Part shown: positions 1 to 64,000 of the stretch, piece by piece
Layout: every line of letters begins with the position of its first letter
Position numbering within the stretch: the first letter of the stretch is position 1
Assembly: GCF_004104055.1 (NCBI RefSeq)
Contig: NZ_QOVJ01000002.1
Coordinates: 248,001 to 312,000 of the forward strand
DNA: 64,000 nucleotides
Source: Leeuwenhoekiella aestuarii
GTDB lineage: Bacteria > Bacteroidota > Bacteroidia > Flavobacteriales > Flavobacteriaceae
Direction of reading: 5' to 3'
The notes under the pieces: generated by a model
Database searches by the model: none
What the model was told of the DNA's origin: nothing
The model's input: the letters and a program-made list of their open reading frames with translations, nothing else
Position numbers and translations under genes: made by a program

Positions 1-688
1 GCAAACTTAAATCAATTTTAAGCGCATCTACAGCACTTTTGATGCGGTCGATGTGTTGTGAGCCTACGATTGGCAGAATACCCACCGGGTGCTTCAGTAA
101 CCACGCGTACATCACCTGATCGATGGCTTCAACGCCTAGTTCTGCCGCGACCTCTTTCAGTACCGAATGTAGGCGGTACTCTCGCTGACTTTCGGGTTTG
201 AAGATTTTTCCGCCGGCTAGGGGAGACCAGGCCATAGGCTTGATTTTATGTTTTTGGAAAAATTCAATGTTCTCATTTTCCCAATGCTCAAGGCAGGCAA
301 CAGAGAGTTCTACCTGATTGGTAGCCAAAGGCATATCCAGATACGACTGAAGGCTGTCAAACTGCATCGGTGTAAAGTTTGAAACCCCAAAGTTGACCAC
401 TTTTCCGCTTTGCTTTAAATGATCAAAAGCTTTGGCAACCTCTTCCGGATTGAAAAATGGTGCCGGGCGATGGAGTAATAATAAGTCTAGACGGTCTGTC
501 CCCAGATTCTTCAAAGAAGCTTCAGCCTGTTTGATGATGTACTCGGTGCTGTACTCGTAAATTTTTACGTCCAGTTCCGGATTAAAATCGGTTGACAGTC
601 GGATGCCGCATTTACTGATGAGTTGCATCTGTTCGCGCAATTCAGGCATCAACGCTAAGGCCCGGCCAAAGAATTCCTCACAGGTATA
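1..688 (-). pseudogene. Aldo/keto reductase, 3' fragment (gene split by IS element; also cut by window edge)
   Basis: Read on the minus strand from 688 down to 1, the frame is open and gives an NADPH-dependent aldo/keto reductase of the YdhF type. It starts in TCEEFFGRAL right after the insertion site and contains LISKCGIR (catalytic Lys region), LLLLHRPAPF (His region), VVNFGVSNFTP and LPIVGSQHIDRI. The missing N-terminus is found intact at 2416-2587 on the other side of the insertion. Removing the element and one TATA copy restores a continuous reading frame (GNY-TCEEF). The 3' end lies outside the window. The gene is therefore disrupted; the product was probably a soluble carbonyl or sugar-aldehyde reductase. 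The split is directly visible; the substrate is unknown. Confidence 0.9.
685..688. repeat. Target-site duplication, left copy (TATA)
   Basis: TATA here is repeated at 2416-2419, directly after the right end of the element. Deleting the element and one copy rejoins the aldo/keto reductase frame, so this is the 4-bp target duplication. TATA is itself palindromic, as is often seen for IS1182-type targets. Confidence 0.75.
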
Positions 689-705
689 GTGCCTGTTGCA
701 CAAGT
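689..705 (+). repeat. IS left terminal inverted repeat
   Basis: The 17 bases beginning GTGCCTGTTGCACAAG match the reverse complement of 2399-2415 (GTAACCGTTGCACAAG) at 14 positions. The conserved core is GTTGCACAAGT. Confidence 0.8.
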
Positions 706-764
706 TAGCAAAAAGCTAACATACAGTTTACCTTTGATTTGCAATTGAGTTGTAATTTCATGGT

Positions 765-2342
765 ATGCAAGGAAAGAAAGTATATCAGGAGCAGCTCTTC
801 AATAGTTTCCGGCTGAGTGAACGGGTTCCACAACACAATTTCTACCGCCGATTGAAAGAAGCCTTACATCTGGATTTTCTCTATGAACTTACGTGCGGCT
901 TTTATGGCAGCAGTGGGCAAAAGAGTATAGATCCGGTGGTGTTTTTTAAACTCTGTCTGGTCGGGTATTTAGAAAACATCATCAGCGATCGCAAGCTTAT
1001 TGATCATTGCAGTATGCGGCTTGATATCCTGTATTTTATAGGCTATGATATTGATGAAGAATTACCGTGGCATTCAACCATAAGCCGCACGCGACAATTG
1101 TTTCCGGAAGAAGTTTTTGAGTCTGTTTTTACTAAAGTGTTCACCCTTTGTGTAGAAGCGGGGATGGTCATTGGCCATACCCAGGCTATTGACAGCGCTC
1201 CTGTAAAAGCCAACGCTTCGATGGACACTCTGGAACTTAAAGTTCCAGAAGAAGAACTGGAGTCTCACCTGCGTAGGGTTCGTCACATCAGTACGATGGA
1301 CAAAGAGCAGCCGTTTCGTAAGAGTAAAGGTGATAAATCAGACAAAGGTCAACGCAGCATAACTGCCAATGAGCAGGAACTAAAGTCAATCTCTACCCGC
1401 AATAAGCGTTGGAGTAAAGATCAGGACCAGCGACCTGGAGCAGGCAATAAGGGAAGTAAGTATACCAGTAATAAAACGCACTACAGTCCCACAGACCCTG
1501 ACGCCCGTATTAGTGTAAAACCGGGCAAGGCCAGAAAACTCAATTACCTGAGCCAGCTAAGTGTAGATACGGGTCATCATGTAATCACCGACATTAAAGC
1601 CTACCACGCAGATGGTAAAGATAACCAGCAACTACCTGATATCGTTAAGCGTGTAAAACGCCGCCTGTGGCAGCAAGGACTGTACTGGGAGAATTGTGTA
1701 GCCGATACGGGCTATAGCTCCGGAGAGAATTATGCTTTTTTAGAGCGTCAGGGAATCAAAAGTTTTATACCGCCTCACGGGACTTTTAAAGGCGGGCCTG
1801 ATGGCTTTGAGTATGTTGAAAACAAAGATCATTACCTGTGTCCACAGGGTAAGATCATCCCATTCACCAAGGAGTTTAACGATTACCGAACCGGCACCCG
1901 CAAGAAAGAATACCGTGGCCGCAAGTACGTGTGCATTGACTGTCCTATACGCAGCAGCTGTCTGGGAAAAAGCGCACAGGAAAAGAAGTTCAGCGTTACC
2001 TATTACCGGGCAGAATACCAGCGCAACATCACCCGGGTAGAAAGTCCACAAGGCCGCTATATGAAAGGCAAACGGCAAAGCACGGTAGAACCTGTCTTTG
2101 GAACGCTAACGCAGTTTATGGGGTTAAGGAAGGTAAATACCATAGGGTTAAAGCAAGCCAACAAATGCATGCAGCTCTCGGCCATTGCATACAACCTCAA
2201 AAAATACTTGAAGTTTATTGAAAAACGTAGCAAAAGTGGGGCAGGGACGCTTGGCTTGAATTTTAGACAAAAAACAAGCCCAATAGAAGCATTTAAAGCC
2301 TTGCTAACCTATGTAAATTTCCAAAGTGCACCAATGGTCTAA
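765..2342 (+). CDS. IS1182-family-type DDE transposase
   Basis: Protein of 525 residues that catalyses cut and strand transfer of its own element. The N-terminal 110 residues resemble the DUF772 region (SIDPVVFFKLCLVGYLE, then a DIDEELPWHSTISRTR segment). The catalytic triad is readable as D143 (QAIDSAPVKANAS), D314 (VADTGYSSGENY) and E442 (STVEPVFGTLTQF). Between D314 and E442 lies the cysteine-containing insert YLCPQGK...YVCIDCPIRSSC, typical of the DDE_Tnp_1_6 type. No frameshift or internal stop is present. It begins 76 bp inside the left end of the element and fills most of it. The triad and inverted repeats together make the family call secure; activity is inferred from intactness. Confidence 0.95.
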   Translation: MQGKKVYQEQLFNSFRLSERVPQHNFYRRLKEALHLDFLYELTCGFYGSSGQKSIDPVVFFKLCLVGYLENIISDRKLIDHCSMRLDILYFIGYDIDEELPWHSTISRTRQLFPEEVFESVFTKVFTLCVEAGMVIGHTQAIDSAPVKANASMDTLELKVPEEELESHLRRVRHISTMDKEQPFRKSKGDKSDKGQRSITANEQELKSISTRNKRWSKDQDQRPGAGNKGSKYTSNKTHYSPTDPDARISVKPGKARKLNYLSQLSVDTGHHVITDIKAYHADGKDNQQLPDIVKRVKRRLWQQGLYWENCVADTGYSSGENYAFLERQGIKSFIPPHGTFKGGPDGFEYVENKDHYLCPQGKIIPFTKEFNDYRTGTRKKEYRGRKYVCIDCPIRSSCLGKSAQEKKFSVTYYRAEYQRNITRVESPQGRYMKGKRQSTVEPVFGTLTQFMGLRKVNTIGLKQANKCMQLSAIAYNLKKYLKFIEKRSKSGAGTLGLNFRQKTSPIEAFKALLTYVNFQSAPMV

Positions 2343-2398
2343 AACTAGAAAACCGCTTAAAAGCGGCTAAAATGAATCGGTATTCTAAGAAATTATAG

Positions 2399-2415
2399 AC
2401 TTGTGCAACGGTTAC
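2399..2415 (-). repeat. IS right terminal inverted repeat
   Basis: This is the inverted partner of 689-705 (14/17 identical). It is immediately followed by the right TATA target copy at 2416-2419. Confidence 0.8.
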
Positions 2416-2587
2416 TATAGTTTCCATAAATATCGGCGTGATCAAAAGAAGTGATTCCCAGTTCCAAAACCTGTTCGATCAACTTAAGAAGTTCTTGATC
2501 GCTGAGGTTCCAGTCGCGCAGTCGCCAGTATCCATGAATAATGCGGGAAAGCGATAAATTTTTATTGAGATGTATTCTATTTTCCAT
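2416..2587 (-). pseudogene. Aldo/keto reductase, 5' fragment
   Basis: The N-terminal part of the split aldo/keto reductase: start ATG at 2587, with IIHGYWRLRDW and the family motif FDHADIYGNY, which supplies the catalytic Asp and Tyr. After GNY the frame runs into the IS end, adds SNRCTSL and stops at 2393. The ATG lies 3 bp after the stop of the CBM9-like lipoprotein gene, so this was the last gene of the minus-strand operon that starts near 5389. The truncated peptide lacks the Lys and His of the active site and should be inactive. Confidence 0.9.
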
Positions 2588-2590
2588 AGT

Positions 2591-3337
2591 TTATTGAATC
2601 AATTTTAGGGTTCCAAAAAGTCCGGCATCAATAGCTATTCGGCCTTCATATTCTTCAGGTATCGCAATAGAACCTAAAATTATATTAGATTCTTTGGCTT
2701 TTACCTGTTCAAAGGCTAATGCAAAGCCTACCAATTTTCCAGTTTTTAAAGATACAGTTTCGTTAGGTTTATTATGTTGATAAGAAGCATCAAAAGCAGC
2801 TACTTTCAATTCCCAGTAATACGTGTTTCCATATTTTTTTAGTGCAGAACGAATCGCATTGTTAGCGGTAAGTGGTTGCTTATCTGGATCTAGTGTTACG
2901 GTGAAATTTGATGGTAAAATTTTATACTCAAAGGCGTTATATGAGTCTGAATAAGCTCCACCGCTATTATCTTCGTCTAAATAAATATTTAGATGATCTT
3001 CGCTAGTATATTGCTCTAATGGATTACCTAAATTAGGAAGAAGTGTAGAGTTTTCTAACTGAACAAGCACATACAAAGCATCTGGTGTCCAACAGAGTTT
3101 ATAGTTCATCATCAGGTTGTTGTCAGCTCCTTGCCATTTATTTAAAACTCCGATCCAATTAAGGTTTTTCCAAGCAGGGTCTGTTGGATTCCCATCAATT
3201 ACAGGAGTAATTGCAGCTTTTTTCACTTCAATTGCCGGTTCATTACTCTTTAAAAACAGGGGAGGAGGCCCTTCATTATTTTTACAGGAATAAAGCAACA
3301 CAACTAAAAGAAGCAAAGCAAAAAAGTTTTTCATCAA
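2591..3337 (-). CDS. Lipoprotein with CBM9-like carbohydrate-binding domain
   Basis: Protein of 248 residues. Residues 1-18 form a lipoprotein signal ending in LLYSC, so it is probably anchored in the cell envelope. The rest fits the family-9-like carbohydrate-binding/DOMON fold: VIDGNPTDPAWKNLNWIGV near residue 50, then YKLCWTPDALYVLVQLEN, EDHLNIYLDEDNSGGAY and YYWELKVAAFD. This domain occurs in Bacteroidota proteins that bind sugars or heme. Its start overlaps the stop of the MFS transporter gene by 4 bp (ATGA) and its stop is 3 bp before the aldo/keto reductase start, so the genes are co-transcribed. A role in uptake or processing of a carbohydrate is inferred from this context only. Confidence 0.75.
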   Translation of the reverse strand: MMKNFFALLLLVVLLYSCKNNEGPPPLFLKSNEPAIEVKKAAITPVIDGNPTDPAWKNLNWIGVLNKWQGADNNLMMNYKLCWTPDALYVLVQLENSTLLPNLGNPLEQYTSEDHLNIYLDEDNSGGAYSDSYNAFEYKILPSNFTVTLDPDKQPLTANNAIRSALKKYGNTYYWELKVAAFDASYQHNKPNETVSLKTGKLVGFALAFEQVKAKESNIILGSIAIPEEYEGRIAIDAGLFGTLKLIQ

Positions 3338-4533
3338 GCAGATTTACGCAGACTGAGAATGCCAAATATAGGTCCTATTGCCAGAATTATAAAAATCCAT
3401 TTTATTCCTATATGTGTCGAAAAGTAAGCAAGAAGTTGAATACTAGCAATTGTAATCGCAAAACCCAAACTATTTACAAAAGTTAATGCCGTACCACGGT
3501 ATTGAGGTATTGCATGTGTAGCTATTAATGTAGAAAATTGTGGACTATCAGATACCACAGCGGCTCCCCAAATGAGAAAAAACATAAAGAATATGGAAGT
3601 AGGAAATAGAATACTAAAAGGCGAAAGTAAACAACAAATACCTGAAACCACTAAGGAAATTAGTGCCACTTTTTTACTGCTGAATCTTTTGCTCAAATGA
3701 CCACCTATTGCACAGGATAACGTTCCCAAGCCAATCGTGATAAAAGCCCAAAGAGGAATATTCAAAACCTGTTCATTTTCGATCGCATAGAATTTAATAA
3801 ATAGTGGAAGAAAGCCCCAAAAGGCATACAACTCCCACATATGCCCCCAATATCCAAAAGCTGCTCTACGAAAAGCTTTTACCTTAAAAAGTGCCGGAAT
3901 ACCAGACATCTTTAATTTTTGTTGTTGTTTACGAAACGGACCATTAGGAACACCATAACCGATTAGAATTCCGCCTAATACTGCTAGAGCACTCGTAGTT
4001 ATTGTAATGGTTTTATAATCTATAGAAACCCCAAAACTATTGAGAAAGTGCGGCAGGGCAGTGCCCAAAACTAAAGCCCCTACAAGATATCCCAAAGCTT
4101 TACCCAGTCCTTTTTCATAATAATCAGAAGCGATTTTCATCCCGACAGGATAAATTCCTGCAAGGAAAAAACCCGTAGTAAATCTTGAAATTAATAAGCT
4201 TGTAATTTGAATCTCAGGTAAAATTAAAGCCAGATTTGTTGTGGCTCCCAGAAACGCACAGACCAAAAAAACTTTTGAAGGAGAAAACCGGTCGGCTATA
4301 GATAATAACGCAAATACAAGAGAGCCGGCGATAAATCCAAACTGAACAGTAGCTAATAAATCTCCTAAAATAGATTCATTTCCAAGCTTAGAAACAGGCA
4401 ATTGTGGAATAACAATATTGCCCACAAACCATAACGATGTTCCCAGAAACTGAGCGAGAACAATAAGAATGATGATTCGGGAATTTTGAAGCACAGGAAT
4501 TCTAAAGAGTTTATTCAACAGGTTCTGCCGCAA
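3334..4533 (-). CDS. MFS transporter
   Basis: Protein of 399 residues with about twelve hydrophobic segments in the major facilitator pattern. The first helix pair starts at IIILIVLAQFLGTSLWFVG. The loop after helix 2 carries ADRFSPSKVF, and a central cytoplasmic loop around residues 195-210 (GPFRKQQQKLK) separates the two halves. Substrate cannot be read from the sequence. It overlaps the upstream beta-propeller gene by 23 bp and the downstream CBM9-like lipoprotein gene by 4 bp, so all four genes of this operon are tightly coupled. The context (sugar-binding-type lipoprotein, aldo/keto reductase) suggests a small organic substrate, possibly a sugar; this is inference. Confidence 0.88.
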   Translation of the reverse strand: MRQNLLNKLFRIPVLQNSRIIILIVLAQFLGTSLWFVGNIVIPQLPVSKLGNESILGDLLATVQFGFIAGSLVFALLSIADRFSPSKVFLVCAFLGATTNLALILPEIQITSLLISRFTTGFFLAGIYPVGMKIASDYYEKGLGKALGYLVGALVLGTALPHFLNSFGVSIDYKTITITTSALAVLGGILIGYGVPNGPFRKQQQKLKMSGIPALFKVKAFRRAAFGYWGHMWELYAFWGFLPLFIKFYAIENEQVLNIPLWAFITIGLGTLSCAIGGHLSKRFSSKKVALISLVVSGICCLLSPFSILFPTSIFFMFFLIWGAAVVSDSPQFSTLIATHAIPQYRGTALTFVNSLGFAITIASIQLLAYFSTHIGIKWIFIILAIGPIFGILSLRKSA

Positions 4534-5389
4534 GAGCGAGGTGTTTACCGTCTGGGCTTACACTTATGCGTGTGATATTTTTTAAGTTGTATTTGTTTAA
4601 ACTAATTGCAAAGGTCCATGCTGGTTCTCCAAAAAGATCGTAAACAAATAGGCTATCACCACTACCCACTAAAATTCGATTTTCATCTAGCCAGGCATAA
4701 TCAGAACGACCTATCGGCAATTCGCAAACAAAATAACTGGTAGGTTCATCAGCTGAAAAATCAAGTGTATACAAGTCCATATTTTGACTTTCGTTTTCTA
4801 CAACATAGCTCATAGAATTGCTATTAGGCACTTTATGCAATGATCTTCCGGAATTTGTGATTATAGTTTCAGATGATTGAGAGTTTAGATTTTTCAAAAA
4901 TAAATCCATTTTATTCGGCATCAAAACCGAAGCAATAAATGTGTTTTTATCATAAAATGAAAAATAACCCACTTGAGCACTATCTATTAATTTCTTAAAA
5001 GTATGTGACTTGAAATCATATGTAGCCATACGTTGACGCCCTTCAGGATCTTGTCGTACCGCAACGATTAAATCGGTTTCCGGAATACGTTGTGGAGAAA
5101 AAAAGCCGCTATTTGGTTCTTGAGTAAGAATTTCGGTTGATTCGTTATCTAGTGTAAATTGGCCAATAACCGTTAAACTATCTTTTGTTCGGCTATATAA
5201 CAGCGTATTGTTATCGTAGAATGAAGGCTGATTATCATAACCCGCATTTTGAGAAATATTCTTACCACTGGTAACCTCAAAAGTGGTGGGGGTGGTTTTA
5301 ATATCAAAAAGAAAAACCTCGGTATTATCCTGAGCAAGTAGCGTAAAACCAATAAAAAAAGCTGCTAGTGTATTCTGTATTTTGTACAT
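4511..5389 (-). CDS. Secreted TolB/WD40-like beta-propeller protein
   Basis: Protein of 292 residues starting with a Sec signal peptide (MYKIQNTLAAFFIGFTLLAQ). The body has repeated blade-like motifs: YDNQPSFYDNNTLLYSRT, GFFSPQRIPETDLIVAV, RSDYAWLDENRILVGSGD and ITRISVSPDGKHLALAAE. These are typical of PD40/TolB-like propellers. Five to six blades fit the length, so the propeller may be small or incomplete. It is the first gene of the operon. Its 3' end overlaps the MFS gene by 23 bp, suggesting translational coupling. Its function is unknown; a periplasmic binding or sensing role is possible. Confidence 0.75.
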   Translation of the reverse strand: MYKIQNTLAAFFIGFTLLAQDNTEVFLFDIKTTPTTFEVTSGKNISQNAGYDNQPSFYDNNTLLYSRTKDSLTVIGQFTLDNESTEILTQEPNSGFFSPQRIPETDLIVAVRQDPEGRQRMATYDFKSHTFKKLIDSAQVGYFSFYDKNTFIASVLMPNKMDLFLKNLNSQSSETIITNSGRSLHKVPNSNSMSYVVENESQNMDLYTLDFSADEPTSYFVCELPIGRSDYAWLDENRILVGSGDSLFVYDLFGEPAWTFAISLNKYNLKNITRISVSPDGKHLALAAEPVE

Positions 5390-5470
5390 ATTCTAAAATG
5401 AAATAATAAAGATACGATGTTTAAAACATCTCAATCCAAGTTATCAAGTTTTAAGCCAAGAATGGACTAT

Positions 5471-5505
5471 AAAAAAGTAAACCCCGAAGTTTGACTCCGG
5501 GGTTT
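5471..5505 (-). terminator. Rho-independent terminator of the fad operon
   Basis: Arms AAACCCCGAAG (5479-5489) and CTCCGGGGTTT (5495-5505) pair with one mismatch around a TTTGA loop. On the minus strand the stem is followed by a run of T. It lies 22 bp after the fadE stop. Confidence 0.85.
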
Positions 5506-5527
5506 ATTATATATAAATGATAAAGGC

Positions 5528-7336
5528 TTAAAATGGATACGTGTTTTCTGATGTTACTTTTTCTGCGATCAGATTACGTAAGGCAATCACGTTAGGCTGA
5601 TTCTGATATTTTGTAAATCGCTTAAGACCCATAAGCATCATACGTTGCTCGTCACCTTCGGCAAAAGAGACGATGCCTTCTTTTGCTTTTTGGTTAATGG
5701 TATCTACCGCATGATATAAATACAGTTGTGCCATCGCGATTTGCTCTTTTTGTGCGTCTTCGCCAGAACGTTTTACGTTTTTCTCAGTACGTAAGATGGT
5801 ACTTTCAGCCATATAAATCTCAATCAAAATGTCTGAAGCAGCCATCAACAGTTGTTGGTGCTCTTCAAGTTCTGGGCCATATTTCTGAATTGCGCTACCG
5901 GCTACCATTAAGAAGACTTTCTTCAACTTTGCAACCATCGCTTTTTCTTCAGAAAGCACTTCAGAATAATCGGGAGTATCAAAAGATGGAATTCCTGTTA
6001 ATTCTTCGCCTACCGCCATTGCCGGATTTAAAAGATCTACGTGACCTTTCATCGCTTTTTTAACCAGCATACCCACAGCGAGCATACGGTTGATCTCGTT
6101 AGTGCCTTCGTAGATACGAGAGATACGGGCATCTCTCCAGGCAGCTTCCATAGGTGCATCTGCGCTAAAGCCCATTCCTCCAAAAATCTGGATTCCTTCA
6201 TCGGCACAATTCTGCATATCTTCTGACGCAGCCACTTTAAGAATAGAACATTCAATCGCATATTCTTCAACACCTTTCAATTCGGCTTCAGAGTGGCTTG
6301 CACCAGCATCTAAACGAATAGCAATTCGATCTTCAATATTTTTTGCTGCACGGTAAGAAGCACTTTCGCTGGCATAAGCGTTGGTTGCCATCTCGGCAAG
6401 TTTTGATTTTATAGCACCAAATTTTGCAATCGGCGTTTTAAACTGTACGCGCTCGTTAGCATATTTTACGCCCAAATCAATCACACGACGTTGTGCATCA
6501 AGACAGGCTGCAGCCAACTTGATACGACCTACGTTAAGCGCGTTCATCGCGATTTTAAAACCTTCGCCACGACCGGCAAGCATATTCTCTACAGGAACCA
6601 CGGTATCATTAAAGAATACCTGACGGGTAGAAGAGGAGTGGATACCTAATTTCTTTTCTTCTTCTCCCAGTGAAATGCCATTAGACGGATCATTTTCTAC
6701 AATAAAACCGGTGATGTTTTTATCATCTTCAATGCGGGCGAAAACAATAAATACATTACAGAATCCCGCATTGGAGATCCACATTTTTTGACCATTGATT
6801 TTATAAGATTTTCCATCTGCGGAAAGTTCAGCTTTGGTTTTCCCGCTGTTTGCATCTGAACCGGCTCCCGGTTCGGTCAAACAATATGCGCCAAACCACT
6901 CACCGGTAGCGAGTTTTGGAACGTATTTTTTCTTTTGTTCTTCAGTACCGTAAAGCGTAATGGGCATCGTACCAATACCGGTATGTGCGCCAAAAGCAGT
7001 CGCGATAGAACCGGTTGCTCCGGAAATGTAGTCACAAACCAGCATCGTAGAAACGAATCCCATCCCGAGTCCGTCGTACTCTTCAGGTACTGCAATACCC
7101 AAAAGACCAAGTTCACCCGCTTTACGCATCACCTCTTCGGTCAATGCATAGTCTTTGTGTTCAAAACGTTCTTTATGCGGTACAATCTCACGGTCAACAA
7201 ATTCTTTAACCGTTTCTTTCATCATTTTTTGCTCCTCGTTAAAATCTTCGGGAGTAAATACGTCTTCACAAGCAGTTTCTTTAACCAAAAACTGTCCGCC
7301 ACGTAAAATGTCTTTTTTGTCTGCTGTTTCTGCCAT
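5528..7336 (-). CDS. fadE: Acyl-CoA dehydrogenase (FadE-type, long form)
   Basis: Protein of 602 residues that introduces the 2,3-double bond into acyl-CoA in the first step of beta-oxidation, using FAD. Residues 30-150 form the helical N-domain, the mid-domain motif YCLTEPGAGSDANSG is at 151-165, and the C-domain contains GGMGFSADAPMEAAWRDARI and RIYEGTNEINRM. E410 in the latter is at the catalytic-base position of the VLCAD-like group. Residues after about 440 form the extra C-terminal helical domain of long-form enzymes. It is the last gene of marR-fadN-fadA-(S23)-fadE and is followed directly by a terminator. The gene order resembles Bacillus fadNAE. Chain-length preference cannot be read. 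Confidence 0.93.
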   Translation of the reverse strand: MAETADKKDILRGGQFLVKETACEDVFTPEDFNEEQKMMKETVKEFVDREIVPHKERFEHKDYALTEEVMRKAGELGLLGIAVPEEYDGLGMGFVSTMLVCDYISGATGSIATAFGAHTGIGTMPITLYGTEEQKKKYVPKLATGEWFGAYCLTEPGAGSDANSGKTKAELSADGKSYKINGQKMWISNAGFCNVFIVFARIEDDKNITGFIVENDPSNGISLGEEEKKLGIHSSSTRQVFFNDTVVPVENMLAGRGEGFKIAMNALNVGRIKLAAACLDAQRRVIDLGVKYANERVQFKTPIAKFGAIKSKLAEMATNAYASESASYRAAKNIEDRIAIRLDAGASHSEAELKGVEEYAIECSILKVAASEDMQNCADEGIQIFGGMGFSADAPMEAAWRDARISRIYEGTNEINRMLAVGMLVKKAMKGHVDLLNPAMAVGEELTGIPSFDTPDYSEVLSEEKAMVAKLKKVFLMVAGSAIQKYGPELEEHQQLLMAASDILIEIYMAESTILRTEKNVKRSGEDAQKEQIAMAQLYLYHAVDTINQKAKEGIVSFAEGDEQRMMLMGLKRFTKYQNQPNVIALRNLIAEKVTSENTYPF

Positions 7337-7347
7337 TATTTTATTTT

Positions 7348-7382
7348 TAAGAATAAAGAAGAGAGAAAAAAGAGAATAGATT
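7348..7382 (+). repeat. Purine-rich end of S23 cassette (copy 1)
   Basis: The 35-base purine-rich stretch beginning TAAGAATAAAGAAGAGAG and ending AGAGAATAGATT matches 8995-9029 at 29 of 35 positions. It lies between the fadE start and the S23 gene stop. The opposite flank of the S23 gene (7751-7791) is pyrimidine-rich and imperfectly inverted to it. Confidence 0.6.
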
Positions 7383-7387
7383 AATGG

Positions 7388-7741
7388 CTATAAACCATTT
7401 TGAAAACCCATTGTCATTTTTTGCCATTCCTGTATTTTAGTTTCTAATTCGTTTAATGTTTTGTCGTTGATGTAATTCTTATGTCGAGCTATGAGCAGCT
7501 GTGTTCCTAATTCAAAAGAAGATCCCAACGCATAATCGATAAATGTGCTAAAGGCTTTGTCACTTCTGGATGATCCTTCAGAAATATTACTTGGTATTGA
7601 TGTGGCACATCTGCTTATTTGTGATGTCAAATCAAATCTTTCGTGTTTCGGAAATCCTTCAATTAAATCTGAAATATCACAGGCTATTTCCAGGCCTAAA
7701 GACCAAATTTTCAAGTTTTTATAATTATGCCTTTTTCTCAT
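7388..7741 (-). CDS. Four-helix bundle protein (S23 / 23S rRNA intervening-sequence protein family)
   Basis: Protein of 117 residues with the hallmark pattern of the S23/IVP family: YKNLKIWSLGLEIACDI, FPKHERFDLTSQISRCATSI, PSNISEGSSRSDKAFSTFI, then LGSSFELGTQLLIA. The family folds as an antiparallel four-helix bundle that forms pentamers. Relatives lie inside 23S rRNA intervening sequences, and Avd of diversity-generating retroelements has the same fold. No reverse transcriptase or variable repeat is nearby. Here it is inserted in the same orientation between fadA and fadE, with about 50 bp on each side, and has no known role in fatty acid metabolism. Its flanks are purine/pyrimidine-rich ends that recur without a gene between fadA and fadN, suggesting a mobile cassette. 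Confidence 0.88.
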   Translation of the reverse strand: MRKRHNYKNLKIWSLGLEIACDISDLIEGFPKHERFDLTSQISRCATSIPSNISEGSSRSDKAFSTFIDYALGSSFELGTQLLIARHKNYINDKTLNELETKIQEWQKMTMGFQNGL

Positions 7742-7750
7742 TATTACAAA

Positions 7751-7791
7751 ACTCTTTAGTCTTTTCTCTTTCTTCTAATATCTATAATCTA
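7751..7791 (+). repeat. Pyrimidine-rich end of S23 cassette (copy 1)
   Basis: The stretch starting ACTCTTTAGTCTTTTCTC and running into the fadA stop resembles 9035-9082 (CTCTTTA at the start, TTCTAAT..TCTA..TAG at the end) when a short gap is allowed. It is imperfectly inverted to the purine-rich end at 7348-7382. Confidence 0.5.
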
Positions 7792-8982
7792 GTTAAGAAA
7801 CTCGTAAACTCCTGCTGCACCCTGACCGGTACCTACGCACATCGTAACGACACCGTATTTACCTTTCATTTCGCGTTTGCGCATCTCGTCAAATAATTGA
7901 ACCGAAAGCTTTGCTCCCGTGCATCCTAATGGATGACCAAGTGCGATAGCTCCTCCGTTTACATTTACGATATCCGGATTGAGGTCAAGTTCTCTAATTA
8001 CAGCCAGGGACTGCGAAGCGAAAGCTTCATTTAACTCGATTAAATCAATATCATCTTGTTTAAGACCGGCTTGCTTTAATGCTTTTGGAATTGCTTTTAC
8101 AGGCCCTATTCCCATAATGCGAGGTTCAACACCTACTGCTGCAAAATTTACCAGGCGTGCGATAGGTTCCAGATTCAATTCTTTTACCATTTCTTCACTC
8201 ATCACCAACACAAAGGCTGCACCATCACTCATTTGAGAAGAGTTCCCTGCGGTTACGCTTCCGCCTTCGGCGAAAACAGGACGTAGCTTTCCAAGCACTT
8301 CCAGACTCGTATCTGCACGCGGACCTTCGTCTTTACTAACTGTGTAATTCTTGGTTTCTTTTTTACCAGAATTATTCACAAATGTGTGTTCTACATCAAT
8401 CGGCACGATTTGCTCTTTAAAACGATCCTCTTTTTGAGCCTTCAAGGCTTTCTGATGCGAATTGAAAGCAAATTCATCCTGATCTTCACGAGAGACGTTA
8501 AACTGATTGGCTACTGCTTCTGCAGTTAGCCCCATTCCCCAGTAGTAATCCTCGTTTCCAGCTTTGGCCACTTTATAATCCGGTACGGGTTTGTAACCAC
8601 CCATTGGGATATAGCTCATACTTTCGGCACCACCGGCGATAATGCAATCTGCCATACCGGCCTGAATTTTTGCTGATGCCATTGCGATAGTTTCGATACC
8701 AGAAGCGCAATAGCGGTTAACAGTAACACCCGGTACGTCTTCAATCTTCAATCCCATAAGAGAGATCAAACGTCCTACATTAAGTCCCTGTTCGGCTTCA
8801 GGCATTGCGTTACCTACCATCACGTCGTCGATACGTTTTTTATCAAGATTGGGCACCTTTTGCATCATAAAATCGATGGTTTCGGCTGCCAACTCATCTG
8901 GTCTTTTAAATCGGAACAAACCGCGGGGTGCTTTCCCTACGGCTGTTCTATATGCTTGTACGATATATGCTGTTTTGCTCAT
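7789..8982 (-). CDS. fadA: Acetyl-CoA C-acyltransferase (3-ketoacyl-CoA thiolase)
   Basis: Protein of 397 residues, full length for the thiolase family, performing the last, thiolytic step of beta-oxidation. The nucleophile C92 lies in VNRYCASGIETIAMA. Further family signatures are IELNEAFASQSLAV, NVNGGAIALGHPLGCTGA (catalytic His) and VTMCVGTGQGAAG (second catalytic Cys). It follows fadN in the same direction, with a 97-bp spacer that holds a gene-less copy of the S23 cassette ends. It probably forms a trifunctional-like partnership with FadN. A biosynthetic acetoacetyl-CoA thiolase is the alternative, but the operon favours degradation. Confidence 0.93.
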   Translation of the reverse strand: MSKTAYIVQAYRTAVGKAPRGLFRFKRPDELAAETIDFMMQKVPNLDKKRIDDVMVGNAMPEAEQGLNVGRLISLMGLKIEDVPGVTVNRYCASGIETIAMASAKIQAGMADCIIAGGAESMSYIPMGGYKPVPDYKVAKAGNEDYYWGMGLTAEAVANQFNVSREDQDEFAFNSHQKALKAQKEDRFKEQIVPIDVEHTFVNNSGKKETKNYTVSKDEGPRADTSLEVLGKLRPVFAEGGSVTAGNSSQMSDGAAFVLVMSEEMVKELNLEPIARLVNFAAVGVEPRIMGIGPVKAIPKALKQAGLKQDDIDLIELNEAFASQSLAVIRELDLNPDIVNVNGGAIALGHPLGCTGAKLSVQLFDEMRKREMKGKYGVVTMCVGTGQGAAGVYEFLN

Positions 8983-8994
8983 TTTGTATGTTTT

Positions 8995-9079
8995 TAAGCG
9001 TAAAGAGAAAAGATAAAAGAGAATAGATTTTGAATCTCTTTATCGTCTCTGTTCTATTATCTTTTTTCTAATTTCTACT
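8995..9079 (+). repeat. Gene-less copy of the S23 cassette ends (MITE-like inverted repeat)
   Basis: Positions 8995-9029 match the purine-rich left end of the S23 cassette (29/35). About four bases later a pyrimidine-rich arm (9035-9079) begins that resembles the right end of the cassette. The two arms are imperfectly inverted: AAAAGATAAAAGAG on the left, and AAAAGATAATAGAA when the right arm is reverse-complemented. The spacer fills almost the whole gap between fadA and fadN. It can be read as a MITE-like remnant or an unoccupied form of the cassette. As RNA it would fold into a long imperfect hairpin between two operon genes. Confidence 0.55.
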
Positions 9080-11488
9080 TTAGTTTCTTAGCGGTTTCCC
9101 TTTCTTAATCATATGCTCCAAACGCTCTAAAGTTTTGCGTTCTCCACAAAGACTTAAGAAGGCTTCACGTTCCAGATCAAGTAGGTATTGCTCACTTACG
9201 TAAGAAGCTTCAGATAAATCACCACCTGCCATAACATAGGCCAGTTTGTTAGCGATTTTCTTATCGTGATCGCTGATGTAATGACCCGCGTTCATTTGAT
9301 CGGTTCCTACCAGGAATGCACCAAGAGCCTGCTTTCCTAAAACTTTTATATTGGTACGCTCAATAGGTTTGGTATAACCCTGATCTGCCATAAATTTTGC
9401 AACTTCTTTTGCAGCTGCAATCTGGCGGTGCTTGTTTACAATAACAATGTCTTTTCCGGGTTTTAGAATACCAGTATCGTAAGCTTCGTAGGCTGAAGTC
9501 GAAACTTTGGCCATACCAATCGCTAAGAAGTATTCACGTAAACGATTTAATTCTACATCATCTTTATGGTAGGTGTCTGAAGCTCTAACGGTCATTTCTT
9601 TAGAACCACCACCGCCGGGAATTACCCCAACGCCAAATTCCACAAGACCTATATAACTTTCAGCAGCAGCTACCACGCGGTCTGCGTGCAGCGTCATCTC
9701 GCAACCACCACCCAGAGTCATCGCGTGTGGCGCAACAACAGTAGGAATAGACGAGTAGCGTAAACGCATACAACTATCCTGGAAGTACTTTACAGCAGCA
9801 TTGAGCTCATCATATTCCTGCTCAACAGCCATCATAAAAATCATCCCGATGTTTGCGCCTACTGAAAAGTTTTTACCCTGATTGGAAACAACCAATCCGG
9901 CAAAGTCTTTTTCGGCCATATCAATCGCCTTATTCAATCCGGAAAGTACGTCGCCGCCAATGGAATTCATTTTTGAACGGAATTCTACATTTAAAATTCC
10001 ATCGCCTAAATCTTCAACAACAACTCCGCTGTTTTTGAATACCTGCTTCGATTCGCGGATGTTATCTAAAATGATAAAGCCATCCTGACCCGGTTTTTTG
10101 AGATATTCTTTCTTTGGAATATCATAATAGAAGGTATTGCCCTCTTTTACGGTGTAGAATGATTTTTTACCTGACGAAAGCATTTCAGAAACCCAATCTG
10201 CTACCTCGTAGCCTTCGGCTTTCATCAATTCAATTCCTTTTTCAACGCCTACAGCATCCCAAATCTGAAACGGACCGTGTTCCCAGCCGTAACCGGCACG
10301 CATCGCGTCATCAATTTTATAAAGTTCGTCTGTAATTTCAGGAATGCGGTTTTGGACGTAAGCAAAAAGTCCGGCGAAGTTTTTACGGAAGAATTCACCT
10401 GCTTTGTCTTTTCCATCCACTAAAATTGGAAAACGATCGGCAACATTATCTACACCTTTTGTTTTTTCAAGAGTACCGAAGGAAGCGCGTTTATTAGCGC
10501 GATATTCCATACTATTAAGATCGAGCGTTAAGATTTCGCTTGAACCATCGTCTTTCTTAACTTTCTTATAGAATCCCTGACCGGTTTTACTACCCAGCCA
10601 TTTGTTCTCGTGCATTGTGTTTATGTAATTTGGGAGCGAAAACAGTTCAGCACGCTCATCGTCTTTTACATTTTCACGAATACCATTTGCTACATGAACC
10701 AATGTGTCTAAACCAACTACATCAACTGTACGGAAGGTAGCTGATTTGGGACGACCAATCACTGGTCCCGTAAGTTTATCAACTTCTTCAACGGTCATAT
10801 CGAGTTCATTCACGGTGTGAAACAAACTCATAATGCTGAAGGTACCCACGCGGTTTCCGATAAACGCAGGAGTGTCTTTTGCAACAACCGATGTTTTTCC
10901 CAGAAATTTTTCGCCGTAGGCATTTAAGAAATCCAGAACTTCAGGATCTGTTTTTGGTCCCGGAATGATCTCAAAAAGCTCTAGATATCGAGCCGGATTG
11001 AAGAAATGCGTACCACAAAAATGCTTCTGGAAGTCTTCACTACGACCCTCACTCATAAACTGAATAGGAATCCCTGAAGTGTTTGAAGAAATCAAAGTGC
11101 CCGGAGTACGGTGCTTATCAAGCTTTTCAAAAACCTGTTTTTTAATATCAAGACGCTCAATCACCACCTCAATAATCCAGTCGTAATCTTTGACTTTAGC
11201 AATGTCATCTTCCATATTACCAGTAGTGATACGGCTGGCGAAATCTTTATGGTAAATAGGAGAGGGCTTAGATTTTAAAGCATTTTGCAAGTGATCGTTA
11301 ACCAGACGGTTACGCACTTGCTTGTCTTCTAAGGTTAAACCTTTTGCTTTTTCTTTGTCGGTTAGTTCACGAGGAACAATGTCGAGAAGCAATACTTCAA
11401 CTCCTATATTGGCAAAATGACAAGCGATACCGCTTCCCATAATCCCGGAGCCTATTACTGCAACTTTATTGATACGTCTTTTACTCAT
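9080..11488 (-). CDS. fadN: 3-hydroxyacyl-CoA dehydrogenase / enoyl-CoA hydratase fusion (FadN-type)
   Basis: Protein of 802 residues that hydrates enoyl-CoA and oxidises the 3-hydroxyacyl-CoA with NAD. The dehydrogenase half comes first: VAVIGSGIMGSGIACHF at about residues 9-25 is the NAD-binding loop, SSNTSGIPI and GTHFFNPARYLELFEI follow, and VVAKDTPAFIGNRVG marks the C-domain. The hydratase half is C-terminal: KNFSVGANIGMIF supplies an oxyanion hole, and TLGGGCEMTLHADRVVAAAE and LVEFGVGVIPGGGGSKEM follow. This order is the reverse of E. coli FadB and equals Bacillus FadN. Its start overlaps the marR stop by 4 bp, so the two are translationally coupled. The first enzyme gene of the operon. 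Confidence 0.93.
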   Translation of the reverse strand: MSKRRINKVAVIGSGIMGSGIACHFANIGVEVLLLDIVPRELTDKEKAKGLTLEDKQVRNRLVNDHLQNALKSKPSPIYHKDFASRITTGNMEDDIAKVKDYDWIIEVVIERLDIKKQVFEKLDKHRTPGTLISSNTSGIPIQFMSEGRSEDFQKHFCGTHFFNPARYLELFEIIPGPKTDPEVLDFLNAYGEKFLGKTSVVAKDTPAFIGNRVGTFSIMSLFHTVNELDMTVEEVDKLTGPVIGRPKSATFRTVDVVGLDTLVHVANGIRENVKDDERAELFSLPNYINTMHENKWLGSKTGQGFYKKVKKDDGSSEILTLDLNSMEYRANKRASFGTLEKTKGVDNVADRFPILVDGKDKAGEFFRKNFAGLFAYVQNRIPEITDELYKIDDAMRAGYGWEHGPFQIWDAVGVEKGIELMKAEGYEVADWVSEMLSSGKKSFYTVKEGNTFYYDIPKKEYLKKPGQDGFIILDNIRESKQVFKNSGVVVEDLGDGILNVEFRSKMNSIGGDVLSGLNKAIDMAEKDFAGLVVSNQGKNFSVGANIGMIFMMAVEQEYDELNAAVKYFQDSCMRLRYSSIPTVVAPHAMTLGGGCEMTLHADRVVAAAESYIGLVEFGVGVIPGGGGSKEMTVRASDTYHKDDVELNRLREYFLAIGMAKVSTSAYEAYDTGILKPGKDIVIVNKHRQIAAAKEVAKFMADQGYTKPIERTNIKVLGKQALGAFLVGTDQMNAGHYISDHDKKIANKLAYVMAGGDLSEASYVSEQYLLDLEREAFLSLCGERKTLERLEHMIKKGKPLRN

Positions 11489-11949
11489 TGTTTTATAGTC
11501 GTTTCAGATGTTTTATACACTTTTTTATTTTGAATCAAATCATTGATGACATTTATGACCTCAAAGAAGTGATCTATTTTTTCAGCTTCAATGTTGGCGC
11601 GAATGGCGTCATTGAATTTTAGGACCCGGTCTTTACTAAAATCCCGATTTTTTTTGCCAAAAGGCGTCAGGAAAATCAATACCCCACGACCATCAGCCGG
11701 ATTCGGTTTGCGTTCTATTAACCCGCGTTCTTCCATAGATTTAAGGGTTCGGGAGAGCGATGTGGCTTCCATACCCATTCTTGGTCCTAATGCGGTAGAA
11801 GGTGTGCCCTCTTCGGGATCTATGCTTAGGAGCGTAAAACCTGTCGCCATTGTACTGTCAAGCTGAGCGGCCTGCTCATTGTACATTTTTGTAATGGCTT
11901 GCCAGGTTGCCCTAAGCGCGTGATCTATTGTAATATCTTTTTTACTCAT
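11485..11949 (-). CDS. MarR-family transcriptional regulator
   Basis: Protein of 154 residues with a winged helix-turn-helix at about 55-110: MGMEATSLSRTLKSMEERGLIER is the recognition region and NPADGRGVLIFLTPFGKKN the wing. The first gene of the fad operon, overlapping fadN by 4 bp. This position suggests it represses its own operon and responds to an acyl-CoA or fatty acid, as other MarR-type fatty acid regulators do; the ligand is inferred. A perfect TATGC-N2-GCATA palindrome 29 bp upstream of the start is a good operator candidate. Confidence 0.9.
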   Translation of the reverse strand: MSKKDITIDHALRATWQAITKMYNEQAAQLDSTMATGFTLLSIDPEEGTPSTALGPRMGMEATSLSRTLKSMEERGLIERKPNPADGRGVLIFLTPFGKKNRDFSKDRVLKFNDAIRANIEAEKIDHFFEVINVINDLIQNKKVYKTSETTIKQ

Positions 11950-11977
11950 ACGTTTGCGTAAAGTTAAAAAATAATAC

Positions 11978-11989
11978 TATGCACGCATA
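11978..11989. promoter_or_regulatory. Candidate MarR operator palindrome
   Basis: TATGCACGCATA is a perfect inverted repeat (TATGC/GCATA with a 2-bp centre), 29 bp upstream of the marR ATG in the presumed promoter region. MarR dimers typically bind short palindromes of this kind and repress their own operon. Not tested here. Confidence 0.4.
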
Positions 11990-12052
11990 ATAAATTAAGG
12001 AAATTTTATAAGATTATTATCTGATGCTCTTGAAGACGGGTATATTCACAAA

Positions 12053-12078
12053 AAAACTCCTTATTTCTAAGGAGTTTT
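12053..12078 (-). terminator. Terminator of fadD
   Basis: AAAACTCCTT and AAGGAGTTTT form a perfect 10-bp stem around ATTTCT. On the minus strand it is followed by a run of T. It lies 5 bp after the fadD stop. Confidence 0.9.
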
Positions 12079-12083
12079 ATAAA

Positions 12084-13853
12084 TTAATTATGCTCGTATA
12101 TATTATTATACAAACTGATGTATTTCTCTTTTACAATGCGTCTTTTTAGCTTCATAGTAGGAGTGAGGTGACCCGCCTCTATACTCCATTCGTCTGGAGT
12201 CAATTCTATTTTTTTAACGCGTTCCCACTTCCCAAACTTTTCATTATGAAGATTCACATCTTCAAGAATACGTTGTTGAACTTCTTTATTTTCTGCAATC
12301 TCTTTATTTGTAGATCCTACATTGATATTTTTCAATTTGGCCCATTCTGCAACAAATTCAAAATTAGGTTGAATTAAAGCAGCAGGCATTTTTTCGCCTT
12401 CACCTACAACCATAATGTGTTCAATAAAGCGAGATTGCTTCATCGCATTTTCTATCAGTTGAGGAGCGACGTATTTACCACCACTGGTCTTAAACATTTC
12501 CTTTTTACGGTCGGTTATCTTAAGGAAACCTTCTTTATCGACCTCACCAATATCTCCCGTATGGAAATAGCCGTTTTCAAGAACCTCGTCTGTTTTCTCC
12601 TTATCCTTATAGTAGCCCATCATCACCTGTGGGCCTTTAATCAGAATCTCACCGTCTTCGGCTATCTTAACCTCAGTCTGCGGAATAGGCTTACCCACAG
12701 TGCCAATTTTAAAACCTTTATTACGCATATCATTTACTGAAATAACCGGAGAAGTTTCGGTAAGTCCATAACCCTCCATTACTGCAATATCTGCGGCATT
12801 AAAAACTCTCGCTAGTCTGGGTTGTAAGGCAGCACTACCTGATGCTATAACTTTTAAGTTTCCTCCTAAAGCTTCCTGCCATTTACTAAAAATCAGTTTG
12901 CGGGCGATACCTAATTTTTTTTCATACCACCAACCATTTTCACCATAAGGTTCATATTCTAGCCCAGTCTCAACTGCCCAGAAAAATAACTTCTTTTTAA
13001 CTCCGGTAAGCGCAGCACCTTTTGCAATGATTTTATCGTAAACTTTTTCTAATAACCGAGGCACCGCAGTCATTACTTCAGGCTGAACTTCTTTTAAGTT
13101 TTCACTTATAGTATCTAAACTTTTGGCAAAATATATAGACACGCCTGTGTATTGATAGAGATACATCAACATACGTTCGTAGATATGACAAACCGGTAAA
13201 AAACTCAGCGCTTTACTTTTCCCCGGAATGATAGGAAATCTCGAAGCACTGTTTAATGCATTTGAAGCCACATTTTTATGGCTTAGCATCACACCTTTAG
13301 GTCTTCCGGTTGTTCCCGAAGTATAAATTAGTGTAGCCAGATCATCTTCTTTTACCGCATCTTTAAGTTTCTCTACTTCGGGCTGTAAATTGGTGTCATT
13401 TTCTTTAACAGCTTCCCAACTTTTACAACCGTCAATCTTATCAAAACTGAAAACATCTTTTAGAGTAGGCACATTTGCTTTTATTGCATTGACCTTATCT
13501 AATACTTCTTTATCTGAAACAAAACAGTAGATAGACTCACTGTGGTTGAGTACATATTCATATTCTTCTTCAGAAATCGTTGGATAAATAGGGACATTTT
13601 GAGCACCTAATTGCAGAATACCAATATCAATAATATTCCACTCCGTTCGATTTGTAGAAGATATAACCGCAACCTTATCATTAGGTTTTACCCCCAGTTT
13701 TAAAAGTCCGCGACTTATCGCATTAGCTTGGTCAATATAAGATTGTGTAGTTGTAGCGACCCATTTCCCGTTATACTTAGTAACCAGAGCCTCTTTCAGG
13801 TTATACTGTTCAAGCTGGTGATAGGGGAAGTCAAAAAGACGTTTAATTTCCAT
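12084..13853 (-). CDS. fadD: Long-chain fatty acid-CoA ligase (AMP-forming)
   Basis: Protein of 589 residues that activates fatty acids to acyl-CoA via an acyl-adenylate, feeding the beta-oxidation operon next to it. The P-loop-like motif LIYTSGTTGRPKGVML is at about 175-190. MEGYGLTETSPVI lies near 360, and HTGDIGEVDKEGFLKITDRKKE marks the hinge to the mobile C-domain. The acyl-binding region contains the HIYERMLMYLYQYTG motif typical of long-chain ligases. It is transcribed in the same direction as the fad operon but downstream of its own promoter and ended by its own terminator. Chain length and membrane association are inferred from the family. Confidence 0.92.
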   Translation of the reverse strand: MEIKRLFDFPYHQLEQYNLKEALVTKYNGKWVATTTQSYIDQANAISRGLLKLGVKPNDKVAVISSTNRTEWNIIDIGILQLGAQNVPIYPTISEEEYEYVLNHSESIYCFVSDKEVLDKVNAIKANVPTLKDVFSFDKIDGCKSWEAVKENDTNLQPEVEKLKDAVKEDDLATLIYTSGTTGRPKGVMLSHKNVASNALNSASRFPIIPGKSKALSFLPVCHIYERMLMYLYQYTGVSIYFAKSLDTISENLKEVQPEVMTAVPRLLEKVYDKIIAKGAALTGVKKKLFFWAVETGLEYEPYGENGWWYEKKLGIARKLIFSKWQEALGGNLKVIASGSAALQPRLARVFNAADIAVMEGYGLTETSPVISVNDMRNKGFKIGTVGKPIPQTEVKIAEDGEILIKGPQVMMGYYKDKEKTDEVLENGYFHTGDIGEVDKEGFLKITDRKKEMFKTSGGKYVAPQLIENAMKQSRFIEHIMVVGEGEKMPAALIQPNFEFVAEWAKLKNINVGSTNKEIAENKEVQQRILEDVNLHNEKFGKWERVKKIELTPDEWSIEAGHLTPTMKLKRRIVKEKYISLYNNIYEHN

Positions 13854-13949
13854 GATTTATGATATAGGTTAATTCACTCTTGGAGCGATAGAATATTGAA
13901 GTTTTATGAAATGAAAGTTTCTAAAACTAGTTTGGGATTATTCTTTGAA

Positions 13950-13982
13950 TAAAGATACTCTGCAAAATAATGAATTTACAAA
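13950..13982 (-). promoter_or_regulatory. Probable fadD promoter (Bacteroidota type)
   Basis: On the minus strand TTTG is followed after 21 bp by TATCTTTA, which matches the -7 consensus TAnnTTTG at all but the last base. It lies about 100 bp before the fadD ATG. Confidence 0.4.
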
Positions 13983-14156
13983 CCTTTTTATATGATTTTA
14001 GAAAAATTTACAACGTTGTATTAATAATTTATTATTAATGGGACAAATATGTTTTTTCAAACTATAATTCGATAAATATTATTTATAATGAGAATAAATA
14101 ACACCTAGTATGTTAAACTTTAAAAAGTTTTATATTTTGTGTTAAATTAACATTTA

Positions 14157-14183
14157 TTAACAATTAGGCTCGTGAATTGTTAA
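14157..14183. repeat. Inverted repeat in susC upstream region
   Basis: TTAACAATT and AATTGTTAA form a perfect 9-bp inverted repeat with a 9-bp spacer (AGGCTCGTG). Weaker symmetry extends outwards. It could be a dimeric regulator site or an RNA hairpin in a long susC leader. The same half-sites occur back to back at 41956-41969. Confidence 0.5.
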
Positions 14184-14257
14184 TGTAATAAAAGGATTGC
14201 TTTGTTTTGAGAAATTAATAATTTGATCATTCTAAATGACTAAATCGAATTACTAAC

Positions 14258-14272
14258 CTAGCTTGTAGCTAG
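14258..14272 (+). repeat. Leader hairpin upstream of susC
   Basis: CTAGCT-TGT-AGCTAG is a perfect 6-bp stem with a 3-base loop. It can be extended by AAC/GTT across a one-base bulge. It is 63 bp before the susC ATG, probably within the mRNA leader. There is no T-run, so it is not a terminator. Confidence 0.4.
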
Positions 14273-14335
14273 AGTTCTGATTTGGTTAATTTATTTCGAA
14301 TGTTAATATTGCTTTAAATCTAAAAAACAAATTAA

Positions 14336-17300
14336 ATGAATGTAAAAAAACTACTTGGAGTAGTCTTGGTATTTTTACTTGGATTACAACTTGGACTTGC
14401 ACAGCAAAAAACTGTACAAGGTACAGTGACAACATCCGAAGATGGGCTTCCCTTACCGGGAGCATCAGTATTGGTTTCTGGTACAACCAGAGGAACGCAA
14501 ACTGATTTTGATGGAAACTTTAGTATTTCAGCATCTGCTGATGAAACACTAATAATATCATATGTAGGTTTTAAAACTGTAAATAAGATTGTAGGTAATT
14601 CAAGTCAAATAACAATTGCCTTAGAACCAGATTCAGAATCATTAGATGAGGTTATTGTAACAGCTTATGGTACGAGTACAAAAGAGGCATTTACAGGTTC
14701 TGCTAATGTGGTTGGACAGGCAGAACTTGCGCAGAGAAACGTTACCTCGCCAATAGCCGCTATTGAAGGTAATGCAACAGGTGTTCAGTTTACTTCTGCT
14801 GCAGGCCCTGGAGCATCTCCTAATATTGTTATAAGAGGTGTTGGTACTTTAAACGGTGATACAGATCCTTTATATATTGTAGATGGTATACAATATGAAG
14901 GAGCATTAAATACTATAAATCAGGAGGATATCGAATCTTTGACGATTTTAAAAGATGCAGCTTCAACATCACTGTATGGATCACGTGCAGCAAATGGAGT
15001 TGTTATAATTACTACAAAGAGAGGTAAAAAAGGAGCATTAAAAGTAAATGCTTCAGCACAATCAGGATTTGTTACTAATAGTATTCCACAATATGACCAG
15101 TTATCTCCAGGGCAGTATTATGAAAATATGTGGGAAGCTCTAAAAAATTCTAGTGCTGGTGGAGGAGACCCACAATTTGCTAGTGATAATATTTATAGTC
15201 AGCTTGGATACAATCCATTTAATGTTCCTAATGATCAGATTGTAGATGCAAATGGACAATTAAACCCGAATGCTCAAGTTATTTATAAAAGTTTAGATTG
15301 GTTTGATGAATTACAACAAACAGGTTATAGAACTAATTATAATGTTAATGTTTCTGCTGGTGGAGAGGATCATACGGTGTTTTTCTCCGCATCGTATTTA
15401 GATGAAGAAAGTTATGTTGTTACATCAGGCTTTGATAGACTAACAGCAAGACTTAATGCAGATTTTGATGTAAGTGACAAAATAAAAATAGGAGGTAGTG
15501 CTAACATAGCACTTTCAGAAGCGCGAGGACCAAGTTCAGCAGGAAGTGGTAGTATAGTAAATCCATTTAGTTTTGCTCGAGGAATAGGTTCTATATATCC
15601 TGTCTTTGTAAATGATCTAGACGGAAATATTGTCTTAGATGATTTTGGCAACCGTGTTTTTGATAATGGAGAAGGATATTCAGAGTTTAATATAGGCTCA
15701 AGACCTGTAAATCAAGGTAGACATGCCCTTCAAGAATTACTTTTAAATAAAGAAAGTGATAAAGATAACACATATGGTTTTAGGTTTTTTGGTGAATGGG
15801 AAATTTTTGATGGACTTAGCATAAGACTTAATTATGGCCGAGATATAAACGAATTATTTGAAAGAGAGTATGAAAATGCCATTATTGGTGATGCGCAACC
15901 TGATGGAAGATTAAGTGAAGATCGCGGTAGGAGAGAAGTTGAAAACTTTAATCAGATTTTGACATTTCAAAAAAGTTTTGGAGATCATAATTTAGATATA
16001 ACAGCTGGTCACGAAAGTTATAGTAGGTCAACTTCTAACTTAACAGGCTTAGCCACTTTACAAGCAGCAAATAGTATTTATGAATTTGCAAATTTCTCAA
16101 ATATAGTTAGTCTGGGTGGTGCAACATTTGATAAAGGATTAGAGGGTTATTTTTTAAGAGCCAATTATAACTTTAAAAACAAATATTATTTAAGTGCTTC
16201 TGCAAGACGTGATGGCTCTTCTGTATTTCAAACAGATAGTAGATGGGGTAATTTTTACTCAGTAGGAACTTCTTGGCGTATCGATCAAGAGAATTTTATG
16301 AACAATGTTTCTTTTATAAATAAATTGAAACTTAGAGCTTCTTATGGAGAGGTTGGTAATGATGATCTTTTTGATAGTTATTTGTCTCAAGCTCGATTCT
16401 CAATAACTTCTAATGCAGGAAACCCAGCACTTTTATTTACAGATATAGGTAATGCTGCGTTACAATGGGAAACTACAGAGAACTTTGATGTTGCCTTAGA
16501 ATTTGGACTATTTAATAATTTTTTAGACGGTTCTATTGAGTATTATAAGAAAAACTCAAGCGACCTACTCTATAATTTACCAATAGCCTTAAGTAATGGT
16601 TTAAATCAGGTTCCGGTAAATCTGGGGGATATGTATAACTCTGGATTTGAATTTGCTCTTACAAGTCATTTAATTAACAATAATGATTTTAGCTGGGATA
16701 TTACATTACAAGCTTCAACTTTTAAAAATGAAATAACCAGTTTACCAGATCCATTTATTAATGGAAGTAAAAGATGGGTTGAGGGACGTTCTAGATATGA
16801 CTTCTTCTTATTAAGAACTGCCGGAGTGGATCCAGATACTGGGGATCAACTTTTCCTTTTATATGAACAAGATGAAAATGGAGAAAGTGTACCCGTAATA
16901 GATGAAACTACAGGAGAAATAGCTACAACAAACGATTGGGAAGAAACAGAAAGAGCTTATACAGGAGATTCTTCTATTCCAGACCTTTTAGGATCTATAT
17001 CCAATAATATAAGTTACAAAGGTTTTAATTTAAACTTTTTAATTACTTATGGAATAGGAGGTAAGGTGCTAGATAATGGTTATTCTTCTTTGATGCATAG
17101 TGGTTCTTATGGTAATTCCTTTCATACTGATATTCTCAATGCTTGGAGACAACCAGGGGATATCACAGATGTACCAAGGTTAGAGAATGGAAACGTTGAT
17201 TTAGTACGCACACAGTCTGAAAGATTTTTAACCGATGCTTCTTTCTGGGCATTAAGAAACGTAAGCTTTGGTTATAATTTTGGAAATAGTGTATTAGACC

Positions 17301-17464
17301 CGTTAAGCTTAGATGCATTAAGAGTTTCTATAACGGGAGAGAATTTATACTTAAAAAGTAAAAGAAAAGGTTTAGATCCTCAGTACAATTTAGCAGGAAC
17401 ACCATCTGCTAATGATTTTTCACCATCAAGAATAGTGTCAATAGGTTTAAATCTATCATTTTAA
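14336..17464 (+). CDS. SusC/RagA-family TonB-dependent outer-membrane receptor
   Basis: Protein of 1042 residues, the usual size for SusC-like importers of glycans or peptides. A signal peptide occupies about residues 1-22 (LGVVLVFLLGLQLGLAQ). Next comes a carboxypeptidase-regulatory-like domain (VQGTVTTSEDGLPLPGAS, TDFDGNFSI). The TonB-box-like segment LDEVIVTAYGTSTKEAFTG comes next, then the plug (VIRGVGTLNGDTDPLYIVDG; LKDAASTSLYGSRAANGVV) and a long beta-barrel ending in SIGLNLSF, with the terminal Phe of barrel proteins. It is followed after 10 bp by its susD partner. No glycoside hydrolase, sulfatase or dedicated regulator is nearby, so this is an orphan SusCD pair of unknown substrate. 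Confidence 0.95.
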   Translation: MNVKKLLGVVLVFLLGLQLGLAQQKTVQGTVTTSEDGLPLPGASVLVSGTTRGTQTDFDGNFSISASADETLIISYVGFKTVNKIVGNSSQITIALEPDSESLDEVIVTAYGTSTKEAFTGSANVVGQAELAQRNVTSPIAAIEGNATGVQFTSAAGPGASPNIVIRGVGTLNGDTDPLYIVDGIQYEGALNTINQEDIESLTILKDAASTSLYGSRAANGVVIITTKRGKKGALKVNASAQSGFVTNSIPQYDQLSPGQYYENMWEALKNSSAGGGDPQFASDNIYSQLGYNPFNVPNDQIVDANGQLNPNAQVIYKSLDWFDELQQTGYRTNYNVNVSAGGEDHTVFFSASYLDEESYVVTSGFDRLTARLNADFDVSDKIKIGGSANIALSEARGPSSAGSGSIVNPFSFARGIGSIYPVFVNDLDGNIVLDDFGNRVFDNGEGYSEFNIGSRPVNQGRHALQELLLNKESDKDNTYGFRFFGEWEIFDGLSIRLNYGRDINELFEREYENAIIGDAQPDGRLSEDRGRREVENFNQILTFQKSFGDHNLDITAGHESYSRSTSNLTGLATLQAANSIYEFANFSNIVSLGGATFDKGLEGYFLRANYNFKNKYYLSASARRDGSSVFQTDSRWGNFYSVGTSWRIDQENFMNNVSFINKLKLRASYGEVGNDDLFDSYLSQARFSITSNAGNPALLFTDIGNAALQWETTENFDVALEFGLFNNFLDGSIEYYKKNSSDLLYNLPIALSNGLNQVPVNLGDMYNSGFEFALTSHLINNNDFSWDITLQASTFKNEITSLPDPFINGSKRWVEGRSRYDFFLLRTAGVDPDTGDQLFLLYEQDENGESVPVIDETTGEIATTNDWEETERAYTGDSSIPDLLGSISNNISYKGFNLNFLITYGIGGKVLDNGYSSLMHSGSYGNSFHTDILNAWRQPGDITDVPRLENGNVDLVRTQSERFLTDASFWALRNVSFGYNFGNSVLDPLSLDALRVSITGENLYLKSKRKGLDPQYNLAGTPSANDFSPSRIVSIGLNLSF

Positions 17465-17474
17465 AAAAACGATT

Positions 17475-19133
17475 ATGAATAATAAAATAAAATATTTATT
17501 AATAGCATTGGTTACAATTCCAATACTATCTTGTCAAGAAGATTTTTTAGAAAGAACACCCACAGATGCCATATCTGCTGCAGATGCTTTAGCTAATGAA
17601 GATAATATGCAATTGGTGTTAAACGGTGTTCACAGAGGTTTGTTCTCTCAATCACAAACTGTATTCCCTGGCGGAGATAGTGGTAGAGCAAATAATCACT
17701 ATTGGGTACCTCTCGGCGATAATCTAACAGGAGATTTGATTCACTCTGCAAATGCGAATAATTTGTCTTGGCGTTCGGCAATGCAGTGGAACGAGCATTC
17801 GCAGCCAACATCTCTTACATCTAGATTGTTATGGTATCACAGGTATAATATCATTCTCCACGCTAATTTATTAATTAACGAAATTGAAAGCGGAAGCTTA
17901 ACAGAAACAGATGGTTTAAATACTATACTTGGTCAAGCATATACTTATAGAGCTTATGCTTATTTATCACTAGTACAACATTATGCTAAAGGTTACCTGA
18001 TAGGAAATCCTTCAACAGATCCTGGGGTGCCATTGTTATACTCTTCAGAATCTCCTTTTACTAGTGAACCTAGATCTACAGTTCAAGAGATTTATGATCA
18101 AATAGGTGGTGACTTAGAAGCTGCTATTGCTGCTTTTGAAGCTGCAGGAGCAACTGATAGTGTTAGTGGAGCTAGTGCTAGTGAGAAATCACAATTAACC
18201 ATTGATGTGGCGCAAGGTCTTAAGGCAAGATGGGCTCTTTCTAAAGGTGATTGGCAAACAGCAGCAGATGCTGCAGCAGAGGCTAGAATAGGTTATCCAT
18301 TATTAGATGAGAGTGGCTGGAAATCAGGTTTTAACACTAATGAGCTTTCAGAAGTAATGTGGGGAAGTAATGTGATCTCTACTGAAACCACATTTTTCAG
18401 AGCCTATTTTTATTTGGCTAGTAATACATTTAATGGTAGTCAAATTAGAAATAATCCAAAAATTGCAGATAGAAGGTTAGTAGATGCAATACCGGATTCT
18501 GATTATAGAAAGGATGTGTTTTTACCTGATGCACCTAATACAAATACTTCAGCTTCAAATGGAGAAGGTGGATGGGATAATAATACAAACCCAAAATATT
18601 CAACTGAAGAAGAGTTTGATGCTGCTACAGATAGTATTAAGTCTGTATATGGTCTAGTAAGTGGTCATAATTTGCACCCCTATATGCATTTTAAGTTGAA
18701 GCAAGCTAATCCGGGTTCTACAGATCCAGATGATATCATATATATGCGTTCTTCAGAAATGTATCTCATTGAAGCGGAAGCTGAGTTGATGATGAATAAT
18801 TTAGGTGCAGCAAAGCAGGCATTGCAACCTCTTGCTGAGGCTAGAAATTCAGAATGGGATATGGATGATTATGCTACTGAAGGCGAATTTTTTGAGCATC
18901 TAAAATTTCAATGGCGTGTAGAGATGTGGGGTGAAGGTTTTGGATACACTAACCATATCAGATGGGATGAAGGAGTAGATCATGCCGCTGACGGTGGGTC
19001 TGGCGCATCTGAAGTTCTTTACCAACAGTCTTATCAAATTGATAAACCATCGGTAAATGACGATTGGGTCTTTAAAATTCCACAGGCAGAGATTGATGCT
19101 AATCCTAATCTGGGTCCTGGAGATCAAAACTAA
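17475..19133 (+). CDS. SusD/RagB-family outer-membrane lipoprotein
   Basis: Protein of 552 residues. A lipoprotein signal ends in ILSC near residue 20, so it is anchored to the outer membrane and exposed as the lid of the SusC channel. The helical TPR core is visible in LLINEIE, GQAYTYRAYAYLSLVQHYAKGYL and VAQGLKARWALSKGDWQTAADAAAEAR. The C-terminal part has the typical SSEMYLIEAEAELMMNNLGAAKQAL and LKFQWRVEMWGEGF motifs. The gene follows susC by 10 bp and is followed by a strong terminator, so the pair is a two-gene unit. The ligand cannot be inferred. Confidence 0.94.
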   Translation: MNNKIKYLLIALVTIPILSCQEDFLERTPTDAISAADALANEDNMQLVLNGVHRGLFSQSQTVFPGGDSGRANNHYWVPLGDNLTGDLIHSANANNLSWRSAMQWNEHSQPTSLTSRLLWYHRYNIILHANLLINEIESGSLTETDGLNTILGQAYTYRAYAYLSLVQHYAKGYLIGNPSTDPGVPLLYSSESPFTSEPRSTVQEIYDQIGGDLEAAIAAFEAAGATDSVSGASASEKSQLTIDVAQGLKARWALSKGDWQTAADAAAEARIGYPLLDESGWKSGFNTNELSEVMWGSNVISTETTFFRAYFYLASNTFNGSQIRNNPKIADRRLVDAIPDSDYRKDVFLPDAPNTNTSASNGEGGWDNNTNPKYSTEEEFDAATDSIKSVYGLVSGHNLHPYMHFKLKQANPGSTDPDDIIYMRSSEMYLIEAEAELMMNNLGAAKQALQPLAEARNSEWDMDDYATEGEFFEHLKFQWRVEMWGEGFGYTNHIRWDEGVDHAADGGSGASEVLYQQSYQIDKPSVNDDWVFKIPQAEIDANPNLGPGDQN

Positions 19134-19153
19134 AAACCTCTTTTTTTAAAGTT

Positions 19154-19186
19154 AAAAACCCTCGTTATTTTATAACGGGGGTTTTT
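19154..19186 (+). terminator. Terminator of the susCD unit
   Basis: ACCCTCGTTAT and ATAACGGGGGT pair (one T-G wobble) around a short T loop and are followed by a T-run, 20 bp after the susD stop. Confidence 0.88.
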
Positions 19187-19252
19187 TAATTTATACTAAG
19201 TGTTAAGTTAAATGAAAGATTTTCGCCTGTACTATTTCTAAAGATAAATTAA

Positions 19253-20101
19253 CTAATATCTAGGTTCATAAATTAATCGCAAAAAGGAACTAAAACGTTC
19301 TGTCTCGCGGTTTATAGGAATTCCTGTAACAATACCTATTAGTAAATTGTGAGCTATATCTAAACGTAGTTGAGGTCTAATAGTCATGTCAAAATCTCCT
19401 TGGTTAAACTCCTTATTAAATTCAAGACCGATAAAATTTCGGGTTCCAGAAATCATGTAGTGAATATTGCTGTTGATTTGCCAGCTGGTTTGCATAGCAC
19501 CATTATTAAAATGATGAGCGATAGCAGGCCCGGTATAGATTAAACTGTGAAAATTAGAACCCAGGCGTTTGGCAGCAATAAAAAATGGATTATAGATGTT
19601 ACCAGTAAATAGCTTACCCGAACCATAATTATTAAAATCAGTAAGCTCAAATTCTTGAATGTATCCAAATGCCATACTTGTTTTATATCTATCTGAGACC
19701 CAAAAAGTATATTGGCCAGCAATTTTCACACTATTCAGTTTATTTCCGGGAGCGTTAGCACTATTACCCACAGGGTAATGTAACGAAAATGGCAGCTCAA
19801 TTTCTAACCCCAATCGGTCTGCAGGAGCCCATTCATATTCTACTAAAGCCAGATATTCGTCATATTGATCCCGATCTGTCAGTCCAAGGCCAACATTCCA
19901 TTCTTTTTCACCTTTGCGAGCTCCTAAATCCCGAATTAAATCAATATATAAGGGTTCAGCATGGAGAATTTTTAAAGGTTCTTTAGTGTCTTCTATTTCA
20001 GAAATGTATAGGCTGTCTTTTATAGCATTGCTCTCAGAATCCTGAGCATGGATATAATTAGAAAGTACTGAAACGATCAGTACTAGTTGTAATACTTTCA
20101 T
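19253..20101 (-). CDS. HAEPLYID-family protein (probable outer-membrane beta-barrel)
   Basis: Protein of 282 residues with a Sec signal (LVLIVSVLSNYIHAQ). The segment LHAEPLYIDLIRDLGARKGE (residues 45-64) is the hallmark from which the HAEPLYID family takes its name. The remainder alternates short amphipathic strands (VEYEWAPADRLGLEIELPF; NSVKIAGQYTFWV; FIGLEFNKEF; MTIRPQLRLDIAHNLLIGI) and ends FLRLIYEPRY with an aromatic terminal residue, which fits an outer-membrane barrel. Function is unknown. It lies downstream of purL and a small secreted protein on the same strand, which may be only positional. The family name comes from memory of annotation usage. Confidence 0.7.
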   Translation of the reverse strand: MKVLQLVLIVSVLSNYIHAQDSESNAIKDSLYISEIEDTKEPLKILHAEPLYIDLIRDLGARKGEKEWNVGLGLTDRDQYDEYLALVEYEWAPADRLGLEIELPFSLHYPVGNSANAPGNKLNSVKIAGQYTFWVSDRYKTSMAFGYIQEFELTDFNNYGSGKLFTGNIYNPFFIAAKRLGSNFHSLIYTGPAIAHHFNNGAMQTSWQINSNIHYMISGTRNFIGLEFNKEFNQGDFDMTIRPQLRLDIAHNLLIGIVTGIPINRETERFSSFLRLIYEPRY

Positions 20102-20179
20102 CTTAATTTGTTTAATGAATTATTTAAATAAGGAAATGCACCTCAATTGCTGAGGTGTAATTACTGAAGAAAAAACAAA

Positions 20180-20566
20180 TTAAGATTGGGGTGGGGGAGC
20201 GTCGATTACCAGATACGCTACTTTATAAAAATCATCAGAACAATAAGTTAACTGGTGATTGAGCGCTAAAAAAATATGGTTTTCCTTGGAGTAATGATCA
20301 TCGAAGATGAAATAATCCAGACTAAACGGGGACTTACCTGAGTTGTGTTTTTCTGAATCTGCATCGTCCTGTTCGGGGATCACGTCGCCAAGATCCAAAA
20401 CCTGTTCAACAACTAACTCAATAATACTTTCCTGATCATTGATATTAAGATTTTCAGGGGTGTTTTTGCTGAAATCCGGACTGTCAACACAAATGTTTAA
20501 AACATAGAGAGCCATAAGCAGCCAAAACCTACGTATATAAAAATGATGAGACCCGAATTTCAGCAT
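20180..20566 (-). CDS. Small hypothetical protein with N-terminal membrane/signal segment
   Basis: Protein of 128 residues that I cannot assign. Residues 9-27 (FYIRRFWLLMALYVLNICVD) form one hydrophobic segment, followed by the motif SPDFSKNTPENLNIND. An acidic stretch (DLGDVIPEQDDADSEKHNS) leads to a C-terminal part with many aromatic residues (LDYFIFDDHYSKENHIFLALNHQLTY), ending APPPQS. It starts 15 bp after the purL stop on the same strand and precedes the HAEPLYID gene by 78 bp, so the latter two may be a unit in the envelope. It is probably a secreted or membrane-anchored accessory protein. Confidence 0.65.
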   Translation of the reverse strand: MLKFGSHHFYIRRFWLLMALYVLNICVDSPDFSKNTPENLNINDQESIIELVVEQVLDLGDVIPEQDDADSEKHNSGKSPFSLDYFIFDDHYSKENHIFLALNHQLTYCSDDFYKVAYLVIDAPPPQS

Positions 20567-20581
20567 ATAATCAGTACTGAT

Positions 20582-23500
20582 TTAGTTCTTCTTTTTCTCA
20601 ATCCACTTACGTGCATTTTCAAAAGCTTCAATCCATGGGCTAACCTCGTCTTTGCGACCTTTTGGGTAATTTGCCCAATTCCACTGAAATATAGAACGTT
20701 CAATATGTGGCATGGTTACTAAGTGCCGTCCGGTTTTATCAGTCATCATTGCTGTATTATAACTACTTCCGTTAGGATTAGCCGGATAGGCATCATAACC
20801 GTATTTTGCTATAATATTGTAATGCTTTTCACTAAGTGGAAGTTCAAATTTTCCTTCTCCATGAGAAATCCATACGCCTAATGACGCTCCTTCTAATGTA
20901 GAAAGCATCACAGAATCATTCTTTTCAATTTTTACACTTGTAAAACCACTCTCGTGTTTATGCGAATCGTTATGCAGCATTTTAGGCTTTTGATCATGTT
21001 CTGGATTAATCAGATCGAGTTCAACAAAAAGCTGACAACCGTTACAGATACCTACTGAAAGTGTATCTGGCCGTGCAAAGAATTTTTTTAATGCAGTATT
21101 GGCTTTCTCATTGTATAAAAATGCACCAGCCCAACCTTTTGCAGAACCTAAAACGTCTGAATTGGAGAAGCCACCCACAGCACCTATAAACTGAATATCT
21201 TCTAACGTTTCACGACCGCTGATCAAATCAGTCATATGTACGTCTTTTACATCAAAACCGGCGAGATACATGGCATTTGCCATTTCGCGTTCAGAATTAC
21301 TTCCTTTTTCACGTAAAATAGCAGCTTTAGGTCTTGGTTTAGAAGTGTCGATTGCAGGTTTTATTCCTGTAAAATGCTTCGGAAATTCAAATTTTAAATC
21401 TTGCTTATCAAAGTTTTGGTAACGATCTTCAGCAAGATTATTAGCAGTTTGTTTCTGATCTAATAAATACGAAGTTTCAAACCACTTTCTGCGTAACGAA
21501 GGAATGTTTAAACCAATTTCAACAGATCCTTGTTTAATTAAAAGTTCGTCAGAATTAGTTGCTGTTCCTAATTTGTAAAACTGAATATCATTTTCTGCGA
21601 ACGCATTTTCAACTGCTGTATCATCAGTAGCTTGAATAACGATTCCGGTATTCTCTGCAAATAATATTTTGATAATGTCTTGCTCAGCAAAAGCAGAAAA
21701 ATCAACAGAAGCGCCTAGTTTATTTTCAGCAAAACACAATTCAAGAAGTGTGGTAATCAATCCGCCTGAAGCCACATCATGACCGGCAGCGATGAGATCA
21801 CTTTTGATTAGATTTTGTACAAGGTCAAAGGTTTTTCCGAAAGCAGCATTGTTTTTAATGCTTGGTGATTCCATACCTACTTTATTCTGTATCTGGGCAA
21901 AAGAAGAACCACCAAGTTTAAACCCATCCTGAGATAGATTTAAATAGTAAATTGATCCTGCGTCAGTATTTAGAACAGGCTCTACAACACGATTAATATC
22001 ACTACAGTTTCCGGCAGCTGAAATAATCACTGTTCCTGGAGCAAGCACATCTCCTTCAGGATATTTCTGCTTCATCGAAAGCGAGTCTTTTCCTGTAGGT
22101 ACATTGATTCCTAAATCAATTGCAAATTCAGAAACTGCCTCTACTGCTTCATATAAGCGTGCATCTTCACCTACGTTATTACACGGCCACATCCAGTTTG
22201 CAGAAAGAGAAACCGACTTTAATCCTTTTTCTAAAGGAGCCCAAACTAAGTTTGTTAATGCTTCTGCTATACTGTTTTTACTTCCGGCAACGGGATCAAT
22301 CAATCCACTTACAGGAGAATGACCTATCGAAGTTGCGATTCCGTTTTTTGATTTAAAATCAAGAGCCATCACTCCGACGTTATTCAGTGGAATTTGTAAG
22401 CTTCCCACACATTGTTGCTTAGCTACGCGGCCACCTACACAACGGTCAACTTTATTGGTTAACCAGTCTTTACTTGCAACAGCTTCAAGCTGCAATACGT
22501 TTTCTAAATACTCGTGGAAGTTTTCTAAGGAGTACGAAACATCGCTATAAATGCGGTGTATTTTAGAATCAACCATTACAGTTTTTGGTGAACTGCCAAA
22601 CATATCATCCATCGCTAGATCCATAGGTGCTGCACCTGTGGTAGCTGATTTAAATGTGAACCTGTGATCTCCTGTAACATCACCCACTTCATATATTGGT
22701 GAGCGCTCACGATCAGAAATCGCTTTTAATGTTTTTAATTGGTTAGCACCGATCACAAGTCCCATGCGTTCTTGTGATTCATTACCTATAATTTCTTTAG
22801 CAGAAAGGGTAGGGTCACCCACTGGCAATTTATCAAGGTCAATCAATCCGCCAGTTTCTTCAACCAATTCAGAAAGACAGTTTAAATGACCACCAGCACC
22901 GTGATCGTGAATAGAAACGATGGTATTCTCATCACTTTCTACCATTCCTCGGATAGCATTAGCAGCACGTTTTTGCATCTCTGGGTTAGAACGCTGTATT
23001 GCGTTCAGTTCAATCCCTGAGCTAAAAGCACCGGTATCTGCTGAAGAAACAGCAGCTCCACCCATACCTATTCGATAATTGTCACCTCCCAGAATTACAA
23101 TCTTATCTCCGGTTTCTGGTTTTTCTTTTAAAGCCTGTTCTTTTTTACCATAGCCTATACCACCAGCTTGCATAATTACTTTGTCAAAACCCAGTTTGCG
23201 ACCAGCTTCATCGTGCTCAAAAGTTAATACTGATCCAGCGATTAAAGGTTGACCAAATTTGTTTCCAAAATCTGAAGCTCCATTAGAAGCTTTGATCAAA
23301 ATATCAATTGGGGTTTGATACAACCATTTGCGAGCAGGCATTGCATCTTCCCATGGGCGATCTTCTTTAAGTCTTGAGTAGGCCGTCATATAAACAGCAG
23401 TTCCTGCTAACGGAAGCGAACCTTGACCACCAGCCAGACGATCTCTAATCTCACCCCCGGCACCGGTTGCGGCACCGTTAAAAGGCTCTACAGTAGTAGG

Positions 23501-24244
23501 GAAGTTGTGTGTCTCTGCTTTAAGAGAAAGCACACTTTCAAATTCTTTTTCGGTATAAAAATCAGGTTTGTCAGCGGTTTCAGGCGCAAACTGAGTTGCT
23601 TTAGGACCTTTTATAAACGCAACATTATCTTTGTAAGCCGAAACAATTTCGTTAGGATTTTCTTCGGAAGTTTTACGAATCATTTTGAAGAGGGAAGAAG
23701 GCATCGTTTTCCCGTCTATCACAAAAGTTCCGTTGAAAATTTTATGGCGGCAATGCTCTGAATTCACCTGACTGAAACCAAATACTTCAGAGTCAGTTAA
23801 TGGGCGGCCAATGCGCGCAGCAACACCTTTTAAGTAGGCGACCTCTTCCTCGTTTAGCGCTAATCCTTCCTGCTTATTATATGCCTGAATATCTTCAATG
23901 GCTTTGATAGCTTCGGGCTGAATATTTATTGTGAAAATCTCCTGATCAAGCTTTGTATATTCCTGAGAAAGCATCGGGTCAAATTCGGCTTCACCTGCTA
24001 CGAATTCCTCAATTCTTATAATGCCTTCTACACCCATATTCTGAGTGATCTCAACCGCATTGGTACTCCACGGTGTTATCATTGTAGCACGGGGACCAAT
24101 AAAAAAAGCGTCAATTGCAGACGCTTGTATTTTAGGCTGGTTGCCAAAAAGCCAAATGAGCTTATTTGTAGTTTCTTCTGAAAGTTCAGCGGTAGCTTGA
24201 ACTGCGTAAATTTTGCTGTCTTGTGAACCGAAAAAATGAATCAT
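20582..24244 (-). CDS. purL: Phosphoribosylformylglycinamidine synthase (single-chain PurL)
   Basis: Protein of about 1220 residues, the long single-chain form that converts FGAR to FGAM with glutamine in purine synthesis. An N-domain is followed by two AIRS-like halves: NSEHCRHKIFNGTF and ETHNFPTTVEPFNGAATGAGGEIRD in the first, CVGGRVAKQQCVGSLQIPL in the linker. A C-terminal glutamine amidotransferase has its nucleophile in SVGICNGCQLFVELD and a second signature in ISHGEGKFELP. An in-frame TTG lies eight codons upstream at 24268, but the ATG at 24244 (MIHFFGSQDS) is the likely start. A -7 element (TAAATTTG at 24266-24273, minus strand) lies just before it and overlaps the TTG codon, which also argues against that start. 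Confidence 0.96.
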   Translation of the reverse strand: MIHFFGSQDSKIYAVQATAELSEETTNKLIWLFGNQPKIQASAIDAFFIGPRATMITPWSTNAVEITQNMGVEGIIRIEEFVAGEAEFDPMLSQEYTKLDQEIFTINIQPEAIKAIEDIQAYNKQEGLALNEEEVAYLKGVAARIGRPLTDSEVFGFSQVNSEHCRHKIFNGTFVIDGKTMPSSLFKMIRKTSEENPNEIVSAYKDNVAFIKGPKATQFAPETADKPDFYTEKEFESVLSLKAETHNFPTTVEPFNGAATGAGGEIRDRLAGGQGSLPLAGTAVYMTAYSRLKEDRPWEDAMPARKWLYQTPIDILIKASNGASDFGNKFGQPLIAGSVLTFEHDEAGRKLGFDKVIMQAGGIGYGKKEQALKEKPETGDKIVILGGDNYRIGMGGAAVSSADTGAFSSGIELNAIQRSNPEMQKRAANAIRGMVESDENTIVSIHDHGAGGHLNCLSELVEETGGLIDLDKLPVGDPTLSAKEIIGNESQERMGLVIGANQLKTLKAISDRERSPIYEVGDVTGDHRFTFKSATTGAAPMDLAMDDMFGSSPKTVMVDSKIHRIYSDVSYSLENFHEYLENVLQLEAVASKDWLTNKVDRCVGGRVAKQQCVGSLQIPLNNVGVMALDFKSKNGIATSIGHSPVSGLIDPVAGSKNSIAEALTNLVWAPLEKGLKSVSLSANWMWPCNNVGEDARLYEAVEAVSEFAIDLGINVPTGKDSLSMKQKYPEGDVLAPGTVIISAAGNCSDINRVVEPVLNTDAGSIYYLNLSQDGFKLGGSSFAQIQNKVGMESPSIKNNAAFGKTFDLVQNLIKSDLIAAGHDVASGGLITTLLELCFAENKLGASVDFSAFAEQDIIKILFAENTGIVIQATDDTAVENAFAENDIQFYKLGTATNSDELLIKQGSVEIGLNIPSLRRKWFETSYLLDQKQTANNLAEDRYQNFDKQDLKFEFPKHFTGIKPAIDTSKPRPKAAILREKGSNSEREMANAMYLAGFDVKDVHMTDLISGRETLEDIQFIGAVGGFSNSDVLGSAKGWAGAFLYNEKANTALKKFFARPDTLSVGICNGCQLFVELDLINPEHDQKPKMLHNDSHKHESGFTSVKIEKNDSVMLSTLEGASLGVWISHGEGKFELPLSEKHYNIIAKYGYDAYPANPNGSSYNTAMMTDKTGRHLVTMPHIERSIFQWNWANYPKGRKDEVSPWIEAFENARKWIEKKKN

Positions 24245-24265
24245 AGTGATTTTGCTAAGAAGCCA

Positions 24266-24273
24266 CAAATTTA
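24266..24273 (-). promoter_or_regulatory. Probable -7 element of the purL promoter
   Basis: TAAATTTG on the minus strand is a perfect TAnnTTTG match 21 bp before the purL ATG. A clear TTG at the -33 position was not found. It implies a very short leader. Confidence 0.35.
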
Positions 24274-24380
24274 ATGATTTTTAACGGTTAGAAATAGCAT
24301 TGTAATCAAACAAATTCACAGATATAGTAATCTGTTTGTTGATAAGTAAATATTGAAAAAAGTATATTTTTTTAACAATA

Positions 24381-24410
24381 AACCCCATAACGTTTAAACG
24401 TTATGGAGTT
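24381..24410 (-). terminator. Hairpin terminator of rsmB
   Basis: AACCCCATAACGTTT and AAACGTTATGGAGTT form a near-perfect 30-bp palindrome (one wobble pair on the RNA), 23 bp after the rsmB stop. The T-run on the minus strand is weak. Confidence 0.6.
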
Positions 24411-24433
24411 ATAAATCAAAATATTCTATACAA

Positions 24434-25654
24434 TTAAGCTTCTTTATTTTTCTTAATCATCAAGCACATGTAAAAACCGTCGTAGCCGCTCTCACTAGAG
24501 AGCACCGTTTTTTGTTTTTCTATACTAAAATCTCTTCCTTCTTCGGTCTTTAAAAATTTCTTTACTTGTTCTTGATTTTCAGAAGGTAATATAGAACAGG
24601 TTGCATAAACCATTTTTCCGCCTGGCTTCACCATTTTAGAATAATCAACTAAAATACTTTGTTGGGTAGCTTTGATTTTTTCTACAAATTCTGGTTGCAA
24701 TTTCCACTTCGCGTCAGGGTTACGACTTAAAACACCAAGTCCTGTACACGGCGCATCTATCAATACACGATCTGCCGAATTGTGTAATTTTTTTACAACT
24801 TTAGTAGAGTCGATCACTCGAGTTTCTATATTAAAAGCGCCTGCACGACGTGCACGTCGTTTAAGCTCTTTCAGTTTATTTCCGTAGATATCCAGAGCGA
24901 TAAGCTGCCCTTTATTATCCATTTGTGCAGCCAAGTGCAAGGTTTTGCCACCAGCACCTGCACAGGCATCTACAACACGCATCCCCGGTTCAACGCCTAA
25001 TAATGGAGCGACCAGCTGAGAAGAAGCATCCTGAACTTCAAACAATCCATTTTTAAAGGCTTCAGTAGTAAACACGTTACCGCGTTCCTGAAGCTGTAGT
25101 GCATCTTTATAAGGTTTTATGTTTTCGGTCTCGTGACCTTCTTCAGATAGTGCCGTTTGTAATGAACCAATGTCTCCCTTTAAACGGTTTACTCTTAATA
25201 CAACCGGTGCTTGCTGGTTGAGTGCGGCAATCTCTGCATCCCATTTTGCTCCTAATTCTTCAGCTCCTAATTCATCTAACCAGTCTGGTATAGACTCTCT
25301 GTATTTACGAGTATTTGACAACTCATCAAAACGACCTTTAATTCTTCTTGTAGGCGTTTCTTCAAACTGGGGCCAGTCTGGTAATTTAATTCCGCGTAGG
25401 GTACACCATACCGCAAATAGTCGCCACAGATCTTTACGTTCAAAAGGTTCTTTTACATCAGCAATTTCTGCATAGAGCCTTTTCCACCTTACAATATCAT
25501 AAGTGGTTTCGGCAATAAAGCTGCGGTCACGAGAACCCCAGCGCTTATCGCGCTTGAGTTGTTTTGAAATGACCTTGTCAGCATAGCCACCTTCATTAAA
25601 AATTTCGATTAAACCGTCTATGACAGCAAAAACCAGATTGCGATGTAAACGCAT
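24434..25654 (-). CDS. RsmB/NOP-family RNA (cytosine-5-)-methyltransferase
   Basis: Protein of 406 residues of the 16S rRNA m5C methyltransferase family. The N-terminal ~140 residues are a helical NusB-like or divergent RNA-binding part. The Rossmann fold starts at MRVVDACAGAGGKTLHLA (SAM binding), LIALDIYGNKLKEL follows, and the two catalytic cysteines sit in VLIDAPCTGLGVLSRNPDAKW and MVYATCSILPSENQ. It is transcribed alone, diverging from the BNR-repeat lipoprotein gene. Whether the target is C967 of 16S rRNA, as for E. coli RsmB, is inference. Confidence 0.9.
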   Translation of the reverse strand: MRLHRNLVFAVIDGLIEIFNEGGYADKVISKQLKRDKRWGSRDRSFIAETTYDIVRWKRLYAEIADVKEPFERKDLWRLFAVWCTLRGIKLPDWPQFEETPTRRIKGRFDELSNTRKYRESIPDWLDELGAEELGAKWDAEIAALNQQAPVVLRVNRLKGDIGSLQTALSEEGHETENIKPYKDALQLQERGNVFTTEAFKNGLFEVQDASSQLVAPLLGVEPGMRVVDACAGAGGKTLHLAAQMDNKGQLIALDIYGNKLKELKRRARRAGAFNIETRVIDSTKVVKKLHNSADRVLIDAPCTGLGVLSRNPDAKWKLQPEFVEKIKATQQSILVDYSKMVKPGGKMVYATCSILPSENQEQVKKFLKTEEGRDFSIEKQKTVLSSESGYDGFYMCLMIKKNKEA

Positions 25655-25678
25655 AAAAATTTGTTTTTAAAATGCGCG

Positions 25679-25686
25679 CAAAGGTA
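25679..25686 (-). promoter_or_regulatory. Probable -7 element of the rsmB promoter
   Basis: TACCTTTG on the minus strand matches TAnnTTTG exactly, 24 bp before the rsmB ATG in the divergent region. No good TTG at -33 was seen. Confidence 0.35.
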
Positions 25687-25732
25687 CAGGATTAAAAAGG
25701 AATAGTTTTAAATTCCCCAAAATTTTAAAATT

Positions 25733-26782
25733 ATGTATAAATCAGTTGTTTTACTCAGCTTATTGGCTTTGGTGAGTTGTGGTGAGAAGTCTGCGGAAAA
25801 GAACCAAAAATCAGGACCTATTACCGCAATTACTGTAGAACCTATTTATAGCGATAGTGTAAGCATACGTACGCTTGATATTCTAGATGATGGTAGTGTT
25901 GCATTTGCAGGAAATAACGGTAAATATGGTTTGTATAATACGCAAACCAAAAAATGGAGTACTAATGTTTTAAAGACTGATACACTAGTACCTAGCTTTA
26001 GAGCTATTGCGCACACAGCTACAGACTTTTTTATGCTGAGTATCGCAAACCCAGCTTTGCTTTATAAAACGGGTGATAACGGTCAAATGCAATTGGTTTA
26101 TGAAGAGGTAGGACCGAAGGTATTTTACGATTCTATGAAGTTCTGGGACGACAAAGAGGGGATTGCGATGGGAGATCCTACAGAAAATTGCCTGTCAATC
26201 TTAATTACTCGTGACGGCGGATCAAGTTGGTCAAAAATTTCGTGTGATAATTTACCCGAAGCAAGCGAAGGTGCTTTTGCTGCAAGTAATACCAATATCG
26301 CTGTATATGGTGATGATGCTTGGATTATAACAGGAGGAATGAAATCTCGCGTTTTTCATACCGGTGATCGAGGAGAAAGTTGGGAGGTTATTGAAACTCC
26401 ATTAAAACAAGGGGAACCAACCTTTGGCGGATATTCTGTAGATTTCTACAATGAGGAAATTGGTTTTATTATAGGTGGAGATTATTTAGATCAAGAAGGA
26501 AATTCAGGTAATAAAGCCTTATCAACAGATGGTGGTAAAACCTGGACATTAGTTGCAGATGGCAAAGAGCCTAATCACCGCAGCTGCGTACAATTTGTTC
26601 CTGGTCGGGGAGGAGATGAACTCGTAGCAACCGGTGCTAATGGCGTGAGTTATAGTAGCGATAAAGGAAAAAGCTGGGCAAAGCTAACTGACGAAGGTTT
26701 TTATGTATTGAAGTTTGTAAACGATACGTTAGCCTACGCAGCTGGAACCAATAAAGTAGCAAAGCTAAAATTTAAGCGGTAG
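25733..26782 (+). CDS. Lipoprotein with BNR/YCF48-like beta-propeller repeats
   Basis: Protein of 349 residues. Residues 1-16 are a lipoprotein signal (VLLSLLALVSC). At least four Asp-box repeats are visible: SILITRDGGSSWSKI, FHTGDRGESWEVIET, ALSTDGGKTWTLVAD and SYSSDKGKSWAKLTD. Such repeats build six- or seven-bladed propellers seen in YCF48/HCF136-type assembly factors and sialidases. The catalytic residues of a sialidase are not evident. It stands alone between rsmB (divergent) and the ECF sigma operon (convergent). It is often named 'oxidoreductase' in databases without evidence; a binding role at the envelope is more defensible. Confidence 0.82.
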   Translation: MYKSVVLLSLLALVSCGEKSAEKNQKSGPITAITVEPIYSDSVSIRTLDILDDGSVAFAGNNGKYGLYNTQTKKWSTNVLKTDTLVPSFRAIAHTATDFFMLSIANPALLYKTGDNGQMQLVYEEVGPKVFYDSMKFWDDKEGIAMGDPTENCLSILITRDGGSSWSKISCDNLPEASEGAFAASNTNIAVYGDDAWIITGGMKSRVFHTGDRGESWEVIETPLKQGEPTFGGYSVDFYNEEIGFIIGGDYLDQEGNSGNKALSTDGGKTWTLVADGKEPNHRSCVQFVPGRGGDELVATGANGVSYSSDKGKSWAKLTDEGFYVLKFVNDTLAYAAGTNKVAKLKFKR

Positions 26783-26817
26783 TTATAATTTTTGATTTAC
26801 TCGATAATCGAGATTTA

Positions 26818-26885
26818 AATGCTTTGAGACTTGTCTTGTTCTAAAATGTATTGTTCAGATTAATGCTTTGCGGGATTGTCCCGGT
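26818..26885 (+). repeat. Two tandem REP-like hairpin units
   Basis: Unit A (26818-26841) begins AATGCTTTGAGACTTGTCT. Unit B (26862-26885) reads AATGCTTTGCGGGATTGTCC and continues CGG. Both share AATGCTTTG followed by a small hairpin with a TTG loop. A third related unit occurs at 28952-28973 on the other side of the ECF sigma operon. A perfect CTCGAT-A-ATCGAG palindrome (26800-26812) lies just upstream. Confidence 0.5.
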
Positions 26886-26899
26886 ATACTAGCTAAATA

Positions 26900-26930
26900 A
26901 AAATGCAGCTCCTATGTGAGCTGCATTTTT
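26900..26930. terminator. Bidirectional terminator
   Basis: AAAATGCAGCTC and GAGCTGCATTTTT form a 12-bp stem with a 6-base loop, A-rich on one side and T-rich on the other. It separates the convergent BNR lipoprotein gene and the last gene of the sigma operon. Confidence 0.92.
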
Positions 26931-26960
26931 GTTTTAACGCTAATTAAAGATTTATTTAAA

Positions 26961-27410
26961 CTACTTATTATTTTTACGCTTCTTGTATTCTTCCCATAAT
27001 TTCTTCCCAAACTTATGTTCTGCTTCTGGAAGGAAAACCATTTTTGAAGCGGGTAATTTTTTTGATAAATCATCCATCAACTCGCTCTCTAGCTGATACT
27101 TTCTTTTTATAATGTCTTTATATTCAGTCATGAATTTTTCAGATTCTTTTTCAGAAAGGTTGTTTTTAGAACCTGATTCTGAAAATTTCTCTTGAAATAA
27201 AGCACGTTCACGAATTCGCAAATCGTTCATAGCATTATCATAAACATTATAAATAGGCCAAAATTTTTCAGCTTCAGCTGGGGTCAATTCTAACTCTTCA
27301 GTTAAAAAAGGAACTTTTAATGCTTTTATATGTTCGTGTCTGTCTTTTTTCTGTGCATTTAAAGAAAAGCTTAAGCCTAGAACTAATAATATAATTATGT
27401 TTTTCATCAT
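26961..27410 (-). CDS. Secreted Spy-like/sigma-operon accessory protein
   Basis: Protein of 149 residues with a Sec signal (MMKNIIILLVLGLSFSLNAQ). The mature part is highly charged and helical: FLTEELELTPAEAEKFWPIYNVYD carries the L-T-x-x-(E/Q)-type motif of Spy/CpxP-like chaperones, and KYQLESELMDDLSKKLPASK follows. This arrangement is commonly annotated in Flavobacteriia as 'sensor of ECF-type sigma factor'. It is the third gene after the sigma factor and the membrane-anchored middle gene. Likely periplasmic; a sensing role for envelope stress is inferred from context and from the Spy-like motif. Confidence 0.75.
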   Translation of the reverse strand: MMKNIIILLVLGLSFSLNAQKKDRHEHIKALKVPFLTEELELTPAEAEKFWPIYNVYDNAMNDLRIRERALFQEKFSESGSKNNLSEKESEKFMTEYKDIIKRKYQLESELMDDLSKKLPASKMVFLPEAEHKFGKKLWEEYKKRKNNK

Positions 27411-27424
27411 CGTTTTTCTAAAAT

Positions 27425-27922
27425 TTATTGGTCAGCTAATGAACTCTGAATAATGTCTTGATCTACGTATTCATAAATGATATCATCAGTAACGACCTGA
27501 TCATCAAAAATAGAGGTATTGTTCTCTATAGTACTCAATTCTTCTGCTGAAAAGTAATCTTGAAGACGCTCTTCATCTTCAAAGAAGTTCTCTAGACTTG
27601 TAATACTCAGAGAGTCAAATTCCATCTCTTTATCAATAGGGTTTACCACATAAAAAAGGAGTAAGAGTACAGCTGCAATAGCCGCAGCACTACCTATAAC
27701 TGTTTTAAAGTTATAATTAACTAGTTTGCCTTGTGGCTTATTTAATTGAATTATTGTTTTTTCTACCTGATCAAAATAATTTTCAGGTACTTTAAATCCG
27801 TCGCTTTTTTTAGGGAAAAGCTGGTGAAATTTAAGTTCAGTCATCAGGCGCTCATCAAAAGACTCAAAATAGCCTTGAGGTACGTCAAACTGTTTATGTT
27901 TATTTTCTTTTTCGCTTTTCAT
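27425..27922 (-). CDS. Single-pass membrane protein, probable anti-sigma factor
   Basis: Protein of 165 residues. The N-terminal ~75 residues are charged and contain two repeats of a FxVPxGYFxxF/VPxNYFDQVE motif (FDVPQGYFESFDERL; FKVPENYFDQVEKTI). A single transmembrane helix lies at about 85-107 (VIGSAAAIAAVLLLLFYVV). The rest is acidic (LENFFEDEERLQDYFSAEE). The gene starts 30 bp after the sigma factor stop and precedes the Spy-like gene by 14 bp. That position, between an ECF sigma factor and a periplasmic protein, and the topology suit an anti-sigma factor, though no zinc-binding ASD motif is visible. Confidence 0.65.
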   Translation of the reverse strand: MKSEKENKHKQFDVPQGYFESFDERLMTELKFHQLFPKKSDGFKVPENYFDQVEKTIIQLNKPQGKLVNYNFKTVIGSAAAIAAVLLLLFYVVNPIDKEMEFDSLSITSLENFFEDEERLQDYFSAEELSTIENNTSIFDDQVVTDDIIYEYVDQDIIQSSLADQ

Positions 27923-27952
27923 TATTTTTAGACTTAATTAATTCTAAAAGGT

Positions 27953-28471
27953 TTAATTGTCTGTAACGTATTCGGTTATCTTTTTAACAGCATAATGGTA
28001 ATTTGCTTTGAGTGCTCCTTCTGAGGTACCTAGTATTTCTGAAATCTCATTGTATTGCAACTCATCAAAGTATTTCATCACAAAAACCTGTTTTTGTTTT
28101 GTAGGTAAAGTATCTATTGCCTTTTGTAATTTTAACTGCGCTTCGTCTCCATTAAAATAAGGGTCACTGACTAAATTAGTAACTAAACTTTCATGTAAAT
28201 CTTCATTGCTAAGATGAGTCGTGCGATTCCTTTTATTAATAAAAGTAAGGGTTTCATTAGTTGCAATTCGATATAACCACGTATAGACCTGACTATCTCC
28301 TTGAAAATTATTTAAGTTCTTAAATACTTTTATAAAGGTATTCTGAAGCACATCATCTGCATCTTCATGTGAGATAACCATACGTCGTATGTGCCAGTAC
28401 AAACGTTCTTTGTACTCGCTAACCAGGTCTTCAAACTTTAGACTTACGTTATGATCTTCTATACTATTCAA
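27953..28471 (-). CDS. ECF-type RNA polymerase sigma factor
   Basis: Protein of 172 residues. Region 2 is at about 12-80 (YKERLYWHIRRMVISHEDADDVLQNTFIKVFKN, with QVYTWLYRIATNETLTFIN for region 2.4). Region 4 is at about 112-165 (LPTKQKQVFVMKYFDELQYNEISEILGTSEGALKANYHYAVKKI). It heads a three-gene operon with a probable anti-sigma factor and a Spy-like secreted protein, so it likely drives an envelope-stress regulon, including its own operon. The operon is bordered on both sides by REP-like hairpins next to intrinsic terminators. Confidence 0.93.
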   Translation of the reverse strand: MNSIEDHNVSLKFEDLVSEYKERLYWHIRRMVISHEDADDVLQNTFIKVFKNLNNFQGDSQVYTWLYRIATNETLTFINKRNRTTHLSNEDLHESLVTNLVSDPYFNGDEAQLKLQKAIDTLPTKQKQVFVMKYFDELQYNEISEILGTSEGALKANYHYAVKKITEYVTDN

Positions 28472-28854
28472 AAAAAATCTTCTTGTTAACTCTACTTATT
28501 TTAAGAGATTGAATACTTGCATAATATTAAGACTGGGTCTTTGTTGAAAGGTTTAATCTTAGATTATATAAAATATAGTTAAATATAAAATTCAAAGATT
28601 AGTAGCCTAAATTAGTTTTAAGATATTATATTTTTAAACTCAATAAAAACGATTAAAAACATATTTAATATGATAAAATACACAAATTAGTTGTTTTTAA
28701 TAAATATTGCATTTATATTTGAAACGTGTTTAAGTAGTTGATTGTTAATTAAGTTGTTGTAAATAATAAAACGAAAAGTCCTTTTTTGCCCCAAGTATTA
28801 AAGTTGCTTTAAGATCTTTAAGTTTTCACCCGACTAAAGAAATTCTACAACAAT

Positions 28855-28886
28855 AAAAAATCCACATCGAAAGATGTGGATTTTTT
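28855..28886 (-). terminator. Terminator after the ABC exporter gene
   Basis: AAAAAATCCACATC and GATGTGGATTTTTT form a perfect 14-bp stem with loop GAAA. It ends transcripts of the exporter (minus strand). The symmetric A/T runs would let it work both ways. Confidence 0.9.
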
Positions 28887-28910
28887 ATTGATACCGCTTA
28901 AAGTTTTAAT

Positions 28911-28973
28911 ACCCCGAGGCTTGCCGCGAAATTGAACGTTTGTTTCTAACGAATGCCTTGTGGGTTTGCCCGA
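28911..28973 (+). repeat. REP-like hairpin pair
   Basis: ACCCCGAGGCTTGCCGCG (28911-28928) is followed after 23 bases by AATGCCTTGTGGGTTTGCCC (28952-28971). The second unit aligns with 26862-26885 as AATGCYTTGYGGGWTTGYCC plus CG and folds as GGG-loop-CCC. The style resembles REP palindromes moved by RAYT transposases; no RAYT gene is in the window. Confidence 0.45.
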
Positions 28974-29008
28974 AGTAGTTTACTTAATCAATAATTAAAG
29001 TTCTGTTT

Positions 29009-30832
29009 TTATTCAAAAGACTGCATGTCTACTAATTTCTTGTAGGTTCCGTTAAGCGCAAGTAGTTCTTGATGTTTTCCTTGTTCTACAATCTTTCCGC
29101 GTTGCATAACAATAATCTGATCTGCATTTTGTATGGTTGATAAACGGTGTGCAATTACAATAGAAGTACGATTAATCATCATATTCTCTAAAGCTTTTTG
29201 TACCAGTCTTTCACTTTCGGTATCTAGCGCAGAAGTAGCTTCATCCAGGATCATTATCGGTGGATTTTTAAGCACGGCTCTGGCAATAGATAAGCGCTGT
29301 TTTTGTCCGCCACTTAATTTGTTACCGCTATCGCCAATATTAGTATCCAGCTTTAATGGAAGTTCATTTACAAATTCCCAAGCATTAGCAATCTTAAGAG
29401 CATCGATAACTTCCTCATCACTAGCTTCCGGTTTACCTAAAAGTATATTGTTTCTTACGGTGTCATTAAATAAAATAGAATCTTGTGTTACAAGACCCAT
29501 TTGTGCACGCACAGACTCTTTTGAGAGTTCTTTTATATCAATGCCGTCTAATTTTATAGAGCCTTCACTTACATCGTAAAAACGCGTTACCAAATTTGCA
29601 ATTGTACTTTTACCACTGCCACTTTGGCCAACCAGAGCCACCGTCTGGCCTTTAGAAACAACCGTGTTAAAGTCTGTTAAGACATATTCATCCGCATATT
29701 TAAAGGAAACATTTTCAATACGAACAGCATCATTAAATTCCTGAGCTTTTTGAGCATTAGGTAGATCCTCAATTGTAGTTTCGGTATTTAATACAGAAAG
29801 TATACGTTCTGCAGCAGCATTACCTTTCTTAACGCTATACGACGCTTTACTGATTTGTTTTGCTGGAGTAAGAATCTGATAAGAAAGACCTAAAAATGCT
29901 ATGAACTGAGAAGCCTCCAGAGATCCTTCAACAAGTACCATTTGACCACCATACCAAAGAATCACTACGATTACAAAAATCCCTAAGAATTCACTGGTAG
30001 GTGAAGCTAAATTCTGGCGGTTAACCAAACTATTAAGGATGGAATTTAATCGAGATGTACTGTCTCTGAATTTCTTTCTAAATTGATTTTCCCCATTAAA
30101 ACCTTTGATAATCTTCAGGCTTGAGAGTGTTTCTTCCACTATAGAAAGAAAAGCCCCATTTTCTTCCTGAGCCTGATTAGATTGCTTTTTAAGAGACTTA
30201 CCGATTCGTGAAATAATCATTCCGGAGATTGGCAAGAATATAAAAACAAATAGAGTGAGTTTTGGACTAATAACCAGCATCGTAAGAATCGTGAAAATGA
30301 TGGTTAAAGGTTCTCGTACAACCATTTCTAAAATAGATAGGAAAGAACGCTCAACTTCGTTGACATCAGCGGTTATGCGTGATATAGTATCTCCTTTTCT
30401 TTTTTCAGAAAAGTAAGCAATGGGAAGTTCTAAAAGTTTGTCATAAATAGCATCGCGTACATCTTGCATAACACCATTTCGTAAAAAGGTAATGAAGAAT
30501 GTAGCCAAATAACCAAAAATATTTTTTAAGAAAAATAATACTACTACGATACCACAAACAAGAACCAAGGCAGAGAGCTCATTATCTGCAACACGCTCAC
30601 TCACTTGATAATAAAAAGAGTTGAAAGCATATTCTTTAATACTACCCCAACCTTCCCATACCGGAAGTTCTGTCACTCGCTTTTCTTTATCAAACAGAAT
30701 ATCAATGACAGGAATCAATGCCAAAAAGCTTAGCGTACTGAAAATAGCATACAGAATATTACAGACAATATTGAGTACCGCATATTTTTTATACGGCTTT
30801 GCAAATTGTAAAATTTGTTTAAAATAATTCAT
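29009..30832 (-). CDS. ABC exporter, fused permease/ATPase (MsbA-like)
   Basis: Protein of 607 residues. The first ~330 residues form the six-helix exporter domain (helices starting YAVLNIVCNILYAIFSTLSF, and LVLVCGIVVVLFFLKNIFGY). The ATPase domain has Walker A in ALVGQSGSGKSTIANL near residue 390, the signature LSGGQKQRLSIARAV, Walker B in IMILDEATSALDTESE, and the switch His in IVIAHRLSTI. The half-transporter works as a homodimer in the inner membrane; lipid A core or another lipid is the usual substrate of this group, but that is inference. It is monocistronic between two hairpin terminators. Confidence 0.92.
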   Translation of the reverse strand: MNYFKQILQFAKPYKKYAVLNIVCNILYAIFSTLSFLALIPVIDILFDKEKRVTELPVWEGWGSIKEYAFNSFYYQVSERVADNELSALVLVCGIVVVLFFLKNIFGYLATFFITFLRNGVMQDVRDAIYDKLLELPIAYFSEKRKGDTISRITADVNEVERSFLSILEMVVREPLTIIFTILTMLVISPKLTLFVFIFLPISGMIISRIGKSLKKQSNQAQEENGAFLSIVEETLSSLKIIKGFNGENQFRKKFRDSTSRLNSILNSLVNRQNLASPTSEFLGIFVIVVILWYGGQMVLVEGSLEASQFIAFLGLSYQILTPAKQISKASYSVKKGNAAAERILSVLNTETTIEDLPNAQKAQEFNDAVRIENVSFKYADEYVLTDFNTVVSKGQTVALVGQSGSGKSTIANLVTRFYDVSEGSIKLDGIDIKELSKESVRAQMGLVTQDSILFNDTVRNNILLGKPEASDEEVIDALKIANAWEFVNELPLKLDTNIGDSGNKLSGGQKQRLSIARAVLKNPPIMILDEATSALDTESERLVQKALENMMINRTSIVIAHRLSTIQNADQIIVMQRGKIVEQGKHQELLALNGTYKKLVDMQSFE

Positions 30833-30868
30833 ATTAAAATAAACCCTGAAAAGGGGGTGTTTAAAAAG

Positions 30869-30908
30869 TTCGCCTCAATAATTCTAGGATTAGAAATATT
30901 GAGGCGAA
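30869..30908 (-). terminator. Terminator after the phosphosugar mutase gene
   Basis: TTCGCCTCAATA (30869-30880) pairs perfectly with TATTGAGGCGAA (30897-30908), with further pairing inside the loop. On the minus strand the stem is followed by CTTTTT. It lies between the mutase stop and the exporter start. Confidence 0.8.
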
Positions 30909-30991
30909 TTTAATTCAATTCTTCTGGAATCAACTTTTCTTATTGATAAGATTCCTTCAGAGCTGTATTTAACAAGTTTAAATTTTGAATA

Positions 30992-32710
30992 TCAAATACC
31001 TAATTCTTTTAAAACTCCTGCAATTTTTGCATCTAATTTTTCTTCAACTTTGCTTAAGTCATCCAAGCTCTCTGCATTATCGTTAACGCTGATATAGAAT
31101 TTTATTTTTGGTTCGGTACCACTTGGTCTAGCTGCGATACGAGACCCTTGATCTGTATGATAGATAAGTACGTTAGCTTTTGGGATGTCAATATCTGTAG
31201 ATTCTCCGGTAGAAACCTTCAGAGATTTTGATGAAGCATAATCATCAATTTTTACAATTTTTTCCCCATTAATAGTAGTTAGGGGATTTTCACGAAGGTT
31301 AATCATAGTTTGCTTAATTTCTTCAGCACCTGAAATTCCTTTTTTAACCAATGAGGTAAGGTCTTCTTTAAAGAAACCGTGTTTTACGTATAAATCCTGT
31401 AATTTTTTAAAGAATGAAGATCCTTCACTTTTCGCTTTGGTAACAATCTCACAAGCGAGAAGGGTAGCAGTAACCGCATCTTTATCACGTACAAAATCAC
31501 CTACCATAAAACCGAAACTTTCTTCCCCACCGCCTATAAATTGCTGACTAGGATAGTCTACAATCATTTTTGCAATCCATTTAAAACCTGTAAGACCTAA
31601 TTTACATTCTACGTCATAAGACTTAGCAAGCGTTTCCATCATTGGAGTAGAAACGATTGTGGAGCCTATAAATTCATTTCCTTTAGCCTCATTGTTTGCA
31701 AAATAGTTTTCTAGTAAAAAATCGGTCATAACAACCATCGTCTGGTTTCCGTTTAGAAGCACCAATTTCCCTGAATTATCACGCACAGCAATACCCAGAC
31801 GATCACAGTCAGGATCTGTACCTACAACTATATCTGCACCTTTTTCTTCAGCAAGATCTAAAGCCATTTTTAAAGCTTCTGGTTCTTCTGGATTAGGTGA
31901 CTTCACTGTCGGAAAATTTCCGTCAGGCTTGCGTTGCTCTTCGACTATTTGTACATTTTTATAACCGGCACCTTCTAAAACGTCAGGAATGATCGTAACA
32001 GAAGTCCCGTGAAGCGGTGTAAATACAATGGTCACATCATCGCGGTGCTTGTCTAATTCTGAGAAGCTTCCGTTTTCTAAAGAAGCTTTAATAAAAGCTT
32101 CATCTACATCTTTATCTATATATGTAATGTGTTCTTTTTTTGCATCAAAATTAACGGCGCTATAGTCCAGGCTTTCTATTTCTGCTACAATTTCAGAATC
32201 CTGTGGTGGAACCAATTGCCCGCCATCTTGCCAGTAGACTTTGTAGCCATTGTATTCTGGTGGGTTATGACTAGCTGTCAAGACAATACCGCAGTGACAA
32301 TCTAAGTGCTTCACTGCAAAACTCAACTCTGGAGTGGGTCTAAGATCACTGAATAAATAAACTTTAATATCATTTGCAGAAAAAACATCTGCTACTACCT
32401 GAGCGAGTTCTTTACTGTTGTTGCGGCAATCATAAGCAATAGCAACTTTAGGCGTTTGGCCAGAAAAAGCCTCTTTTAGATAATTAGATAAACCTTGTGT
32501 GTTTTTACCCAATGTGTATTTATTGATACGGTTTGTACCTACACCCATAATCCCTCTCATACCACCGGTACCAAACTCTAGATTCTTGTAAAAACTTTCG
32601 GTAAGTTCTTCTGAGTCTTGCTCAATAAGTTTTTTTACTTCTTTTTGTGTAGTCTCGTCAAAGGTAGGAGATAGCCAAGCTTCTGCTTTAGCATTAATTT
32701 CTGGATTCAT
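30992..32710 (-). CDS. Phospho-sugar mutase (phosphoglucomutase/phosphomannomutase)
   Basis: Protein of 572 residues of the alpha-D-phosphohexomutase superfamily, moving phosphate between C1 and C6 of hexoses. The phosphoserine loop is VLTASHNPPEYNGYKVYW, the metal loop VVGTDPDCDRLGIAVRD, the sugar-binding loop GGGEESFGFMVGDFVRDKD, and the C-terminal phosphate-binding loop SRIAARPSGTEPKIKFYI. The length fits the PGM2-like long form. Glucose-1-phosphate or mannose-1-phosphate formation for glycans or glycogen would follow. Whether glucose or mannose is preferred cannot be read. Confidence 0.92.
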   Translation of the reverse strand: MNPEINAKAEAWLSPTFDETTQKEVKKLIEQDSEELTESFYKNLEFGTGGMRGIMGVGTNRINKYTLGKNTQGLSNYLKEAFSGQTPKVAIAYDCRNNSKELAQVVADVFSANDIKVYLFSDLRPTPELSFAVKHLDCHCGIVLTASHNPPEYNGYKVYWQDGGQLVPPQDSEIVAEIESLDYSAVNFDAKKEHITYIDKDVDEAFIKASLENGSFSELDKHRDDVTIVFTPLHGTSVTIIPDVLEGAGYKNVQIVEEQRKPDGNFPTVKSPNPEEPEALKMALDLAEEKGADIVVGTDPDCDRLGIAVRDNSGKLVLLNGNQTMVVMTDFLLENYFANNEAKGNEFIGSTIVSTPMMETLAKSYDVECKLGLTGFKWIAKMIVDYPSQQFIGGGEESFGFMVGDFVRDKDAVTATLLACEIVTKAKSEGSSFFKKLQDLYVKHGFFKEDLTSLVKKGISGAEEIKQTMINLRENPLTTINGEKIVKIDDYASSKSLKVSTGESTDIDIPKANVLIYHTDQGSRIAARPSGTEPKIKFYISVNDNAESLDDLSKVEEKLDAKIAGVLKELGI

Positions 32711-32785
32711 AGTTGTGAATAATAGCGTTAAAACTCAAAAATAAACATTTCGCTCAAAGTAAAGTCTTTAGAATAGACCTTTAGA

Positions 32786-33733
32786 TTAAAATCCCTTTTT
32801 GTCTTTAATTAAGTAGCGTGGTCTTTCATTTTTAGAACGTTGCACGAGCTCACCAAGAAAACCAGCTATAAATAATTGCATACCAATGATCATACTGGTT
32901 AGCGCAATATAGAATTGAGGTCGTTGCGTGAGCAATCTTGCTGTAGGATTTATAAATAATTTGTCGATACCCAAATAGGCGGTTAGACCAAAACCTATTA
33001 TAAACATAATGGCACCTAATGTCCCAAAAAGGTGCATTGGACGTTTAGCAAAGTGAGTAGTAAACCAAATTGTTAACAAGTCTAGAAAACCCTTTATAAA
33101 ACGATCTGCACCAAATTTTGTTTGCCCATATTTACGGGCTTGATGTTGTACTGGTTTTTCAGTAATGTTAAAAAAGCCTGCATTTTTTGCTAAAAGAGGA
33201 ATATACCTGTGCATATCGCCATAAACGTCTATGTTTTTAACAACATCAAGGCGGTATGCTTTTAAACCACAATTAAAATCGTGCAAGTGGAGTCCACTGG
33301 TTTTGCGGGCAGCGGCATTGAATAATTTAGACGGAAGGTTTTTGGTAAGAACGGAATCGTATCGCTTTTTCTTCCAACCTGAAACAATGTCGTAGCCCTC
33401 TTCGGTAATTATTTTGTATAACTCGGGGATCTCATCTGGACTGTCTTGCAGATCGGCATCCATTGTTATAACTACGTCACCTTCAACGGCAAGAAAACCG
33501 GCATTCAATGCCTGGCTTTTTCCGTAATTTCGATTGAAACAAATAGCTTTAACCTGGGGGTCTAAAGCCGTGAGTTTTTCAATAAGTTGCCAGGAGCCAT
33601 CAGTGCTTCCATCATCAATAAAGAGAATCTCATACGAGAGATTTTCCTTTTGAAGCACACGAATTAGCCACTCGTATAATTCTTTAAGGGATTCTTTTTC
33701 GTTAAGTAGAGGTATAACTACCGATAATTGCAT
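32786..33733 (-). CDS. Glycosyltransferase family 2 (polyprenyl-phosphate glycosyltransferase type)
   Basis: Protein of 315 residues. The GT-A domain covers residues 1-~225: LSVVIPLLNEKESLKELYEW, EILFIDDGSTDGSW and VITMDADLQDSPDEIP with the metal-binding Asp residues, then FNCGLKAYRLDVV. Two transmembrane helices follow (LFGTLGAIMFIIGFGLTAYLG; YIALTSMIIGMQLFIAGFLGEL). This DPM1/GtrB/ArnC-like layout transfers a sugar from a nucleotide sugar to undecaprenyl phosphate at the membrane. It is preceded by the DUF4199 gene with a 7-bp gap and probably shares its transcript. Confidence 0.9.
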   Translation of the reverse strand: MQLSVVIPLLNEKESLKELYEWLIRVLQKENLSYEILFIDDGSTDGSWQLIEKLTALDPQVKAICFNRNYGKSQALNAGFLAVEGDVVITMDADLQDSPDEIPELYKIITEEGYDIVSGWKKKRYDSVLTKNLPSKLFNAAARKTSGLHLHDFNCGLKAYRLDVVKNIDVYGDMHRYIPLLAKNAGFFNITEKPVQHQARKYGQTKFGADRFIKGFLDLLTIWFTTHFAKRPMHLFGTLGAIMFIIGFGLTAYLGIDKLFINPTARLLTQRPQFYIALTSMIIGMQLFIAGFLGELVQRSKNERPRYLIKDKKGF

Positions 33734-33740
33734 ACGGTGA

Positions 33741-34274
33741 CTATTCTTGATATGGGTTGGTTTTCTTCATAGCTAAACTAGCGATCAAAGATACTATGAA
33801 CCCAAAAAATAACCCCATGATTAATTGAATACCTGCAAAAAAGCCAACATTCATAAATGGTTTAGACATATTAAGGCCTGCTTCAATTTGCTCAGTAGTC
33901 ATTGACGGATTAGTTTCGATCGCTGTTTGTCTTTGAAATTCCATATAATTTTCAAAATAATTTGGTTCAATAACAGTAGCGAAAATAACAAAATACAATA
34001 CTCCTATAACAGCAGAAATGGCAGCTATTCCTAAACCTATTTTAATTCCTTCAGAAAGTTTAAGATACCCTTGATTTTGTTTTTTAAATTCAATTATTCC
34101 ATATACAATGACAGCAATTAATACTAAAAAGCCAAATAATTGAATAGACCAGTGTGGTTGATAAACATTACCCATAACGTATGAGAATACGCTTAGTAGA
34201 ATTGAAACTGCAGCTAAAATAACTCCGTAGGTAATCATTATTTTTTTACTTGATGGTTGGCTGGTATTTTCCAT
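33741..34274 (-). CDS. DUF4199 domain-containing membrane protein
   Basis: Protein of 177 residues with four hydrophobic segments: ITYGVILAAVSILLSVFSYVM, IQLFGFLVLIAVIVYGIIEF, IGLGIAAISAVIGVLYFVIF and FAGIQLIMGLFFGFIVSLIA. The YKKQ-like stretch FKKQNQGYLKLSEGIKIG between helices 2 and 3 is typical of DUF4199, which in Bacteroidota often sits next to a GT2 glycosyltransferase, as here (7-bp gap). Function is unknown. It diverges from rpmE2 across 169 bp. Confidence 0.8.
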   Translation of the reverse strand: MENTSQPSSKKIMITYGVILAAVSILLSVFSYVMGNVYQPHWSIQLFGFLVLIAVIVYGIIEFKKQNQGYLKLSEGIKIGLGIAAISAVIGVLYFVIFATVIEPNYFENYMEFQRQTAIETNPSMTTEQIEAGLNMSKPFMNVGFFAGIQLIMGLFFGFIVSLIASLAMKKTNPYQE

Positions 34275-34378
34275 TTTATCATTTTATGTTAAGCGGTCTA
34301 TAAGTCAACAAAGATAGTAAAACGTTACATCGTTTTTTGTAAGTTTGAAAAGTCTAATAATTTATTTGAAAAATAATG

Positions 34379-34408
34379 TTGTCAGATTATTTTTTATTTC
34401 TAAATTTG
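34379..34408 (+). promoter_or_regulatory. rpmE2 promoter, TTG-N19-TAAATTTG
   Basis: TTG (34379-34381) is followed after exactly 19 bp by TAAATTTG (34401-34408), a full match to the Bacteroidota -33/-7 consensus. The rpmE2 ATG is 35 bp further on. The leader contains a small CTCAA-AA-TTGAG hairpin (34412-34423). The rplS promoter has the same layout and spacing. Confidence 0.75.
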
Positions 34409-34443
34409 CACCTCAAAATTGAGCAGATTTTAAAGCATTTACG

Positions 34444-34695
34444 ATGAAAAAAGAGATACATCCAGAAAATTATAGAGTAGTAGCATTTAAAGACATGTCT
34501 AACGACGAGGTTTTTTTGACAAAATCTACTGCTAATACAAGAGAAACAATAGAAGTTGAAGGTGAGACTTACCCATTGGTAAAATTGGAGATCTCTAGAG
34601 CATCGCATCCATTCTATACCGGTAAATCTAAATTGGTAGATACAGCTGGTCGTATTGACAAGTTCAAAAATAAATACAAGAAATTCGCTAAATAA
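34444..34695 (+). CDS. rpmE2: 50S ribosomal protein L31, type B
   Basis: Protein of 83 residues. [39 protein letters not shown] and [10 protein letters not shown] are characteristic of L31. The zinc-binding CxxC pairs of the type-A form are absent, which marks the zinc-independent type B. It is preceded by a near-ideal promoter and followed by a strong bidirectional terminator, so it is monocistronic. Confidence 0.97.
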
Positions 34696-34716
34696 GCGTT
34701 ATTTCAATTATATATT

Positions 34717-34754
34717 AAAAAAAGCCTTTGCATTTTGCAGAGGCTTTTTTTTTT
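34717..34754. terminator. Bidirectional terminator between rpmE2 and the murQ unit
   Basis: An A-run with GCCTTTGCA pairs with TGCAGAGGC and a run of ten T (one mismatch). It separates the convergent rpmE2 and DUF6095 genes. Confidence 0.9.
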
Positions 34755-34768
34755 CTAATATTTTTGTA

Positions 34769-34990
34769 CTAGTCGTTAAATAATGCACTCATAATTTTTT
34801 TTAAACCTTTAAATGCAAAAAATATTGCCAAAGTACCAAAGGCAATGCCTAAAACCAAAACCGGAATATACAGTGGATGCTCTTTATTCTTAAAGGCTTG
34901 GTAGATTATTCCTGGGCCTGTAAACATAAATAATAAGGACATTGCCATCGTGCGTACACCTTTTGCTAAAGCTTCTTTGTTAGTTGCCAT
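34769..34990 (-). CDS. DUF6095-like small membrane protein
   Basis: Protein of 73 residues with two transmembrane helices (AMSLLFMFTGPGIIYQAF and LYIPVLVLGIAFGTLAIFFAF) and a basic loop between them. It overlaps the 3' end of murQ by 11 bp, so it is translated from the same mRNA. The family assignment to DUF6095 is from memory of Flavobacteriia annotations; function is unknown. The short length and conserved coupling to murQ support it as a real gene. Confidence 0.7.
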   Translation of the reverse strand: MATNKEALAKGVRTMAMSLLFMFTGPGIIYQAFKNKEHPLYIPVLVLGIAFGTLAIFFAFKGLKKIMSALFND

Positions 34991-35798
34991 TTAAGTAAAA
35001 TGTTATTGCAGCTCTTACAGAGCCATATTCTTTTAATAGCCGTTCAGCCTCAGAGTGATCAATCGGTATTTCTGCCTGGATCATTCTAATTCCGCGGTCT
35101 ACAAGCTTATCATTACTGAGTTGCATGTCTACCATTTTGTTTCCTTTTACCTTACCCAACTGAATCATCGTGGTTGTTGAGATCATATTGAGAACCAATT
35201 TTTGAGCGGTTCCTGCTTTCATACGGCTGCTTCCTGTTACAAATTCGGGGCCTACAATTACTTCTATAGGATATTTTGCCGCTAATGAAATAGGGCATGA
35301 AGCATTACATGTGATGCTTCCGGTAGGTATATTATTTTCTGTACAGGTGTTCAGTGCATACAAAACATAAGGGGTAGTACCTGATGCAGCGATACCAATT
35401 ACAAAATCATTTATATTGATATTAAATGCTTGTAGGTCTCTCCACCCTTGTGTGGTACTATCTTCAGCATTTTCTACAGCTTTTCTTATAGCAGTTTCAC
35501 CACCGGCAATAAGTCCAATTACCAGCTCATGAGGAACACCAAAAGTAGGAGGGCATTCAGAGGCATCAACCACTCCGAGTCTGCCACTGGTACCTGCTCC
35601 TATATAAAATAGGCGACCTCCTTTTTTGAGTTGAATAACCACTTGCTCAACTAATTTTTCAATCTGAGGTAAAGCTTTCTCTACCGCTAGCGGTACGGTT
35701 TTATCTTCAGTATTTATATTGATGAGGAGTTGAGAAATACTCATATTCTCTAACTCGTTGTATTTTGAATCTTGTTCTGTAGTTTTTGTGAAACTCAT
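34980..35798 (-). CDS. murQ: N-acetylmuramic acid 6-phosphate etherase
   Basis: Protein of 272 residues that cleaves the lactyl ether of MurNAc-6-phosphate, giving GlcNAc-6-phosphate and D-lactate in cell-wall recycling. The SIS domain shows GGRLFYIGAGTSGRLGVVDASECPPTF, and the family signature PEFVTGSSRMKAGTAQKLVLNMIST follows. It starts at ATG 35798 with TEQDSKYNELENMSISQLL. The small DUF6095 gene overlaps its end. It is slightly shorter than E. coli MurQ, which has a fuller C-terminal helical domain. Confidence 0.95.
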   Translation of the reverse strand: MSFTKTTEQDSKYNELENMSISQLLININTEDKTVPLAVEKALPQIEKLVEQVVIQLKKGGRLFYIGAGTSGRLGVVDASECPPTFGVPHELVIGLIAGGETAIRKAVENAEDSTTQGWRDLQAFNININDFVIGIAASGTTPYVLYALNTCTENNIPTGSITCNASCPISLAAKYPIEVIVGPEFVTGSSRMKAGTAQKLVLNMISTTTMIQLGKVKGNKMVDMQLSNDKLVDRGIRMIQAEIPIDHSEAERLLKEYGSVRAAITFYLNGN

Positions 35799-35902
35799 AG
35801 TAGATTAACTTATTTATCGGTATGAATCTAAAAGTTCAATCAGGTAATTTGTTAGTGATTACCATATAAAATATTCCGATAGATTTCTATATGCAATTTA
35901 AG

Positions 35903-36712
35903 CTATTCAATAATTATAGACTCTGCATAGGTCTGGACGATTATAAAATATCCCAGAGGATAATTACTCTCGTCGGTTTCGTTTATAACATTTCCTCGTA
36001 TCTCTGAAGGTGGCGCTGTAAAGGGATTACCCGTGGCTTGTCCAGATTGATTGATTATGATGCTCATATAATCAAAAAAAGGTTTGTTAATCCCCATTAG
36101 CTTAATATTAAGCGTGTCTTGCGGGTTTAAATCTTCATAGAAATAAGAGAAAGCAAAGTTTTGATTCTTATAAAAAGTATCTTCACTGGTTAAGTAATTG
36201 CCTAAATCCAGATCAAAAAGGTAAAAGTTATCCTTATTTTGAGCGTCAGTATAACTTATGACCACTTCGGTTTCATCCCCTGCAAATAGGCTACCATCAC
36301 CTTGAGTAATAGAATTTATAGGTACTGCAGAAATAAACTTAGCGTCAGATCTGTAAACTTCGTCATTATAAAAAATGGTCAATCTTAAAGAATCTTGTTC
36401 TATAATATCACGCGGAATGGTTGTTGAATAAAATCCGTTTCCTTGTGAGTTCAGTCTAAAGGTATTCTCTTTATTATTTAAGTTGACAATCGCATCATCT
36501 ACAGTAGGTACTGAGTCTGCAAAATAAGCAGTGGTAAGCGTTAATCGTAAGCGAGCCTCTGTTAAAAAGGTCTCTGTATCAGGGATCCTCATTAATGCAT
36601 CTACAACCAGTCGTTCTTGAGTTTCGGGTAAATCAACGTCAATAGTTTCTTGGCAGGAGTTTAAAGTTATTGCTATAAAAAGTACTGCAAAAGTTGAAAA
36701 AAACTGTTTCAT
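35903..36712 (-). CDS. DUF4249 domain-containing lipoprotein
   Basis: Protein of 269 residues with a lipoprotein signal (FFSTFAVLFIAITLNSCQE). DUF4249 motifs are DVDLPETQERLVVDALM near the N-terminus and TEVVISYTDAQNKDNFYLFD in the middle. It begins at the base where the TonB-dependent receptor gene stops (TAATG overlap), so the two are translationally coupled. DUF4249 proteins regularly pair with this receptor type in Bacteroidota and probably form its surface-exposed lipoprotein partner. Substrate unknown. Confidence 0.85.
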   Translation of the reverse strand: MKQFFSTFAVLFIAITLNSCQETIDVDLPETQERLVVDALMRIPDTETFLTEARLRLTLTTAYFADSVPTVDDAIVNLNNKENTFRLNSQGNGFYSTTIPRDIIEQDSLRLTIFYNDEVYRSDAKFISAVPINSITQGDGSLFAGDETEVVISYTDAQNKDNFYLFDLDLGNYLTSEDTFYKNQNFAFSYFYEDLNPQDTLNIKLMGINKPFFDYMSIIINQSGQATGNPFTAPPSEIRGNVINETDESNYPLGYFIIVQTYAESIIIE

Positions 36713-39087
36713 TAGAACTTAAAATTATAGGTTACTGAAGGAAGAATACCAAAGATTGAAGTCTTTACTGCTTCATTCTGTCTGGTGTCTTCATTGGTTC
36801 TAAAATTGATCGAAGCGGCATTCATTCGGTTATAGACGTTATAAATGCTAAACACCCATTCTCCTTTTAACTTTCGGTTTTTATTATTTGAAGGAGTTAA
36901 AGTTGCTGAGATATCCAGGCGATTGTAGGAGGGAAGTCGTTCTTGATTTCGCATCCCGTAGTTGGAAATAGATAAACCCTGAAACTGAGATTGGCTAACC
37001 GGATAGTTAGTAGGTTGTCCCGTCTGAAAAATAAAATTTGCGTTAAAGTTCCATTTTTTACTGAACTCATAATTCACATATGCACTGATGTCGTGTGTTT
37101 TATCGTAAGCTGAAGAATACCAGTTTCCGTTATTGATACCGATTTCTTCTGAGGTTCGGCCCGGGGTTTGTTGTTCGCTTCTCGATAAGGTATAAGCTAA
37201 CCAGCCCGTTAGAACTCCGTCATTTTTACGAGCTAAGAACTCAAGACCATAAGCCCTTCCCTTACCGTTTAATACTTCACCTTCAATAGCATTATTTGCG
37301 ATAAGCTGAGCGCCATTACGATAATCTAGTCTGTTTTTAATGTCTTTATAGAAAAATTCGGTTTCAACAGAATATGCACCGTCATTAATTTCTCTAAAAT
37401 ATCCGGCAGCATATTGGTCTAGCAACTGTGGTTTTAAGTAAGGTCCGCTAGGAGCATAAACGTCAAGCGGTGTAGGTGAGTTGGTATTTGAAATTAAATG
37501 TAAATATTGCGCCATTCTGTTGTAGCTGGCTTTTACAGAGCTTTTTTTGTTCAATACATACGACAGAGACGCACGCGGTTCAAAATTGGTAAAATTAGCT
37601 ATTGTGCCGGTGTTCAATAAGGTGTCTGTTACTGGTGCAGGCTGGTAAATCTTTAAATCTGAATTAAAAATCAACGGATTATCATTTTCATATTGATTTA
37701 GAGCATCTTGTCCTAAACGGGTAAAATGACTGAGTCTAAAGCCATATCTTAACGTCAAATTATGACTAATATCTTGTTCTGCTTCGGCATAGACCGAAAA
37801 CTCATTTGCAAATTTATGCGTGAGCTGAGATGCAATAATACCTGAATCTGGCCGGTTGGGTTTTATGGTTGCGGGATTGAAGCGGTAATAGATTTCATTA
37901 ACTCCGTAACTCAACTTCAGGTTTGAATTGAGGTAATGTTGAAAGTCATATTTTAAATTAAAATTACGAATCCCGGAATCGTATTGAAAACCAACAAAGT
38001 CTAGTAACAAACCATAATAATAATCAGAATAAATAAGTGATAAATTAGAAAACAATTTATCGGTAAACAGGTGGTTCCATCTCAAATTTATTGTAGCATT
38101 TCCATAGGTGTTTACAAAGCTTTCGCTAACGCTGAATAGATCCCGACCAAAATATCCTGACAAATAAAAACTGTTATTATCGTTTAATTTATAGTTGAGC
38201 TTCGTATTGAGATCGTAGAAATAAGCTTTATTATCCAAGTCAAAAAGTGGAAGAAATAAATGTGCATATGATGCTCTTCCGCCAATTAAAAAAGCTGATT
38301 TATCTTTAACTATGGGACCTTCTAAGAGTAATCTGCTTGAAACAGCGCCGATCCCACCATTGGCGTGAAACTCCTTACTGTTTCCTTCTTTCTGGTAAAT
38401 ATCTAAAACTGAAGAAACCCTGCCGCCATAACGTGCAGGAATGCCTCCTTTATAAAGTTTTAAGTCTTTAATAGCATCCGGATTAAATACCGAAAAGAAA
38501 CCGAACAGGTGTGAAGAGTTGAAAATGATCGCTTCATCAAGGAGTATAAGGTTTTGATCTACAGCCCCACCCCGTACATTAAAACCTGAAGCTCCTTCGC
38601 CGGCACTTGTAACTCCTGGAAGCAACAAAATAGATTTAATCACATCTGCTTCTCCAAGAACCACAGGAATCTGTTTTATAGTAGAAGCTGTAAGTGCGTT
38701 AACACTCATTTGCGGTTTACGAATACTGAGCTTCTCAATATTCTCTTCAATGATTACTTCATCTAGTGTTTCTGTTGACTCCTGTATGACTAGATTTAAT
38801 TTCTTGTTCTGGTCCAGATTTATACTTCTTGTCACTGGCTCAAAACCTATAAAACTTATTTGAAGCGTGTAATTTCCTTTAGGTAAAGTAATGGAGTAGA
38901 AGCCATACTCGTTAGTGACCGTTCCCTTATTGAGATCTGGTATGAGTACATTTACACCTATTAGTGTTTCATTAGAAGCAGTGGCACTTACAACGCCGCT
39001 TATTGTGAAATTTTCCTGAGACCAGGCAGTTGAAATTGTAAATAGTAATAAAAGCGCGTAAAAGTTCTTAATCACGTTTTTCATCAA
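36712..39087 (-). CDS. TonB-dependent receptor with carboxypeptidase-like regulatory domain
   Basis: Protein of 791 residues. Signal peptide at about 1-23 (FYALLLLFTISTAWSQ). The regulatory-like domain follows (TISGVVSATASNETLIGVNV; GTVTNEYGFYSITLPKGNY), then TLDEVIIEENIEKLS as a TonB-box-like segment and the plug (LPGVTSAGEGASGFNVRGGA, RYGGRVSSVLDIY). The 22-strand-type barrel ends in GILPSVTYNFKF. It is shorter than SusC proteins and has a DUF4249 lipoprotein partner directly downstream. The imported ligand (siderophore, peptide or other) cannot be inferred. Confidence 0.92.
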   Translation of the reverse strand: MMKNVIKNFYALLLLFTISTAWSQENFTISGVVSATASNETLIGVNVLIPDLNKGTVTNEYGFYSITLPKGNYTLQISFIGFEPVTRSINLDQNKKLNLVIQESTETLDEVIIEENIEKLSIRKPQMSVNALTASTIKQIPVVLGEADVIKSILLLPGVTSAGEGASGFNVRGGAVDQNLILLDEAIIFNSSHLFGFFSVFNPDAIKDLKLYKGGIPARYGGRVSSVLDIYQKEGNSKEFHANGGIGAVSSRLLLEGPIVKDKSAFLIGGRASYAHLFLPLFDLDNKAYFYDLNTKLNYKLNDNNSFYLSGYFGRDLFSVSESFVNTYGNATINLRWNHLFTDKLFSNLSLIYSDYYYGLLLDFVGFQYDSGIRNFNLKYDFQHYLNSNLKLSYGVNEIYYRFNPATIKPNRPDSGIIASQLTHKFANEFSVYAEAEQDISHNLTLRYGFRLSHFTRLGQDALNQYENDNPLIFNSDLKIYQPAPVTDTLLNTGTIANFTNFEPRASLSYVLNKKSSVKASYNRMAQYLHLISNTNSPTPLDVYAPSGPYLKPQLLDQYAAGYFREINDGAYSVETEFFYKDIKNRLDYRNGAQLIANNAIEGEVLNGKGRAYGLEFLARKNDGVLTGWLAYTLSRSEQQTPGRTSEEIGINNGNWYSSAYDKTHDISAYVNYEFSKKWNFNANFIFQTGQPTNYPVSQSQFQGLSISNYGMRNQERLPSYNRLDISATLTPSNNKNRKLKGEWVFSIYNVYNRMNAASINFRTNEDTRQNEAVKTSIFGILPSVTYNFKF

Positions 39088-39139
39088 AAATAAGAGACTT
39101 AATGAATTAAAAGGGCTTTTTAAGAAAACATATAGAAAT

Positions 39140-39171
39140 AAAAAAGGGTTTCTATATAGAAACCCTTTTTT
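39140..39171 (-). terminator. Terminator of icd
   Basis: A 32-bp perfect palindrome (six A, GGGTTTCTATATAGAAACCC, six T), 20 bp after the icd stop and before the TonB receptor start. Confidence 0.93.
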
Positions 39172-39191
39172 GTGAAATAAGCATTATAGCT

Positions 39192-41474
<2,283 letters not shown>

Positions 41475-41519
41475 CTAAGCATATTTAAAAATTTTATTTT
41501 AAGAATAATTAGTGGTTTG

Positions 41520-41527
41520 CAAATATA
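41520..41527 (-). promoter_or_regulatory. Probable -7 element of the icd promoter
   Basis: TATATTTG on the minus strand matches TAnnTTTG exactly and lies 102 bp before the icd ATG. It is downstream of the 41642-41679 terminator, so icd should be transcribed independently of the RNA before it. Confidence 0.4.
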
Positions 41528-41641
41528 GAATTTTATGGCAGATTTTAACAGCTAAATTCTTCTTAAAGCCCTAAGAATGCGGCAAACCGAAAGCGATTGG
41601 AAGAATTAGGTCTTTAATAAGGTTTATTTGCTGAAATAAAA

Positions 41642-41679
41642 AAGCTCTGTTAAGATATTTAAATATCTTAACAGAGCTT
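41642..41679 (-). terminator. Strong intrinsic terminator without an assigned gene
   Basis: A 38-bp perfect palindrome with outer arms AAGCTCTGTTAAGATATTT and its complement, followed on the minus strand by a T-run. There is no such run on the plus strand, so it stops minus-strand transcripts. No protein gene ends nearby: rplS has its own terminator 310 bp upstream. Confidence 0.88.
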
Positions 41680-41800
41680 CTGATGTTTTGATTTTTTACC
41701 GGTGAACCCTTGAAGTTCCTAAGACAAGAATATTAGTACTTGTACCGTAGATCAATACATGGGGATTAGTTTAAGCTAATCCCGGTCCAATACCTTTATT
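41642..41800 (-). ncRNA. Candidate structured small RNA with intrinsic terminator
   Basis: On the minus strand an ACCGG/CCGGT helix (41782-41786 with 41698-41702) can close a domain. The domain contains an 8-bp hairpin GGGATTAG/CTAATCCC (41762-41783, competing with the closing helix) and ACAAG/CTTGT (41724-41743). GAAC/GTTC (41703-41717) is a third small stem. After about 18 bases the transcript reaches a 38-bp perfect palindrome followed by TTTTTT. Both neighbours, rplS and icd, have separate signals. I do not recognise it as tRNA, tmRNA, SRP or RNase P RNA. The 5' end is unknown and no clear promoter was found, so this is a candidate only. Confidence 0.35.
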
Positions 41801-41955
41801 TAAAATTACTGCTAAACAGTGATAACGATATTGGCAAAAAGAATGCATTTATAAAGTAGCACTCTTGAAACGTTTAGTGATACTAAGTTAATTAAAAAAT
41901 TTAAAACGTTGTAGTTAAATTAAATATTTTATTAACTCCTTGTGAACCAGCGCTG

Positions 41956-41969
41956 TTAACAATTGTTAA
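41956..41969. repeat. TTAACAATTGTTAA palindrome
   Basis: A perfect 14-bp palindrome 19 bp downstream of the rplS terminator. Its halves TTAACAATT/AATTGTTAA are the same as those of the spaced inverted repeat before susC (14157-14183). It could be a regulator site for the candidate RNA; in such A+T-rich DNA chance is possible. Confidence 0.3.
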
Positions 41970-41987
41970 TTACTTATGGATTCAACT

Positions 41988-42015
41988 AAAAAAGCCCCTC
42001 AATGAGGAGCTTTTA
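41988..42015 (-). terminator. Terminator of rplS
   Basis: AAAAGCCCCTC and GAGGAGCTTTT pair with one mismatch around AAT. On the minus strand a run of T follows. It lies 21 bp after the rplS stop. Confidence 0.88.
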
Positions 42016-42036
42016 AAATATATTCTTAAAGAAAGA

Positions 42037-42387
42037 TTATTTTCTAATTTCTTTGATTCTTGCTTTCTTACCAGTAAGACCTCTGAAATAGTAAATACGA
42101 GATCTACGAACTTTACCTCTTTTGTTAATTTCAACTTTTTGAAGAGCTGGCATATTGATTGGGAAAATACGCTCAACACCTACTGTACCAGACATTTTTC
42201 TGATTGTAAATGTTTTAGTAACTCCTGTACCACGTACTTGGATAACAACTCCTCTAAAGAACTGTGTACGTACTTTTTCACCTTCACGAATTTCATAATA
42301 CACAGTGATAGTATCACCTGCGCTAAATTCTGGGAATTCTTTTTTCTCTACAAATTCGTTTTGTACAAAACTGATTAAATCTTCCAT
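42037..42387 (-). CDS. rplS: 50S ribosomal protein L19
   Basis: Protein of 116 residues with the L19 hallmarks FSAGDTITVYYEIREGEK, RTQFFRGVVIQVRGTG, FTIRKMSGTVGVERIFPINM and RRSRIYYFRGLTGKKARIKE. It follows trmD in the same direction with a 135-bp spacer that holds its own strong promoter and a roughly 65-base leader, so it can be expressed separately from trmD. Confidence 0.97.
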   Translation of the reverse strand: MEDLISFVQNEFVEKKEFPEFSAGDTITVYYEIREGEKVRTQFFRGVVIQVRGTGVTKTFTIRKMSGTVGVERIFPINMPALQKVEINKRGKVRRSRIYYFRGLTGKKARIKEIRK

Positions 42388-42452
42388 TTTTAAGATTTTT
42401 TAAAATTGTATAAAAGCAACATACACGTACTTCGCCAGAGGTTGGTTCTATG
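42388..42452 (-). promoter_or_regulatory. rplS mRNA leader, candidate L19 autoregulatory element
   Basis: About 65 bases lie between the expected transcription start and the rplS ATG, unusually long against the other short leaders here. It is less A+T-rich than its surroundings and can form a TGTAT/ATACA stem near the start codon. A ribosomal leader named L19-Flavobacteria has been described for this position in this class; I infer that this is a member but could not match its covariance model. Confidence 0.4.
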
Positions 42453-42458
42453 AGGCTG

Positions 42459-42488
42459 CAAATTTACTATAAAAAATAAGTTAAGCAA
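42459..42488 (-). promoter_or_regulatory. rplS promoter, TTG-N19-TAAATTTG
   Basis: On the minus strand TTG (42486-42488) and TAAATTTG (42459-42466) are separated by exactly 19 bp, the same arrangement as before rpmE2. It matches the Bacteroidota housekeeping consensus fully. Confidence 0.75.
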
Positions 42489-42522
42489 TTGAAAACTATA
42501 ATTTTTTCAATCTTTATAAAAA

Positions 42523-43200
42523 TTAGTCTTTTAAAAGATCTGGTCTACGCTTAAGTGTGTGTTTATAAGCTTGTTCCTCGCGCCAAGTTTCAATCTTAGG
42601 TGTGTTTCCAGATGTGAGTATTTCAGGAACTTTCCAACCTTTGTACTCAGCAGGTCTCGTATAAACGGGAGGAGCTAACATATCATCTTGAAAAGAATCT
42701 GTTAATGCGGAGGTTTCATTACCTAAAACTCCGGGAATTAATCTAATCACAGTATCACAAAGTATAAGAGCACCCAGTTCACCACCGCTAAGTACATAAT
42801 CTCCTATTGAAATCTCTCGTGTGATAAATTGATCACGTACCCGCTGATCAACACCTTTGTAATGACCGCATAAGAGAATGATGTTTTTTTGTAATGAAAT
42901 TTGATTAGCGATACCTTGATTCAATGTTTCACCATCTGGAGTCAAGTAAATAATCTCATCATAATCCCGTTCTGCTTTTAATTCACTAATGCATTTGTCA
43001 ATAGGTTCAATCATCATAACCATACCCGCGCCCCCACCAAATTGATAATCATCAACTTGTTTATAGGCATTTGTGGTGTAATCTCTAAGATTATGAAAAT
43101 GAACTTCTACAAGACCTTTTGCAATTGAGCGCTGCATAATAGAAGCTTCAAAAGGGCTTTTTAGAAGATCGGGTACTACGGTAATGATGTCTATGCGCAT
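42523..43200 (-). CDS. trmD: tRNA (guanine-N1-)-methyltransferase
   Basis: Protein of 225 residues that methylates G37 of tRNAs, preventing +1 frameshifts. The trefoil-knot SPOUT motifs are [35 protein letters not shown] and [19 protein letters not shown]. The C-terminal helical part carries [20 protein letters not shown]. It is upstream of rplS in the usual trmD-rplS order, and downstream of a coiled-coil membrane protein gene by 77 bp. Confidence 0.97.
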
Positions 43201-43277
43201 AAAGCACGCTATATAATTTGTTAAAACTAAAGAACTGAAGTCGCAATCTTTAACGTTAAAGCTTCGACCTTAAAAAT

Positions 43278-43886
43278 TTATTTATTGTTATTTTTTACAG
43301 CCTTGTTACGCTCATCCTGAAGTAACCTACCCATTTTTTGCTCTTTTTCAAGAGCTTTCTTGCGATATTCTTCATACTCTGTTTCCACATCTGCAAGCTT
43401 TTTGCGAGCTTCTTGTGTATGGGCATTACTTCCTTTAAATCTAAAAATAAAAAAAATCAATGCCAGTGCGAGAACAGCTACAATTCCCCACATCATGCCC
43501 ATATAACCACCTTTACTCATTGGTATTCCTAAGAAAAAAATAGAGTCTTTTTCTGCACGGGTGTTTTCAAGTGTATTTTCAGTTTCCTCTAAAGAATTGT
43601 TGAGTTCACTTACTTTTGCTTGCTGCGAATTGATTTGTTCTTGTAGAGTATTAATCTGTTCTTTTAATCCAGAAATACTATCTGCAGCATTACTCTTTAA
43701 TTTCAGAAGAGAATTCTGTTTAACAACTTTATAATCCTGATAGTTATTAGAGTTTTCTAATAAATTTTCAAATTGTTGAGAAATGGTATTTACCTTAGGC
43801 TCGGTTGTTTGATTTTGATCATCTTGCGCATTGGCACCTGCAATGACAAATAGTAATAATATGAAGCTGGTCTTTATAGTATTCAT
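43278..43886 (-). CDS. Secreted/membrane coiled-coil protein next to trmD
   Basis: Protein of 202 residues that I cannot name. A Sec signal (TSFILLLFVIAGANAQ) is followed by a long periplasmic coiled coil (SISGLKEQINTLQEQINSQQ; KVSELNNSLEETENTLENTR). One transmembrane helix lies at about 130-150 (MGMMWGIVAVLALALIFFIF), and a charged cytoplasmic coiled coil (ARKKLADVETEYEEYRKKAL) closes the protein. Homologues are often mislabelled as tRNA methyltransferase because of the neighbour; nothing here supports that. The topology suggests a structural or tethering role across the inner membrane. Confidence 0.75.
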   Translation of the reverse strand: MNTIKTSFILLLFVIAGANAQDDQNQTTEPKVNTISQQFENLLENSNNYQDYKVVKQNSLLKLKSNAADSISGLKEQINTLQEQINSQQAKVSELNNSLEETENTLENTRAEKDSIFFLGIPMSKGGYMGMMWGIVAVLALALIFFIFRFKGSNAHTQEARKKLADVETEYEEYRKKALEKEQKMGRLLQDERNKAVKNNNK

Positions 43887-44066
43887 TTAGGCTAGTCGTT
43901 TTTCTGTTTTTGGGAAAACGGAATGCATCCCATCTTAGTATATTAAAAGTGCAAAAATAATCAAATCATCTAGTTCTTACTCTTTATTCAGAATAAATAG
44001 ATTGATTTTACAGAAACGTTTAGTTTGCTGAATATAAAACTCTTAAGAATAAGCGCAGACTTTTTT

Positions 44067-45515
44067 CTAATAATAAGTGAACCTTCTAACTTTTGCAATA
44101 TATTTTGCAAGACGAATGACCTGATGGCTATAACCATATTCATTATCATACCAAACATATAAAACTACATTTTGAGAATCTGAAGAAATTAATGTTGCCT
44201 GGCTATCATATATTGATGGTGCAGATGACCCCACAATGTCACTGGAGACTAGTTCATTATTAATAGAATATTTTATTTGCTCTACTAGATCCCCCTCTAA
44301 AGCGTATTTTTTCAGTGTAGCATTAACGCTTTCGACGGTAGTTTTTTGTTTTAGTTTTAAATTTAAAATAGCTAGTGAACCATTAGGAACCGGGACTCGT
44401 ATTGCATTAGAAGTCAATTTTCCCTCTAAATGAGGTAAAGCTTTAGCAACTGCTTTACCAGCACCGGTTTCGGTAATTACCATATTTAAAGCAGCAGCAC
44501 GACCCCTTCTATATTTAGAATGCATATTATCTACTAAATTCTGGTCGTTTGTGTAGGCATGAATGGTTTCTAAATGACCCGTAGCAATGCCAAAACTTTC
44601 TTCAACGGCTTTTAAAACAGGAGTTATTGCATTTGTGGTGCATGATGCAGCTGAAAAAATTGAAACTTCATCTGGGTTAAACGCATTTTGATTTACACCA
44701 TGAACGATATTAGGAATGCCTTTTCCCGGTGCTGTAAGTAGAACTTTTGAGGCACCTTTAGCAATTAAATGTCTGCTTAGTTGCTCTTTATCTCTAAAAG
44801 CCCCGGTATTGTCAATGATCAAAGCATCATCGATTCCGTAGGAGGTGTAATCTATATCTTCGGGAGCATTAGAGCTTATTATAGTAACGCTGGTCCCATT
44901 AATAATGAGCGCTTTCTTCTCTATATTAATATCTATAGTTCCCGGAAAGTCCCCGTGTATACTGTCGCTTTTTAGTAAAGAAGCTCTCTTTTTCAAAACA
45001 GACTCTGTAATCTCACCACGAACTACAATTGCTCTTAATCTTAATTGGTTTCCGCTTCCGGTTCGCGTCATAAGTTCGCGAGCTAGCAATCTGCCTATTC
45101 GCCCAAAACCATACAGAACCACATCTTTAGGAACAATAGTATTTGAAGCTTCGGCGTCTTTCAATTTATAATGGATAAATGCAGAAGCATCAGTATAATC
45201 GTTATTTTCTAAATGATACTCATACGTAAGTTTGCCAATATCTAATTTGGCAGGAGGGAAGTTTGCTTGTAAAATCGCTTTTGCAATCTCAACACTATCA
45301 AAAATCGAAATAGGTTTTTGTACAAAAGCACCTGCATAAGCATGCAGATTGAGTATTTCACTTACGTTTCTATCTATTAATTGATTTCGGAATAAAACCA
45401 GTTCAATATTTTTATCATACCAGAGGTCGCTTATAATTTTTATAAATTCAACAGTTGCTCTACGGCGGTCTGCCTGAAAGGATAATTCTTTCTCATATGT
45501 ATTTGAAGTACTCAT
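44067..45515 (-). CDS. Glyceraldehyde-3-phosphate dehydrogenase with N-terminal extension
   Basis: Protein of 482 residues, about 150 longer than classical GAPDH. Residues 1-~130 form a helical extension without an obvious known domain (FQADRRRATVEFIKIISDLW; LHAYAGAFVQKPISIFDSVE). The NAD(P)-binding fold begins at VVLYGFGRIGRLLAREL (133-149). Catalytic C292 lies in FSAASCTTNAITPVLKAVEE, and YDNEYGYSHQVIRLAKYI closes the family pattern. It oxidises or reduces glyceraldehyde-3-phosphate/1,3-bisphosphoglycerate. The long form is known in Bacteroidota alongside a short GAPDH and may serve gluconeogenesis; that role is inferred. Monocistronic. Confidence 0.9.
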   Translation of the reverse strand: MSTSNTYEKELSFQADRRRATVEFIKIISDLWYDKNIELVLFRNQLIDRNVSEILNLHAYAGAFVQKPISIFDSVEIAKAILQANFPPAKLDIGKLTYEYHLENNDYTDASAFIHYKLKDAEASNTIVPKDVVLYGFGRIGRLLARELMTRTGSGNQLRLRAIVVRGEITESVLKKRASLLKSDSIHGDFPGTIDINIEKKALIINGTSVTIISSNAPEDIDYTSYGIDDALIIDNTGAFRDKEQLSRHLIAKGASKVLLTAPGKGIPNIVHGVNQNAFNPDEVSIFSAASCTTNAITPVLKAVEESFGIATGHLETIHAYTNDQNLVDNMHSKYRRGRAAALNMVITETGAGKAVAKALPHLEGKLTSNAIRVPVPNGSLAILNLKLKQKTTVESVNATLKKYALEGDLVEQIKYSINNELVSSDIVGSSAPSIYDSQATLISSDSQNVVLYVWYDNEYGYSHQVIRLAKYIAKVRRFTYY

Positions 45516-45588
45516 AGAGTATAAATTGGTTTAAATTTCGATAAAGATACTTAACTATATCGTTTTCGTAAACATAATTTTAAATAAA

Positions 45589-45614
45589 AAAACCCTTCAT
45601 TATGAAGGGCTTTA
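45589..45614 (-). terminator. Terminator of the DegP-type protease gene
   Basis: AAACCCTTCAT and ATGAAGGGCTTT form a stem that on the minus strand is followed by a run of T, just after the protease stop. Confidence 0.87.
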
Positions 45615-45636
45615 AATTCAATTATCCAGAAGATTT

Positions 45637-47034
45637 CTATTGAAAAATAATTTGCTTTTTCTCACCGCCTTTACTTACAAAACTTAAGCTTACCGGCTCG
45701 TTAGGATTTTTAGTACTCATTATGCGTTTAATATCTTCCACAGAATTTACTGCTTCATCATCAACTTCTGTAATTATAATTCCTTTTAAGTTATAGCGTT
45801 TTAGTTTATCATTAGTTGCTTGTGCAATTACAACACCATTTTTTACGCCATATTCTTTAAGAAGCTTAGGTGAAGCTTCACGAACTTCTAATCCCGGTTT
45901 CTCAATTACATAAGATGAATATTTAAGTAAAGTAACTGGTACAGTTTTGCTTTCTCCATCTCTGCTATACGTAACTTGAACAACATCATTAGGACGTTTA
46001 GTACCTAAATATCCTGCTAGATCAGGGAATTTAGTGATCTTAATATTGTCAATGTTGGTAATTATATCTCCTTTTTGAAGTCCGGCTTTTTTTGCACCAC
46101 TTTCAAATTCAACATTAGCTATATAAACACCTTCTACAGCGTCTATATCTAATTCGCTTGCAATACTAGGATTTAAGCTCGTACCGCTCACACCAAGAAT
46201 TCCGCGTTGTACATCACCATACTCCATAATGTCTTCAACAATCTTACGGGCATTATTAGAAGGTACAGCAAAAGCATAACCAACATAGCTACCGGTTTGT
46301 GAAGTAATCGCAGTGTTAATACCAATTAATTCACCATTTATATTCACCAATGCACCGCCACTATTACCAGGGTTTATTGCCGCATCAGTTTGAATAAAAG
46401 ATTGCGGATTAGAATCATACTCGCTGATATCTCTGGCTTTAGCTGAAATAATACCTGCAGTGACTGTACTTGTTAAGTTAAACGGGTTACCTACCGCTAA
46501 TACCCATTCTCCGAGTTTTACACTATCAGAATCTCCAAAAGGAAGATATGGTAGTTCATTATCAGCATCAATTTTTATAAGCGCAATGTCTGCTTTAGGG
46601 TCAGTACCTATAACTTCTGCTTTATATGTGCGGTTATCGTTTAAAGAAACATCAAGTTCTGTAGCACCATCAATCACGTGATTATTCGTTACGATATAAC
46701 CGTCTGGCGAAATGATCACACCACTACCGGCTCCTACGAGACCTTTGCGCATCTCACCACCACCGTAGAAAAACTCTTGTAAACTGCGGGGCTGTCGAGA
46801 GGTTTGTACATTTTTAACATGCACTACCGCATGTACAGTCCGGTCAGCCGCTTCGGTAAAGTCAGCATTAGTACTGCTAATTGGAGTTCCGTTATATTTT
46901 ACCGGAGTATAAGATGAAGTTGCAGTTAGATTAGAAACTTCAGTTTGGGTTTCATTTTCTAGAAGCTTATATGCTCCCAGAGTAATACCACCACCCAAGA
47001 TGGCAACAAACAGTAGGCTTGCAAATTTTTTCAT
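45637..47034 (-). CDS. DegP/Do-type periplasmic serine protease
   Basis: Protein of 465 residues. An N-terminal signal/anchor segment (LLFVAILGGGITLGAYKLL) leads to a trypsin-like domain with the triad H119 (IVTNNHVIDGA), D149 (DPKADIALIKI) and S225 (INPGNSGGALVNINGELIGI). Two PDZ domains follow: one around residues 280-370 (KKAGLQKGDIITNIDNIKI) and a shorter one at the C-terminus (YNLKGIIITEVDDEAVNSVEDI). It degrades or refolds misfolded envelope proteins. The gene stands alone, divergent from dapF, with a GTGA-N7-TCAC palindrome between them. Confidence 0.94.
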   Translation of the reverse strand: MKKFASLLFVAILGGGITLGAYKLLENETQTEVSNLTATSSYTPVKYNGTPISSTNADFTEAADRTVHAVVHVKNVQTSRQPRSLQEFFYGGGEMRKGLVGAGSGVIISPDGYIVTNNHVIDGATELDVSLNDNRTYKAEVIGTDPKADIALIKIDADNELPYLPFGDSDSVKLGEWVLAVGNPFNLTSTVTAGIISAKARDISEYDSNPQSFIQTDAAINPGNSGGALVNINGELIGINTAITSQTGSYVGYAFAVPSNNARKIVEDIMEYGDVQRGILGVSGTSLNPSIASELDIDAVEGVYIANVEFESGAKKAGLQKGDIITNIDNIKITKFPDLAGYLGTKRPNDVVQVTYSRDGESKTVPVTLLKYSSYVIEKPGLEVREASPKLLKEYGVKNGVVIAQATNDKLKRYNLKGIIITEVDDEAVNSVEDIKRIMSTKNPNEPVSLSFVSKGGEKKQIIFQ

Positions 47035-47073
47035 AATACGTTTCTGTTTTTTAGTATAACATTATAAATACGA

Positions 47074-47088
47074 GTGACAGTATATCAC
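47074..47088. promoter_or_regulatory. GTGA-N7-TCAC palindrome between degP-type gene and dapF
   Basis: GTGACAGTATATCAC is an inverted repeat, extended inside by A/T symmetry. It recalls CRP/FNR-type sites, but those have a 6-bp spacer, so the regulator is unknown. It lies 40 bp upstream of the protease start and 82 bp before dapF. Confidence 0.3.
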
Positions 47089-47169
47089 GTTGCAGTATTT
47101 AACTTGGTCTTAACAAGGCGTAGAATTTTCGCTTTATGTATTTTTGCGAGGCTTTTAAAAAAACCAGAA

Positions 47170-47949
47170 ATGTCAATACCTTTTTATAAATACCAAGGCA
47201 CCGGCAACGATTTTGTAATGATCGATAACCGTCAGCTTATATTTTCCAAAAATGATACCAAACTCGTTAAAGCTATTTGTGACCGAAAATTTGGCATAGG
47301 AGCAGATGGCTTGATCTTGTTAGAGAATCACGCAACCTTAGATTTTACAATGGTATATTATAACGCAGATGGAAATCAAAGTTCAATGTGTGGTAATGGA
47401 GGTCGCTGTATTGTAGCTTTTGCAAAAGAGTTGGGAGTAATCACAGACAGAACTATATTTGAGGCTGTTGATGGTTTTCACGAAGCTTTTATAGAAGACG
47501 GTCTGGTGCATCTCAAAATGCAGGATGTTCCAGAAATTAAAGAGTTTGAAGATCATCTTTTTCTAGATACCGGTTCACCACATCACGTACAATGGGTTTC
47601 TGATATAGATGTTTTTGATGTTAAAAAGGAAGGTGCAGCCATACGTTATGGCTCACTTTATGGAAAAGCCGGAAGCAATATTAATTTTGTTGAGGCTATA
47701 GGTGAAGGTTACAGAATGCGAACCTATGAGCGAGGGGTAGAAGATGAGACATTAAGTTGTGGTACAGGAGCTACCGCTGTTGCTCTTGCTATTCATAAAC
47801 AGAAAAAGGTTTCTAAAAACAGTATTCCTTTGCAGGTTGAAGGTGGTCAACTTCAAGTAACATTTGAACCGCAGCAGAGAGGTGGATATAAAAATATATT
47901 TTTAATCGGCCCTGCAGAAAAAGTTTTTGAAGGCGTATGGAAAGTTTAA
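47170..47949 (+). CDS. dapF: Diaminopimelate epimerase
   Basis: Protein of 259 residues from the ATG at 47170 that converts LL- to meso-diaminopimelate for lysine and peptidoglycan. MSIPFYKYQGTGNDFVMIDN is the canonical N-terminus. The two catalytic cysteines lie in NQSSMCGNGGRC (C74) and DETLSCGTGATAVALAI. The frame remains open upstream to a GTG at 47074, but the extra 32 residues (basic, with no family resemblance) and a TATTTTTG -7-like element at 47138-47145 favour the shorter start. Its 3' end overlaps the GNAT gene by 13 bp; dapF-GNAT-mltG form an operon. Confidence 0.96.
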   Translation: MSIPFYKYQGTGNDFVMIDNRQLIFSKNDTKLVKAICDRKFGIGADGLILLENHATLDFTMVYYNADGNQSSMCGNGGRCIVAFAKELGVITDRTIFEAVDGFHEAFIEDGLVHLKMQDVPEIKEFEDHLFLDTGSPHHVQWVSDIDVFDVKKEGAAIRYGSLYGKAGSNINFVEAIGEGYRMRTYERGVEDETLSCGTGATAVALAIHKQKKVSKNSIPLQVEGGQLQVTFEPQQRGGYKNIFLIGPAEKVFEGVWKV

Positions 47950-48479
47950 CCTTAAAAGGACAACTCGTATATTTAAGAGCGTTAGAGCCCGAAGATCTCG
48001 ATCTGGTTTTCAAAATTGAAAACGACGAGGATCTCTGGGAGCTAACTACAACGCTTACTCCTTTTTCAAAATTTTTACTTAAACAATACATTAAAAACTC
48101 GCACAAGGACATTTATGAAGCTAAACAATTGCGTTTGGTTATTTGTAGAGCTAGTGATGATGAGGCTTTAGGGATGATAGATCTATTTGATTTTGATCCC
48201 AGAAACCAGCGTGCCGGTTTAGGCATTTTGATTTTTAGCACATCAGATCGAGGAAAAGGTTATGGTGCAGAAGCATTAGATTTAATAACGCGTTATAGTT
48301 TTAAGCATTTAAATGTGCATCAACTTTATGCTAATATTTTAGAGGAAAATAAGCCGAGCATCAAGCTTTTTGAAAAACAAGGTTTTGAAGCTGTAGGATT
48401 AAAGAAAGAATGGACTCTCATAGGGGGAACTTTTAAAAACGAATATTTATATCAATTAATACATAAAAATGTACATTAA
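47937..48479 (+). CDS. GNAT-family N-acetyltransferase (RimJ/RimL type)
   Basis: Protein of 180 residues. The start YLRALEPEDLDLVFKIENDE matches RimJ/RimL-like acetyltransferases. The acetyl-CoA-binding loop is STSDRGKGYGAEALDLI, and the C-terminal strand region is LHQLYANILEENKPSIKLFEKQGFEAVG in outline (NVHQLYANILEENKPSIKLF). It overlaps dapF and mltG by 13 and 11 bp, so it is translationally coupled in a cell-wall-related operon. The acceptor (protein N-terminus or small molecule) is unknown. Confidence 0.88.
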   Translation: MESLTLKGQLVYLRALEPEDLDLVFKIENDEDLWELTTTLTPFSKFLLKQYIKNSHKDIYEAKQLRLVICRASDDEALGMIDLFDFDPRNQRAGLGILIFSTSDRGKGYGAEALDLITRYSFKHLNVHQLYANILEENKPSIKLFEKQGFEAVGLKKEWTLIGGTFKNEYLYQLIHKNVH

Positions 48480-49512
48480 AAAAATAATTGCGGCTACCGC
48501 TTTAATAGGCTTGGTCGTAGCTGGGATTTTTGCATATACCATTTATGGTAAATTTTTATCTCCTAATACATCATTTAATAATGATGAAGCTCATGTTTAT
48601 ATACCTTCAGATGCGACATATCAAGATGTTAAAGCAGAGTTAGCTCCTTTATTAAAAGATGAAGAATCATTTGATCAGGTTGCAGAGCGAAAAGGTTACA
48701 TAAGCAATATCAAAGCTGGTCATTTCATTATAAAAAAGGGAAGTAGTAATAATGATATTGTAAATTCTATTCGCAGCGGAAACATTCCTATTAAGATTTC
48801 ATTTAACAATCAGGAGCGTTTAGAGGATTTAGCTGGCAGAATAGGTCAACAGCTTGAGGCTGATAGCACAGAATTGATTTCGGCTTTTAAAGATGCTGAA
48901 TTTTTAAAGAATAATGGGTTTGAAGAAGCTACAGCACTAAGTATGTATTTGCCCAATACCTATGAGTTTTACTGGAATACTGATGCAGAATCCTACAGGA
49001 ACAGAATGCTTGCCGAATACAAGCGCTTCTGGACTGAAGAACGAAAGGCTAAAGCCAAAGAACAAGGTTTAACACCTAATGAAGTTTATGCTTTAGCTTC
49101 TATTGTTCAAAAAGAAACTGCAAAAGCAGATGAGCGTCCTCGAGTTGCAGGTGTTTATCTCAACCGCTTACATAATGGCTGGAAGCTAGACGCAGACCCA
49201 ACAGTAATTTATGCTGTAAAAAAAGAAGCTAATGATTTTGACCGCGTTATTAAGCGTGTTCTTTATAAAGATCTGGAAACAGATTCTCCTTATAATACTT
49301 ATACGTATGGAGGTTTACCTCCAGGGCCAATCTTTATGCCCGATCTTTCAGCTATTAATGCTGTGTTAAATCCTGAATCCCACCAATACTATTTCTTCGT
49401 TGCAGACGTTTCTAATCCTGGCTATCATCTTTTCGCAAAGACTATGGCTCAGCACAATGCAAATAGGAAGCAGTATATTAACTGGATAAATAAACAAGGA
49501 ATTAATCGTTAA
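48469..49512 (+). CDS. mltG: Endolytic transglycosylase MltG (YceG-like)
   Basis: Protein of 347 residues that cuts nascent peptidoglycan strands at the inner membrane. One N-terminal transmembrane helix (IIAATALIGLVVAGIFAYTI) is followed by a LysM-like subdomain and the YceG domain. Its hallmarks are YALASIVQKETAKADERPRV with the catalytic Glu, VAGVYLNRLHNGWKLDADPT, SPYNTYTYGGLPPGPIFMP and YYFFVADVSNPGYHLFAKT. It overlaps the GNAT gene by 11 bp and is the last gene of the dapF operon. Confidence 0.95.
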   Translation: MYIKKIIAATALIGLVVAGIFAYTIYGKFLSPNTSFNNDEAHVYIPSDATYQDVKAELAPLLKDEESFDQVAERKGYISNIKAGHFIIKKGSSNNDIVNSIRSGNIPIKISFNNQERLEDLAGRIGQQLEADSTELISAFKDAEFLKNNGFEEATALSMYLPNTYEFYWNTDAESYRNRMLAEYKRFWTEERKAKAKEQGLTPNEVYALASIVQKETAKADERPRVAGVYLNRLHNGWKLDADPTVIYAVKKEANDFDRVIKRVLYKDLETDSPYNTYTYGGLPPGPIFMPDLSAINAVLNPESHQYYFFVADVSNPGYHLFAKTMAQHNANRKQYINWINKQGINR

Positions 49513-49744
49513 GCCAATAAATGTTAAATGTTTGTCTTTTCCTCAGTCGGAGGTTAGATAAATGTTAAAATATCTAAGAAAAAGAGTCATATCACATAAA
49601 ATACAACACATTTTTACGAAAACACTGACTTTAATAAAAGCTTAACCAATTCATTGTCAATCGCTTATATTCTATTTGTATATTTACGCAGTAATATAGA
49701 CGGGTAATTTAGTAGCGTTCATCAACCGGTCTGAAATTTATTTT

Positions 49745-50404
49745 ATGACGAAAAACATTGTAAAATTAGCAGCGTTGCCTTCTGTGTTTGGTTTGGTGGC
49801 ATTAAGTATGTCAGTTAAAGATACAGATAAACCACGTGAAAATTCTACTGAAGGTTTAGAGTTATTCTACACAGTACCCCAATTTGATGAGACCGATACT
49901 GCTGTATTGGATAACACTTCAAATTTAAATCTTGCCACCACCGGAAAATCATTTACCGGTTTCAAGGAAGCCTTAGGCTTTAAAGAGTCTCAAAATGATT
50001 ACAAACGTATCAATCAGTTAGGTTATTTAGGGAAATACCAGTTTGGTAGAAGTACTTTATTGCTATTAGGAATAACAGATACAGATGAATTTATAAATAA
50101 CCCCAGATTACAGGAAAAGGCTTTTGTTGCAAATGCTTCTCGTAATAAATGGGTTCTTAGAAAAGATATCAAGCGTTTTACAGGGAAAGTTATTAACGGA
50201 GTAAAAGTAACGGAATCTGGTATTTTAGCAGCAGCTCATCTTGCTGGTCCCGGGAGTGTAAAAAGTTATTTACGCTCAGGTGGAGTAGAAGGTTTTAGAG
50301 ATGCTTTTGGAACTTCAGTTTATAGTTATATAAAAAAATTTGCAGGTTATGATGTTTCGTTTATTGAGCCTGATAGAAATGCAAAAGTTGATTTAGATAG
50401 TTAA
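49745..50404 (+). CDS. Secreted lysozyme-like protein (putative peptidoglycan hydrolase)
   Basis: Protein of 219 residues. A weak signal segment (KLAALPSVFGLVALSMSV) is followed by a ~50-residue linker and a domain starting FTGFKEALGFKESQNDYKRI. The segment GFKESQNDYKRINQLGYLGK, then YQFG, resembles the E-S...GxYQFG core of transglycosylase/lysozyme-like enzymes, with the Glu of KES as catalytic candidate. GILAAAHLAGPGSVKSYLRS near residue 165 is also typical of that fold. Homologues are sometimes named LysM peptidoglycan-binding, but no LysM repeat is visible. It stands alone after mltG, which also acts on peptidoglycan. Activity is inferred. Confidence 0.7.
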   Translation: MTKNIVKLAALPSVFGLVALSMSVKDTDKPRENSTEGLELFYTVPQFDETDTAVLDNTSNLNLATTGKSFTGFKEALGFKESQNDYKRINQLGYLGKYQFGRSTLLLLGITDTDEFINNPRLQEKAFVANASRNKWVLRKDIKRFTGKVINGVKVTESGILAAAHLAGPGSVKSYLRSGGVEGFRDAFGTSVYSYIKKFAGYDVSFIEPDRNAKVDLDS

Positions 50405-50431
50405 AATCTGTTTTTGAATGATTTAAAAACT

Positions 50432-50459
50432 AAAAAAGCGACCGTACGGTCGCTTTTTT
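50432..50459. terminator. Bidirectional terminator
   Basis: A 28-bp perfect palindrome (six A, GCGACCGTACGGTCGC, six T) between the convergent lysozyme-like and RsmI-like genes. It touches the stop codon of the latter. Confidence 0.93.
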
Positions 50460-51177
50460 AGTTTTGTATTATAAATAATGCAGGCCTCTTGTGTAAATCT
50501 GGTTTTTTGGTCTGCCAGATAGAGATGGGCTTTGTTATAATAAATTCGGTAGGAAGTGTGATGTCACAGGCAATACAAAGTCGCGTGTTAGCCTGTAAAG
50601 TGTTGCACAATTCATCAATCATTTTATTGTTTCGATAAGGTGTTTCAATAAAGAGTTGAGATTGATTATTATCTTTAGAAATGCGCTCTAAACGCTTCAG
50701 TTCGCTGCGTCGTTCTTTAGAATCAATAGGTAAATAGCCGTTAAAAGCAAAGTTTTGACCATTCATCCCACTGCTCATCATCGCCATTAAAATAGAAGAA
50801 GGTCCTACTAAAGGAACTACTTGTATCCCTTTTTCGTGAGCGAGTCGCACTACTTCGGCGCCGGGATCTGCAATACCGGGAACACCGGCCTCAGACATTA
50901 GACCTATTGATTTTCCTTTTAAACAAGAGTCTAAGTATGCAGGGACTTCGGTAATTTCTGTGTGTTTATTGAGTGGATTTAGAATTAAAGAAGGTTGTGG
51001 TTTTTCTTTGCAAATTTGTTTGATGAATCTTCGAGCTGTTTTCTCGTTTTCAACCACATATTCATCAATAGTACTAATGATTTTCTGAACCAAACCCGGC
51101 ATTACTTCAAGAGGATCTGTATCACCAAGTGTTACAGGAATCAAATACAATTTGCCGTACTCAGGTTTTATATGCAT
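50458..51177 (-). CDS. RsmI-like SAM-dependent methyltransferase (tetrapyrrole methylase fold)
   Basis: Protein of 239 residues. The family pattern of 16S rRNA 2'-O-ribose methyltransferase I is seen in IGLMSEAGVPGIADPGAEVV, VVPLVGPSSILMAMMSSGM and FAFNGYLPIDSKERRSELKR, then FIETPYRNNKM. It is shorter than E. coli RsmI (about 286), lacking the C-terminal part, and the N-terminus GKLYLIPVTLGDT replaces the usual LYVVATPIGN. It may be a paralogue with another RNA or small-molecule target. It is 9 bp after the tyrosine phosphatase gene on the same strand. Confidence 0.82.
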   Translation of the reverse strand: MHIKPEYGKLYLIPVTLGDTDPLEVMPGLVQKIISTIDEYVVENEKTARRFIKQICKEKPQPSLILNPLNKHTEITEVPAYLDSCLKGKSIGLMSEAGVPGIADPGAEVVRLAHEKGIQVVPLVGPSSILMAMMSSGMNGQNFAFNGYLPIDSKERRSELKRLERISKDNNQSQLFIETPYRNNKMIDELCNTLQANTRLCIACDITLPTEFIITKPISIWQTKKPDLHKRPALFIIQN

Positions 51178-51186
51178 AAAATTGAA

Positions 51187-51645
51187 TTATTTAGTCAGGC
51201 GTTCAGCTAATTTGGTAGTGGCTTCGTCTAGCATTTCGTAAACTTTGTCAAAACCACGTAAGCTGTCATTATAAGGATCTGGTACATCTACGCGTTCACC
51301 GGGAAATATTTCGTCTAAAATAAGACTAACTTTTTCTTTATCACCATCATTGCGCACTTGCTCAATTACGTCTTCATAGTTGTAATTGTCCATCACAAAA
51401 ATATGATCATAGTGACCAAAAAAAGCTGGTTTAAACTGCATTCCACGTTGATCTGAAATGTCTAAGCCATTTTTTTGAGCAACCGCAATACTTCTCGAGT
51501 CTGGAAGACTCCCTACGTGCCAATGACCCGTTCCTGCAGAATCGACTTCAAATTTATCAGCGTCTAATTTCGATTTTAATAATCCTTCTGCTAATGGAGA
51601 TCTGCAAATATTACCTAAGCAAACCATTAAAATACGTGTTTTCAT
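51187..51645 (-). CDS. Low-molecular-weight protein-tyrosine phosphatase
   Basis: Protein of 152 residues. The P-loop MVCLGNICRSPLAEG places nucleophile C9 and R15, and VDVPDPYNDSLRGFDKVYEM carries the general-acid Asp. Full length for the family. Such enzymes dephosphorylate tyrosine kinases of polysaccharide export or arginine-phosphorylated proteins; no such kinase is nearby. It lies between dnaA and the RsmI-like gene on the same strand. Confidence 0.93.
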   Translation of the reverse strand: MKTRILMVCLGNICRSPLAEGLLKSKLDADKFEVDSAGTGHWHVGSLPDSRSIAVAQKNGLDISDQRGMQFKPAFFGHYDHIFVMDNYNYEDVIEQVRNDGDKEKVSLILDEIFPGERVDVPDPYNDSLRGFDKVYEMLDEATTKLAERLTK

Positions 51646-51720
51646 TTCAGGTAAATTTTTCGCGAAAGCTTATTTTTTTAATTGATACAGAAAAGTAATA
51701 AAACGCAACTCAAAAGTTGA

Positions 51721-53151
51721 TTACATAGTGAGTTTTTTGTTTAAATCTTCTACGTATTTTTTAAACTGTTTGTCTGTAGCTGATAGGTTGTCTACGGTTT
51801 TGCAGGCGTGTAGAACGGTAGCATGATCACGTTTACCTATCTGTGAACCAATACTTGCAAGAGAAGCTTTGGTTAGTTTTTTTGCAAAAAACATAGCGAG
51901 TTGTCTTGCTTGTACAATGTGTCGTTTGCGGGTTTTAGACTGTAGTGTATCTACATCCATCTGAAAATAGTCACTTACTACTTTCTGAATGTAATCTATA
52001 GAAACCTCGCGCTTGGTGTGCTTAACATAATTGTCAACAATCTTCTTAGCAAGCTCGAGATTGATTTCTTTTTTATTGAAGGAGGAGTGAGCGATTAATG
52101 AGATAATAGCACCCTCTAATTCACGAATGTTAGTCTTAATATTATTTGCTAAAAACTCAACAATATCTTCTGGCATTTCTACACCATCTTGATAAAGTTT
52201 ATTTTTAATAATTGAGACACGTGTTTCAAAACCGGGCTGTTGCAGTTCTGCAGAAAGACCCCATTTAAAGCGAGAAAGCAGACGTTGTTCTATATCCTGC
52301 ATATCAACAGGAGCTTTATCACTAGTTAAAACTACCTGTTTTCCGTTTTGATGTAAATGGTTAAATATGTGGAAAAATACATCTTGAGTACCAGCCTTAC
52401 CTGATAACAATTGAATGTCATCTACTATAAGTACATCAATTACCTGATAGAAATGAATAAAATCATTTCGGTTATTCTTTTTAACCGATTCTATATATTG
52501 CTGAGTGAATTTTTCTGCAGAAATATAAAGAACTGTTTTATCTGGGTAACAGTCTTTAATTTGTACACCAATAGCATGAGCTAAATGTGTCTTACCTAAA
52601 CCAACACCTCCAAAAATAAGTAATGGGTTAAAAGAAGTTCCTCCCGGTTTATTTGCAACAGCCATACCTGCAGAACGAGCAAGACGGTTAGAGTCACCTT
52701 CAAGAAAGTTATCGAAATTGTAATTAGGATTCAATTGAGATTCTATCTGAAGATTACGAATTCCCGGAATTACAAATGGATTTTTTAGTTCAGGATTTTT
52801 ATTTTTTAAAGGAGCGTCAACTTCTTGCGATTTCATCGTGTTGGGACGGTTGGTGCTCGGTATTTTTTCAGTGAATGGTTGGCGGTTTCCGTAGGTATTT
52901 TCCATACGAATTACGTAAACCAATTTTGCGTGTTCTCCCAGCTCTTTAGTTAGAGAGACTTTTAATAGTTTTACATAATGTTCTTCTAGCCACTCATAAA
53001 AGAATTTACTAGGAACCTGTATGCTGAGAGCATTATCTGTAAGTTTAACTGCTCGAATGGGTTCGAACCAGGTTTTGTAAGCCTGCGGGGTTATATTGTC
53101 CTGAATAAATGAGAGACAATTATCCCATACTGTTTGCGCAGTCATACTCAT
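51721..53151 (-). CDS. dnaA: Chromosomal replication initiator protein DnaA
   Basis: Protein of 476 residues. Domain I is at the N-terminus (VWDNCLSFIQDNITPQAYKTWFEPI). The AAA+ core has Walker A LLIFGGVGLGKTHLAHAIG, Walker B VLIVDDIQLLSGKAGTQ and sensor motif LLSRFKWGLSAE. Domain IV carries the DNA-binding signature KRDHATVLHACKTV. It starts at ATG 53151 (a second ATG lies two codons later). It is not accompanied by dnaN or gyrB, and no cluster of DnaA boxes was noticed around it, so the replication origin is probably elsewhere. Confidence 0.97.
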   Translation of the reverse strand: MSMTAQTVWDNCLSFIQDNITPQAYKTWFEPIRAVKLTDNALSIQVPSKFFYEWLEEHYVKLLKVSLTKELGEHAKLVYVIRMENTYGNRQPFTEKIPSTNRPNTMKSQEVDAPLKNKNPELKNPFVIPGIRNLQIESQLNPNYNFDNFLEGDSNRLARSAGMAVANKPGGTSFNPLLIFGGVGLGKTHLAHAIGVQIKDCYPDKTVLYISAEKFTQQYIESVKKNNRNDFIHFYQVIDVLIVDDIQLLSGKAGTQDVFFHIFNHLHQNGKQVVLTSDKAPVDMQDIEQRLLSRFKWGLSAELQQPGFETRVSIIKNKLYQDGVEMPEDIVEFLANNIKTNIRELEGAIISLIAHSSFNKKEINLELAKKIVDNYVKHTKREVSIDYIQKVVSDYFQMDVDTLQSKTRKRHIVQARQLAMFFAKKLTKASLASIGSQIGKRDHATVLHACKTVDNLSATDKQFKKYVEDLNKKLTM

Positions 53152-53333
53152 TCTTTTGGTTAAATTTTAAGTTATTTTTGTTTTTCGGACGTCTGAAAAG
53201 TGAGAAAATAAAGAGATCTTCGTTTCGTTCAGCGCGAGGCAAATATGTGAACAAAAAATGTAATAAAAAAAGAAAATTAGATTGCTTTTTTAGAATTTTT
53301 TGCGCATACTCTTTCCGAGGTTTAATCTAAGAA

Positions 53334-53341
53334 TATATTTG
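53334..53341 (+). promoter_or_regulatory. Probable -7 element before the thioesterase gene
   Basis: TATATTTG is an exact TAnnTTTG match only 11 bp before the ATG at 53353, which would give an almost leaderless mRNA. No TTG at the right distance was found. Confidence 0.3.
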
Positions 53342-53352
53342 TTAATAACTCT

Positions 53353-53748
53353 ATGAAATCACACACAACTTCTGTTAAAGTTAGATATGCAGAAACAGAT
53401 CAAATGGGTGTAGTGCATCATGCTAACTATGCTGTATATCTGGAACTTGCTCGTATAGATTGGTTAGAAGCTATAGGGATTTCCTATAAAAAAATGGAAG
53501 AGAAAGGGATTATGTTACCTGTTTACGGCATGCAGTTTTCTTTTTTGAAACCTGCGCTATTTGATGATATTTTAACTATAAAAACGATGCTTACAAAAAC
53601 ACCGCGTGCGAGTATAGTTTTTGACTATGAAATTTATAATCAGAATCAAGAATTGCTTACTAAAGCAGAAACAACTTTGGTTTTTGTAGATATGTCAACA
53701 AACAGACCTACAAGATGCCCAGAATATATCTTAGAGAAGTTAAAGTAA
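53353..53748 (+). CDS. Acyl-CoA thioesterase, YbgC/4HBT hotdog family
   Basis: Protein of 131 residues, a single hotdog domain. VRYAETDQMGVVHHANYAVY holds the catalytic Asp and His-containing loop, then LELARIDWLEAIGISYKKME is the central helix. It hydrolyses short or medium acyl-CoA thioesters. It diverges from dnaA and converges on the YigZ-family gene, with only 3 bp between the two stop codons. Confidence 0.92.
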   Translation: MKSHTTSVKVRYAETDQMGVVHHANYAVYLELARIDWLEAIGISYKKMEEKGIMLPVYGMQFSFLKPALFDDILTIKTMLTKTPRASIVFDYEIYNQNQELLTKAETTLVFVDMSTNRPTRCPEYILEKLK

Positions 53749-53751
53749 TAG

Positions 53752-54363
53752 TTATTCAATGACTGAGCTCTCGATTCCAAAAACTGCATTGAAGCGTTGT
53801 TGAATACGATTCAATGCAGTTTTACGAACACCTATTGTGATTAAGCAACTCAATTCCATTTTTTGTTTTGCAATTTCTAATTGCTCTTCTTTGATAATTC
53901 TCATTACCGTATGAAGTAGGTGATATTCAAATTTTAATTGAAGTTCTTCTGTAATCGTTTTTGTTATAATGTTAGACTCTTCTAAAGCGAATTGAGCAGC
54001 AGTTTTGTAAGCTTGTATCAATCCACCAACGCCTAGATTCGTGCCACCATAATATCTAATTACCGTTACCAATGTTTGTGTAACCTCAAAAGATTGTAGT
54101 TGACCATAAATAGGTAATCCCGCAGAATTACTGGGTTCCCCATCATCATTTGCTCTATAATTCTCGTAATTCTTTCCTAGTTGCCAAGCATAACAAACGT
54201 GTGATGCTTTATTGTGTTTGTTTTTTAAATCAGAAACAATAGTATCAATTTCACTTTCATTGGTAACGGGATGTGCCTGGCCGATGAATTTACTTCCGCG
54301 GTCTTTAAAGAATATTTCTTCTCCGGTTTTAGAAAGGGTTTTATAACAGTCTATTTCCTGCAT
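53752..54363 (-). CDS. YigZ/IMPACT-family protein
   Basis: Protein of 203 residues. The N-terminal UPF0029/IMPACT domain has FFKDRGSKFIGQAHPV, NKHNKASHVCYAWQLGKN, and the signature RANDDGEPSNSAGLPIYGQL, then RYYGGTNLGVGGLIQAYKTA. The C-terminal half is the DUF1949-type ferredoxin-like domain. IMPACT proteins modulate translation regulators in eukaryotes; the bacterial role is not established. Followed on the same strand by no gene; preceded by the DMT transporter gene 10 bp upstream. Confidence 0.92.
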   Translation of the reverse strand: MQEIDCYKTLSKTGEEIFFKDRGSKFIGQAHPVTNESEIDTIVSDLKNKHNKASHVCYAWQLGKNYENYRANDDGEPSNSAGLPIYGQLQSFEVTQTLVTVIRYYGGTNLGVGGLIQAYKTAAQFALEESNIITKTITEELQLKFEYHLLHTVMRIIKEEQLEIAKQKMELSCLITIGVRKTALNRIQQRFNAVFGIESSVIE

Positions 54364-54373
54364 TATTCAATTT

Positions 54374-55243
54374 TTACTGGATAGTTGCGATTAGTATGAT
54401 GCTTAAAATAGCAAATCCTATCCCAATCCAGTTTTTTGCGGAAAGTTTTTCCTTAAAAAATAGGATTCCTATTAACGTTGCAACCATTACGATACCTACA
54501 TTGTTTAATGTAAAAACAGTTGAACTTTCTAGAGAGGGGTGTCTCAGTGCACGTACCAGAAAGTAGATCGAAAAATAGTTAGGAACTCCTAAAGCTATTC
54601 CTCCAAGAATGTTTTTAAGTTGTATCTTCTGACTGCCTTTTATTAACTGGAAAATCAATACCGCAACACCAAGTATAAATGCTGTTGCAAATATCATTGC
54701 AGAAAAAAGCGGCACGTCTTTTTCTGCCACAAAACTATCTTCGAGGAATTTGATGCTCGTGTCAATTATACCACTACCTAGGAATACTAAAATCGGAAAT
54801 ACCAGATTTTTTTTAGTTGGTTTGCTAGAATCCTGCTTCTTTACCGAAACCAAATAAACGGCGATTAAAGCAGCAAGAATCCCGACTATTTTAAGAGTAG
54901 CGGCATTTTCTCTATAATAAATGAGCCCAAAAGCAATTGGTATGACCATGCTCATTTTTGTTGCCACAGAAACAACAGAAAGTCCGCTGCGTTGTGTGGT
55001 TATAGCCATTAGGTTGAAAATAACAATGAATAAAACTCCTAAAAAAACTGTGCCGGTTAACCAAGAATACGTTGCAAGTCCGGTCCAGTTCACAGGCTGT
55101 GAATATGCTGTAAAGCCTGAAGCACACGCAATTATATAGTTAACGACTATAGCCTGAAAAGTGTTGACTTGAAACCTATTAAAAAGCTTAAATACTAAAA
55201 AGATAATGCTTGAAGCAAGTATGCTTAAAAACAAATAGATCAA
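54374..55243 (-). CDS. EamA-type drug/metabolite transporter
   Basis: Protein of 289 residues with ten hydrophobic helices in two EamA-like halves: YLFLSILASSIIFLVFKLF and VVSVATKMSMVIPIAFGLIY in the first, LRHPSLESSTVFTLNNVGIV and LIGILFFKEKLSAKNWIGIG in the second. The ALIGxxFFKExL-type motif near the C-terminus is diagnostic of DMT exporters. Substrate unknown. Its start overlaps the HAD phosphatase stop by 4 bp. It belongs to ribD-HAD-DMT-yigZ, all on the minus strand. Confidence 0.9.
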   Translation of the reverse strand: MIYLFLSILASSIIFLVFKLFNRFQVNTFQAIVVNYIIACASGFTAYSQPVNWTGLATYSWLTGTVFLGVLFIVIFNLMAITTQRSGLSVVSVATKMSMVIPIAFGLIYYRENAATLKIVGILAALIAVYLVSVKKQDSSKPTKKNLVFPILVFLGSGIIDTSIKFLEDSFVAEKDVPLFSAMIFATAFILGVAVLIFQLIKGSQKIQLKNILGGIALGVPNYFSIYFLVRALRHPSLESSTVFTLNNVGIVMVATLIGILFFKEKLSAKNWIGIGFAILSIILIATIQ

Positions 55244-55854
55244 AACAAGGCTTTTTTGACTTCAAACAATTGTGTGACGTCTTCAAAACCGGGTTCTAAA
55301 TGCCAGGTATGAATTCCCATTGATGAGGCCGCTGCAGTATTTAAAATTGTATCGTCTATAAATAGTGTTTCATTTGCTAAGAGATCGTCTTTACGTAAAA
55401 CAAAATCGTAAATCTCAAGATCTGGTTTACGTAAATTGATTTGCTGTGAAAGATAAAAACGTTCAAAACAATTTTGGAATTGAGAATAGCGTACCGCTCC
55501 CATATTTTTTATAACCTGCTCAATGTGAAGGTCATTGGTATTGCTCAACAAAAGCAATCTGTATTTTTTTGACTTGGCTAACTCTATGATCCAATCAAGG
55601 CGTTCTTGAGGGAAATCGAGAATAATGCTGTTCCAGGCTTGTTGAAAGGATAAAGCTGTAAGCTGTGGGAATTTTTTTAGGTAATTTTCAATTAATTGGT
55701 CACTGGTGATTAACCCCTTTTCATAGGTGTTGTGCCACGTTGTCATCTCTTCATCTATTGTTCTGATTCCCATTTTGGCTAATGCTTGCTCAGGGGCTTT
55801 TTTGTCGAGATTGATGAAAACATCACCAAAATCAAAGAGTAAATTTTTAATCAT
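55240..55854 (-). CDS. HAD-superfamily hydrolase, YihX-like
   Basis: Protein of 204 residues. Motif I LLFDFGDVFINLDKKAPE holds the nucleophile Asp and the DxG variant typical of YihX-like enzymes (DFGxV/D). Motif II is LLLLSNTNDLHIEQV, motif III lies around LRKPDLEIYDFVL, and motif IV is ETLFIDDTILNTAAASSMG. The four-helix cap is inserted between motifs I and II (subclass IA). It overlaps ribD by 8 bp and the transporter gene by 4 bp. Because ribD is upstream, it may supply the phosphatase step of riboflavin synthesis; this is inference. Confidence 0.9.
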   Translation of the reverse strand: MIKNLLFDFGDVFINLDKKAPEQALAKMGIRTIDEEMTTWHNTYEKGLITSDQLIENYLKKFPQLTALSFQQAWNSIILDFPQERLDWIIELAKSKKYRLLLLSNTNDLHIEQVIKNMGAVRYSQFQNCFERFYLSQQINLRKPDLEIYDFVLRKDDLLANETLFIDDTILNTAAASSMGIHTWHLEPGFEDVTQLFEVKKALF

Positions 55855-56899
55855 TAATAGAGCTATAAAGGGTTAATGTATCACCGTTAATCGTTGTACT
55901 CTCTGAATTTTGAATAGCTGTAAGTACAGGAGCTTTAATACCAGAGTTAAAAATAAGATTTCCTTTAAAAACCCGGGCTTCATCCCAGAGCTTTTCGTTT
56001 ATAAAGCTTTGTAGTGTTTGAGCGCCACCTTCTATAATCACCGACTGTAAGCCTTCGCTATACAGTATTTCACAAATCTGAGAAGGAAGGTTTTGATTAA
56101 AATCTACTTTACTAAACTTCAAATTGTTTTTGTTTTCAACCTCTAAAGCTGTTAGTATTAGCGTTGGTGCCTTTTGATCAAAAACAGTAGCTTCTTTAGA
56201 TAAACTCAAATTTCTATCAATAATTATTCTGGTAGGAGAATCGCCTGCCCAGTCACGAGTTGTTAAGCTGGGATTATCAGCTTTGACGGTATTTGTCCCT
56301 ACTAAAATGCTTTGTTCTTCAGCACGCCATTTATGTACAAGTTGTTGGCTTGTTTTGTTTGTGATCCATACGGGCTTCTTTTTATTTCTGCTTTCAGTTT
56401 CTGGAGCAATAAAGCCATCTAAACTTTCAGCCCATTTAAGAATAACATACGGGCGCTTTTTTTGATGAAATGTAAAAAAGCGCTTGTTCAGATTTTGACA
56501 TTCTTTTTCTAATACACCTACCAAAACCTCGCAGCCTGCATCAAGTAATTTTTTTATTCCTCTACCTGCAACTTCAGCAAAGGGATCAACGGTTCCTATA
56601 ATAACCTTTTTGATTCCTTTGGCAATGATCAGGTCACTGCACGGAGGCGTTTTCCCATAATGACTACAAGGCTCCAGACTTACATAAATTGTAGATTTCT
56701 TAAGTAGTTCTGTTTTTTTTACGCTATTCACCGCATTAACTTCGGCATGCGGTTGCCCGGCTTTCTGGTGCCAGCCTTCTCCTATAATTATGTCGTCGCA
56801 AACGATAACACTACCTACCATTGGGTTGGGATAGGTATTTCCCAGTCCGTTTTTAGCCAGTTGTAAACAGCGAGACATGTATTTTTCGTGTATCTTCAC
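55847..56899 (-). CDS. ribD: Riboflavin biosynthesis deaminase/reductase RibD
   Basis: Protein of 350 residues with two domains for successive steps of riboflavin synthesis. The deaminase has the zinc site HAEVNAVNSV and VSLEPCSHYGKTPPCSDLII, with the start MSRCLQLAKNGLGNTYPNPM and VGSVIVCDD. The reductase begins near 150 (RPYVILKWAESLDGFIAPET) and contains SILVGTNTVKADNPSLTTR and SVIIEGGAQTLQSFINEKLW. It heads a four-gene minus-strand operon and diverges from the GNAT-prmC genes across 35 bp. No FMN riboswitch was recognised upstream. Confidence 0.95.
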   Translation of the reverse strand: MKIHEKYMSRCLQLAKNGLGNTYPNPMVGSVIVCDDIIIGEGWHQKAGQPHAEVNAVNSVKKTELLKKSTIYVSLEPCSHYGKTPPCSDLIIAKGIKKVIIGTVDPFAEVAGRGIKKLLDAGCEVLVGVLEKECQNLNKRFFTFHQKKRPYVILKWAESLDGFIAPETESRNKKKPVWITNKTSQQLVHKWRAEEQSILVGTNTVKADNPSLTTRDWAGDSPTRIIIDRNLSLSKEATVFDQKAPTLILTALEVENKNNLKFSKVDFNQNLPSQICEILYSEGLQSVIIEGGAQTLQSFINEKLWDEARVFKGNLIFNSGIKAPVLTAIQNSESTTINGDTLTLYSSIND

Positions 56900-56934
56900 A
56901 AACTCAAAAGTACCATTAAAAAGTAAGAAAACCG

Positions 56935-57417
56935 ATGCTTCAAATTAGACCGGTAGAACACGCTGATAATGTGAATTTAGCAACTGTTCTAAGAGCTATT
57001 TTAATTGAAATGGGCGTGCCTAAAGTAGGTACCGCATATGAGGACAAAGCTTTAGATTGCATGTATGAAACTTATGCTGAAGCAAATGCGCAGTATTTTG
57101 TTGTAGAACAAGATGGTGTGATTTTAGGAGGTGCAGGTATTGCCGCACTAGCCAATTATGATGGGCCTGTTTGTGAGCTGCAGAAAATGTATGTTTCTTC
57201 AGAATTGAGGGGGCGGGGTTTAGGTAAACAGCTCATGAATACGTGTCTCGAATTCGCATCAAAATCGGGTTTTGAACAAGTTTATATAGAGACAATGCCG
57301 TATATGGAAGCTGCCCAGAAACTCTATAAGAAAACCGGTTTTTATTACATCGACGGACCAATGGGGTGCACAGGTCATAATGCTTGTCCTGTTCATATGC
57401 TTAAAGATTTAAAGTAA
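56935..57417 (+). CDS. GNAT-family N-acetyltransferase
   Basis: Protein of 160 residues. LQIRPVEHADNVNLATVLRA opens the fold. The acetyl-CoA loop is VSSELRGRGLGKQLMNTCLE, and the C-terminal strands are FEQVYIETMPYMEAAQKLYK followed by KTGFYYIDGPMGCTGH. Its stop is immediately followed by the prmC ATG without spacer, so the two are co-translated. The acceptor substrate is unknown. It is not closely similar to the GNAT protein at 47937. Confidence 0.88.
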   Translation: MLQIRPVEHADNVNLATVLRAILIEMGVPKVGTAYEDKALDCMYETYAEANAQYFVVEQDGVILGGAGIAALANYDGPVCELQKMYVSSELRGRGLGKQLMNTCLEFASKSGFEQVYIETMPYMEAAQKLYKKTGFYYIDGPMGCTGHNACPVHMLKDLK

Positions 57418-58265
57418 ATGAAATTAAGCGAATACCGATCTTATTTTTATGAGCAATTAATTGCTTTATACCCTCAGGAGGAACGCGTGACATTTTTTAA
57501 GGCTTTTGCCGAAAAATTTCTCGAGATGCAACCTGTTCAAATTCCAATAAGTTTAAATAAGGAATTGACGAAAGCGGAATTAGAATTATTAAATGAAGCG
57601 CTTTTAAAACTGAAAAATCACGAACCTTTACAATACATAATAGGGGAGACTGAATTTTATGGTTTTCCTTTTAAAGTTGCTTCCGGAGTGCTTATTCCCA
57701 GACCGGAAACTGAAGAGTTAGTAGACTGGGTTTATCAGGATTTTAAAAAGAATAATGCTTCTATTTCAATTCTAGATATTGGTACAGGTAGTGGAGCAAT
57801 TGCTTTGAGCCTGGCTAAATTAATAACTCAGGCATCGGTTAGTGCGATTGATTTTTCGACTAAGGCCTTAGCGATAGCAAAGGATAATGCAGAGCTCAAC
57901 TCAGTTAAAATTAATTGGATAGAGCAAGATATACTTTCAACAGGTGGTCTAGGTCAAAGCTATGATGTTATTGTTTCAAATCCGCCATATGTGAGAAACC
58001 TGGAAAAGGTAGAAATGCAATCTAATGTGCTTAAATATGAGCCTCACGAGGCTCTTTTTGTCGCAGATGACAATGCGTTAATTTTCTATAAAAAAATAGC
58101 AACGCTGGCATTTCAGAGCTTAAAACAAAATGGAATTTTGTATTTTGAAATCAATGAGTATTTAGGAGATGAAACGCTAGAGCTTGTTAAAAATAGTGGG
58201 TTTGAAAACGTAGAATTACGAAATGATTTTGCGGGAAAACCCAGAATGCTAAAAGCAAAACGTAC

Positions 58266-58269
<4 letters not shown>
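57418..58269 (+). CDS. prmC: Peptide chain release factor N5-glutamine methyltransferase
   Basis: Protein of 283 residues that methylates the GGQ glutamine of release factors. The N-terminal helical domain is followed by PLQYIIGETEFYGFPFKVAS, LIPRPETEELVDWVYQDF, the SAM-binding loop ILDIGTGSGAIALSLAK and the catalytic VIVSNPPYVRNLEKVEM. It begins directly at the end of the GNAT gene and overlaps the LOG gene by 4 bp. Confidence 0.95.
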
Positions 58270-60897
<2,628 letters not shown>

Positions 60898-61089
60898 GTC
60901 AAAAATCAAAATAAATATATAATACTTGTAAAAACCTTTTTAAAGTGTTTGAAATTACGGGAATCAACTGTAGTTGAGTATTTTATTTTGCAGTTTTATT
61001 TTAAATAAATAATCTTAAATAATAATTCTTTTAAATTACAAGAACCTCTATTCAATCAAATTATTTAGATTAGAATAAGCTCCGATTAT

Positions 61090-61779
61090 ATGAAGTTTAA
61101 ATACTTAGTGTACTTATATATATTTGCTGGAGTTATTGAAATCCTATTGATAGGTTTTCATTTTAATCTTTCAATATATTTAAGGCCTGTTTGTGTTTTT
61201 TTAATCTATAGTTTTTATGTTGCCAATGTAAAAAAGCATAATTACTTCTTGCTTTTTTACCTGACTTGTGAGTTGATTAATGAGGTGTTTTTCTTAATTG
61301 ATTTCAGCAAATATTTTGTCTTGGTCCTAACTTGTTATTGTTTGGCTACTTTTTCTATGCTTTATCATATTTGGCCACTTGTTAAGCGCACAAGTTTTAA
61401 AACTAATTGGAGTGATTTGATAAGGCCATTTCTCGGTTTATTAGGAATACTTTTTATTTTTTGGGAATTGATTTTAATGGTGTTTAAGAATTTGCCAAAT
61501 TTTTATATTTTTTTTCCGGCTTTAGTGGCATTGTTAGTTTGGATTTTCTTTTGCTCAATTATGCCAGCTAAAGACAAGCATCCAGATAATTTTGCTTTGT
61601 ATTTTATAGGAGGTTCTATGGCTGTGATGGCTCCTACAATGTTTATATATGAGTTTTTATGGTCAAATTCTATAATTCTATATCTTTCTCTGATCTCAAT
61701 GTTTTTGCTAAAGATTTTTTTAGTTTGGTATTTGATTAACCTTGATAAAATATTATGTTCTAAAGAGGAATACTTCTGA
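61090..61779 (+). CDS. Multi-pass membrane protein, tandem paralogue 1 (YhhN-like topology)
   Basis: Protein of 229 residues, almost entirely hydrophobic, with about eight predicted helices (YLVYLYIFAGVIEILLIGF; YLRPVCVFLIYSFYVANV; LFYLTCELINEVFFLIDF; LVLTCYCLATFSMLYHIWPL; FLLKIFLVWYLINL). Shared with its neighbour are KKHN, EVxxLxDxxKYF, a conserved MLYxxxP, and HPDNFALYFIGG near the seventh helix. The topology and the order of the small-residue motifs recall YhhN/lysoplasmalogenase-like proteins, but similarity by eye is too weak to assert the enzyme. A 192-bp A+T-rich gap separates it from ligA. Confidence 0.72.
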   Translation: MKFKYLVYLYIFAGVIEILLIGFHFNLSIYLRPVCVFLIYSFYVANVKKHNYFLLFYLTCELINEVFFLIDFSKYFVLVLTCYCLATFSMLYHIWPLVKRTSFKTNWSDLIRPFLGLLGILFIFWELILMVFKNLPNFYIFFPALVALLVWIFFCSIMPAKDKHPDNFALYFIGGSMAVMAPTMFIYEFLWSNSIILYLSLISMFLLKIFLVWYLINLDKILCSKEEYF

Positions 61780-61892
61780 AAGAAAAGACGTGTTAACTCA
61801 ACACTTTAATATAAGATTTGTTGTTGATTGTTAATTTTTTTTAGTTATTTACTAACTTATTTATTAGTGCCTTTGAGCATATTTAAAAATAG

Positions 61893-62615
61893 ATGAGAGA
61901 ACTAAATACTAATTTTTATATAGACAGACCTTCACAAATTTTATATCTAGGTATTTTTTGCTGTATAGTATTTATTTTCGCTTCATCAATCAATCAAACT
62001 TTAGGTTATATATTACAGCCTTCTTTTTATTTAATTTATTATTGGTTTTATTGTAAGTCTTTAAAAAAGCATAACCTCGTATTAGCTGCTTTTTTGGCTT
62101 CAGCTTATGTAGGGGAGGTATGCGTACTTACCGATATACATAAATATTTTACAATAATACTTATGACATTTTTTATTGCTGCGGCTGCTATGTTATATAC
62201 ATTTATGCCTATTCTTAGAATAAGACCACGAAAAATCACTAGAGAAATGGTATTACAGCCGATAATAGGAGTTATATTCTGCACCTATACTGTAATATAT
62301 TTGATGAGTATGTATTATAGTAGTGTCCCAAATAAATTTTTATTTGTTATTGGTGCCATATTTCTACTAATATTTACGCTGATCTGCTTTTTGATTCCAT
62401 TGAGAAACAGTCACCCAAGTAATGTTTACTTGTATCTGATAGGAGGCTGCTTGCTTATTGAAGCTATTTTAGCTTTTGTGTATACCTACAGTATGGCCAT
62501 ACCAATCATAGCCTCCGGTGTCAAAATTGCAATATGTGTGCACAAGACTTGTGTAGCGATCTATTATGTACGAATAGAAAAAGTACGTACAGATATAGGT
62601 TATGAAGGTTATTAA
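61893..62615 (+). CDS. Multi-pass membrane protein, tandem paralogue 2 (YhhN-like topology)
   Basis: Protein of 240 residues, clearly homologous to the preceding gene: KKHNLVLAAFLASAYVGEV, VLTDIHKYFTIILM, AAAAMLYTFMPIL, and HPSNVYLYLIGGCLLIEAIL align with the same regions of the first copy. It also has about eight helices and a short basic C-terminus (YYVRIEKVRTDIGYEGY). The divergence between the copies is large, so the duplication is old. Its stop codon overlaps that of the convergent metallophosphatase gene by 4 bp. Function unknown. Confidence 0.72.
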   Translation: MRELNTNFYIDRPSQILYLGIFCCIVFIFASSINQTLGYILQPSFYLIYYWFYCKSLKKHNLVLAAFLASAYVGEVCVLTDIHKYFTIILMTFFIAAAAMLYTFMPILRIRPRKITREMVLQPIIGVIFCTYTVIYLMSMYYSSVPNKFLFVIGAIFLLIFTLICFLIPLRNSHPSNVYLYLIGGCLLIEAILAFVYTYSMAIPIIASGVKIAICVHKTCVAIYYVRIEKVRTDIGYEGY

Positions 62616-63520
62616 ATAGTAATTGTTTTTGAGGTTGCAGTTGCTTTACCAGTAAGATCAAACTCAAAGTCTATTCTACCCAGGTTAACTCCGGCCCAAC
62701 CTACTTGATTCACTATAACATCATTGTCTGAGGCATTTTTGACTATTGTAGGTTTTTCTAAAAATGTGTGTGTGTGGCCACCTATGATAAGATCGATGTT
62801 TTTAGTTTTTTTTGCTAGTTTAAGATCTGATATTTTATCATATTTATAGCTGTATCCTAAATGAGAGAGACAAATAATTAAATCACAATTTTGTTCTTCT
62901 TTTAAAATGCGGGTCATATCATGAGAAGTTTCAATGGGGTCTAGATATTGAGTTTCTTTAGATAGTGCAGGAGTTACTAAGCCTTCTAATTGTATTCCTA
63001 TTCCAAATACGCCTATTTTGATTCCATCTTTTATAAAGATCTCATACGGTTTTGTTAAACCGTCCATAGCAGTGTTTGTAAAATTATAGTTTGAACTCAG
63101 CATTTTAAAACTGGCATTTGGCATTTGTACAGCTAGACCATTCACGCCATTATCAAAATCGTGATTACCTATCGTTGCAGCATCATACTGCATCATACTC
63201 ATTAATTTAAACTCAAGTTCGCCTCCATAAAAATTAAAATAAGGTGTGCCCTGAAAGATATCTCCCGCGTCCAATAATAGGGTGTTGGGGTTTTCTTTGC
63301 GTATTGCTTCAATTAGGGTTAAGCGTCTTGCAACACCACCTTTATTGGGAAAAGACGCGTCTTCGGGTGAAAACGGATCAATATGGCTGTGCACATCGTT
63401 TGTGTGCAGAATTGTGATTTTCTTTGACTTTTTCGTTTCTGCAAAAAGATTAAAACTTGGTGCGCCGGCAACAACTGCAGTTGCAATACTGGTTTGCTTT
63501 ATAAACTTTCTTCTTTCCAT
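62612..63520 (-). CDS. Metallophosphatase (N-terminal domain of a split 5'-nucleotidase)
   Basis: Protein of 302 residues. A twin-arginine-like signal (MERRKFIKQTSIATAVVAGA) suggests export in folded form. The calcineurin-like domain has all metal motifs: ILHTNDVHSHIDPF, LLDAGDIFQGTPYFNFYGGE, AATIGNHDFDNGVNG, DLIICLSHLGYSYKYD and LIIGGHTHTFLEKPTIV. The substrate-binding C-terminal domain of UshA-type 5'-nucleotidases is absent and is encoded instead by the gene directly upstream (63523-64000). The two products probably act together on nucleotides outside the cytoplasm. Confidence 0.92.
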   Translation of the reverse strand: MERRKFIKQTSIATAVVAGAPSFNLFAETKKSKKITILHTNDVHSHIDPFSPEDASFPNKGGVARRLTLIEAIRKENPNTLLLDAGDIFQGTPYFNFYGGELEFKLMSMMQYDAATIGNHDFDNGVNGLAVQMPNASFKMLSSNYNFTNTAMDGLTKPYEIFIKDGIKIGVFGIGIQLEGLVTPALSKETQYLDPIETSHDMTRILKEEQNCDLIICLSHLGYSYKYDKISDLKLAKKTKNIDLIIGGHTHTFLEKPTIVKNASDNDVIVNQVGWAGVNLGRIDFEFDLTGKATATSKTITI

Positions 63521-63522
63521 AT

Positions 63523-64000
63523 TTATTCTTTGATAAAACGATTGTCTCTTACAGGTGCTATGGTGTCTTGTTCTTTGAAATAGTCAACTAAAATGTTACG
63601 GATTTTATAATCTAAAACGTCCATACTTAAAGGTTCACTTAAAAATGTCATGTGGTCGCCACCTTGTTGCAGATAATCGTTAGTTGCTATGAAATAGGTT
63701 TTTCCATTTTCGACTGGTTTTCCATTTATAGTGGCGGTTTTAATCTCATTTTTTTTATCAATTACAAGCTGCATATTAGAGATAGGGTGAGCAGTGCCTG
63801 ATTTTAAATAATCAAACATCTTATTTACTTGATCGCTTGTGAGTTCTACAACCACAACGCTGTTTTCAAAAGGCATAATGTCAAAAGCAGATCGCATGGT
63901 CACATCTCCGGCATTTAAAGTAGATCTGATTCCTCCATGATTAAGGAGTACCGCATCAATATTTTTCCCTGTTCTTTTCTTAAATACAGGGTTACTCAAT
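63523..64000 (-). CDS. 5'-nucleotidase C-terminal domain protein (partial at window end)
   Basis: The last ~158 residues of a protein whose start lies beyond the window: the frame is open to base 64000 and the first listed codon is an internal TTG. 5'-nucleotidase C-domain motifs are VLLNHGGIRSTLNAGDVTMR, DIMPFENSVVVVELTSDQVN, YFIATNDYLQQGGDHMTFLS. It ends 2 bp before the ATG of the metallophosphatase gene, so the C-domain gene precedes the catalytic-domain gene in one operon. It lacks catalytic metal motifs in the visible part. Confidence 0.9.
   Translation of the reverse strand, partial: LSNPVFKKRTGKNIDAVLLNHGGIRSTLNAGDVTMRSAFDIMPFENSVVVVELTSDQVNKMFDYLKSGTAHPISNMQLVIDKKNEIKTATINGKPVENGKTYFIATNDYLQQGGDHMTFLSEPLSMDVLDYKIRNILVDYFKEQDTIAPVRDNRFIKE

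Follow-up and report, generated by a model that had tools for sequence, protein, structure and literature searches.

A candidate structured noncoding RNA gene between rplS and icd in Leeuwenhoekiella and other Flavobacteriaceae

The interval between rplS and icd

On the minus strand of the window (the whole 64,000-nucleotide stretch of Leeuwenhoekiella aestuarii DNA that was analysed) rplS is followed by icd, whose product looks like a monomeric NADP-dependent isocitrate dehydrogenase, and a noncoding RNA is predicted to lie between them (Table 1). A sequence-only reading of this DNA had placed a structured RNA at 41642-41800, ending at a terminator formed by a perfect 38-bp palindrome and a T-run. 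The palindrome (41642-41679, 38 nt) is exact, with 22-nt overlapping arms that are 100% complementary, and a terminator scan of the minus strand found a 19-pair stem with a T-run at this position. The scan gave three terminator-like sites in the region against 0.9 expected. Across most of the family the terminator reads AAGCC(A/T)..GGCTTTT. While the terminator end of the proposed interval stands, the candidate −7 box moves the predicted start of the RNA upstream by about 75 nt.

No ORF of at least 30 amino acids able to use the palindromic terminator was found on either strand between the start of icd and the end of rplS, the sole ORF of that length that was set aside being one that overlaps rplS in another frame. 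As rplS has its own terminator hairpin, the earlier claim that no protein gene ends just before the palindrome holds, as does the claim that the −7 element of icd lies beyond it. A protein-coding gene at the RNA locus was rejected, since no ORF is conserved in position or sequence among the relatives.

The candidate −7 element of the RNA was compared with the flavobacterial consensus TAnnTTTG (PMC9723704). In congeners this position is occupied by TATATTTG, TACCTTTA or TAAATTAG, in many cases with ATATCAAA after it, and other genera have TTG-N19-TACATTAG, which is near the consensus; no TTG was found at −33 of the window's candidate promoter. This conserved promoter-like element sits between the rplS terminator and the RNA. 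The AT-rich repeats upstream of it in the window correspond to the repeats TGTTAATAAC..GTTnATAA..TGTTAATA that other genera have. Three spaced TGTTnATAA-like repeats precede the promoter in the window and in most relatives; they are conserved across the family, including genomes with a diverged RNA core, and it is possible that they form a site for a regulator.

The dnaA gene lies at 51721-53151, and the RNA is 10-14 kb from dnaA in the window and in several complete relatives. The cumulative GC skew of the window has its minimum at about 47 kb, at a divergent degQ-like/dapF-like pair. A replication origin was considered and rejected, as no DnaA-box cluster was found and the GC skew of a complete congener was not decisive.

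Table 1. Features of the rplS-icd region, in window coordinates
Feature	Position	Strand	Basis or remark
icd	39192-41417	minus	start at 41417
icd −7 box TATATTTG	41520-41527	minus	beyond the palindrome
Predicted noncoding RNA, ~243 nt	41634-41876	minus	ends predicted from the candidate −7 box (5′) and the terminator (3′)
Intrinsic terminator, palindrome and U-rich tail	41634-41679	minus	scan and family comparison
Three-way-junction core	41676-41763	minus	R1 and R2 models matched over full length
P1b and P1 3′ strand, with near-invariant GGUAA bulge	41683-41703	minus	
P3 hairpin GGAACTTCAAGGGTTC	41704-41719	minus	other genera often have a GNRA-type loop
P2 hairpin ACAAG-TACTAATATT-CTTGT	41724-41743	minus	part of the core
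5′ hairpin GGGATTA..TAATCCC before the junction	41762-41783	minus	minimum free energy (MFE) fold; congeners keep the stem with other sequence
Upstream closed stem, 3′ arm GGTATTGG	41787-41794	minus	pairs with 41827-41834
Upstream closed stem, 5′ arm CCAATATC	41827-41834	minus	pairs with 41787-41794
Candidate −7 element TAACTTAG	41883-41890	minus	compared with consensus TAnnTTTG
AT-rich repeats AACAATTGTTAACA / GGTTCACAAGG / AGTTAATAAAA	41927-41967		upstream of the candidate promoter
rplS terminator hairpin	41994-42010	minus	
rplS	42037-42387	minus	gene end at 42037
L19-Flavobacteria ribosomal leader (RF03130), 29-nt motif	42417-42444	minus	40 bits; upstream of rplS

Fold and covariation

The region encoding the RNA is present in all 13 Leeuwenhoekiella genomes, and its core is about 89% identical across the aligned congeners, with most of the changes in the stems. 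When RNAalifold was run on the genus alignment with no structure supplied, it returned a three-way junction of 25 pairs, eight of which show compensatory changes. The stems are P1 (AUGU.UUGAUU with AAUCAA.ACAU), P1b (CGGU/ACCG), P2 (GCAAG/CUUGC) and P3 (GAACUU/GGGUUC). Paired cells, pairs and cells changed on both sides, and the covariation score all exceeded the values from every one of 500 shuffles of the 3′ letters. Sliding the alignment by one to three columns lost the signal, the real counts being above every slide on most measures. For P2, four of the five pairs have changes on both sides within the genus and all five across the family, while its UAAU(A) loop is invariant or nearly so throughout the family.

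Folding the minus strand of 41640-41805 gave −50.7 kcal/mol (z = −6.5 relative to dinucleotide shuffles). As the terminator supplies much of this energy, it is the covariation that provides strong evidence for the fold. In the MFE structure P1 and the terminator lie side by side without overlap, and no competing antiterminator was noticed. Upstream of the junction, the closed stem formed by CCAATATC and GGTATTGG is kept in all nine congeners examined, with seven or eight of its eight pairs, and shows compensatory changes such as CCTATATA/TGTATAGG. The two or three hairpins of the closed domain suggested by the sequence-only reading correspond to a three-way junction preceded by a hairpin and a further closed stem.

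A full-length alignment (A7) was made of 19 diverse genomes with similar spacing. Read towards the 3′ end, conservation begins with the AT-rich repeats and TTG-N19-TACATTAG, after which come AATATCAAA, the small hairpin H1, then H2, a region of variable hairpins, H4 and finally the junction with the terminator behind it. RNAalifold found 55 pairs in this alignment, 29 with compensatory changes. H2 in other genera is AUAAAG-UAACGUU-CUUUAU, a near-invariant (A/G)CGUUCUUUAUA hairpin near the 5′ end of the RNA that resembles a boxA antiterminator; it is not clearly recognisable in the window. In these genomes the leaders of 16S rRNA carry GTTCATTGACATATTG-type or GTTCATTG-type sequences that are only loosely like this element. 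In columns 355-400 of the alignment there is very little variation in the 11 lower terminator pairs (CAAGAAGCCAU/AUGGCUUUUCUUG), less than would be expected if termination were their only task, and the hairpin may have a second role.

Distribution in the Flavobacteriaceae

A covariance model of the core, trained on Leeuwenhoekiella alone and without the terminator (R1), matched Gillisia, Aequorivita, Patiriisocius and other Flavobacteriaceae, where the core lies about 320-420 nt downstream of rplS; matches in further genera reached E 9e-14. A second model of the core, also without the terminator (R2), gave confident matches (E<=8e-4) in 46 of the 397 Flavobacteriaceae genomes that were sampled. 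Directly 3′ of every confident core there is a terminator hairpin, most often (A/G)(A/G)GCCAT..ATGGCTTTT, except in the upstream copies of two tandem pairs, for which the terminator of the downstream copy serves both. All 25 core pairs have changes on both sides in a 74-sequence family alignment, which is biased towards the structure of the model to which it was fitted and takes in the weak rows L151-L153, judged false, and a few loci fetched twice; with the same bias, paired cells amount to 90.6% (67.4% when shuffled, 27.5-46.7% when slid) and covariation to 0.699 (0.267 when shuffled, at most 0.176 when slid). As in the genus, the pair counts lie above those of all 500 shuffles and, on most measures, above every slide. 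The compensatory changes by which the earlier reading proposed to judge the RNA across the family were found.

The terminator could also be followed beyond the recognisable core. It is present at 70 of 97 rplS loci, as against one of 485 shuffled sequences, and 41 of these 70 loci also have a CGTTCTTT element upstream of it. In Maribacter, Arenibacter, Zobellia, Aquimarina, Tamlana and Winogradskyella, whose cores are divergent, the same hairpin stands 370-660 nt downstream of rplS. Loci of the Maribacter type (L026, L034, L037, L061, L065, L074 and others) appear to have a longer RNA of about 300-450 nt with a different core, in which a GCAATCAATGGTTGC hairpin recurs upstream of the same terminator. 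A third model that includes the terminator (R3) matched 191 of 299 genomes and 154 of 236 genera at E<=0.01, counts that represent an upper estimate because it is mostly the palindromic hairpin that carries the weaker matches, which turn up on either strand.

In the loci of Robiginitalea, Muriicola, Zeaxanthinibacter, Poritiphilus and Eudoraea the gene after rplS is a convergent one, and the RNA was not found beside rplS there. R2 listed no match in the sampled genomes of the large genus g147, which is probably Flavobacterium, and at one of its loci (L178) icd directly follows rplS. Among the sampled genomes of the order outside the Flavobacteriaceae there was no credible match: those obtained (L155-L158) lack the terminator and were judged to be due to chance. 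The same judgement was made of four weak matches (L109, L151, L152 and L153) that also lack it, the last three lying inside ORFs.

Gene order, interpretation and relation to known RNAs

The gene order (INDEPENDENCE) is rplS, RNA, icd in most loci, with rplS upstream on the same strand and at a steady distance nearly throughout. The next gene after the RNA is something other than icd in L105, an ABC-transporter ATPase gene in L136, L137, L142 and L148, and a convergent gene 52 nt away in L139. Inserted genes separate the RNA from icd in L108, L124 and L127 and from rplS in L024 and L029, while L107 has no rplS within 1.5 kb upstream. L139 and L147, both of genus g62, carry two tandem copies of the whole RNA body between a single promoter and a single terminator.

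That the RNA persists when either neighbour is replaced, and once faces a convergent gene, argues that it belongs neither to icd as a leader nor to rplS as a tail, and these comparisons show the predicted RNA to be independent of both neighbouring genes. In a cis-acting leader or attenuator the junction would sense a signal and the terminator would decide on readthrough into icd. The position of icd as the next gene in most loci and the riboswitch-like layout of a junction followed by a terminator would suit this, but icd has its own −7 box past the terminator, in the MFE fold P1 neither overlaps the terminator nor faces an evident antiterminator, and the downstream gene is not constant, all of which makes such a leader very improbable. 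About equally improbable is a processed 3′ UTR of rplS, or a backup terminator for readthrough from it. Although the steady placement of rplS upstream might suggest this, rplS terminates on its own, a promoter-like element is conserved before the RNA, the RNA is kept despite insertions after rplS or with no rplS close by, and a backup terminator has no need of a covarying junction. The earlier preference for a separate structured RNA over an icd leader, and its doubts over readthrough from rplS, are therefore both upheld. We consider that the locus is a standalone noncoding RNA gene with its own promoter and terminator, whose product is structured and untranslated, with a probability of roughly 0.8.

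For such a standalone gene, RNA polymerase would start at the RNA's own promoter about 150 nt downstream of rplS (about 41876 in the window) and stop at the palindromic terminator (about 41634). The transcript would fold into a 5′ domain, the three-way junction (P1, P2 and P3) and the terminator hairpin, and would presumably act in trans. The boxA-like 5′ hairpin might let the polymerase resist Rho on an untranslated RNA. The retention of the fold by paired mutations across much of the Flavobacteriaceae makes it very probable that the RNA has a real job. Near-invariant unpaired bases set among covarying predicted stems are the pattern of a binding or tertiary-contact site, and we would put at about even the chances that the junction serves as a binding module, in which the P2 loop (UAAUA) and the GGUAA bulge are offered to a protein, a ligand or some other partner. 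This is preferred because the loop and bulge are kept while the stems vary, and because two genomes have two copies of the body in what is apparently one transcript. In the g62 tandem both copies keep the junction, whereas the second has only a degraded CGTTCTTT-type element; this would fit a modular junction together with a 5′ element that each transcript requires only once. A base-pairing regulatory sRNA, in which the structure would serve only for stability and the exposed loop, the bulge or the 5′ CGUUCUUU element would pair with mRNAs, seems a less likely role. Pairing of this kind by an exposed segment has been proposed for Rfp18 of F. psychrophilum (PMC9723704), and the RNA is similarly standalone and terminator-ended, has a length near that of the F. 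psychrophilum sRNAs and has conserved single-stranded segments; however, the whole junction rather than one short seed is conserved, and a conserved loop and bulge with covarying stems suit a binding fold equally well.

Beyond the binding module, we suggest only tentatively that this may be a family-wide, possibly housekeeping RNA of a functional class that other bacteria are not known to have. It would combine a conserved regulator site of its own, an antitermination element like boxA and a three-way junction that binds protein, and would occur in most of the genera sampled, a few such as Flavobacterium having lost or replaced it. The Flavobacteriaceae are major marine polysaccharide degraders. 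They have also been called understudied (PMC9723704). With its covarying structure and its constant chromosomal location in dozens of genera, the RNA gene is a strong candidate as a central regulator or a ribonucleoprotein; it merits an Rfam entry, and the conserved promoter, repeats, junction and terminator offer handles for a partner search.

As far as can be judged by comparison with catalogued families, the RNA is a new, previously uncatalogued family. Rfam searches at gathering and permissive thresholds gave only chance matches in the window region and no match for the RNA in six relatives, in agreement with the sequence-only reading, which had recognised no known class. Rfam 15 does not contain this RNA, and no account of it was found in the open-access literature searched. 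ARAGORN found no tmRNA in the window or in seven related loci, and RNase P RNA (RF00010) is not at the RNA locus, having a 197-bit match on another contig. The covariance models that had been singled out for checking, of 6S and Flavo-1, also gave no match there: this applies to Flavo-1 (RF01705), likewise a computationally found structured RNA of Flavobacteria, with cmscan at E<=10, and to 6S RNA and 6S-Flavo (RF00013, RF01685). The L19-Flavobacteria leader (RF03130) is also associated with rplS, but lies upstream of the gene, whereas the new RNA is downstream and unrelated. Rfp1-89 of Flavobacterium psychrophilum are likewise standalone structured noncoding RNAs from the same family of bacteria; they are independent transcripts, Rfp18 being conserved across its genus, and the sRNAs of this species have a median length of 176 bp (PMC9723704). 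Compared by description and through the g147 genomes, the new RNA is unlikely to be one of them, since R2 lists no match in g147 and icd directly follows rplS in L178. The 6S-Flavo RNA, which is found elsewhere in the same genome (G000:C2:417001-417109, 96 bits), is like the new RNA a standalone RNA gene in Bacteroidetes, though with a different fold.
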